39,088 bases of DNA from Chromatiales bacterium (lineage in GTDB: Bacteria > Pseudomonadota > Gammaproteobacteria > Thiohalomonadales > Thiohalomonadaceae): positions 1 through 39,088 of the forward strand of contig QKFD01000015.1 of NCBI GenBank assembly GCA_003251535.1, read 5' to 3'. A program made the position numbers and the translations under genes. The notes below the pieces were generated by a model that saw only the letters and a program-made list of their open reading frames with translations, had not been told where the DNA came from and did not search any database. Shown here piece after piece: positions 1 through 39,088 of this stretch (positions are counted from its first letter, which is position 1; the number at the start of each line of letters is the position of its first letter).

Positions 1-45
1 CCCAACGCAACAAGGCCCGCCATTGGCGGGCCTTGTTGCGTTGGG
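1..45 (-). terminator. Perfect hairpin downstream of the dynamin-like gene
   Basis: Two 21-base arms (1-21 and 25-45) are exact reverse complements around a 3-base loop. The structure lies 19 bases past the stop codon of the minus-strand GTPase gene, where a transcription terminator is expected. Any U tract for a minus-strand transcript would fall before position 1, outside the window, so intrinsic termination cannot be confirmed. A plus-strand reading is followed by G residues, not T. Confidence 0.6.
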
Positions 46-64
46 GGGGGGTTAGGGGGTTGGG

Positions 65-2041
65 CTAACCGTTGGCGGCGGCCGCTGGCGGGATCTCCGC
101 CTCGGCTGGCATCTCGATGGGCCGGTGGATGGCATCGAGGATGCTCTTCACCTCGGCAGCCTGCCGTCCCTGTACCGTCACCACCTTCTCCAGCTCTTCG
201 ATACGGCTCTGGAGGGTATCGCGCGACTCGTTGATCTTGCGCAGGTTCTCCAAGCGCCGCTCCATATGCTCTTTATGCTCCTTGATCTGATTGACCAAGG
301 GGGTCATCACTGCCTTGCTCCACGCCTCGGCGTCGGTACGGGCCTTGAAGAAGACGTTGCGGGCGTGGCTAACCAGGGTGATGAAGAACTTCTTGATGAC
401 GATAGACTGCTCCGTCATGGTGGTCATCGGGCTACTACGGAAGTTCTCTGCCTCTTGGTAGAGCTGGCCGAACTCCTTGACGTAACGGGCGGTGGTGAAC
501 AGCGCCGGTTTGACGTCGCCGATGCCATGCTCCTGCTGGAACTTGCGGTAGACCGTGAGCACCAGCCGATTGAGCTGTTCGCTGTACTCATTGACCTCCT
601 GCATCTTATCCCGCACCCCGTCAAAGAAGGTCTTCATGCCGATCTTCAGACCATGGGTGGTCCAGCTATCGGTCATCACCTTACGGGTCTCGGAGACCAG
701 CTTATCCAGGGTGGAGATGGAGAGGAGCTCAAGCAGCTTCTTGCTCTGTTCGGAGAGCAACTTCTTGTTGGCCTGGAAGCTCTCGACGTTTTTGTAGTAG
801 GCCACCTGCTCTTCACGGGTGGTCTTCATGAGGTGTTCGATCACCTCATTATTCTTGCCGGAGAGACCCCGCAGCTCCTCCAGCTGGCGCCGGGCAGCAG
901 TGACTCGGGAGGCCAGTAGAGAGAAGGTCTCGTCCACCATGCCGCCGATGCCCTCCCGCACATGCTCCTGGGTCAGGGTCTGCTTGTGGGGCAGGATCTC
1001 GGTGGCCAGTACCTCCTCCAAGGAGAGGATATTGCTGCGCCGCAGCAGCTCTTGATCGTGGCGGATCTTGGCCAACAACCCCTTTTGGGCCGAGGCGGGG
1101 AAGATGCGATCCGGCTTGATGCCAAGGGTCTCTGCCGCTCGCTGGCACTGATCACCGATGGTCTTATGGACCTGGGCCTCGCTCTTTAGCTCGTCCCAAA
1201 GGGTATCCACCTTGTTCATTACCACCATCAGGCCGAGATCGTGGTTGCTGCGCAACGGCTTGACGTTGTGCTTCCACATATCCAGGTCGGATTTGGTCAC
1301 GCCGGTGTCGGCGGCCAGGATGAACACCACCGCCTGCGCCTTCGGCAGCATATTCATCGTCAGCTCCGGCTCGGAGCCGATGGCGTTGAGTCCCGGGGTG
1401 TCCAGAATCACCAACCCCTGCTTGAGCAGCGGGTGGGGGAAGCTGATCATGGCGTGGCGCCAGACGGGGATCTCGATCTCCTTGGGGGCGACCCCACCCT
1501 GGTGAAGGTGGACATCGGCCTCGCTATAGAGACCCAGCTTGTGGGCCTCGTCGGTGGAGACGGTCTTGACCCGAACGATCTCCCGGAACGCCTCGGCCAT
1601 GTTTTCCGGGCTCTGGAGATCGAGATCGATGTTGGTCCAGTGGATGGGGTCCTGCTTATACTCGGCAATGCTGCTGTCGGTGAGACGGGTCTCAATCGGC
1701 AACATGCGAATATAGGCCTTCTCCTCTTTAGAGTCGTAGAACAGCTCGGTCGGACACATGGTGGTACGGCCTGCCTCTGAGGGAAGGAGGCGACGGTCGT
1801 ACTCCGAGAAGAAGATGGCGTTGATGAGCTCGGTCTTGCCCCGCGCAAACTCGGCGACGAAGGCGACCGTCAGCCGGTCGGAACGGAGTGACTCCAGAGT
1901 CTCGAAGATCCTAAGATCTCCCTCAGGTGTGCCCAGTTCGTTGGCGTCCAGCCACTCCTGGTACCGCTCGATGCTGGCGATAAGCTCGCGCTTCCACTGG
2001 CCGTAGGCCTGCATCTGCTCATTGAAACGCTTGGTTGCCAT
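65..2041 (-). CDS. Dynamin-family GTPase (bacterial dynamin-like protein)
   Basis: 658 residues. The N-terminal third is a GTPase domain. The P-loop is AEFARGKT (63-70), threonines at 93-94 could serve as switch I, G3 is DTPG (214-217) and G4 is NKVD (276-279). The rest is predicted helical and charged, with heptad-like stretches around 380-450 and 600-640, as in the stalk of dynamin-like proteins. In this family GTP hydrolysis drives membrane remodelling or tethering, or supports membrane stress tolerance; the substrate here is unknown. The first P-loop glycine is alanine (A63), but Lys69 and Thr70 are kept. No obvious transmembrane segment is seen. The ATG at 2041 has an AGGGG-like ribosome site 6-10 bases upstream. 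It stands alone, 113 bases from yggU, and may be its own transcription unit. The family call is firm; the role is not. Confidence 0.85.
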   Translation of the reverse strand: MATKRFNEQMQAYGQWKRELIASIERYQEWLDANELGTPEGDLRIFETLESLRSDRLTVAFVAEFARGKTELINAIFFSEYDRRLLPSEAGRTTMCPTELFYDSKEEKAYIRMLPIETRLTDSSIAEYKQDPIHWTNIDLDLQSPENMAEAFREIVRVKTVSTDEAHKLGLYSEADVHLHQGGVAPKEIEIPVWRHAMISFPHPLLKQGLVILDTPGLNAIGSEPELTMNMLPKAQAVVFILAADTGVTKSDLDMWKHNVKPLRSNHDLGLMVVMNKVDTLWDELKSEAQVHKTIGDQCQRAAETLGIKPDRIFPASAQKGLLAKIRHDQELLRRSNILSLEEVLATEILPHKQTLTQEHVREGIGGMVDETFSLLASRVTAARRQLEELRGLSGKNNEVIEHLMKTTREEQVAYYKNVESFQANKKLLSEQSKKLLELLSISTLDKLVSETRKVMTDSWTTHGLKIGMKTFFDGVRDKMQEVNEYSEQLNRLVLTVYRKFQQEHGIGDVKPALFTTARYVKEFGQLYQEAENFRSSPMTTMTEQSIVIKKFFITLVSHARNVFFKARTDAEAWSKAVMTPLVNQIKEHKEHMERRLENLRKINESRDTLQSRIEELEKVVTVQGRQAAEVKSILDAIHRPIEMPAEAEIPPAAAANG

Positions 2042-2154
2042 GGGTGGCCCCTATCCTGTCAATTCGTCGTCTAAAATCCCGAAACTGTCCGGCTTTTGAC
2101 GCACAGCTGCCCAACTATCATGGAAATATTCAGCGAAAACAAGTGATCGCTATC

Positions 2155-2451
2155 TCACTTCAACGCCGCTGCTACACCTGTTTCTGCGGGTAACCTTTGC
2201 GGGGTGATGATCCTAAACCTCTTCTCGCGTCCCGTCTGCCCCGCCAGCAGCGAAACCGAACTGCGTCCTACCCCAAAAATACTAGCGAGGTAGCGGATCA
2301 AATGCTCATTGGCCTGGCCTTCCACCGGTGGCGCGGTGATGCGCACTTTGAGCGTATCGCCATGGAGCCCGACCACCTCATCCCGGCTTGCCCGCGGCTG
2401 GACTCGCACAGTGAGTAAGAGATCCCCTCCATCCCAGCGATAGTGGCTCAT
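2155..2451 (-). CDS. yggU: YggU / DUF167 family protein
   Basis: 98 residues, the normal size for the DUF167 (YggU) family. The family signature is visible: a VRVQPRASR segment near residues 15-23, the LKVRITAPPVEGQAN core near 34-48, and a later Arg/Lys-rich strand. The biochemical function of the family is not established. Its ATG overlaps the end of yggT by 4 bases (ATGA), showing translational coupling. The proC-yggT-yggU order is a common gammaproteobacterial arrangement. It is the last gene of the minus-strand operon. Confidence 0.85.
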   Translation of the reverse strand: MSHYRWDGGDLLLTVRVQPRASRDEVVGLHGDTLKVRITAPPVEGQANEHLIRYLASIFGVGRSSVSLLAGQTGREKRFRIITPQRLPAETGVAAALK

Positions 2452-3026
2452 CGTGCCATGAGCGCCAACTGTTGTATGGGTGGAATCACCAACATTTTAA
2501 GTACCTGAAGTCCGATGAGGGCCACCATCGGTGAGAGGTCGATCCCGCCGAAGGGGGGAATGAGGCCTCTCACCGGGCGCATTATCGGGGCGGTGAGGCT
2601 TTGCAGGACATCCGTAGCAGGATGGTAACTGCCCGGATTGACCCAGCTCATGACGACCATCACGAGAATGGCAAAAATAAACACATTAATCCCCAGGGCC
2701 ACCAGCTCGGCGACCGAAAGGATCAAGAGAAATAGCGGGCTGATGCCGTGCCCCCCCAGCATTGCTGCCAAACTCAGGGCAAAAAATTGGAGGGCCACCA
2801 TAAAGACCAGCGATGCCATATCCAGCCCGGCAATCCCTGGGATAATGCGCCGCAGGGGACGCAGCGGCGGGTTGGTGGCGGTCACCACAAACTGCGAAAT
2901 GGGGTTGTGGAAATTTGCGCGTGTCCATTGCAACAGAAAGCGCAGCATCACCACTGAAATATAGAGCTGAAACAGGGTGTTAATAACAAACGTGAGGGGA
3001 TCGAGGAGGTAGTTCGAGCCCATCAC
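2448..3026 (-). CDS. yggT: YggT family integral membrane protein
   Basis: 192 residues with two YGGT repeats. Hydrophobic segments lie at about residues 9-30, 65-90, 95-125 and 155-180. The repeat motif of an asparagine-proline followed by a proline-rich amphipathic stretch appears twice, around RANFHNPI (35-42) and WVNPGSYHP (128-136). The family lies in the inner membrane and has been linked to osmotic tolerance and, in other phyla, to division or chloroplast functions; its role here is unknown. It overlaps proC by 4 bases upstream and yggU by 4 bases downstream. Confidence 0.85.
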   Translation of the reverse strand: MMGSNYLLDPLTFVINTLFQLYISVVMLRFLLQWTRANFHNPISQFVVTATNPPLRPLRRIIPGIAGLDMASLVFMVALQFFALSLAAMLGGHGISPLFLLILSVAELVALGINVFIFAILVMVVMSWVNPGSYHPATDVLQSLTAPIMRPVRGLIPPFGGIDLSPMVALIGLQVLKMLVIPPIQQLALMAR

Positions 3027-3850
3027 TGACCTCCGATCAGCTCCGCCAACTCGCCGGCTCGATCCCGGGCGGCGGTCAGGGCGCGAGCGAAGAGGGCCTC
3101 CAGCTGCCCCTCTGTGAGGACGCCGATGGCCCGTTCGGTGGTGCCTCCGGGAGAGGTGACCCGGGTCCGCAGCTCTGTGGTGCTCTCCCGACTCTCCAAC
3201 GCCATCTTGGCCGCCCCAAAGGCGGTCTGTAGGGTGAGTAGACGGGCGGTCTCTGCATCTAGCCCCAATTCGGTTCCTGCCCTCTCCAACGCCTCCATTA
3301 CCAGGAAGAAATAGGCCGGTCCACTGCCTGAAAGGGCGGTCACGGCATCAATCTGAGACTCATCGGCGACCCATAGGGTGAGGCCAACCGCCCGCATGAT
3401 CGCCTCTGCCAGCTCCCGCTGGGTGGAGTTGACCCGTGGGTTAGCGCAGAGCGCGGTGGCCCCACTACGTACCAAGGCCGGGGTGTTGGGCATTGTCCTC
3501 ACCACCGCCAGATTGCCCCCCAGCCAGCGCTCAATATCACCTAAGCGCACCCCCGCGGCTACCGAGATGATCAGTGGTCGGCGGGCCTGGACGGCTGGGG
3601 CGATGTGCTCACAGACGGTCCGCATCCCTTGGGGCTTCACCGCCAATACCACTACGTCCACTGCGCCAGCCAGGGCGGCATTGTCCGCGGAGGTCTGGAT
3701 CCCAAAGTGGTTGGTGAGCCGCTGGAGCTGCTCCTCGCTGGGATCGGCGGCGTGGAGGCGGTCGCCCTCAATGCCGTCAGCGATGAGGCCACCGATGAGA
3801 CTGGAGGCCATATTGCCTCCGCCAATGAAACCAATGGCTACTCGTTCCAT
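3023..3850 (-). CDS. proC: Pyrroline-5-carboxylate reductase
   Basis: 275 residues, typical for ProC. It catalyses the NAD(P)H-dependent reduction of pyrroline-5-carboxylate to proline, the last step of proline synthesis, in the cytosol. The N-terminus carries the Rossmann nucleotide loop FIGGGNMA (about 8-15). The C-terminal substrate domain carries the ALSGSGPAY signature and the SPGGTTE motif that binds P5C. The ATG at 3850 places the Rossmann glycines at the expected distance. The gene follows yggS by 86 bases and overlaps yggT by 4 bases, an arrangement conserved with Pseudomonas. The call is secure. Confidence 0.95.
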   Translation of the reverse strand: MERVAIGFIGGGNMASSLIGGLIADGIEGDRLHAADPSEEQLQRLTNHFGIQTSADNAALAGAVDVVVLAVKPQGMRTVCEHIAPAVQARRPLIISVAAGVRLGDIERWLGGNLAVVRTMPNTPALVRSGATALCANPRVNSTQRELAEAIMRAVGLTLWVADESQIDAVTALSGSGPAYFFLVMEALERAGTELGLDAETARLLTLQTAFGAAKMALESRESTTELRTRVTSPGGTTERAIGVLTEGQLEALFARALTAARDRAGELAELIGGQ

Positions 3851-3936
3851 AAGGTGTGGGTGTAGTCGCGCCGGAGAGCGCGTAGGTTATGTTGTGGTGA
3901 GTGGGTGGAAAGGATAACGGTTACACCCTTGGCGCG

Positions 3937-4662
3937 CTACCGGGAACCGAACAGCGCGGTGCCGATGCGCACTAGCGTTGACCCCTCCAGTACGGCCGCC
4001 TCCAGGTCATCGGACATCCCCATAGAGAGGGTATCTATCTGGGGCGAGGCGGCTGCCAACGGCTCCCAAAGGGTCCGTAGTTGGCGCAGGGGGGCCCGCT
4101 GCTCTTCTAAGGTGTCAGCCGGGGCCGGGATGGCCATCAGGCCTCGCAGCAGCAGCCGGGGTTGGGCGTAAACCACCCCCACCAATTCAGCCAAGGCCCC
4201 TGGTGCAACCCCTGATTTGCTCGCCTCGCCGCTGACATTGACCTGGATACAGACATTGAGAGGGGGCAGGTGGGCTGGGCGCTGGGCACCTAGTCGCTCT
4301 GCCAGCTTTGGGCGGTCGAGACTATGGACCCAGGTGAACTGCTCAGCAATGGCGCGGCTCTTGTTGGATTGGATAGGTCCAATGAAGTGCCACTCGATAG
4401 CTAGATCGGCCAGTTGGCGCTGCTTCTCCAGCGCCTCTTGGAGATAGCTCTCACCAAAGGCGACCTGGCCGGCGCTGAACAGCGCCCGCATCGCCGCCGC
4501 TGGATGGCGCTTGCTCACCGCCAGCAACTGGACGCTATCCTGCGGGCGTCCAGCGGCCAGTTCGGCCGCATGGAGGCGTTCCAGCACCTGCTGAAGGCGC
4601 AGGGAGACCCCCTGCGTGTTTTCGCCGCAGGCGGTTGGGGTATACTCCTTGCCGGTCTGCAT
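3937..4662 (-). CDS. yggS: PLP homeostasis protein YggS
   Basis: 241 residues from the ATG at 4662. The reading frame stays open upstream to 4833, but that extension runs antisense into pilT and has no family similarity, so it is rejected. The protein is a single alanine-racemase-like TIM barrel that binds pyridoxal phosphate without a known catalytic activity. The PLP lysine is K51 in LLAVSKRHP. Other family motifs are GESYLQEALEK, WHFIGPIQSNK and, near the C-terminus, LSMGMSDDLEAA followed by RIGTALFG. It diverges from pilT, exactly as in Pseudomonas, and is followed by proC. The start is somewhat uncertain because the first 18 residues lie before the conserved fold. Confidence 0.9.
   Translation of the reverse strand: MQTGKEYTPTACGENTQGVSLRLQQVLERLHAAELAAGRPQDSVQLLAVSKRHPAAAMRALFSAGQVAFGESYLQEALEKQRQLADLAIEWHFIGPIQSNKSRAIAEQFTWVHSLDRPKLAERLGAQRPAHLPPLNVCIQVNVSGEASKSGVAPGALAELVGVVYAQPRLLLRGLMAIPAPADTLEEQRAPLRQLRTLWEPLAAASPQIDTLSMGMSDDLEAAVLEGSTLVRIGTALFGSR
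4618..4646 (+). promoter_or_regulatory. Candidate sigma-70-type promoter for pilT
   Basis: A good -10 element TATACT (4641-4646) sits 17 bases after a weak -35 candidate GTTTTC (4618-4623). Transcription would begin near 4653, leaving about 47 bases before the pilT ATG. The site lies inside the first codons of divergent yggS. The -35 match is poor, so this is tentative. Confidence 0.35.
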
Positions 4663-4699
4663 CTGCCCGGACAACCGATTTTTCTCAGGGGGATAGGGG

Positions 4700-5746
4700 A
4701 TGGATATTGCTGAGTTGCTAGCCTTCAGCGTCAAAAACGGCGCCTCCGACCTGCATCTCTCCGCTGGTTTGCCGCCCATGATCCGCGTGGATGGTGACAT
4801 CCGCCGCATCAACGTACCACCGATGGAACACAAAGAGGTCCATCAGATGGTCTACGATATCATGAGCGATAAGCAGCGCAAGGACTTCGAAGAGTTCTTT
4901 GAAACGGACTTCTCTTTCGAGATCAAGGGTCTTGCTCGCTTCCGCGTCAACGCCTTTAACCAAAATCGAGGGGCTGGCGCCGTCTTTCGTACCATCCCCT
5001 CCAAGATCCTCACCATGGAGGATCTCAAGTGCCCAACCATCTTTAAAGACATCTCCGACCAGCCGCGTGGCGTTGTGTTGGTGACTGGACCCACCGGCTC
5101 GGGTAAGTCAACCACGCTGGCGGCGATGGTGGACTACATCAACAAAAACGAATACGGCCACATCCTCACCATCGAGGATCCCATCGAGTTCGTACACGAG
5201 TCGAAGAAGTGCCTTATCAATCAGCGCGAGGTGCATCGTGACACCCTCGGGTTCAACGAGGCGCTGCGTTCGGCACTGCGTGAAGACCCCGACATCGTGC
5301 TAGTGGGCGAAATGCGTGACCTTGAGACCATTCGCCTCGCCCTCACCGCGGCAGAGACCGGTCACTTGGTGTTCGGAACCCTCCACACCTCCTCCGCAGC
5401 CAAAACCATCGACCGTATCATCGACGTCTTCCCCGCCGCGGAGAAGGACATGGTGCGAGCCATGTTGTCGGAGTCGCTGCGGGCGGTTATCTCGCAGTCG
5501 CTGCTGAAGAAGATTGGGGGTGGGCGTGTGGCGGCCCACGAGATCATGATCGGTACCCCGGCCATCCGTAACCTTATCCGCGAGGGCAAGGTGGCGCAGA
5601 TGTACTCGGCCATTCAGACCGGTCAGCAATATGGGATGCAGACCCTCGATCAGAATCTCCAGGAGCTGGTGCGCCAAGGGGTGGTCAGCGTGCAGGAGGC
5701 CAGAGCCTACGCTGCCAATAAGGACACCTTCGGTAGCGGTAAGTAA
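4700..5746 (+). CDS. pilT: Type IV pilus retraction ATPase PilT
   Basis: 348 residues; the usual PilT length is about 344-350. It is a hexameric cytoplasmic ATPase at the pilus base that powers depolymerisation of PilA and hence twitching motility. An N-terminal PAS-like domain is followed by the RecA-like core. The Walker A is GPTGSGKS (130-137), the Asp box lies near ILTIEDPIEF (155-164), Walker B with catalytic Glu204 is in DIVLVGEMRD, and the His box is TLHT (227-230). The PilT-specific AIRNLIRE motif (288-295), needed for retraction, is intact and separates it from PilB. A purine-rich GGGGGATAGGGG run precedes the ATG. pilU follows after 35 bases. The assignment is certain. Confidence 0.97.
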   Translation: MDIAELLAFSVKNGASDLHLSAGLPPMIRVDGDIRRINVPPMEHKEVHQMVYDIMSDKQRKDFEEFFETDFSFEIKGLARFRVNAFNQNRGAGAVFRTIPSKILTMEDLKCPTIFKDISDQPRGVVLVTGPTGSGKSTTLAAMVDYINKNEYGHILTIEDPIEFVHESKKCLINQREVHRDTLGFNEALRSALREDPDIVLVGEMRDLETIRLALTAAETGHLVFGTLHTSSAAKTIDRIIDVFPAAEKDMVRAMLSESLRAVISQSLLKKIGGGRVAAHEIMIGTPAIRNLIREGKVAQMYSAIQTGQQYGMQTLDQNLQELVRQGVVSVQEARAYAANKDTFGSGK

Positions 5747-5781
5747 TTACTGCCCCAGTCGAGTTCTCTGCGGAGCCCACC

Positions 5782-6936
5782 ATGGATTTTGATTCCCTGC
5801 TCAAGTTGATGGTCCATAAGAACGCATCGGACCTGTTTATCACCACTGGGATCCCGCCGAGTATGAAGATCGATGGCAAGATCACGGCGGTCACCAAGGG
5901 GAGCCTGACCCCAGACCAGGCCCGAGAGATCGTCTACGGCGTCATGGATGCGGATCAGAAAGAGACCTTCCAGCGGACCCGAGAGTGCAACTTCGCCCTC
6001 TCCCGTTCAGGGATTGGCCGCTTTCGTGTCAATGTGTTCCAGCAGCGCAATCAGGTGGGCATGGTTCTACGTAAGATCGAGATCAAGATCCCGACCTTCG
6101 AGGACCTACAGCTACCCCCCGTGCTGCGCGAACTCTCCATGACCAAGCGCGGCATTGTGCTGTTTGTGGGAGGTACCGGTTCTGGTAAATCGACCTCCCT
6201 AGCGGCGATGGTGGACTACCGCAACCAGCACAGCACCGGCCACATCATCACCATCGAGGACCCCATCGAGTACGTCCACCAGCACAAGGGGTGCATTGTC
6301 ACCCAGCGCGAAGTGGGCATCGATACCGACACCTTTGAGGCCGCTCTGGTCAATACGCTGCGTCAGGCGCCCGATGTCATCCTCATCGGTGAGATCCGCC
6401 ACCGCGAGACCATGGAACATGCAGTGGCCTTCGCCGAAACAGGTCACCTCTGCCTGGCTACCCTGCACGCCAACAACTCCAACCAGGCCATGGACCGTAT
6501 CATCAACTTCTTCCCAGAGGATCGTCGGCCTCAGTTGTTGATGGACCTCTCCCTCAACCTCAAGGCGGTGGTGGCGCAGCGACTCCTGCCACGGGCCGAT
6601 GGCAAGGGGCGACGGGTGGCCGTGGAGGTGCTGATCAACTCCCCGCTGATGGCGGACCACATCCTCAAGGGCGAGGTCCATCAGATGAAGGAGCTGATGA
6701 AGAAGTCCAACGAGCAGGGGATGAAGACCTTCGACCAGGCGCTCTACGAGCTCTTCCGCGATGGCTCCATCGGTATGGAGGACGCCATCCGCAACGCCGA
6801 CTCCCCCAACGAGGTACGCCTCATGATCAAGCTGGGCGATACCCAGTCCGCAGAGGGGCTGACGGCCAGCCTGGACGGCCTGACGTTACAAGAAGACGAG
6901 GCGCAGGACCAGAACAACAACTATCGGGTACGCTGA
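5782..6936 (+). CDS. pilU: Type IV pilus retraction accessory ATPase PilU
   Basis: 384 residues, matching PilU (about 380) and longer than PilT. It is a PilT paralogue that assists retraction, mostly in a PilT-dependent way. The Walker A is GGTGSGKS (130-137), where PilT has GPTGSGKS. The Asp box is IITIEDPIEY (155-164), and the Walker B region PDVILIGEIR (197-206) has Glu204. After the core there is a C-terminal extension of about 40 residues rich in Asp, Glu, Gln and Asn, typical of PilU. It lies 35 bases after pilT and ends at a hairpin shared with the convergent pyrimidine cluster. The assignment is secure. Confidence 0.95.
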   Translation: MDFDSLLKLMVHKNASDLFITTGIPPSMKIDGKITAVTKGSLTPDQAREIVYGVMDADQKETFQRTRECNFALSRSGIGRFRVNVFQQRNQVGMVLRKIEIKIPTFEDLQLPPVLRELSMTKRGIVLFVGGTGSGKSTSLAAMVDYRNQHSTGHIITIEDPIEYVHQHKGCIVTQREVGIDTDTFEAALVNTLRQAPDVILIGEIRHRETMEHAVAFAETGHLCLATLHANNSNQAMDRIINFFPEDRRPQLLMDLSLNLKAVVAQRLLPRADGKGRRVAVEVLINSPLMADHILKGEVHQMKELMKKSNEQGMKTFDQALYELFRDGSIGMEDAIRNADSPNEVRLMIKLGDTQSAEGLTASLDGLTLQEDEAQDQNNNYRVR

Positions 6937-6950
6937 TTCTGGATCTCTCC

Positions 6951-6982
6951 CCACCCCAGCAGCGGATTGGCTGCTGGGGTGG
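6951..6982. terminator. Shared bidirectional hairpin between pilU and the pyrK-like gene
   Basis: Arms 6951-6963 and 6970-6982 are exact 13-base complements around a 6-base loop. It fills the gap between two convergent genes, 14 bases after the pilU stop and 6 bases after the pyrK-like stop. No clear U tract follows on either strand (GGAAAGGG on the plus strand), so it may act as a 3' end stabiliser or weak terminator. Confidence 0.6.
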
Positions 6983-6988
6983 AAAGGG

Positions 6989-7858
6989 TTAGCCAAACAC
7001 CGTGCGGGCGTCAAACACCGGCCCGTCAACACAGACCCGCTTCATTGCCGGCCCCTGTTCGGTCTGTATCTCCACCACGCAGCCGGCACAGCCCCCCACA
7101 CCGCAGGCCATAAACTCCTCCATGGAGATCTGGCAGGGGAGATCGAACTCCCGCGCCAGCCGCGCCACGGCCTCCAGCATGGGGTGTGGTCCGCAGGCAA
7201 ATAGCTCCACCTCCTGCCGCTCGGGGCCCAGCGCCTCCAACCAGCTGCGCGCCAGATCCGTAACAAAACCGGCATGGCTACCCGGTAGGCCGTTCCGACT
7301 ACTGAGGCGGGAGGCGATACCCCACTGCTCCAGCAGGGGCATACAGCCATCGGTACCCTCCGGAACACCTGGTACTGGGAGCCCTGAGCGCTGATAGGGG
7401 AAGGGGAACGGGGACTCTGAGCCGAGCAGCACCAGTGGCTGGTATCCCGGGTCACGCCGCAGCTCATCGGCGAGAAATACCATCGGCGGCATACCCACCC
7501 CGCCGCCCAACAATAGCGGGCGGGGGCGATCGAGGGAGGGGCTGAAGGGGCGACCGATGGGGCCGAGGAGATCAATACTCTGTCCCACCGCCTGCTGGCT
7601 GAGTAGCTGGGTCCCCTGGCCTACGGCTTTATAAAACAGCTCAATCCAGCCCGCCTCACGTTCGACCCGCATAATGGAGATGGGGCGGCGTAGGGGGCGC
7701 TGCGGATCGGGACGTAGATGGACGAAGCTACCGGCGCGCGCCTGCGCCGCGGTCTGCGGTGCGTGTAGGCGCAGGAGGTGCTGGCCATCGGCAAAGGCCT
7801 CGCGCTGCAGAATGGCCGCCTGTTCTTGGAAAATAGTGCCGCGCTGTGTAGTGCTCAT
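6989..7858 (-). CDS. PyrK-like dihydroorotate dehydrogenase electron transfer subunit
   Basis: 289 residues of the ferredoxin-reductase type. An N-terminal FAD domain carries the RRPISI flavin motif (57-62), and a nucleotide-binding domain carries GGGVGMPP (118-125) and FACGPHPM (220-227). The C-terminal [2Fe-2S] cluster has Cys252, Cys257, Cys260 and Cys276 (C-X4-C-X2-C-X15-C), the PyrK pattern. In classical systems PyrK passes electrons from the class 1B enzyme PyrD to NAD+. No pyrD is in the window, and most gammaproteobacteria use the quinone-linked class 2 enzyme, so its partner is unknown. Its ATG overlaps the pyrC' stop by 4 bases. It is the last gene of a long minus-strand cluster. 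The family call is good; the reaction is inferred. Confidence 0.8.
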   Translation of the reverse strand: MSTTQRGTIFQEQAAILQREAFADGQHLLRLHAPQTAAQARAGSFVHLRPDPQRPLRRPISIMRVEREAGWIELFYKAVGQGTQLLSQQAVGQSIDLLGPIGRPFSPSLDRPRPLLLGGGVGMPPMVFLADELRRDPGYQPLVLLGSESPFPFPYQRSGLPVPGVPEGTDGCMPLLEQWGIASRLSSRNGLPGSHAGFVTDLARSWLEALGPERQEVELFACGPHPMLEAVARLAREFDLPCQISMEEFMACGVGGCAGCVVEIQTEQGPAMKRVCVDGPVFDARTVFG

Positions 7859-9141
7859 GGCTCCTCTCTAAAGACCACATGTCCCTTGAGCAGGGTGGCC
7901 ACCACCTTGCCTTTGAGTTCCCAACCGAGAAATGGGGTATTTTTGCCGCGGCTTAACAGCCCCTGCTCGGTCACCGTCCAGTGGCGCTGGGGATCAAACA
8001 GACAGATGTCGGCGATCGCCCCTACCTCCAGGCTCCCCAGTGCTTGGCCCAACACCCGTGCCGGGTGGAGGGTGAGGCGGGCAATGGCCTCTAGGGGGGA
8101 GAGTACCCCCTCATCCACCAACCGCAGGGTGAGGGGCAGGAGGGTTTCCAGTGCCGAAATGCCGGGCTCCGTGCTGGGGAACGGCGCCAACTTGGCATCC
8201 CGATCATGGGGTTGGTGGTCAGAGCAGATGGCGGTAATCACCCCGCTGGCCAGGGCTGCCCGGAGGGCATCGCGGTCGCGCTGGGTGCGCAGCGGGGGGC
8301 GTACATGGCAGTGGGGGTTGAAGTGACCCACATCCATCTCGGTGAGGTAGAGCTGATGGGCGGAGACATCGGCGGTGACCGGCAACCCCCGTTGCTGCGC
8401 CTGGGCGATCTCCTCGATAGCGCCAGCGGTGGAGAGGCAGCAGAAGTGGATGCGGGCCCCGGTCTGCTCCGCCAACATGAGATCGCGTACCACGGCGATG
8501 GTCTCGGCGATGGCGGGGATTGCCGGTAGCCCCAGGCGGGTGCCGATGGTCCCCTCGTGGACAATGCCGTTGGAGAGCCAGGGGTCTTCGGAGCGCAGCA
8601 GAATAGGCAGCTCCAAACTGGTGGCATATTCAAAGGCGCGCCGCAGCACCAGGGTGTTGGCCATGGGGCGGTCGGCATTGGAGACGGCGTGGCAGCCGGC
8701 CTCTTTGAGGGCGGCCATCTCACTGATGTGTTCGCCATCCAACGCGCGGGTGAGGGCGCCGAGCGGGAAGACCCGCACCCGATTGCCACTGCTCTTTACC
8801 CGGCCGCGGATATGTTTCACTAGGGCCGGTGAATCGGCCACTGGGTCGGTATCGGGGGGGCAGCAGAGGGTGGTGATCCCGCCGCTGGCCGCCGCGAGGG
8901 TCTCGCTGGCGATGGTGCCCTTTTTCTCGTCGCCCGGTTCCCGTAGTCGGGCCCGTAGATCGATGAGTCCGGGGCAGGCGCAGAGCCCCGCAGCCTCGAT
9001 CACCTCATCGGCCTCAAACCCCTCCGGGGCCCCACCGAGGGCGGCAATGTGGCCGTCAGCGACGTAGATATCTTGGATGGCATCCAACCCCTGGGCCGGG
9101 TCGAGCAGCCGCGCCCCGCGAATGAGGATCTTGCTGTTCAT
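7855..9141 (-). CDS. pyrC': Dihydroorotase-like protein PyrC', metal ligands lost (noncatalytic ATCase partner)
   Basis: 428 residues with the class I dihydroorotase fold. Active dihydroorotases have a metal-binding HxH in the strand after PGLID; here it reads DLRARL, giving Arg63 and Arg65. Other ligand positions also differ: the histidine before the Glu-Asp of the HxED motif is Arg183, the one in the HVST-type motif is Cys235 (CCLST), and the SDDGRP aspartate appears as Asn155 (SNADRP). Asp308 in SDHQPH is kept. Dihydroorotase activity is therefore unlikely. In P. aeruginosa the equivalent inactive PyrC' is needed to assemble active aspartate transcarbamoylase with PyrB. The 4-base overlap with pyrB here supports the same structural role. 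A functional pyrC should exist elsewhere. Confidence 0.88.
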
Positions 9142-10124
9142 GCCTGCGCCTCTCGCTCCGTCCCTGGCTGGCGGCCGAGGGCCATCGCCATGACCGCCAT
9201 CCGTACCGCGATGCCGTTACTCACCTGCTCCAGGATGACCGACTGTGGACCATCGGCAACGGCCGACTCGATCTCCACGCCGCGGTTGATAGGGCCGGGG
9301 TGCATGACAATGGCGTCAGGCTTGGCGTAGGCCAGCTTCTCCTCTGTTAGGCCGTAGAGGTGGTAATACTCCTGCTCACTGGGGATGAGCGCCCCCTCCA
9401 TCCGCTCCCGTTGTAGCCGCAACATGATGACCACATCGACATCCCGCAGCCCCTCCCGCAGGTCGTGGAAGACATGCACCCCAAGGGTGCTGACCGCTGG
9501 TGGGACAAGGGTTTTAGGGGCAATCACCCGCACCTCGCCGGTCCCCAGGGTGGTGAGGGCGTGGATCTCCGAGCGGGCGACGCGGGAGTGCATCAGATCG
9601 CCGACAATGGCCACCTTGAGATCCGCGAAATTCTGTTTGTGGCGGCGGATGGTGAACATATCCAGCATCGCCTGGGTGGGGTGGGCATGGCGGCCATCAC
9701 CGGCATTGATCACCGAGATGTGGGGGGCGACGTGGCGGGCAATGAAGTGGGCGGCGCCGCTCTCCCCGTGACGCACAACAAACATGTCGCAGTGCATCGC
9801 CTCCAGGTTATGGAGCATGTCGAGCAGGCTCTCACCCTTGTTGGCCACCGCCGACTGGGCGATGTTGATGGTGACGACATCGGCCGAAAGGCGCTTGGCC
9901 GCCAGCTCGAAGGTGGTGCGGGTGCGGGTGCTGGTCTCGAAGAAGAGGTTGACGATGGTCTTACCGCGGAGCAGCGGCGCCTTCTTCATCTGTTTGCTGC
10001 CAACGGTGGCGAACCCCTCGGCGTTGTCGAGGATCTCCGTCAGGATGCGCCGGTTGAAGCCCTCAATGGTGAGGAAGTGGTGCAGCCGACCCTGTTCGTC
10101 CAGCTGCAAATTAGAGGCGGTCAT
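9138..10124 (-). CDS. pyrB: Aspartate carbamoyltransferase catalytic subunit
   Basis: 328 residues. It forms N-carbamoyl-aspartate from carbamoyl phosphate and aspartate, the first committed step of pyrimidine synthesis. The carbamoyl-phosphate loop STRTRTTFE, the HPTQAMLD motif, LRLQRERM and the aspartate-binding HPGPINRG near the C-terminus are all visible. No pyrI regulatory subunit is nearby; the partner is probably the adjacent PyrC', as in the class A enzymes of pseudomonads. An N-terminal extension of about 20 residues before the conserved fold resembles the one in Pseudomonas PyrB that carries nucleotide effects. It overlaps pyrR by 14 bases and pyrC' by 4. Confidence 0.95.
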
Positions 10125-10629
10125 CGGGGGTCAATATCACTAGGGCGAGTTCGTCTGGTCCGGCCAGCTTGATCTGTTCAGTGGAGCCCAGCTCCATCCG
10201 GATCCCCACCACATCGGCCTGGAAGGGAAGCTCCCGGCCGCTGCGATCTACCAAGGTGGCAAGGATCACCGAGGCGGGGCGGCCGAAGTCGAACAGCTCA
10301 TTGAGGGCGGCGCGGATGGTGCGGCCGCTCTGGAGCACGTCATCCACCAGGATGATGTGACGGTCGTCAACATCAAAGGGGAGATCGGAGGGCTTCACCT
10401 CGGGGTGGAGGCCGATCTGGGAGAAGTCGTCACGGTAGAAGCTGATGCTGAGGGCACCCAGTGGCTCGGCGAGCCCCAGGAGGGCCTTTAAGCGTTGGGC
10501 AATCCAGACGCCACCGGTATGGATCCCCACCATGCTCGGCTGGGTAATTCCCCGCTGATCGAGCAATTGGCGAAGTTGGTTGGCCATCTCCGCGAGTACC
10601 GCATCAATATCGTAATCCGCTGTTCTCAT
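10111..10629 (-). CDS. pyrR: PyrR bifunctional regulator / uracil phosphoribosyltransferase
   Basis: 172 residues of the type I phosphoribosyltransferase fold. The PRPP-binding loop [10 protein letters not shown] is intact. PyrR proteins bind UMP/UTP and, in Gram-positive bacteria, control pyr attenuation; in Pseudomonas PyrR acts as a transcriptional regulator of pyrimidine genes. Residual uracil phosphoribosyltransferase activity varies. It is embedded between ruvX (4-base overlap) and pyrB (14-base overlap). No PyrR-type RNA binding loop is evident because there is no leader between the genes. The family is certain; the regulatory mechanism here is not visible. Confidence 0.92.
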
Positions 10630-11048
10630 TGGGAGTTTTGGTGTAACCAGGTTTCGAGGATGAGTTGGGCGGCTACCCGGTCCAACTCCCCGCAGTCACG
10701 GAGAGCCCCCGCCTCTGACAATAGAGACTCAGCGGCGGCGGAGGTGAGGGTTTCATCTACGAAGTGGACCCGCAGATTGTACCTGCCGGCCAGACGATTA
10801 CCAAAGCGTCGTGCGGCCCGGGTGGTTTCAAATTCGCTACCGTCGGCATGGGTCGGGACCCCGACCACCAGCGCCTCCGGTTGCCACTCCCGTAGCAGGC
10901 GGCCAATCGCCTCCCAGTCGGGGGCACCGTTACGGGTGGCCAAGGTGACCAGTGGGCGGGCGGTGGCAGTTAACCGCTGGCCTACCGCTACACCAATGCG
11001 TTTTTGGCCATAGTCAAAACCCAGCAGCAGCCCGGAGGGGCGGCTCAC
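10626..11048 (-). CDS. ruvX: YqgF-family Holliday junction resolvase-like protein
   Basis: 140 residues, standard for the family. The RNase H-like fold starts with [14 protein letters not shown], whose Asp is the first catalytic acidic residue. The central [10 protein letters not shown] and the later [12 protein letters not shown] strand, with its second acidic pair, follow. The family acts in pre-16S rRNA 5' end processing and has been described as a putative Holliday junction resolvase. It overlaps yqgE by 4 bases and pyrR by 4, an order typical of gammaproteobacteria. Confidence 0.92.
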
Positions 11049-11602
11049 GCGTGGCCGATCTCGGTGGAGAGAAGGTTGAGGTCGATACCCAAGAGATCGG
11101 CGGCGTGCTGCCAGCGCTGTTCACTGGGGGACTCGAAAATGATGCGCGCCTCCGCCGGACCGGAGAGCCAGGCGTTCTCCGCCATCTCCTGCTCTAGTTG
11201 ACCAGGACCCCAGCCGGCGTACCCCAAGGCGAGCAAAAAGCGCGCTGGGCCCCGTCCCTCGGCCATGGCGGCGATGATATCCCGCGAGGTGGTCACGGCA
11301 ATCTCATCGGTGATCTGTAGGCTCGACTCCCAGAGGCCGGCCGGTGAGTGGAGCACAAAGCCCCGCTCGGTCTGTACCGGGCCCCCGCCGTAGACCGGCA
11401 GGTTGGTGTCCACCGATTCAGCGGCCGTCAAACTCATATGCCGGATCACCTCGCCCAAGGTGACCCCGATGGGACGATTGATGATGATCCCCATCGCACC
11501 CTGCTCATTGTGCTCACAGATATAAGTCACCGTGTGGGTGAAGTTGGGATCTGCCAGCATGGGCATGGCGATGAGGAAGTGATTGGCGAGCGAATCCGGC
11601 AT
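11045..11602 (-). CDS. yqgE: YqgE/AlgH family protein
   Basis: 185 residues from the ATG at 11602. The frame is open further upstream to 11893, but the extra part overlaps tonB antiparallel to its coding sense and has no family similarity; the family normally begins with a short SLANHFLIAMP segment, present right after the chosen start. The conserved GIIINRP motif, the YGGGPV segment and the ALGYAGWGPGQLE motif are clear. Pseudomonas AlgH has been linked to alginate regulation, but the molecular function of the family is unresolved. No strong ribosome site is visible. It follows tonB after 103 bases and overlaps ruvX by 4. Confidence 0.88.
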   Translation of the reverse strand: MPDSLANHFLIAMPMLADPNFTHTVTYICEHNEQGAMGIIINRPIGVTLGEVIRHMSLTAAESVDTNLPVYGGGPVQTERGFVLHSPAGLWESSLQITDEIAVTTSRDIIAAMAEGRGPARFLLALGYAGWGPGQLEQEMAENAWLSGPAEARIIFESPSEQRWQHAADLLGIDLNLLSTEIGHA

Positions 11603-11705
11603 GGGAGTTAGTATCGGGAAGCGTTGGGTCCGTGGCAAGCGCGCTCCGGTAAAAGTTCCGGGTGGGGCGTGCCACTCCAAAACGTGGGGCGGATCTGCAA
11701 TCTCG

Positions 11706-12596
11706 TCAGTTGAGGTAGGAGGTGTTATCGCGGAACTGCCAGGTGCGGATGATCTCCAGTTGGTCCGCCTCTTTGCGGATCGCCTCCGGTAGGGGGGCAA
11801 AGGGGGCCGCCAGGCGGACGATACGCAGGGCTCCATCATCCAGTACCTTGTGGCCGGAGGAGCGGACCACCTCCAGTTTGAGCACCTTGCCATCGGAGTC
11901 GATGGTGACCGAGAGGATGAGGTTACCCGAGAGATTCTGGCGGCGCGCCTCGTCGGGGTAGTTGAGGTTGCCGACCCGCTCCACCTTCATCCGCCACGCC
12001 TCCATGTAGGCAGCGGGGGCGTACTCTCGGGTGTTGGCCGAGATGGTCTTTTTGCGCGGGCGCTGGGCGTAGGTCTGCGCCCGTTCACGGATTTCGGCAG
12101 TGGTACGGGCGATCTCCTGAGTGCGCGACAGTAGATCCAATGCATTCGGTGTGCTCAGCGTGTCCGGCTTCTCATGCTGACTATCCTCTTCCGCCTGCAC
12201 TTGGGTCGGTGCAGGGCGAGTGGCCGTCAACACCGTCTGGGTCGCTGGGGTGGGAGTGGGGCGCTGTTCAGGGCGGGTCTCCGGTGACTCGCCCACCGTG
12301 CTCTCGGCCGTGGGGTTGGTGAAGGGGCTGCTAGGGCGCACCTTCTCCTCCACGTTGCCCCCCCCCTCCTGGTTGGCCTGGGCCAGGTAGTCCGCCTTCT
12401 CCGGTTCTTTCTCGGAGTGGCTATGGACCAGGGTGATCTCCATAGAGAGGGGTGGCGCCTCCCGTTTCGGGTGGCGCTCCGGGGTAAAGCCGACACCCAG
12501 GATCACGAGGGCGTGCAGGGCCGCCGCCAAGAACAGCGTGAGTCCCAGCCGATCGACCGGATTACCAGCAAAGTGTTTGAGTTGGCCTGTCGCCAT
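11706..12596 (-). CDS. TonB-family energy transducer (TonB3-like)
   Basis: 296 residues. A short cytoplasmic N-terminus leads into one membrane anchor (about 18-36). A long Pro, Glu and Thr-rich periplasmic spacer (about 40-180) ends in a TonB C-terminal domain (about 195-292) with YPDEARRQNLSG and a VTIDSDGKV strand. TonB proteins couple the ExbB-ExbD proton-driven complex to outer membrane transporters, but no exbBD is in the window. The position between gshB and yqgE matches P. aeruginosa TonB3, which is needed for normal twitching motility and pilus assembly, so a pilus-related role is inferred. The ATG at 12596 has no Shine-Dalgarno sequence and is only about 9 bases after a perfect -10 box. 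Confidence 0.85.
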   Translation of the reverse strand: MATGQLKHFAGNPVDRLGLTLFLAAALHALVILGVGFTPERHPKREAPPLSMEITLVHSHSEKEPEKADYLAQANQEGGGNVEEKVRPSSPFTNPTAESTVGESPETRPEQRPTPTPATQTVLTATRPAPTQVQAEEDSQHEKPDTLSTPNALDLLSRTQEIARTTAEIRERAQTYAQRPRKKTISANTREYAPAAYMEAWRMKVERVGNLNYPDEARRQNLSGNLILSVTIDSDGKVLKLEVVRSSGHKVLDDGALRIVRLAAPFAPLPEAIRKEADQLEIIRTWQFRDNTSYLN

Positions 12597-12604
12597 GGCG
12601 GGGC

Positions 12605-12633
12605 ATTATATGGATTGCTGAGGGCGAAAACAG
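12605..12633 (-). promoter_or_regulatory. Candidate promoter of tonB with perfect -10
   Basis: Read on the minus strand, TATAAT occupies 12610-12605. A weak -35 candidate (CTGTTT, 12633-12628) is 17 bases upstream. A start site about 7 bases after the -10 would be near 12598, two bases before the tonB ATG, so the mRNA would be almost leaderless. Confidence 0.45.
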
Positions 12634-12673
12634 GGGCTAACACGCGAACCTAAGTCACATCTTGGGGATATCC

Positions 12674-13633
12674 TCAGCCAATTCGGGCGCTGAGGCGCTG
12701 TTCAATGGCCTGCATCAGCTCCCCGGCGATATCTAGGCCAAACTGGCGATCTAGCTCCTGGATGCAGGTGGGACTGGTGACATTGACCTCGGTGAGGTAG
12801 TCGCCAATCACATCTAGCCCCACAAAGAGCAGGCCCCGTTCCCGCAGGGTGGGACCCACTTGGGCGCAGATCCAGCGATCCCGCTCGGTCAGCGGTACGC
12901 CTACCCCATTGCCGCCGGCAGCAAGATTGCCACGGAACTCCCCCGCGGCAGGGATGCGGGCGAGGGCATAGGGGACCGGTTCGCCATCGATAAGCAAAAT
13001 GCGCTTGTCACCTTGGCTGATCTCCGGTAGATAGCGCTGGCCCATGGCGTAGCAGCGACCCCGCTCGGTCAGGGTCTCCAAGATCACATTGGTGTTGGGA
13101 TCACCCGCTGCTATTTTGAACACCGAGCTGCCCCCCATCCCACCGAGCGGTTTGACAACGATGTTCCCCTGCTCCGCCAGGAAGCGGCGAAGCACTTCAG
13201 GACGTCGGCTCACCACTGTAGGGGGGATGCACTCGCGGAACCAGGTGGCAAACAGCTTCTCGTTGCAGTCACGCAGGCTGCGGGGGCGATTGACCACCAG
13301 CAGGCCGCGCTGCTCGGCAAGCTCTAGCAGGTAGGTCGTATAGACATATTCAATATCGAACGGTGGGTCTTGGCGCTGTAGCAGTACATCCAGCTCCTGT
13401 AGGGGGCGTTCTACGGGGGGGGCCAACTCATACCAGCACTGGGCGTCGGCCATGACCCGTAGTGGGCGCATCTGGGCCGAAGGGGTGTCGCCATTGAGGG
13501 AGAGGTCGCCCGGCTCCATGTACCACAGCGCAAAGCCCCGCGCCTGGGCGGCCAGCAACATCGCCAGTGTGCTGTCCTTGTGATATTTGATCTGGTCGAT
13601 GGGATCCATGACCACACCAAGGGAGAATGTCAT
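12674..13633 (-). CDS. gshB: Glutathione synthetase
   Basis: 319 residues from the ATG at 13633 (E. coli GshB has 316). An upstream in-frame ATG at 13696 is rejected because the 13633 start is preceded by GAGGAG at about the right distance and matches the family N-terminus (FSLGVVMDPI). It ligates glycine to gamma-glutamylcysteine with ATP. It is an ATP-grasp enzyme: the flexible glycine loop appears in VVKPLGGMGGSSVF, and the C-terminal metal and nucleotide site in GLDVIGDYLTEVNVTSP. It is transcribed away from pilG and is the first gene of the minus-strand cluster leading to tonB and the pyr genes. The call is secure. Confidence 0.95.
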   Translation of the reverse strand: MTFSLGVVMDPIDQIKYHKDSTLAMLLAAQARGFALWYMEPGDLSLNGDTPSAQMRPLRVMADAQCWYELAPPVERPLQELDVLLQRQDPPFDIEYVYTTYLLELAEQRGLLVVNRPRSLRDCNEKLFATWFRECIPPTVVSRRPEVLRRFLAEQGNIVVKPLGGMGGSSVFKIAAGDPNTNVILETLTERGRCYAMGQRYLPEISQGDKRILLIDGEPVPYALARIPAAGEFRGNLAAGGNGVGVPLTERDRWICAQVGPTLRERGLLFVGLDVIGDYLTEVNVTSPTCIQELDRQFGLDIAGELMQAIEQRLSARIG

Positions 13634-13644
13634 ATCGACTCCTC

Positions 13645-13676
13645 GTGCCGGGCCCTGCGGGCCATCGGGCCGGCAC
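13645..13676. repeat. Hairpin in the gshB-pilG divergent intergenic region
   Basis: GTGCCGG (13645-13651) and CCGGCAC (13670-13676) are exact complements, and a smaller GCCC/GGGC stem (13652-13662) lies inside. The structure would fold in the gshB 5' leader next to its ribosome binding site. Its role is unknown. Confidence 0.4.
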
Positions 13677-13699
13677 GCAAAGCGAGCGCCGACCATGGA

Positions 13700-13727
13700 T
13701 TGAACATGCGGAATGTGTTAATAATCT
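13700..13727 (+). promoter_or_regulatory. Candidate sigma-70-type promoter for the pilG-chpA operon
   Basis: TTGAAC (13700-13705) and TAATCT (13722-13727) are separated by 16 bases. The start site would be near 13734, leaving a leader of about 60 bases before pilG. It is the best promoter-like pair in the gshB-pilG gap. Confidence 0.45.
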
Positions 13728-13793
13728 GCCCCTCTGCTGCTGGGGGCAGGCACCGGCGCAAGATATCACGACACCAAACCACGCGAGGGGAGC

Positions 13794-14201
13794 ATGGCAG
13801 GGGAATCCGCAGAAGACCTGACCGGCCTCAGGGTGATGGTCATCGACGACAGTAAGACCATTCGCCGCACGGCAGAGAGCCTGCTGACCAAAGAGGGCTG
13901 TGAGGTCATCACCGCTAACGATGGGTTCGAGGCGTTGGCCAAAATCTCTGACCACAACCCACAGATTATATTCGTGGACATCATGATGCCGCGGCTGGAT
14001 GGCTACCAGACCTGTGCGCTCATCAAGCACAATCAGCGCTTCAAAAGCACGCCGGTCATCATGTTGTCGAGTAAAGATGGCCTATTTGACCGGGCGCGCG
14101 GCCGAATCGTCGGCTCTGAGCACTACCTCACCAAGCCGTTTACCCGGGAGGAGCTGCTGGGGGCCATTAAGAATTTCGTTCCCAAGACAGAGGCGAGCTG
14201 A
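13794..14201 (+). CDS. pilG: Twitching motility response regulator PilG
   Basis: 135 residues, the same length as P. aeruginosa PilG and very similar in sequence. It is a stand-alone CheY-like receiver domain. Acidic pocket Asp18-Asp19 lies in VIDDSKT, the phosphoacceptor is Asp62 in FVDIMMPRLDG, and the conserved lysine is Lys114 in YLTKPF. PilG is phosphorylated by ChpA and stimulates pilus extension and cAMP production (via FimV/FimL and CyaB in Pseudomonas). AGGGGAG precedes the ATG. It opens the Chp operon pilG-pilH-pilI-pilJ-chpA-chpC. Confidence 0.96.
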   Translation: MAGESAEDLTGLRVMVIDDSKTIRRTAESLLTKEGCEVITANDGFEALAKISDHNPQIIFVDIMMPRLDGYQTCALIKHNQRFKSTPVIMLSSKDGLFDRARGRIVGSEHYLTKPFTREELLGAIKNFVPKTEAS

Positions 14202-14241
14202 GGCGGCCCGAGCTAGGTGGGGCGCCCGCGAGGAGATACAA

Positions 14242-14607
14242 ATGCCACAAGTGCTGATCGTCGACGATTCCCCGACCGAAACCCATGTGCTCACTACCAT
14301 CTTGACCCGGCATGGTTTTACTGTTGTCAATGCCACTAATGGTGAGGCAGGTATTGCCACGGCTAAAGAGGTGAAGCCCGACCTTATCCTGATGGATGTG
14401 GTCATGCCCGGGATGAACGGGTTCCAGGCGACTCGCCAGCTGAGCAAGGATCCGGCGACCTCCTCGATTCCGGTCATCATGGTCACCACCAAGGACCAGG
14501 AGACCGACCGTGTGTGGGGGTTGCGGCAGGGGGCGAAAGACTACCTGACCAAGCCGGTAAACGAGCAAGAGCTCATCGAAAAGATTAACTACGTCCTCGC
14601 GGGGTAA
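14242..14607 (+). CDS. pilH: Twitching motility response regulator PilH
   Basis: 121 residues starting at the ATG at 14242, which is preceded by AGGAGATACAA. An open frame extends further upstream through pilG, but it has no receiver similarity there. It is a CheY-like single-domain protein: Asp8-Asp9 in LIVDDSP, phosphoacceptor Asp52 in LMDVVMPGMNG, and Lys104 in YLTKP. In Pseudomonas PilH opposes PilG, acting as a phosphate sink or retraction-linked regulator. It lies 40 bases after pilG and 7 bases before pilI. Confidence 0.96.
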   Translation: MPQVLIVDDSPTETHVLTTILTRHGFTVVNATNGEAGIATAKEVKPDLILMDVVMPGMNGFQATRQLSKDPATSSIPVIMVTTKDQETDRVWGLRQGAKDYLTKPVNEQELIEKINYVLAG

Positions 14608-14614
14608 CTCTGTA

Positions 14615-15163
14615 GTGTCCGCCGCGGCCACCGCCTTTGACCCGATCACGCTGCTCGCGGATATGGAGCGGCGCAGCCGCTCTCACGCATCTAACCTTCC
14701 GCAGCAGGTCGAGACCAAGCCCACTTGGGAGGGAGTTGGTTTCCGCCTAGGGCCACTGCGATTGGTTGCACCCCTCGCCCAGGTGACTGAAATCTTGACG
14801 GGGCCTCGGTTGACGCGGGTGCCGGGGGCCAAGCCATGGGTGCGTGGTATTGCCAATGTCCGCGGTAATCTACTTCCCATCCTCGACCTCTCGGCCCTGC
14901 TGGGCGGGGCGCTCACTTCGCCGGATCGGCGAAGCCGGATCCTAGTGGCACAACATCAGGGACATATGGCGGGTTTCCTGGTAGGAGAGGTGCTCGGATT
15001 GAAGCACTTCTATCTGGAGGAGTTCCGTCGAGAACTACCCAAAGCTGATGAGATGGTGGTACGGCTGCTTGAGGGGTCCTACAACCATGACGGTGAGCAG
15101 TGGACGGTATTCAACTTCCACTCGCTGGTAGAGCGTCCGGAATTTCAACAAGTCGCAGGCTGA
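14615..15163 (+). CDS. pilI: CheW-like adaptor PilI
   Basis: 182 residues from a GTG start (14615). A GGGGTAA run about 10 bases upstream could serve as the ribosome site. A single CheW domain is visible: FRLGPLRLVAPLAQVTEIL, then VPGAKPWVRGIANVRGNLLP and ILDLSALLG, which is the classic CheW core. It couples the receptor PilJ to the kinase ChpA. The N-terminal 35 residues are an extension without clear homology, as in Pseudomonas PilI. It is followed by pilJ after 59 bases. Confidence 0.93.
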   Translation: MSAAATAFDPITLLADMERRSRSHASNLPQQVETKPTWEGVGFRLGPLRLVAPLAQVTEILTGPRLTRVPGAKPWVRGIANVRGNLLPILDLSALLGGALTSPDRRSRILVAQHQGHMAGFLVGEVLGLKHFYLEEFRRELPKADEMVVRLLEGSYNHDGEQWTVFNFHSLVERPEFQQVAG

Positions 15164-15222
15164 ACTAGGCAGAGCGCTAACGGGTCGGGGCCCCATCGGG
15201 CAAGGCCACCAGGAGCAAAGAG

Positions 15223-17268
15223 ATGGAGTCAGCGAAAAAGAAACAGGCAGCAGCAGCGAATCGCGGCGGAGTCATCTGGCTGCTGGTCATCGCAGTGCTG
15301 CTCGTCATTGTCATGGTGGGTGTCTACATCAAGGTGATGGTGGACGAGCGCGGCGACAGCCGCTACCAGAGCATTCTGGGGGAGATGAAGGTGCTCTCGC
15401 AGCAGCTCTCCAAGAATGCCGGTCAGGTCACCTCGGGTGATAGCGAGGCATTCCGACTCCTCGGCACCTATAACGGCGACTTCTCCCGCAACCTCTCTCT
15501 GTTGGAGGAGGGGGACGGTACGGCGATGTCCGGGACGCCCGTAGCGGCGACACCAGCGCTCGATTCGCTCATCGACCTGTGGAAAAAGTTCAGTGAGAAC
15601 ATTGGACTTATCCTCACTCGCCAAGACACGGTGACCGACCTGCGGGCCATCGTGGCCGACATCAACGACCAGGCCGCGGCGCTGCTGGCCATCTCTGATG
15701 AGATTGCCACCTTGATGGCCCAGAAGGGGGCGCCGGCAGACCAGATCTACCTGGCCACCCGCCAGTCGATGCTCTCCCAGCGCATCATCAACAACGTCAA
15801 CCGGGTGCTGGCGGGTGACGCCGGATCGGTGACCGCCGCTGACCGCTTTGGCCGTGATGCGCGCACCTTTGGTAGCACCATCAAGGGGATGCTGGAGGGG
15901 GACCCGGAGCAGGGGATCCAGCAGGTGAAGGACCCCGAGGTACGGGCCAAGGTGCAACAGGCCGCCGCCCTGTTTAATAAGGTCGGTGAGCAGGTGACCA
16001 ACATCCTTGGGCGCAGTCCAGAGATGTTCGACATCTCCGAGGCCGTGCAGAAGGTGCTGGGCTCCTCCAATGCGCTGCTAGAGCGACTCGCAGCGCTGGA
16101 TAGCGCCTATCAAGGTTTCGTCGATGCTCGTAATCCGAAGGCCTGGATGGGGCACGTGGCGGGCGGTATTGCCCTGGTACTGTTCATCATCTCCTTCTTG
16201 CGGGTACGTACGGGCTCCTCCCGCCAGCTGGCTGAAACCGAATCCCAGCGTAAGGCATCGGAAGAGCAGAACCGGCGAAATCAGCAAGCCATCCTCCGAC
16301 TGCTCGATGAAATGGGTGACTTGGCCGATGGTGACCTCACCGTCAACGCCACGGTAACCGAGGACATCACCGGCGCCATCGCTGACTCGGTTAACTACGC
16401 CATCGAGGCACTGCGTAGCCTGGTAACCGCCATCAACGAAGCGGCGGAGCAGGTATCCGGTGCAGCAACGGAGTCAGAGGAGACTGCGAACCGCCTCAAC
16501 CAAGCCACTGAGCAGCAGACGCAGCAGATTGCCTCTGCCACCAGTGCGGTTAACCAGATGGCCTCCTCGGTTGAGAACGTCTCCTTGAGTGCTGACCAGG
16601 TAGCCCACGAGGCGTTGGAGTCGGTCTCCATCGCATCTGAGGGTGCGGACGTGGTACAGCGCACCATCGCGGGTATGAATAAAATCCGCGAGCAGATCCA
16701 AGAGACCTCCAAGCGAATCAAACGACTGGGTGAAAGCTCCCAGGAGATCGGTGACATCGTGGAACTCATCAACGACATCGCCGAACAGACCAACATCCTG
16801 GCCCTTAACGCCGCCATCCAGGCCGCCATGGCCGGTGATGCGGGCCGCGGCTTCGCGGTGGTTGCGGACGAGGTACAGCGCCTTGCAGAGCGCTCCTCCG
16901 GTGCAACTCGACAGATTGAGGCACTGGTAAAAACCATCCAGACCGACACCAACGAGGCGGTTGCCTCGATGGAATCGAGTACCTCTGAAGTGGTGGCAGG
17001 TGCCCGTTTGGCGGAGGATGCGGGTCAGGCACTGGGTAAGATCGAGCGCGTGGCCCACCACCTTGCCGAACTGGTGCAAAACATCTCCTCAGCAACACGC
17101 AACCAGGCGCAAGCCGCCAGTGGCATTACGGAGACCATGGACGCTATCCAGACCATCACCACACAGACCGCTGCCAGTACCAAGCAGACCGCCATCTCTA
17201 TCGGTAACCTAGCGAAGATGGCCGAAGGTCTGAAGAAGTCGGCTGCCGGCTTCAAGCTGCCCGGGTAA
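15223..17268 (+). CDS. pilJ: Type IV pilus methyl-accepting chemotaxis receptor PilJ
   Basis: 681 residues (682 in P. aeruginosa). Transmembrane segments are at about 16-40 and 308-328, bracketing a helical periplasmic sensor of PilJ type. A HAMP-like segment (about 350-400) and a signalling domain with a long coiled coil follow. The kinase-contacting hairpin tip, near 519-560, contains [19 protein letters not shown] and [18 protein letters not shown]. PilJ is thought to sense surface contact or pilin state and to control ChpA. AGGAG sits before the ATG. No pilK methyltransferase gene follows, unlike Pseudomonas, so reversible methylation must be provided elsewhere or be absent. Confidence 0.95.
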
Positions 17269-17307
17269 GTCCCGGGCACCCCGATACCTTGCAGGGGTTT
17301 ATGCCGC

Positions 17308-20300
17308 ATGGCCGAACGGTTCGATATAAGCACACTGAAGTGGCTCAAGGGGGAGATCGACGACACCCTTGAGCAGGCGCGCGTTGCCCTGACCACCTTT
17401 GTGGAAGAAGGGCGTGACGAGAGTCAGATTGGTTTCTGCGTCTCCTATCTCCACCAGGTACGGGGTAGCCTGCAACTGGTGGAGCTGGAGGGTGCCAGTC
17501 AGCTCGCCTCAGAGATGGAACAGGTTGCGAGGGCCCTCGAAGGGGGGCGCATCGGCGACGTAGAGTCGACGGTGGAGGTGCTGATGCGCGCCTTCCTGCA
17601 GCTGCCTGACTATCTGGAGGCGCTACATGACGGATTGGATGACAATCCGGTCATTTTGCTGCCTATTATCAATGAGTTGCGCGTCTCTCGGGGCGAAGCG
17701 GCGCTAACCCAAGCGGCCTTTTTCAATCCCGATCTCACCGCCCTGCCGCCGCCCGCCAAGGCCAAGGTACCCGACCTGCGCCCCGTGGCCGGCAAGGCGC
17801 GTACCTTTTTCCAGACCCACCTCGTTAAGCTCATCCAAGAGAAGGAGCTGGACCAGGGGCTGCGGGCCATTGGCTCGGTCTTCGATAAGCTGCTGACCGT
17901 TACCTCCCATGCCCCCTTACGGCAGTGGCTGTGGGTCTTTGGTGGCTTGACTGAAGGGCTTCGCTCCCACGGTGTGCCCTATGGCAAACCGATCAAACTG
18001 CTGTTCGGTAAGGTGGACCAGGTCCTGCGCCAGCTGTCGGCTGGTGGGGAGCAGGGGATCTCCAGCGAACTCCTGGTGGAGCAGACCAAGGCGGCGCTGT
18101 TCTATGTTGCGGCCTGCCGCAGCGAAGTCCCGCGGATCCAGGAGCTTAAGCACGCCTTCCGGCTCGATGGCGAGGTGCCTAGCGAGACGGTGATCGAGGA
18201 GGCGCGGGCCCGTATGGGCGGTTTCAATACCGCCCTGAAGCGCACCGTTGCCGCCGATCTGATGGAGGAGCTGACCCGGGTCAAGGAGACGCTGGATATC
18301 GTCTCTCGTCGTCCGGATCAGGCGGGTGAGGAGCTGGTCAAGCTGGCCAACGGCCTCTCCACCATCGCCTCCACGGTGGATGTATTAGAGCAGCACGCCC
18401 TGGCCGCCGCGCTGAAACAGCAGATCGAGCTGGTGCAGCAGCTACAAAGCGGTTCTGCCACCATTGCCAATCGGGAGTTGATGGCCATCGCCGAGGCGGT
18501 TCTGGCGGTGGAGTCTGCCCTGGCCGACTGGGGTTCCGGTGGGTTGGTGGATGGCGAACAGCAGGGGGCTGAGCAGGATCCTGCTGAAGCAGAGCACCGT
18601 CGCGTCGTGCGGGTGGTGATGAAGGAGGCAAAGGCCGATCTCATCAACATCAAAGAGGCGATCAACCGTTATCTAGCCGCCCCCGACGACAAAGGTCCGC
18701 TGGGTGAGGTGGAGGTACCGCTGGGCCGCCTGATCGGTGGCATGACCCTGATTGGCTACGATCGTGTGGCGCGGGTACTGCGGGCCTGCCAATGCTTTAT
18801 CCGGGAACGGATGCTGTCGGTTGACCAGGTGCCGGCCGATGAGCAGCTCGATCAGCTGGCCGACGCCCTGACCAGTATCGAGTACTACTTCGAGGCCTTC
18901 GTCGAGAGCCGCGTTCACCCCGCCAGTGCCCTTGAAGTGGCCGAGCGGAGCGTGGCGACCCTGGGATATCCGGTGGATCAGCTGCCGGAGCCACAGGTCT
19001 CGGTACCGGTTGACACCGTTACCCTGCAGGCAGTGCCGGCAACCACCCCGGAAACGATGGTGGCGCAACCCACTGTTGCGGCAGAGCCCGTGCCATCGGC
19101 CCTACCTGAGGTGCCGCCGGTCGCTGCCGCGCCCCCGCCGGAGGCCAAGCCTGCCCCCGCGGTGGCCCTGCCGCCGGATCAGGACGATGAGATCATCGAG
19201 ATCTTCATCGAGGAGGCGGAGGAGCAGTTTGAGAGCATTGCCCAGCTCCTCCCCGCTTGGCGCTCCAACCCGGCCGATGGCGAGTCCCTGAAGGACCTGC
19301 GCCGCTGCTTCCACACCCTTAAGGGGAGTGGTCGCCTGGTGGGGGCCAAAGATCTGGGTGAGTTTGCCTGGGCCTTTGAGAGCCTGCTGAATCGGGTGAT
19401 CGATAACACCATCGTCGCCTCGCCGCTGGTGTTTGAACTGATTGATTACGCCCGTCCGTTGTTGGCCGAGCTGCTGGATGGATTCCGCCACCATACGGAG
19501 ATGGATCCCCACCTGGTGGAGATCCAGGAGCTGGCCCATACCGTAGCGCGGCCCGATGCCCCGGCTGGTTTGACCATACCTAAGCGAGGAGCGGCAGCGG
19601 AAGCCGTGGCCCCGCCGGTGGCGGATGAGGTGGCGGTTCCAGCGGCGCAGCCAGAACCATCCTCAGCGGTCCAGACGATGGACCCGATACTGTTGGAGAT
19701 CTACACCAACGAGTGTCAGGGCCATCTCGATACCGTTGACGCCTTTGTTGAGCACTGTACCTCCCAGGGGGGACGGTGTCGGCTCGATAACGAGCTGGTA
19801 CGGGCACTCCATACCCTGCGCGGGGCCTCTCGTACCGCCGGTGTGCCCCCCATTGCGGAGCTGAGTGGCCTGCTAGAGGAGCACGCCAAGCTACTCCAAA
19901 ATGAGTCGTTACCGCTGTGCGATAACGGTCTTGCCCTACTGCGAGATACCGCGGCGGCCCTGCGTCTATTCTTGGGCGCCCTCGCCAATCCACAGCTGAC
20001 CCCGCCGGACCTGGGGGAGCTTACCCAGTCGGCTCAGGCACTGCTGGATGAGACGCAGCATCGCACCCACCCGACTACGCACAGCGAAGCGCCTGCCTCC
20101 GTGCATCCGCACCTACCCGAAGGTGTGGCTGGCCTAGAGGTGTCTGCGCCAGTGGTGGATCTCACCCCCGCTGCTGAGGAGGTAGCGCCAGAGGAGATCC
20201 CCTCACCTGTTGCCGAGGCGCCAGAGCCTGAGGCCCTTGCCGAGGTGGAGACACCGGCCCCAGCGCAGGAGGAGCCATCCATCTCGCTGGATCAAGAGGT

Positions 20301-23300
20301 GGTGGTCCCCACGCTGCTTGAGGAGGAGTCACTCCCCTCTAGCGAGGCGCTAGAGCCAGAGGCGCCGCTCCACCCCTTCGCGGAGCTGGAGGAGGAGATC
20401 ACCCTCTCTCCTGCTGAGGAGGGGCCGACCCCGCCCTCTAGTAGTGATGATATTTCGGCTGACGAGGCGTTGGCGGCAGAACTGGGGGCCTTGGAGGCCG
20501 CCTGGTTGGAGGAGTCGCAAGAGCCCTCTTACGATCTCCCGTCGATGGCCACAGAGGCCGACATCTCCGCATTTGGGGAGTCCCCAGCCCCGGAGCAGGA
20601 GCTGTCAGCCGCCGCCGAACTGCCCGAGGAGGCGCCACTCACTCCAGCCGAGGAAGAGATCTCGCTGGATGAGATCCCTACCGCTACCTCCGAGGTAGTG
20701 GAGGAGATGCCACCCGCTCCTGCGCCTGAGGAGGCTATAGAGCTTGAAGAGGTAGCCGCATTCCCAGAAATGGAGGCGGCGGAGCCCGCAGAACTAGAGG
20801 AGACCGCGGAGCTAGAGGCGACCGCGGAGCTAGAGGCGACGGTAGAGCTTGAAGGGCTAGGCGAGCCTGAAGAGATCGCACTTAGCACCTCCCCCGAACC
20901 TGAGCTATCTGAGGCTGAAGAGGGCCTTGGTGAGGCAGCGGTTGCCGCAGAGACCGCAGAGATCCCCATGGTTGGGATCGAATCGGCTGAGGGTGAGGCG
21001 ACCGAAGAGTATCAACTCGATGCCCTGCTCCCCGCTTGGGATACCTCCATGGACGAGGGGGTATTGGATGAGTCGGTGGAGGAGGGGGACATCCCCGATG
21101 TGCCGGATACCGGTGGTGATCTTGCCGCTGAGGCGGCCGCCCTAGAGGCGGCGTGGCTGAACGAGATCCCCGGGGCGATCGACCTCCCAGAAGGTGGCTT
21201 ACCGCTAGACGGGCTCCATTTCGAGGGTGAGGAGCTAACGGCAGAGCATGACGCCGAGGGTCCCGCCGCTGCCGAGGACGAGGCAGTGGAGGAGGAGGCC
21301 GATGTTGGCCAGTTTGACCTGGCGGCCCATGCCGAGGCGACGGAGGCCGCCGAAGAGGTGGACTTCGCACGCCTGCTGACCGACTCCTGGCCTACCTCTC
21401 CTACCGATGAGGAGGCAGACCTGTCTGCGCTCGCGCCTGACCAACCGCCGGCCTTCGCCGAGCCGGAGGGTGAGGACGAGGAGGCACTCGCTACGCTGGA
21501 GGCGTTGCTGAGCGAGGAGGTGGCAGAGGAGCCGCCGGCGCTAGAGATCGCCGAGGTGGTTCAACCCTTCGAGCCCGAGCAGACTCAGCTGCCCACGGCG
21601 CCTACCGCGCCTGCGCTATCGGTGGAGGAGTACGACCCAGAGCTGCTGGAGATCTTCCTTGAAGAGGCCGCTGAGATCCTCGACGAGTCGGAGCGTCAGC
21701 TGCAGGCACTACGCAGCAAGCCGGGGGCTCGGAACAATATTGAGGCACTCCAGCGCTCCCTCCACACCTTAAAGGGTGGGGCCCGCATGGCGGGGGTCGG
21801 CGCCATCGCCGATCTAAGCCATGAGGTGGAGACCCTGCTGGCCCGTGCGACCGATGGCCTGACCCAGATCACCGGGGCGACCATCGAGCTACTGGAGCGG
21901 ACCGGCGACCGTCTGATGCAGATGGTGGATGCCCTGCGCAATCAGGGGACGATGCCGGTCGGCGACGACCTCTTGGTGCAGCTGAAGGCGGCTATCGCCG
22001 GGCAGCCAGCGGCAGAGGCAGCCCCCGCCGCAGTGGCGACAGAGCTACCACCACCGCCAGTGGCAGCAGCAGGGCTTGAAGCCGCAGGGATGGCGGGCGA
22101 GGTCGGGGAGTATGACGCCGACCTGCTGGAGATCTTCCTTGAGGAGGCGGGTGAGATCCTCGACAGCGCCGAGGTCCAGCTCCAGCAGTGGAAGCAGGAG
22201 CCCGGTGGACGCGAGGCGATTGAGGTCCTCAACCGCCTGCTGCATACCCTCAAGGGCGGCGCGCGCATGGCGGGTATTACCGCCATCGCCGATCTAAGCC
22301 ACGAGGTGGAGACCCTGCTCAACCGGGTGGTTGACGGCCATGTGGTGGTCTCCCATGGCCTCATCGGCCTGCTCCAGGTGACCGTGGATCGCCTGGTGCA
22401 GATGCTCGACCAGGTCAAGCGCGGCGCCCCCTTAGTCTCTGGCGACGATCTGGTGCAGAGCCTCCGGGTACTGGGGTCGAGCGATCCCTTTGCCTACCGC
22501 TATGAGGAGGATCTCTCACCGCCCGTCGAGCTGGAGGTGAATGAGCACGTAGCGCCTCGGGTGGTGGAAGAAGAGCCCCCAGTGGTGGTGGTTGCGGCTG
22601 AGCCGATCCCAGAGCCTGAACCGGAACCGGTAGCGCCGCCGCTTACCCCTGCGTTGGAGCCGGAGCCGGCCCCGCTGGAGCAGGATCGGCGCGTCGCCTC
22701 CCGCATCCGTCAAGAGATGGTGCGGGTACGGGCCGACCTGTTCGATGGCCTGGTCAACATGGCCGGTGAGGCGAGTATCTATCGCTCGCGTATCGGCCAG
22801 CAGATCAACCAGTTCCGCGGTAACTTCCAAGAGTTGGACGAGACGGTCAACCGTCTGCGGGAGCAGCTGCGTCAGTTGGAGATTGAATCCGAGGCGCAGA
22901 TTCAGTCCCGTTATGAGGAGGCCAATAATCAGGCCGATTTCGACCCGCTGGAGTTTGACCGCTTCACCCGGATGCAGCAGCTCTCTCGCTCCATCTCTGA
23001 GTCGCTGAATGACTTGGTATCGTTGCAGACCATGATGCAGTCGGTGGTCCGCGAGGCCGAGACGCTGCTGTTGCAACAGTCCCGTATCAACACCGAGCTG
23101 CAAGAGGGGTTGATGCAGGCGCGGATGTTGCCGCTAGTGGAGCAGGCGCCACGCCTGCGGCGCGTCGTGCGGCAGGCCTGCGCCGATCTCGGACGGCAGG
23201 CGGAGCTGCACTTCGGTGGGGCCGAGGTTGAGCTGGACCGCTCGGTCTTGGAGCGCATGTTGGCGCCGTTGGAGCATCTGCTGCGGAACGCCGTGGCCCA

Positions 23301-24540
23301 CGGTATCGAGCCACCCGACGAGCGCCAGGCCAAGAGCAAAAAGCCGGTGGGAGAGATCCTCATCTCCCTGGCGCGAGAAGGGGCTGAGATCGTCATCCGG
23401 GTGAAGGATGACGGCCGCGGTATCGATCTGGGCGTGGTGCGGCGTAAGGCCATCGAGCGTGGTCTGCTCTCGCCTGGTACGGAGCTGTCCGACCGCGAAG
23501 TGATGCAGTTCATCCTTGAGTCTGGCTTCTCCACCGCCCAGGTGTTGACCCAGGTGGCAGGCCGCGGTGTTGGCATGGATGTGGTCAACAGCGAGGTAAA
23601 GCAGCTGGGCGGCTCGTTGGAGATCGACTCTCGCTTCGGCGATGGCACCATCTTCACCATCCGTCTGCCGTTGACCCTGGCGGTGAGCCGCGCCCTGCTT
23701 ATCCAGAGCGGTGACGAGATATTTGCCATCCCGCTGCTCAGTATCCAGGGTATTGTCCGTGTCACCCAGGAGGAGCTTTCCGTCCTGCGGCAACAGCAGC
23801 CGGCGCTCTACTCGTGGTTGGGACAGGCCTATCAGTTGCTGCCGCTAACCCAGTTGGTGGGGAATAGCGGCGTCAGCCCAACCTCCGCCGGCGATAGCGC
23901 CAAGCGGCCGCTGGTGCTCGCCCAGACTGGTGAACACCGCGTGGCCCTGGAGGTGGATAGCATCATCGGCAGCCGCGAAGTGGTGGTGAAGTCCCTCGGG
24001 GCGCAGCTCGCTTCGCTGCACGGGATCTCCGGTGCCACCATCCTGGGCGACGGGGCGGTGGCGATGATCCTCGACCTACCCAACCTGATCCGCCAAGGTA
24101 TCGCCCGTCCCCATCTGTTCCAGGCGGCGGAGAAGGAGGCGGCGCCGAAGCAGCCTACGGTCATGGTGGTGGACGACTCCATCACTGTGCGTCGCGTCAC
24201 CCAGCGCCTGCTGGAGCGCAACGACATCGTGGCGCTCACCGCCAAGGATGGTATCGAGGCGCTGTCGCTACTGGAGGAGCAGATGCCGGATGTGATGCTG
24301 CTCGATATCGAGATGCCGCGTATGGATGGTTACGAGTTGGCGACCGCCATCCGCAACAACGAGCGGCTGCGTCACATCCCGCTCATCATGATCACCTCCC
24401 GTACCGGCGACAAGCATCGTCAGCGGGCCCTCGATATTGGTGTGGATCGCTACCTGGGCAAGCCCTATCAAGAGAGCGATCTGCTGGACAACATCAAGGC
24501 GCTGCTGGGTGGTCGGCAGGCCGCTCGGGCAGCGGATTAA
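17308..24540 (+). CDS. chpA: Chemosensory hybrid histidine kinase ChpA (CheA/CheY fusion, multiple Hpt)
   Basis: 2410 residues (about 2470 in P. aeruginosa). Hpt-like segments with a phosphorylatable histidine are at His49 (HQVRGS), His669 (HTLKGS), His835 (HTLRGA), His1486 and His1646 (both HTLKGGARMAG). Two further helical segments near 344 and 472 look like Hpt remnants without histidine. The last two Hpt domains are a tandem duplicate. Residues about 920-1435 form a very acidic Glu, Ala and Pro-rich linker. The CheA core follows: dimerisation around 1835-1935, N-box His1990 and Asn1994, G1 DDGRG (2034-2038), G2 GRGVGMD (2085-2091). A CheW-like domain (about 2125-2260) and a receiver domain with Asp2333 and Lys2385 end the protein. 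It phosphorylates PilG and PilH. It follows pilJ by 39 bases. Confidence 0.95.
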   Translation: MAERFDISTLKWLKGEIDDTLEQARVALTTFVEEGRDESQIGFCVSYLHQVRGSLQLVELEGASQLASEMEQVARALEGGRIGDVESTVEVLMRAFLQLPDYLEALHDGLDDNPVILLPIINELRVSRGEAALTQAAFFNPDLTALPPPAKAKVPDLRPVAGKARTFFQTHLVKLIQEKELDQGLRAIGSVFDKLLTVTSHAPLRQWLWVFGGLTEGLRSHGVPYGKPIKLLFGKVDQVLRQLSAGGEQGISSELLVEQTKAALFYVAACRSEVPRIQELKHAFRLDGEVPSETVIEEARARMGGFNTALKRTVAADLMEELTRVKETLDIVSRRPDQAGEELVKLANGLSTIASTVDVLEQHALAAALKQQIELVQQLQSGSATIANRELMAIAEAVLAVESALADWGSGGLVDGEQQGAEQDPAEAEHRRVVRVVMKEAKADLINIKEAINRYLAAPDDKGPLGEVEVPLGRLIGGMTLIGYDRVARVLRACQCFIRERMLSVDQVPADEQLDQLADALTSIEYYFEAFVESRVHPASALEVAERSVATLGYPVDQLPEPQVSVPVDTVTLQAVPATTPETMVAQPTVAAEPVPSALPEVPPVAAAPPPEAKPAPAVALPPDQDDEIIEIFIEEAEEQFESIAQLLPAWRSNPADGESLKDLRRCFHTLKGSGRLVGAKDLGEFAWAFESLLNRVIDNTIVASPLVFELIDYARPLLAELLDGFRHHTEMDPHLVEIQELAHTVARPDAPAGLTIPKRGAAAEAVAPPVADEVAVPAAQPEPSSAVQTMDPILLEIYTNECQGHLDTVDAFVEHCTSQGGRCRLDNELVRALHTLRGASRTAGVPPIAELSGLLEEHAKLLQNESLPLCDNGLALLRDTAAALRLFLGALANPQLTPPDLGELTQSAQALLDETQHRTHPTTHSEAPASVHPHLPEGVAGLEVSAPVVDLTPAAEEVAPEEIPSPVAEAPEPEALAEVETPAPAQEEPSISLDQEVVVPTLLEEESLPSSEALEPEAPLHPFAELEEEITLSPAEEGPTPPSSSDDISADEALAAELGALEAAWLEESQEPSYDLPSMATEADISAFGESPAPEQELSAAAELPEEAPLTPAEEEISLDEIPTATSEVVEEMPPAPAPEEAIELEEVAAFPEMEAAEPAELEETAELEATAELEATVELEGLGEPEEIALSTSPEPELSEAEEGLGEAAVAAETAEIPMVGIESAEGEATEEYQLDALLPAWDTSMDEGVLDESVEEGDIPDVPDTGGDLAAEAAALEAAWLNEIPGAIDLPEGGLPLDGLHFEGEELTAEHDAEGPAAAEDEAVEEEADVGQFDLAAHAEATEAAEEVDFARLLTDSWPTSPTDEEADLSALAPDQPPAFAEPEGEDEEALATLEALLSEEVAEEPPALEIAEVVQPFEPEQTQLPTAPTAPALSVEEYDPELLEIFLEEAAEILDESERQLQALRSKPGARNNIEALQRSLHTLKGGARMAGVGAIADLSHEVETLLARATDGLTQITGATIELLERTGDRLMQMVDALRNQGTMPVGDDLLVQLKAAIAGQPAAEAAPAAVATELPPPPVAAAGLEAAGMAGEVGEYDADLLEIFLEEAGEILDSAEVQLQQWKQEPGGREAIEVLNRLLHTLKGGARMAGITAIADLSHEVETLLNRVVDGHVVVSHGLIGLLQVTVDRLVQMLDQVKRGAPLVSGDDLVQSLRVLGSSDPFAYRYEEDLSPPVELEVNEHVAPRVVEEEPPVVVVAAEPIPEPEPEPVAPPLTPALEPEPAPLEQDRRVASRIRQEMVRVRADLFDGLVNMAGEASIYRSRIGQQINQFRGNFQELDETVNRLREQLRQLEIESEAQIQSRYEEANNQADFDPLEFDRFTRMQQLSRSISESLNDLVSLQTMMQSVVREAETLLLQQSRINTELQEGLMQARMLPLVEQAPRLRRVVRQACADLGRQAELHFGGAEVELDRSVLERMLAPLEHLLRNAVAHGIEPPDERQAKSKKPVGEILISLAREGAEIVIRVKDDGRGIDLGVVRRKAIERGLLSPGTELSDREVMQFILESGFSTAQVLTQVAGRGVGMDVVNSEVKQLGGSLEIDSRFGDGTIFTIRLPLTLAVSRALLIQSGDEIFAIPLLSIQGIVRVTQEELSVLRQQQPALYSWLGQAYQLLPLTQLVGNSGVSPTSAGDSAKRPLVLAQTGEHRVALEVDSIIGSREVVVKSLGAQLASLHGISGATILGDGAVAMILDLPNLIRQGIARPHLFQAAEKEAAPKQPTVMVVDDSITVRRVTQRLLERNDIVALTAKDGIEALSLLEEQMPDVMLLDIEMPRMDGYELATAIRNNERLRHIPLIMITSRTGDKHRQRALDIGVDRYLGKPYQESDLLDNIKALLGGRQAARAAD
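20785..20856 (+). repeat. 18-base tandem repeat within the chpA linker
   Basis: Four 18-base units encode the hexapeptide series PAELEE, TAELEA, TAELEA, TVELEG (residues 1160-1183). Units two and three (20803-20820 and 20821-20838) are identical. This is coding repeat expansion inside the acidic ChpA linker and could vary in copy number between strains. Confidence 0.85.
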
Positions 24541-24552
24541 AGGGGCAACGCC

Positions 24553-25053
24553 ATGAGCGGACCGCAGCAAGATGCGTTTCAACCGAAAACGCGGATCCAG
24601 GCCGTCGTCCGTTGTCTCCTGATCCCTCTCAACCAGGAGTTCCTGCTCACCCCCAGCACCACGGTGGCCGAGGTCACCGTAGGGGGGGTGCTCGATCCGG
24701 TACAGAATGCCCCTGCCTGGTTACTTGGTATTATGGGGTGGCGGGGTCGGCGGGTGCCGCTCATCGATTTTGAGCTGGTGGCGGGGATCTCCAAGACCCC
24801 TAGCGCCACAGGTCGAGTCGTGGTGCTCAACACCTTGGGCGGAAATCCGCATATTCCCTTTATTGCATTGCCGGTGGTGGGTATTCCGCGCCTATTCCCG
24901 GCTGATCCAAAAAGCGTCAGCAGTGCTGGCGAGCGAGTGGGCGGGGTGGCGCTTTGGGTAAAGGCGGGGGAGAGCCCGGCGCTGATTCCGGATATCGACG
25001 CTCTGGAGGGTCTGCTCAGTCGGTTGAATCTCAAGCTGACCGCAACTCGATAG
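24553..25053 (+). CDS. chpC: CheW-like protein ChpC
   Basis: 166 residues, a single CheW-like domain. A strand region with CLLIPLNQEFLLTPSTTVAEV is followed by APAWLLGIMGWRGRRVPLIDFE, the CheW core pattern. In P. aeruginosa the gene order is chpA-chpB-chpC and ChpC is a second CheW-like adaptor that may link other receptors to ChpA. Here it begins 12 bases after chpA, with no chpB methylesterase between them. The assignment rests on domain and position; it could equally be called a second PilI-like protein. Confidence 0.82.
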   Translation: MSGPQQDAFQPKTRIQAVVRCLLIPLNQEFLLTPSTTVAEVTVGGVLDPVQNAPAWLLGIMGWRGRRVPLIDFELVAGISKTPSATGRVVVLNTLGGNPHIPFIALPVVGIPRLFPADPKSVSSAGERVGGVALWVKAGESPALIPDIDALEGLLSRLNLKLTATR

Positions 25054-25075
25054 AGAAAAAACGAGGCTCGATGCC

Positions 25076-25783
25076 ATGAAATCGATGCATCAACGCGGGG
25101 GCACGTGGGCTGTTCTTTTCATCGCCGCGGCTATTGGCGGTGCGAGCATGACGGCATACGCCAACGAACAGGAGCGCCAGGAGATCCTGGGGCGCATTCA
25201 GCAGGTGGTCACCAAACCGGAGGCCTACAAGGCAGCCATTGTTGCCGGAAAAGAGCGCTCCGTACTCTGTGGTTATTGCCATGGTGTCGATGGCAACAGC
25301 ACCAAACCCGATATCCCCAATCTGGCCGGTCAGAACCCTGCCTATCTACTCCAGCAGGTGGAGAAGTTCGCCGATGGCCGCCGCATCAACTTCGTGATGC
25401 AGAATCTGGCCAAGGAGTTCACCATGGAGGATAAGGTCAATCTGTCGCTCTACTACGCCAGCCAGAAGGTACGGCAGGAGGAGGCCGATGCGGAACTGGC
25501 GGCCAAGGGGCGAGAGCTCTTCTCCCACACCTGCCAGCGCTGCCACGGTATCGATGGGCATGGTGAAGAGGGGTATGCCCGCATTGCCGGCCAACGCCAG
25601 CAGTATGTGCAGACCACTTTAAAGCGGTTCCGCGAGAATGCCCGCAACAAGAAGGCCAATCTCTCAGTGGATGAGGTGAAGCGCTCCAACGAGTCGATGG
25701 AGATGTACACCCAGTTCTTGAGCGATGACGACATCGAGGCCCTTGCTGCCCACATCGCTACCCTGCGTCCCGCCTCTCTCTAG
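25076..25783 (+). CDS. Diheme cytochrome c4 family protein
   Basis: 235 residues. A signal peptide (basic start, hydrophobic 11-27, cleavage probably after the Ala of TAYA) exports it to the periplasm. There are two heme c sites, CGYCH (65-69) and CQRCH (153-157). Met108 in FVMQN and Met208 or Met210 near the C-terminus are likely axial ligands. Cytochrome c4 carries electrons from the bc1 complex to terminal oxidases. It begins 22 bases after chpC; a functional link with chemosensing is not shown and it may simply share the transcript. An alternative ATG at 25085 is possible. It converges on rsmE with only 9 bases between stops. Confidence 0.88.
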   Translation: MKSMHQRGGTWAVLFIAAAIGGASMTAYANEQERQEILGRIQQVVTKPEAYKAAIVAGKERSVLCGYCHGVDGNSTKPDIPNLAGQNPAYLLQQVEKFADGRRINFVMQNLAKEFTMEDKVNLSLYYASQKVRQEEADAELAAKGRELFSHTCQRCHGIDGHGEEGYARIAGQRQQYVQTTLKRFRENARNKKANLSVDEVKRSNESMEMYTQFLSDDDIEALAAHIATLRPASL

Positions 25784-25792
25784 CAACATCCC

Positions 25793-26527
25793 TCAAACCG
25801 CACCCAGATCGCCCCAAAGGGTCTGGAGTGCGGCAAGGGCGGTGACCGCCGCCGTCTCTGTCCGCAGGATCCGCGGTCCAAGCCGCACCCCTTGGTAACC
25901 CGCCTGTAGCGCGGCCTCCAGCTCCTCCGGCGCCCAGCCCCCTTCCGGTCCAATGAGCAGCACTACCTGATCGCTCCGTGGTAGTTGGGGGAGGCCGTTA
26001 TGGGCCCGGGGATCTAGGATCAGACCCAGGCCACTGGGTGGCTGCGCCAACCACTGTGCTGGGGGCTGTGGTGGATCGATAGAGGGGAGCCGGCTGCGGC
26101 CACACTGCTCACAGGCGGCGATGATGACCCCCTGCCAGTGGCGCAAGCGGGTCTCTGCTCGGGCGGCGTCCAGCTGTACCACGGACCGCTCAGCCGCCAG
26201 CGGCACAATGTGGTTGACCCCCAGCTCCACCGCCTTTTGCAGGGTATAGTCCATCCGTTCACCGCGGGAGATCCCCTGCGCCAGGGTGAGCTGTAGTGGT
26301 GACTCCGGTGTGGCGACCAACGCCTCCTCCACTGTCGCGCTGGCCCCCTGTTTATGGCAACGCAACAGTTGTGCAGAGAACTCACGGCCGGAGCCGTCAA
26401 ACAGTCGCAAGGTTGCCCCGGGGCGCAAGCGCAGGACCCGGGTAATGTGATTGGCCACCTCACTCCCCAGCTCCACTTCGGTGCCGGGGGTGAGGGGCGT
26501 AGCGACATAGAGGCGCGGGACCCGCAC
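25793..26527 (-). CDS. rsmE: 16S rRNA (uracil-1498-N3)-methyltransferase
   Basis: 244 residues. It methylates U1498 of 16S rRNA using S-adenosylmethionine. An N-terminal PUA-like RNA-binding domain (about 1-70) is followed by a SPOUT knot domain with LLIGPEGGWAPEELE and RILRTETAAVTALAAL, both family signatures. The start is GTG at 26527, directly next to the TGA of metF (TGAGTG), so the two are translationally coupled. Its SAM dependence fits its place after the SAM-cycle genes. Confidence 0.93.
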   Translation of the reverse strand: MRVPRLYVATPLTPGTEVELGSEVANHITRVLRLRPGATLRLFDGSGREFSAQLLRCHKQGASATVEEALVATPESPLQLTLAQGISRGERMDYTLQKAVELGVNHIVPLAAERSVVQLDAARAETRLRHWQGVIIAACEQCGRSRLPSIDPPQPPAQWLAQPPSGLGLILDPRAHNGLPQLPRSDQVVLLIGPEGGWAPEELEAALQAGYQGVRLGPRILRTETAAVTALAALQTLWGDLGAV

Positions 26528-27379
26528 TCAGCCCCCGATCCCAAGGGCATCGCAGAGGGCGAGGGTGGGGCCTGCTTGGTTCATGGTGTAGAAGTGGAGG
26601 CCTGGTGCGCCGGCCTCCAGCAGTCGCCGACAGAGATCGGTGACCACCTCTAGGCCATAGGCCCGAATCGACTCCAGATCGTCCCCATAGGACTCCAGCC
26701 GCAGGCGCAGCCAACGGGGGATCTCCGCCCCGCAGGCGTCAGAGAAGCGGGCCAGCTGGGCGAAATTGGTGATAGGCATGATGCCTGGGATGACGGGGAG
26801 ATCGAGCTGCATCCGCTCACAGTCGTCGATGAAGCGGAAGTAGGCGTCGGCGTTATAGAAGTACTGGGTGATGGCCGCATTGGCGCCAGCCACGACCTTA
26901 CGGCGAAAGTGCTCCAGATCGGCCGCTGCCGAACGGGCTTGGGGGTGAAACTCCGGGTAGGCGGCCACCTCGATCTGAAAGTGGTCGCCGGTGTACTCCC
27001 GGATAAAGGCCACCAGCTCATTGGCGTAGTGGAGATCGCCGGCATCTCGCATCCCGGAGGGCATGTCGCCGCGAAGGGCGACGATACGCCGGACACCAAT
27101 GGCGCGATAGCCCTCCAGCAGCTCCCCAATCTGCTCTCGGCTGGCGCCGATACAGGAGAGGTGGGGGGCGGCGTCATAGCCCGCCTTGAGGAGCCCATGG
27201 ATGGTTTCGTAGGTCCCCTGCTGGGTGCTACCACCGGCACCGTAGGTGACGGAGAAGTAGGCCGGTTGAATGCGCGCCAAGGCGTCGCGGGTCGCATTGA
27301 GTTTCTCCTTGCCCTGGTCGGTTTTGGGGGGGAAAAACTCGCAGCTGAAGGTGGGTGTGAACCGTTTCTGACTCTGCAT
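26528..27379 (-). CDS. metF: Methylenetetrahydrofolate reductase
   Basis: 283 residues from the ATG at 27379, preceded by GAGGGG. An in-frame ATG at 27514 is rejected because the added residues overlap the leader hairpin and are not conserved. It reduces 5,10-methylene-THF to 5-methyl-THF for methionine synthesis, using FAD. The FTPTFSCEFFPPKT start, the YGAGGSTQQGTYE loop and the ALRGDMPSG motif are typical of MetF. It lies 223 bases after ahcY, with strong hairpins in the gap, and is coupled to rsmE. It supplies methyl groups for the adjacent SAM cycle. Confidence 0.95.
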   Translation of the reverse strand: MQSQKRFTPTFSCEFFPPKTDQGKEKLNATRDALARIQPAYFSVTYGAGGSTQQGTYETIHGLLKAGYDAAPHLSCIGASREQIGELLEGYRAIGVRRIVALRGDMPSGMRDAGDLHYANELVAFIREYTGDHFQIEVAAYPEFHPQARSAAADLEHFRRKVVAGANAAITQYFYNADAYFRFIDDCERMQLDLPVIPGIMPITNFAQLARFSDACGAEIPRWLRLRLESYGDDLESIRAYGLEVVTDLCRRLLEAGAPGLHFYTMNQAGPTLALCDALGIGG

Positions 27380-27453
27380 CGGAAACCCCTCGGCATCTCG
27401 CCACGGCAGCAGGGAGTGCCGCCGTGGGCGGGTATCAAGAGCTGTACTAAAGA

Positions 27454-27480
27454 GGGAGATCGGCACTGGGCCGATCTCCC
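27454..27480 (-). terminator. Intrinsic terminator/attenuator-like hairpin between ahcY and metF
   Basis: Arms 27454-27464 and 27470-27480 are exact 11-base complements around a 5-base loop. On the minus strand the stem is followed by TCTTTAG, a short T-rich run. It could terminate the ahcY message or attenuate metF transcription 75 bases before the metF ATG. Confidence 0.65.
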
Positions 27481-27500
27481 CAGGATGGGCGGGTCGTCGC

Positions 27501-27533
27501 CTCATCACGGTCAAAGAGGCTGAGCGTGATGAG
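27501..27533 (-). repeat. Second hairpin in the metF leader
   Basis: CTCATCACG (27501-27509) and CGTGATGAG (27525-27533) are exact complements around 15 bases. It lies upstream of the terminator-like stem in the minus-strand transcript. A third, weaker GGCGGC/GCCGCC stem lies further upstream, near 27550-27572. Together they make the metF leader highly structured. Confidence 0.55.
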
Positions 27534-27602
27534 CGGGTCAGGAGACGGCGGCGCCTTTATGGCCGCCACTGCGCCTCGGCCGTTTAGCCCAGCCCCTCTC
27601 TC

Positions 27603-29009
27603 TTAGTAGCGGTAGTGGTCCGGTTTGTAGGGACCATTCATCGGCACGCCGATGTAGTCCGCCTGCTCTTGGCTCATGCAGGTCAGATGGGCGCCGATCT
27701 TACCGAGGTGCAGCCGGGCCACCTTCTCATCCAGCTGCTTGGGCAGGATGTACACCTTGCGCTCATACGCCTGATGCTGGGTGAATAGCTCAAGTTGGGC
27801 GATCACCTGGTTGGTAAAGGAGGCCGACATAACGAAGCTGGGGTGGCCCGTGGCGCAACCCAGGTTCACCAGACGCCCCTTGGCCAGCACGATGATGCGC
27901 TTGCCATCGGGGAAGATCACATGATCCACCTGCGGCTTGATCTCCTCCCACTGGTACTTCTCTATGGCGGCGATGTCGATCTCTGAGTCGAAGTGGCCGA
28001 TGTTGCAGACGATCGCCTCATCCTTCATGGCCACCATGTGGTCGTGATGGATAACCGCCACGTTGCCAGTGGCGGTGACGAAGATATCGCCCAGGGGAGC
28101 GGCCTCCTCCATGGTGACCACTCGATACCCCTCCATGGCCGCCTGGAGGGCACAGATGGGATCGATCTCGGTGATCCAGACCGTTGCCCCCATCCCGCGG
28201 AAGGCCTGGGCGCACCCCTTGCCCACGTCACCATAACCGCATACCACGGCGATCTTGCCGGCTATCATCACGTCAGTGGCCCGCTTGATGCCATCCAGCA
28301 GGGACTCGCGGCAGCCGTAGAGGTTGTCAAACTTGCTCTTGGTCACTGAGTCATTAACGTTCATCGCCGGGAAGAGCAGCTCGCCCCGCTTCTGCATCTC
28401 GTAGAGGCGGTGGACGCCGGTGGTGGTCTCCTCGGTGACCCCGCGGATCCCCTGGCCGATGGTGGTCCACTTCTTACCATCCTGGGTCAGGGTGCGGCGC
28501 AGCAGGTCGAGGAACACCCTCCACTCATGGCTGGCGTTGGGCTCGGTGGCCGGTACCGCTCCGGCCTGCTCAAACTCGGTCCCCTTGTGCACCAACAGGG
28601 TGGCGTCACCGCCGTCATCCAGGATCATGTTGGGACCCGCGCCACCCGGCCAGGTGAGGGCCTGCTCGGTGCACCACCAATACTCCTCCAGCGTCTCGCC
28701 CTTCCAGGCAAACACCGGGATACCGGCGGCGGCAATGGCGGCGGCGGCGTGATCCTGGGTGGAGTAGATGTTGCACGAGGCCCAGCGCACCTCGGCACCG
28801 AGGGCCACCAGGGTCTCGATGAGTACGGCGGTCTGGATGGTCATGTGCAGTGAGCCGGAGATGCGGGCACCGGCCAGGGGCTTCTGGCTGCCGTACTCGT
28901 CGCGCAGCGCCATCAGACCCGGCATCTCCTTCTCGGCGATGCTGATCTCTTTGCGGCCCCAGTCGGCGAGGGCTAGATCGGCCACTTTGAAATCGGTAAA
29001 GGCGTTCAT
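27603..29009 (-). CDS. ahcY: Adenosylhomocysteinase
   Basis: 468 residues, typical of proteobacterial AhcY. It hydrolyses S-adenosylhomocysteine to adenosine and homocysteine with a tightly bound NAD+, clearing the inhibitory product of methyl transfer. The N-terminal [19 protein letters not shown] motif, the Rossmann GYGDVGKG, and the C-terminal YKPDHYRY are all present. The ribosome site AAAGGAGAG lies 5-10 bases before the ATG. Expression is controlled by the SAH riboswitch immediately upstream. It sits between metK and metF in the same direction. Confidence 0.97.
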
Positions 29010-29036
29010 GGATCTCTCCTTTATTAGGTTGAGAAT

Positions 29037-29111
29037 GAGCGCCGTTACTGCGTTGAGCTGCCCCCCTGAGCCTGACGGATCTAAAGCCCGCTGCAGCGCT
29101 CCTCAGGGGGG
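29037..29111 (-). ncRNA. SAH riboswitch upstream of ahcY
   Basis: On the minus strand, P1 is a perfect 10-base stem: 29111-29102 (CCCCCCTGAG) pairs with 29070-29061 (CTCAGGGGGG). Between the arms lie the conserved GAGGAGCGCTGC segment and TCAGGCTC (29075-29068). A pseudoknot is formed by GAGCGC (29101-29096) pairing with GCGCTC (29042-29037). These features match the known SAH riboswitch class, which binds S-adenosylhomocysteine and turns on ahcY. The pseudoknot ends 17 bases before the AAAGGAGAG ribosome site, so control may act on translation, but this is inferred. No expression platform terminator was seen. Confidence 0.93.
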
Positions 29112-29199
29112 TGGCCATTAAAAAATCGGGGGTTTTGCTGCGCCCGCTAATGGGTTGTCCGCGAGTCGCGGCAAGTCATAGAAGGTGTGCCACCGTGCC

Positions 29200-29237
29200 C
29201 TCTCGGTCCCCGCACCGGGCGGTGTGAGGGCCGAGAG
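29200..29237 (-). terminator. Hairpin downstream of metK
   Basis: CTCTCGG (29200-29206) pairs with CCGAGAG (29231-29237), and an inner stem pairs 29211-29217 with 29220-29226. It lies 10 bases after the metK stop. No T run follows on the minus strand, so it is a possible terminator or processing element between metK and the riboswitch. Confidence 0.45.
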
Positions 29238-29247
29238 ATATTCAGGC

Positions 29248-30408
29248 TCAAAGACCCGCGGCCTCGCGCAGCGCCTCGGCCTTGTCGGTCCGCTCCCAGC
29301 TGAAGCTCTCCTCCTCGCGGCCGAAGTGGCCGTAGGCGGCAGTGGCCTGGTAGATGGGGCGCAGCAGATCGAGCATGTGGATGATGCCGCGGGGGCGCAG
29401 ATCAAAGTGCTCCCGCACCAGCTCCACCAGCCGCTCCTCTTCCACCTTGCCCGTGCCAAAGGTCTCGACACTGATGGAGGTGGGTTCAGCCACCCCGATG
29501 GCGTAAGAGACCTGCACCTCGCACCGCTCCGCCAGACCGGCGGCGACGATATTCTTTGCCACGTAGCGCCCGGCATAGGCGGCCGAGCGGTCCACCTTGG
29601 AGGGATCTTTGCCAGAGAAGGCGCCACCACCGTGCCGGGCCATGCCGCCATAGCTGTCTACGATGATCTTGCGGCCAGTTAGACCACAGTCCCCCATCGG
29701 GCCACCGATGACGAAGCGACCGGTGGGGTTGATGTAGAAGCGGGTATTTTGATCGACCCACTCCCGCGGTAGCACCGGCAGCAAGATCTCATCCATGACT
29801 GCATCGTGTACCACCTTCTCCGATACATCCGGGGCGTGCTGGGTGGAGAGCACGACGGCGTCAATGCCTACCGGCCGGCCATTCTCATAGCGGAGAGTGA
29901 CCTGGCTCTTGGCGTCGGGCCGCAGCCACGGCAGGGTGCCGTTCTTGCGTACCTCGGCCTGCCGTTTGACCAGGCGGTGGGAGAAGGTGATGGCGGCCGG
30001 CATGAGGACATCGGTCTCATTGGTGGCGTAACCGAACATCAAGCCCTGGTCGCCCGCCCCCTGCTCCAGCTCCGTGGTGCGATCCACGCCCTGGGCAATA
30101 TCCACCGACTGTTTGCCGATGGCGTTCAGGACGGCACACGACTCCCAATCGAAGCCCATGTCTGAGCTGTTGTAGCCGATCTCTTTAATCACCTCGCGGG
30201 CGGTGTGCTCGTAGTCCACCACTGCGGAGGTGGTGATCTCGCCGGCTACCAGCACCATGCCGGTCTTGACCAAGGTCTCGCAGGCGACGCGGGCGCGGGG
30301 ATCCTGGGCCAGGATGGCGTCGAGGATCGCGTCGGAGATCTGATCGGCGATCTTGTCCGGATGGCCTTCAGAGACCGACTCGGAGGTGAAGAGGTGTTTG
30401 CTGCTCAT
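29248..30408 (-). CDS. metK: S-adenosylmethionine synthetase
   Basis: 386 residues. It makes SAM from methionine and ATP. The N-terminal [20 protein letters not shown] motif, the [15 protein letters not shown]-binding signature and the [16 protein letters not shown] loop are all intact. The ATG at 30408 follows AGAGGGAACC. It is first in the minus-strand series metK, ahcY, metF, rsmE, which forms the SAM-SAH-methionine cycle. A 265-base gap separates it from the PhnD-like gene. No SAM riboswitch was recognised in its leader. Confidence 0.97.
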
Positions 30409-30467
30409 AGGTTCCCTCTAGTTAGGACGAAGCCGAAGGGCAGCCCCCGCGGCGAAAAAGAGGCGCG

Positions 30468-30476
30468 ATTCTATCA
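30468..30476 (-). promoter_or_regulatory. Candidate extended -10 promoter for metK
   Basis: On the minus strand the sequence TGATAGAAT (30476-30468) is an extended -10 form (TG-N-TAGAAT). The start would lie near 30461, leaving about 53 bases of leader. No convincing -35 hexamer was found at 17 bases. The rest of 30409-30673 shows no gene. Confidence 0.35.
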
Positions 30477-30673
30477 ACAATTGCATGACAAACGGGGTCA
30501 TCTCTACCGGTCGCACCTGCTGGAGTGGCGGGGCCGATCCGGCGGGATGCCGCGTAGCCCACCCCATAGTAGTGTCCACGTTAGGCAGTGCCCATTTTTT
30601 TCTGGGGATATATCCATCGCGTGGCTTGGGGCGTGGCGGCTGGGGGATTACCCGAGCTGTGCGTGGGAGTGGC

Positions 30674-31498
30674 TCAATAGTCCCACAGCTCCTTCAACAT
30701 GGGGGCAAGGCCTTGATAATCATCGGCGGAGGCGCTCTCAAACCCCTCAATACTGAGGGCGGCCAGGGCCTGCCGTCCGGCCTCCGAGGTCCCCGCCTCC
30801 AGCAGCGCCTTGCGCACCGCGGCACGGGTCTCCTCCGGGAGCGAGGGGGCTGCCACTATGCCCGGCGCCGTGACCTGCTCAGTGGTGAAGACCGGGACAA
30901 GATCGGGGTAGCGGCCGAGCAGCGGCGTGGGGATCATCGCCCCGGCGGCCTGTTTGGCAAGGAGTTTGTTGGCCGCCGAGTCGGCATCCTCCGCCTCCAC
31001 GATGTAGGGCTGACGCACCGTGTTGGGGTAGATCTGGCTGAGGGCCAGGGCGCCGATGGCGGGGGAGGGGGTGGTGGCGATGGTCTTGCCTATCAATTCG
31101 GCAGGGTCGAGTATCAGATTGTCGTTACTGCACACCAGGGTGTAGCTCACCTTGCCAGGAAACTTGGCCAGTACCGACCAGCCCAGTTTGTGGATCCGGT
31201 AGTCGATAAAGTGGGGGCCTTCGATCACCAAGTCGTAGCTCCCCCGTTTGAGCATCTGCCAGTGGGTCAGGAAGTTGCGGTGGGTGACTAGGGTGATCGG
31301 CTGCCCAATGGCACTACTCAGGTAGCTGGCCAGGGGTTGGTAGTTGGTACGGGTCAGGTCTGCCGGCAGCACCGGATGGACCGCCAAGGTGAGGGGCTCA
31401 CTTGCGTGGGCGTGGGCGCTGGGCAGCAGCGCCATGGTCCACGCCATTAGGCCGATCCGGAGGGATCGGAACAGGGTCACCATGCCTCGTCTCCTCAC
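30674..31498 (-). CDS. PhnD-like periplasmic substrate-binding protein
   Basis: 274 residues, or 269 if it starts at the second ATG (31483). A signal peptide with a hydrophobic core at about 14-26 ends near the Ala of HAHAS. The mature part resembles the PhnD/SsuA/transferrin-like fold of phosphate-phosphonate ABC transporter binding proteins: an early YQPLASYLS segment, YDLVIEGPHFIDYR and the GKTIATTPSPAIGALA motif. No permease or ATPase gene is near, so it is an orphan; such proteins often feed sensory rather than transport systems. The ligand cannot be named. It lies 123 bases downstream of the FimX-like gene in the same direction, separated by a structured region. Confidence 0.75.
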   Translation of the reverse strand: MRRRGMVTLFRSLRIGLMAWTMALLPSAHAHASEPLTLAVHPVLPADLTRTNYQPLASYLSSAIGQPITLVTHRNFLTHWQMLKRGSYDLVIEGPHFIDYRIHKLGWSVLAKFPGKVSYTLVCSNDNLILDPAELIGKTIATTPSPAIGALALSQIYPNTVRQPYIVEAEDADSAANKLLAKQAAGAMIPTPLLGRYPDLVPVFTTEQVTAPGIVAAPSLPEETRAAVRKALLEAGTSEAGRQALAALSIEGFESASADDYQGLAPMLKELWDY

Positions 31499-31522
31499 CC
31501 CTCCATGGCCAGGGAGGGGTCT

Positions 31523-31601
31523 GTGATTGGATTAACTTGCCATCTGCTGTAAACCACAGACGGCCCCTAGAGGCCCGACTGTGGTTACAGAAGACAATCA
31601 C
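31523..31601. repeat. Nested inverted repeats between the FimX-like gene and the PhnD-like gene
   Basis: CTGTAAACCACAG (31547-31559) pairs with CTGTGGTTACAG (31579-31590) with one bulged A, enclosing a GGCC/GGCC pair. An outer stem pairs GTGATTG (31523-31529) with CAATCAC (31595-31601). It begins about 20 bases after the fimX stop and could be a terminator-like 3' structure, though no T run follows on the minus strand. Confidence 0.55.
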
Positions 31602-31621
31602 CACCGGGGGTGGTGCGAGGC

Positions 31622-33691
31622 TTAACCCTCGAAGGAGAAATCGTAATTCAGATTTGGACTAGGTTCATGCAGGAAGTAGCCCTGGGCATAGTCAACGCTA
31701 CTAGTCCAGAGGTAGGCGAGGGTGCCGGCGTTCTCCACGAACTGGGCAATGGTCTTGATATCCCGCTCCTGCGCTACCTGGCACACCTGTTTCAGCATCT
31801 CCTGGTGTTCGCGGCTATCCGCCAGATGGCGCACCACATCACCAGAGACCTTGAGGAAGTTGGGTTCGCAGTAGCGCAGTAGATCGGTCCAGTTGCCCTC
31901 CGGCACCAGGTGTTCCAGGGCTAGGCGTACCCCAAACTGCTTGAGGCCGCTGGAGAGGGCGCGCACCTCATTGAGGTGCTTGCGGGCCACCGGCTCCGCC
32001 AGCTCCAGGGTCAACACACCGCTCCCCAGGCTGGCGGCCCGGACCAGCTCACCCAACCAGGGCAAGAAGCCGGGGTCCGTCAGCGAGGCGTTGGAGAGCT
32101 TGACGAAGAGGCGGGTGTCCTGACCGGCGCGGCGCCGTTTGGCCAGCGCCTTGGCCGCGTTGGCGAGCACCCAGCGATCCACGCCCCGCATCAGGCCGGC
32201 ATTCTCCGCGGCCTGGAGGAACTCCATGGGGGGAAGCTGGTTCTGCTGGTTGTCCAGCATCCGCAGCAGCACTTCGTAGTTCTCGGAGCTGTCGCCCCGC
32301 AGGCTGATCACCGGCTGGTAGAGCAGGACAAAGCTGTTCTCCCGGAGGGCGAGTTTGATCTGCCGGGCCCAGATCGACATGCGCTCGGCATCGGTCATAT
32401 CGCTGGCAGCCGGGGCGTAGATCTGGCACGGCCGATTGCCTCGGCGCGCCTCCACCAAGGCCCGCTCGGCCCGCTGGATCAGCTCTCCCACCTCTTTAAC
32501 GGTGCCGTCAATGGCGGTGATGCCCGCCTGGAACTGGATGCTGATGCTGCGGGTGCCAATGGCAAAGATGTGGTCGCGCAGCCCTTTGACGAGCCCCTGC
32601 GCCACCTGCTCCATCTTGTCCTGTCCCAACTGTTGCAGGATCCAGGCAAAGGTGTGGTTGCCGAAGCGGGCCAGCATGGCCTCCTCTTTCAGCGTTGCCT
32701 TGAGCAGACGGGCCACTTCGATGATGAGGGAGTCGGCGGCGGCGATGCCGTGTTCTTCCTGGAGGCGGGCAAAGTCGGCCGGTTCTAGGAGGAAGATGGC
32801 CCCTTGGTAGCTCTCGTTGTGGTGCAGCTCCCGCTCCAAGTGGGTGAGGAAGAAGCCCCGGTTGTAGAGGCCGGTGGGTAGATCGAGGCGCGATAGCTCA
32901 TCCAGCTTCTTCTCCAACTCGGCGCTATCACTGCGATCGCGGATGATGATCTGGGTGCAGAGTTCATCCTCGAAGGTGGCCGGGGAGAACTCCATGTTGA
33001 TCTGGAAGGTGGTGGCATCGGCCTTGAGGCCGGACAACTCAAAGTTGCCACTCTGCGCCTTGCCTTTGACATGGGCGCGGAGGAACTCCTTCAGCTTGCC
33101 ATGATCCTCTGGGGCGATGAGGTCCATCACCGGCATGTCCAGCAGTTCGGTGCGGTCGGTCAGGCCGAACATGCTGAGGTAGGAGTCGTTGACGTAGAGG
33201 TGGATGCCTTCGTGGACATAGGCGATGGCATCGCGGGAGCTATCCACCAGGGCCCGTGCCCGATGTTCGGTCTGCTTCAGGCGGCGGCCACACTCGCGCA
33301 TCTGCCGGCGCTCCTGGAGGGTCTGGAACTCGCGCCAGATGGCGTGGACCAGACGGCGCTGTTGGCTCACCGGGATGGCGTCACGCGCCCCCGCCTCCAG
33401 TAGCTCATCGATCTCTTCACCAGGGTCGGTGGAGAGCATCAATACGAGTGGCACGTCCTGCTCAAACTGCGCCACGACCCGCAAGGCATCGAGGGCGCTA
33501 AAGGAGGCGACCGCGGGTTTAGCGAGGAGTAGGTCCCAGGTCTGGGCGGTGAGGGCAGTGCGGAGATCCTCCGCCTCAGCGATGTGCTCTGCCCGTACTG
33601 GGCGGCCGGTGTTGCGTAACAGGTTGGCGACAGACTCGGCATCGTTCGAGGAGTCGTCAAGGATGATCAATCTCAGGGCTTCGTCACTCAC
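31622..33691 (-). CDS. fimX: FimX-like degenerate REC-PAS-GGDEF-EAL c-di-GMP effector
   Basis: 689 residues (P. aeruginosa FimX is 691). Domains run receiver-like (1-125), PAS (about 145-260), GGDEF (about 275-425) and EAL (about 440-689). All enzymatic signatures are broken. The receiver phosphoacceptor region reads DLLLAKP with no Asp. GGDEF is GNHTF (344-348) and EAL is EVL (473-475). The metal-binding EAL motifs are altered: ELAEP, EHLVPEG, LKVSG and AQFVEN. FimX in Pseudomonas and Xanthomonas has the same pattern, binds c-di-GMP with its EAL domain and promotes pilus assembly and twitching. It starts at GTG 33691 after AAGGTG. Its nearness to pil and chp genes supports the call. Confidence 0.82.
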   Translation of the reverse strand: MSDEALRLIILDDSSNDAESVANLLRNTGRPVRAEHIAEAEDLRTALTAQTWDLLLAKPAVASFSALDALRVVAQFEQDVPLVLMLSTDPGEEIDELLEAGARDAIPVSQQRRLVHAIWREFQTLQERRQMRECGRRLKQTEHRARALVDSSRDAIAYVHEGIHLYVNDSYLSMFGLTDRTELLDMPVMDLIAPEDHGKLKEFLRAHVKGKAQSGNFELSGLKADATTFQINMEFSPATFEDELCTQIIIRDRSDSAELEKKLDELSRLDLPTGLYNRGFFLTHLERELHHNESYQGAIFLLEPADFARLQEEHGIAAADSLIIEVARLLKATLKEEAMLARFGNHTFAWILQQLGQDKMEQVAQGLVKGLRDHIFAIGTRSISIQFQAGITAIDGTVKEVGELIQRAERALVEARRGNRPCQIYAPAASDMTDAERMSIWARQIKLALRENSFVLLYQPVISLRGDSSENYEVLLRMLDNQQNQLPPMEFLQAAENAGLMRGVDRWVLANAAKALAKRRRAGQDTRLFVKLSNASLTDPGFLPWLGELVRAASLGSGVLTLELAEPVARKHLNEVRALSSGLKQFGVRLALEHLVPEGNWTDLLRYCEPNFLKVSGDVVRHLADSREHQEMLKQVCQVAQERDIKTIAQFVENAGTLAYLWTSSVDYAQGYFLHEPSPNLNYDFSFEG

Positions 33692-34563
33692 ACCTTATTC
33701 CTGCCATTGCGGTCGCCGGAGTGTCCGCGGAATTTACCATACTCCCCCGTCCCCAAGCGGTGATGGGGGTTCAGCCTTTACGTTTGGAGGGCAAGCGTTT
33801 ACTCAGCTTTACCTCCCCACAGGCCCACCACCCCGCACCCGCCGGTGGGCGGGGGAGGCAAGGCGATGGAGTATGGCATTCCGTGACATAGATATCGCTA
33901 TCAATCGTCTCTGATTGTGCCTGCTCTACCGCTGGACTGGCCACCCCCTGGGGGTCGTTACACCTCGCTTCAGCCGATAATTCTGGTTGCAATTTGGTCA
34001 TAAAGACGGACCCTTCGGGCTGCGAAGGGGCGGTGGCGGCCGGTAGAGGACCATTTGAGGGGCTAATATGACGTTGCACCTAATCGGTTCAAACAGGGCC
34101 CGCTAAGATCGATTGTTGTGCTTTGGCCTCTTTGGGTGGGGGGTCAGTATTGCCACATTAGGGCCACTAGGGAAAGGGCGAATTATTAAGAATTTGGCCG
34201 AAAATCAGCCCATATTATTGTGTTTCTGAATACTTGAGTCGGCTATTGCCCACCGCCAATCGATGGGCCACAATTGGGCCGCTCCCGCCCCAAAACGGGG
34301 CTGGTGAAAGCGGCTGGAAAGCCCTTTCCTGGCGTGCCGAGCGCAGGGTTGTACAGCGTTATGGCCGCCTCGCATAACGACACCATTGATGGGGTTGCGC
34401 AGCTCGCGCACAGCAGCCAATACCGGCGCAAGCGAGGCCATTGAGCCTCTCTCCCTCCCCAATCGAATCACTGCGGGTCCACTCCCTGGCCGGACCTGCG
34501 GCCGGTGCTATTCGGCGCCGGTCAGGTCGAAGATTTTGGTTATTGATTACTCAGGAGAGACAC
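33692..34563. other. 872-base region without a convincing gene
   Basis: Between the divergent fimX-like and tkt genes no reading frame has family features. Two minus-strand frames (33771-34079, 102 residues; 34205-34471, 88 residues) look spurious. The region contains a strong hairpin at 33812-33858, a locally AT-rich stretch (about 34180-34240) that probably holds a promoter, and GC-rich stems such as GCCCC-AAAAC-GGGGC near 34298-34312. The tkt ribosome site AGGAGAG is at its right end. No known riboswitch was recognised. Confidence 0.6.
33812..33858. repeat. Long two-part hairpin upstream of the FimX-like gene
   Basis: CCTCCCC (33812-33818) pairs with GGGGAGG (33852-33858), and GCCCACC (33823-33829) pairs with GGTGGGC (33844-33850), with a small internal loop. 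It could fold on either strand; no T run follows. Confidence 0.5.
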
Positions 34564-36552
34564 ATGCCGAGCCGTAGAGAGTTAGCGAATGCCGTCCGTG
34601 CCCTCAGCATGGACGCGGTCCAGAAGGCCAAGTCGGGCCACCCCGGCGCCCCGATGGGGATGGCCGATATCGCTGAAGTGCTGTGGAACGACCACCTTAA
34701 ACACAACCCGGCCAATCCAAAGTGGGTGGATCGCGATCGATTCATCCTCTCCAATGGCCACGGCTCCATGCTCATCTACTCCCTCCTCCACCTGGCCGGT
34801 TACGACCTGTCCATGGAGGACCTGAAGAGCTTCCGCCAACTCCACTCCCGCACCCCTGGCCACCCCGAGTACGGCTACACCGCCGGCGTGGAGACCACCA
34901 CCGGTCCCCTCGGTCAGGGCATCACCAATGGCGTTGGTATGGCCCTGGCCGAAAAAGTGCTGGCTGGCCAGTTCAACCGCCCCGGCCACACCATCGTTGA
35001 CCACCACACCTATGTGTTCATGGGTGATGGCTGCATGATGGAGGGTATCTCCCACGAATCCTGCGCCCTTGCCGGCACCCTGGGGTTGGGTAAGCTGATC
35101 GCCTTCTGGGACGACAACGGCATCTCCATCGACGGTCACGTCGAGGGGTGGTTCACCGACGACACCCCGAAGCGTTTCGAGGCCTACGGTTGGCACGTGA
35201 TCCGCGATGTTGACGGCCACAATGCCGATGCCATCAACAAGGCGATCCACGACGCCAAGAGCGTCAACGACAAGCCGAGCCTCATCTGCTGCAAGACGGT
35301 CATCGGCTACGGTGCCCCCAATCTGTGCGGCTCCCACGACTGCCACGGCGCCCCGCTGGGGGATGACGAGATCGCCGCCACCCGCGAGAACCTGGGTTGG
35401 AACCACCCGCCGTTCGAGATCCCGGCCGACGTCTATGCCGGTTGGGATGCCAAGGGCAAGGGCAGCAGCGCCGAGTCCCACTGGGGCGAGAAGTTCGCCG
35501 CCTATCGCAACGAGCATCCCGAGCTGGCGGCCGAGTTTGAGCGCCGGATGGCCGGTGAGCTGCCTGCCGATTGGGCCGAGAAGGCCGCTGCCTATGTCGC
35601 CGCTGCCAATGGGAAGGCGGAGAAGATCGCTACCCGTAAGGCGTCGCAGAACAGCATCCAGGCCTACGCCGCTGCGCTGCCGGAGTTCCTCGGTGGCTCC
35701 GCTGACCTCACCCCCTCCAATCTCACCAATTGGAAGGAGGCAAAGGCCATCAGCAAGACCGTCTCCGATGGCAACTACCTCTCCTACGGTGTGCGTGAGT
35801 TTGGCATGTCCGCCATCATGAATGGTGTGGCCCTGCACGGCGGCTTCATCCCGTTCGGCGGCACCTTCCTCATGTTCTCCGAGTACGCCCGCAACGCCCT
35901 GCGCATGGCGGCCCTGATGAAGGTGCGCTCCATCTTCGTCTACACCCACGACTCCATCGGCCTGGGTGAGGATGGCCCCACCCACCAGCCCATCGAACAG
36001 ATCTCCACCCTGCGCATGATTCCCAACATGTCGGTGTGGCGTCCCTGTGATACGGTGGAGACCGCTGTGGCCTGGCGTACCGCCGTGGAGCGGGCCAACG
36101 GCCCATCCTGCCTGATCTTCTCCCGCCAGAATCTGCCCCACGTGGTGCGGAGCGATGCGCAGATCGCCGACATCGCTCGCGGTGGTTACATCGTCAGCGA
36201 CTGCGAGGGCACGCCTGAGGTGATTCTCATCGCCACCGGCTCCGAAGTGGAGCTGGCCATGGGGGCGGCAGAGGCACTGGCTGGGCGTAAGGTGCGGGTG
36301 GTCTCCATGCCCTGTAGCGATCTGTTCGATGCCCAGGACGCCGCCTACCGCGAGTCGGTGCTGCCGGCCGCCGTCACCAAACGGGTGGCCGTGGAGGCAG
36401 GTGTCACCGGCTTCTGGTACAAGTACGTCGGCCTCGACGGGCGGGTAGTGGGGATCGACCGTTTCGGCGAATCGGCCCCGGCCGGCCAGCTGTTCAAGGA
36501 GTTCGGCTTCACCGTGGAGAATGTGGTGAAGACCGTCGAGTCAATTATCTGA
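34564..36552 (+). CDS. tkt: Transketolase
   Basis: 662 residues from the ATG at 34564 (E. coli TktA has 663). An open frame from 34441 is rejected because it starts outside the conserved fold and the 34564 start has AGGAGAG upstream. It transfers two-carbon units between sugar phosphates using thiamine diphosphate, serving the pentose phosphate and, if present, the Calvin cycle. Motifs include [13 protein letters not shown] near the start, the TPP-binding GDGCMMEG to WDDNG segment (about 153-187) and the pyrimidine-domain [17 protein letters not shown] signature. It heads a tkt-gap-pgk-pyk operon, an order common in purple and sulfur-oxidising proteobacteria. Confidence 0.97.
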
Positions 36553-37581
<1,029 letters not shown>

Positions 37582-37596
37582 GCCGTCGGTCGCTGC

Positions 37597-37656
37597 GGTG
37601 CGGGGAGCAGCAGGCCCCGCACCCTCTGGTTCGGTGCGGGGCCTGCTCCCCGCACC
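37597..37656 (+). repeat. Nested palindromes in the gap-pgk spacer
   Basis: Left unit 37597-37623 and right unit 37633-37656 are each near-palindromic, both beginning GGTGCGGGG and ending CCCCGCACC. They are also complementary to each other except for three extra bases in the left unit. The RNA could therefore form two small hairpins or one long stem with a 9-base loop. It starts 15 bases after the gap stop. It may stabilise, process or partially terminate the message between gap and pgk. Confidence 0.8.
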
Positions 37657-37737
37657 TGCCTGCCCAATCCCAGCGAGAGCTATTCGCCAAGGCCCCGCCT
37701 TCGCCAATGTCTTTCAACAATAACGAGGGAATCGCCC

Positions 37738-38919
37738 ATGCCTGTCATCAAGATGACCGACCTCGACCTCAAAGGTAAGCGCGTCTTCATCCGCTCTGAC
37801 CTCAACGTCCCCGTCAAGGAGGGTAAAGTCACCTCCGACGCCCGTATCACCGCCTCCCTGCCCACCATCCAACACGCCCTTGATGCCGGCGCCAAGGTGA
37901 TGGTTACCTCCCACCTGGGGCGTCCCACTGAGGGCGAGTGGAGCGAAGAGATCTCCCTCAAGCCCGTGGCCGATCTCCTCTCCACCAAGCTCGGCAAGCC
38001 GGTGCGCCTGATCAAGGATTGGGTCGATGGCGGTTTTGACGTGGCAGAGGGTGAGCTGGTGCTGCTGGAGAACTGCCGGGTCAACAAGGGCGAGAAGAAA
38101 AATGTCGAGGAGACCGCCAAGAAGTACGCCGCCCTGTGCGACGTCTTCGTGATGGACGCCTTCGGCACCGCCCACCGCGCTGAGGCCTCCACCCACGGGG
38201 TGGCCAAGTTTGCCCCCACCGCCGCCGCCGGCCTGCTGCTGATGGGTGAGCTGGAGGCGCTGGAGAAGGCCCTGGCCAATCCGGCCCGGCCGATGGTGGC
38301 CATTGTCGGTGGCTCCAAGGTCTCCACCAAGCTCACCGTGCTGGAGTCCCTCGCCGAGAAGGTGGACCAGCTGGTGGTGGGCGGCGGTATCGCCAACACC
38401 TTCCTCGCCGCCTCCGGCAAGAAGATCGGCAAGTCGCTGGCCGAGACCGACCTCATCCCCACGGCCCAGTCGCTGATGGAGAAGATGAGCGCCCGCGGCG
38501 CCACCATCCCCATCGCGGAAGATGTGGTGGTGGGCAAGCAGTTCGACGCCAATGAGCCGGCGGTGCTGAAGGACTCGGGTGAGGTGGCGGAAGATGACAT
38601 GATCTTCGACATCGGCCCCAAGAGTGCCGAGGCGCTGGCCGAGATCATCATGCAGGCCGGTACTGTCGTTTGGAACGGCCCGGTAGGGGTGTTCGAGTTC
38701 GATCAGTTTGGTGGTGGCACCCAGCGGATCGCCGAGGCCATCGCCGCCACCTCCGCCTTCACCCTGGCGGGCGGCGGCGACACCATCGCGGCCATCCAGA
38801 AGTACGATATTTACGACAAGGTCTCCTATATCTCCACCGCCGGTGGCGCCTTCCTCGAATACCTCGAAGGTAAGGTACTGCCTGCGGTGGCCATCCTGGA
38901 GGAGCGCGCAGCTGGCTGA
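37738..38919 (+). CDS. pgk: Phosphoglycerate kinase
   Basis: 393 residues. It interconverts 1,3-bisphosphoglycerate plus ADP with 3-phosphoglycerate plus ATP. The substrate-binding [11 protein letters not shown] motif (about 18-28), SHLGRP, the GGSKVSTK hinge region and the C-terminal nucleotide loop AGGGDT are intact. The ATG follows a weak AACGAGGGAA ribosome site. It lies downstream of gap across the palindromic spacer and is followed after 37 bases by pyk. Confidence 0.97.
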
Positions 38920-38956
38920 TCTCACAGGGGCGCTCTCCCAAGAAGACGAAACTACG

Positions 38957-39088
38957 ATGTCTAGACGTACCAAGATCGTTGCTACCCTTGGCCCAGCCAC
39001 CGATGACCCGAAGATGTTGGATAAGGTCATCGAGGCAGGGGTCGATGTGGTGCGCGTCAACTTCTCCCACGGCACCCCTGAGGAGCAT
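38957..39088 (+). CDS. pyk: Pyruvate kinase, N-terminal fragment
   Basis: Only the first 44 codons are in the window; the frame stays open to the edge. The start [13 protein letters not shown] and the following [10 protein letters not shown] segment are the characteristic N-terminal motifs of pyruvate kinase, including the phosphate and metal-site asparagine and serine. The enzyme makes pyruvate and ATP from phosphoenolpyruvate. It follows pgk by 37 bases and completes the tkt-gap-pgk-pyk order. Whether it is the PykA or PykF type cannot be told. Confidence 0.92.

Follow-up and report, generated by a model that had tools for sequence, protein, structure and literature searches.

The minus strand of the window, by which we mean the whole stretch of 39,088 nucleotides that was analysed, carries metK, ahcY, metF, and rsmE in a row, and the question raised by this locus is whether the leader between metK and ahcY holds a riboswitch that senses SAH and, if it does, at what level and through which bases it would control ahcY. 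The gene names in the original prediction hold, each being above the curated cut-off of the matching NCBIfam model: metK, which codes for methionine adenosyltransferase and lies upstream of the riboswitch (29248-30408; TIGR01034, 635.8 bits, cut-off 309.4), ahcY, which codes for an adenosylhomocysteinase of 468 amino acids (27603-29009; TIGR00936, 645.6 bits, cut-off 497.6), metF, which codes for methylenetetrahydrofolate reductase (26528-27379, with the ATG at 27379 as the probable start; TIGR00676, 322.3 bits, cut-off 293.7), and rsmE, which codes for 16S rRNA (uracil1498-N3)-methyltransferase (25793-26527; NF008692, 312.2 bits, cut-off 196). The Shine-Dalgarno sequence of ahcY, AGGAGA, is at 29015-29020 on the same strand. 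The SAH riboswitch class has been described as upregulating ahcY and as binding SAH at about 32 nM, roughly 1000-fold more tightly than SAM (PMC7057144), and in Burkholderia cenocepacia RNA-seq of transcript starts has placed an SAH element in the 5'UTR of an adenosylhomocysteinase gene (PMC4603805).

The aptamer in the ahcY leader

The leader had been assigned to the known SAH riboswitch class from its letters, and the covariance-model search agrees. The Rfam model RF01057 matches the minus strand at 29110-29030 over its full length (model positions 1-78 of 78) with 65.5 bits against a cut-off of 37 and an E value of 5e-10. When the whole window was compared with 4227 Rfam families, RF01057 was the sole family at gathering score, so that neither a second riboswitch nor any other RNA family was found in the window at that score, and this ahcY leader element is also the one RF01057 match in the assembly. 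The match ends 20 bases before the ahcY start codon.

The helices are in the places expected for the class. P1 was predicted to be a perfect stem of 10 bases and it is, pairing 29111-29102 with 29070-29061; P2 is a stem-loop at 29075-29091, in which 29091-29087 pair with 29079-29075; and the six-base pseudoknot pairs GAGCGC at 29101-29096 with GCGCTC at 29042-29037. A script verified, letter by letter, nine pairs of P1, five of P2, and six of the pseudoknot, and the same nine P1 pairs were counted on the alignment described below, while the tenth P1 pair was read from the sequence. The conserved segments that had been pointed out are present on the minus strand as GAGGAGCGCTGC at 29104-29093 and TCAGGCTC at 29075-29068, and the Rfam consensus segments GAGGAGCGcUGCA, CAGGCUC, and AACGGCGCUCA are all matched. 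Thus the window element shares with RF01057 the whole-model match, P1, P2, the pseudoknot, the conserved core, and the place before ahcY, and it differs by nothing notable except for its single departure from the conserved letters, a U in place of the C that precedes AACGG. Between the pseudoknot and the Shine-Dalgarno sequence are 16-17 bases, and the figure of 17 given in the original prediction is correct when GGAG from 29019 is taken as the ribosome site. The interval first proposed, 29037-29111, is right for the aptamer and too short for the control region because the relevant leader extends a few codons past the ahcY start at 29009.

Comparison with relatives supports the same fold. RF01057 is present in 30 of the 56 genomes searched, the genome of the window included, and 28 of these elements make up the alignment A1, from which two (L028 and L030) were excluded for long inserts in P2. 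Standard pairs fill 93.0% of the cells of A1 compared to a shuffle mean of 80.4%, and 13 of the 20 pairs show changes on both sides compared to a shuffle mean of 7.7; none of 500 shuffles was as high in either count. The covariation score is 0.440; the shuffles give 0.198, with none of the 500 reaching the observed value, and slid partners give no more than 0.171. By helix, P1 is paired in 90.5% of cells with both-side changes at 7 of 9 pairs, P2 in 89.3% with both-side changes at 4 of 5, and the pseudoknot in 100% with both-side changes at 2 of 6, one of its pairs being exchanged from C-G to U-A in two rows. The calculation on these aligned sequences shows that P1, P2, and the six-base pseudoknot are all supported by covariation. 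At the level of sequence and alignment it is confirmed that the minus-strand leader of ahcY holds an SAH riboswitch aptamer, and by its class the element would bind SAH.

Aptamer variants in general call for some care on the last point, because rare variants can switch ligand, as has been described for a variant SAM aptamer that senses spermidine (PMC10853860), and the U that stands where Rfam has C before AACGG could be read as the mark of a related aptamer whose ligand is SAM, or SAM and SAH equally, instead of SAH. We consider this very improbable. The same U occurs in some other ahcY-linked elements of A1, the cut-off was reached by RF01057 only and not by the SAM or SAM/SAH families, and the element precedes ahcY and has metK upstream of it. 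The SAM/SAH riboswitch, RF01727, is similarly small, has a pseudoknot, and belongs to SAM/SAH metabolism (PMC7367207), but it has no match at gathering score in the window and has been described before metK in Rhodobacterales (PMC2864571).

A candidate -10 element, TTTAAT, lies 6 bases before the aptamer (29117-29122, minus strand), and no recognisable -35 element for it was found in the window; it is therefore kept as a candidate and was not accepted as an established ahcY promoter. Across relatives, -10-like hexamers occur just before the aptamer in 29 of 86 leaders (L031, which is weak, and L032, which is a duplicate, not being counted) as against 9, 6, and 6 in shifted stretches, with a shuffle mean of 11.5 and a highest value of 20 in 200 shuffles. 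This enrichment suggests that the transcript starts near P1.

A predicted start-codon hairpin and the probable level of control

Folding the window leader without the pseudoknot gives a predicted OFF hairpin at 28996-29048 on the minus strand (-17.1 kcal/mol, z -4.46, 0 of 200 shuffles as stable), in which GUAA, GGCG, UCAU, and UCUC pair with UUAC, CGCC, AUGA, and GAGA. In it, bases of the pseudoknot 3' strand and of the linker after it are matched to a portion of the Shine-Dalgarno region, to the start codon, and to the opening codons of ahcY. The calculation shows also that the hairpin takes up all but one of the six bases in the pseudoknot 3' strand (29037-29042), and because of these shared bases the hairpin and the pseudoknot cannot both form in full. 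ViennaRNA has neither pseudoknot nor ligand in its model, and the pseudoknot was imposed by blocking its strands. Once P1, P2, and the pseudoknot were imposed in this manner, the modelled probability that the AUG is unpaired rose from 0.02 to 0.75, and that of the Shine-Dalgarno sequence was 0.20 in both states because a small local hairpin holds it. Coupling as strong as that observed was found in none of 500 sets of shuffled codons and in 14 of 500 sets of shuffled linkers. Since the imposed pseudoknot frees the AUG, which is the direction published for the class, we infer from the folding model that the ahcY riboswitch is a translational ON switch. Translational control had been proposed earlier from the spacing between the pseudoknot and the ribosome site; that part stands, with an alternative hairpin over the start codon and no terminator-like site listed on the minus strand of the leader by a simple consensus scan, but in the model it is the start codon and not the Shine-Dalgarno sequence that changes state.

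To see how general such hairpins are, 73 leaders were chosen from 88 as preceding ahcY with 19-40 bases between the pseudoknot and the start; five metK-linked leaders, nine with long linkers, and one duplicate were excluded, and L031 and L073 were retained despite weak matches (26.4 and 22.2 bits) to the covariance model R1, which was built from A1. The start regions of these 73 have a mean z of -2.21, with 43 below -2 and six above 0, and the lowest of all is that of the window at -5.39. The pseudoknot 3' strand pairs downstream by at least 3 bases in 68 of the 73. The control starts behave differently: 69 metK starts, from which the five metK-linked loci were omitted, have a mean z of 0.21 with none below -2, and 22 of the 23 ahcY loci without a riboswitch, mostly from other phyla, have a mean of 0.16 with two below -2. 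The metF starts (n = 29; mean -0.45, four below -2) are the least clean of the three controls. The stretches compared are not identical, the controls being fixed at -39 to +15 and the leaders being cut from 12 bases before the pseudoknot end to +15. With this in view, the folding model indicates that such hairpins mark riboswitch-linked ahcY starts and not control starts.

The pairing also follows the start sequence of each locus. When the pseudoknot strand and the next seven bases were paired with the start region of the locus, the energy was on average -10.23 kcal/mol for the leaders with their own starts and -8.50 kcal/mol with swapped starts, a difference reached in none of 10000 permutations that ignored relatedness. 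The whole-fold version gave -7.24 as against -5.65, the lowest of 20 permutations, again with relatedness ignored, being -6.28. Lineage-specific pairings can be seen by eye, such as CACTCA with ATGAGTGAG, GTTCAT with ATGAACG, and CTCC with the Shine-Dalgarno GGAG. The window leader's own start ranks 19 of 73 among relatives' starts by pairing energy and 15 of 73 by whole fold, and this modest rank is explained by ATGAACGC starts being common. On imposing the aptamer fold, AUG accessibility went up by more than 0.2 in only 27 of the 73 leaders and ribosome-site accessibility by more than 0.1 in 15.

Taken together, these results make it quite likely that the window element is an RF01057 SAH riboswitch through which the translation of ahcY is switched on. 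Without SAH, 29042-29037 and the surrounding bases would fold onto the ahcY start and first codons (29048-28996) and initiation would be blocked. As SAH builds up, it would stabilise the P1, P2, and pseudoknot fold, and the pseudoknot would claim 29042-29037; the hairpin would then lose its base, the start codon would open, AhcY would be made, and SAH would be removed. The calculations concern the RNA folds, and the binding of SAH, the direction of control, and the translational level are what we predict from them. A start-codon hairpin as expression platform may or may not already appear in the original report of SAH riboswitches. For the window, the platform predicted here makes precise predictions that can be tested at the level of single bases.

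Two other readings accept the aptamer and place control elsewhere. The hairpin could be incidental, with control by the ligand depending solely on how near the pseudoknot lies to the ribosome site, and this would agree with the 16-17 bases that separate the two, with the Shine-Dalgarno state that does not change in the model, and with the 30 of 73 leaders that fail to reach a z below -2. This we hold to be unlikely because none of the 73 leaders has a lower z than that of the window, because the 69 metK and 22 riboswitch-free ahcY starts, bar two, have no such hairpins, and because the pairing tracks the start sequence across relatives. A slightly smaller chance is given to transcriptional control, in which the hairpin of the SAH riboswitch would work together with a terminator, either intrinsic or Rho-dependent, that lies ahead of ahcY or within it. 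One point for this possibility is that termination by Rho has no simple signature in the sequence. Another is the metH SAH riboswitch of Dechloromonas aromatica, which has the same aptamer class, with its pseudoknot called P4, and which is a starting part in a section on the design of transcription-regulating switches (PMC5621056); that element precedes metH and stands among transcription-regulating designs, whereas a translational platform before ahcY is predicted for the window. Against a terminator, a simple consensus scan listed just one terminator-like site on the minus strand in 25500-31700, at 31615, which leaves the interval between metK and ahcY without any, and the OFF hairpin covers the start codon with no run of U after it.

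Gene order and SAH elements before metK

The arrangement in the window is an ordinary one. Considering only metK, ahcY, metF, and rsmE, the next gene after the element is ahcY in 29 of the 30 genomes that have an RF01057 element among the 56 searched. With R1, accepting matches at E up to 0.1, 57 of 80 ahcY loci from named contigs were matched (59 matches, L040 and L044 having two each); ahcY is the next gene in 54 of the 57, and 51 of those 54 have a metK match upstream. The order metK-[SAH]-ahcY is therefore prevalent in relatives, and the window element, as a further SAH riboswitch within a familiar arrangement, matters little by itself. What is added here is the start-codon hairpin as expression platform and a set of relatives in which the element is linked to metK.

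In three loci (L038, L049, and L052) the only SAH element seen precedes metK, and L040 has two elements, one before metK and one before ahcY; these five elements are all over the Rfam cut-off. L021 also has an SAH element before metK. Sampling the order to which L021 belongs gave a match in 43 of 59 genomes, 42 of them over the cut-off, and all 43 come from a single family, f3, which had 53 genomes in the sample (the matched ones being L021 and L111-L152); the six sampled genomes of the other family in that order had no SAH match. Each of the 43 has one match, and of the four genes metK is the next in every one. Behind metK comes ahcY in 39 of the 43, and in the other four (L113, L118, L125, and L128) the stretch examined had no ahcY match.

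The metK-linked elements differ from the window element in sequence. By eye, the pseudoknot GAGCGC/GCGCTC has become GAACGC/GCGTTC, or nearly so, in 23 of 30 aligned metK leaders (L021 and L111-L139). In the aptamers of family f3 the first GAG is mostly AAG, facing CTT, and AGGCT is mostly preceded by T instead of C; with these two altered core letters the core is not wholly unchanged, and SAH is a putative ligand for them. In these leaders too the pseudoknot 3' strand takes part in an alternative hairpin, here of about 11-13 pairs, and the mean z of 34 metK-linked leaders is -4.08, with all but L040 below -2. The Shine-Dalgarno region opens by more than 0.1 in nine of the 34 and closes in three. 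A relay of four segments (pseudoknot strand, first hairpin, second hairpin, and Shine-Dalgarno) was considered for the metK leaders and rejected; relay folds were seen in L111 and L115, and in L115 the Shine-Dalgarno region barely opens, from 0.20 to 0.24.

Leyn et al. (2014), who compared about 200 proteobacterial genomes, state that metK is not under the control of SAH riboswitches (PMC4239095). Judged by sequence, the metK placement in family f3 would depart from that statement, and no earlier published record of an SAH riboswitch before metK was found in the open-access literature, among the matches listed. We propose tentatively, with a confidence that falls a little short of even, that one principle is shared, in which the pseudoknot 3' strand closes the start and the aptamer has evolved in concert with the opening codons of ahcY, and that the class has moved from ahcY to metK in one sampled family and a few further genomes, with a hairpin of about 11-13 pairs competing for the same strand. 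If the move to metK is true, SAH would govern not only its own removal but also how much SAM is made, and the metK-linked elements raise the question of whether production of the methyl donor can be controlled by a by-product of methylation.

Downstream and neighbouring genes

According to Leyn et al., ahcY and metF form the core of SAH riboswitch regulons and rsmE (COG1385) is a taxon-specific member in Moraxellaceae (PMC4239095). The window is like the regulons described there in that ahcY comes first with metF behind it, there are usually one or two elements per genome, and metK is not downstream; it is unlike them in that rsmE follows metF in another lineage and lies beyond the gap between ahcY and metF. 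That gap, measured to the probable metF start, is 223 bases and holds three strong inverted repeats in succession (27501-27533, 27454-27480, and 27401-27427), and given these repeats, control of metF and rsmE by the riboswitch is no more than a possibility. The gap has no repeat copies elsewhere and is present in a single copy in the assembly. The repeat at 27454-27480, which has 11 pairs and is followed by TCTTT on the minus strand, could be a weak terminator or attenuator; it is absent from the list given by the consensus terminator scan.

Neither LuxS nor MetJ was found in the genome, which is 95.56% complete, E. coli, one of the controls, being positive, and this fits a removal of SAH that relies on AhcY. 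The listed metF reading frame probably begins about 45 codons too early (the 27380-27514 region) because the profile match begins at residue 56 of the longer frame and GAGGGG precedes the ATG at 27379. Upstream of metK on the same strand, 31622-33691 codes for a protein with PAS, GGDEF, and c-di-GMP phosphodiesterase (EAL) matches, and adjoining it, 30674-31498 codes for a periplasmic binding protein that is weakly PhnD-like (31 bits, far below the cut-off). These two are possibly a sensing pair.
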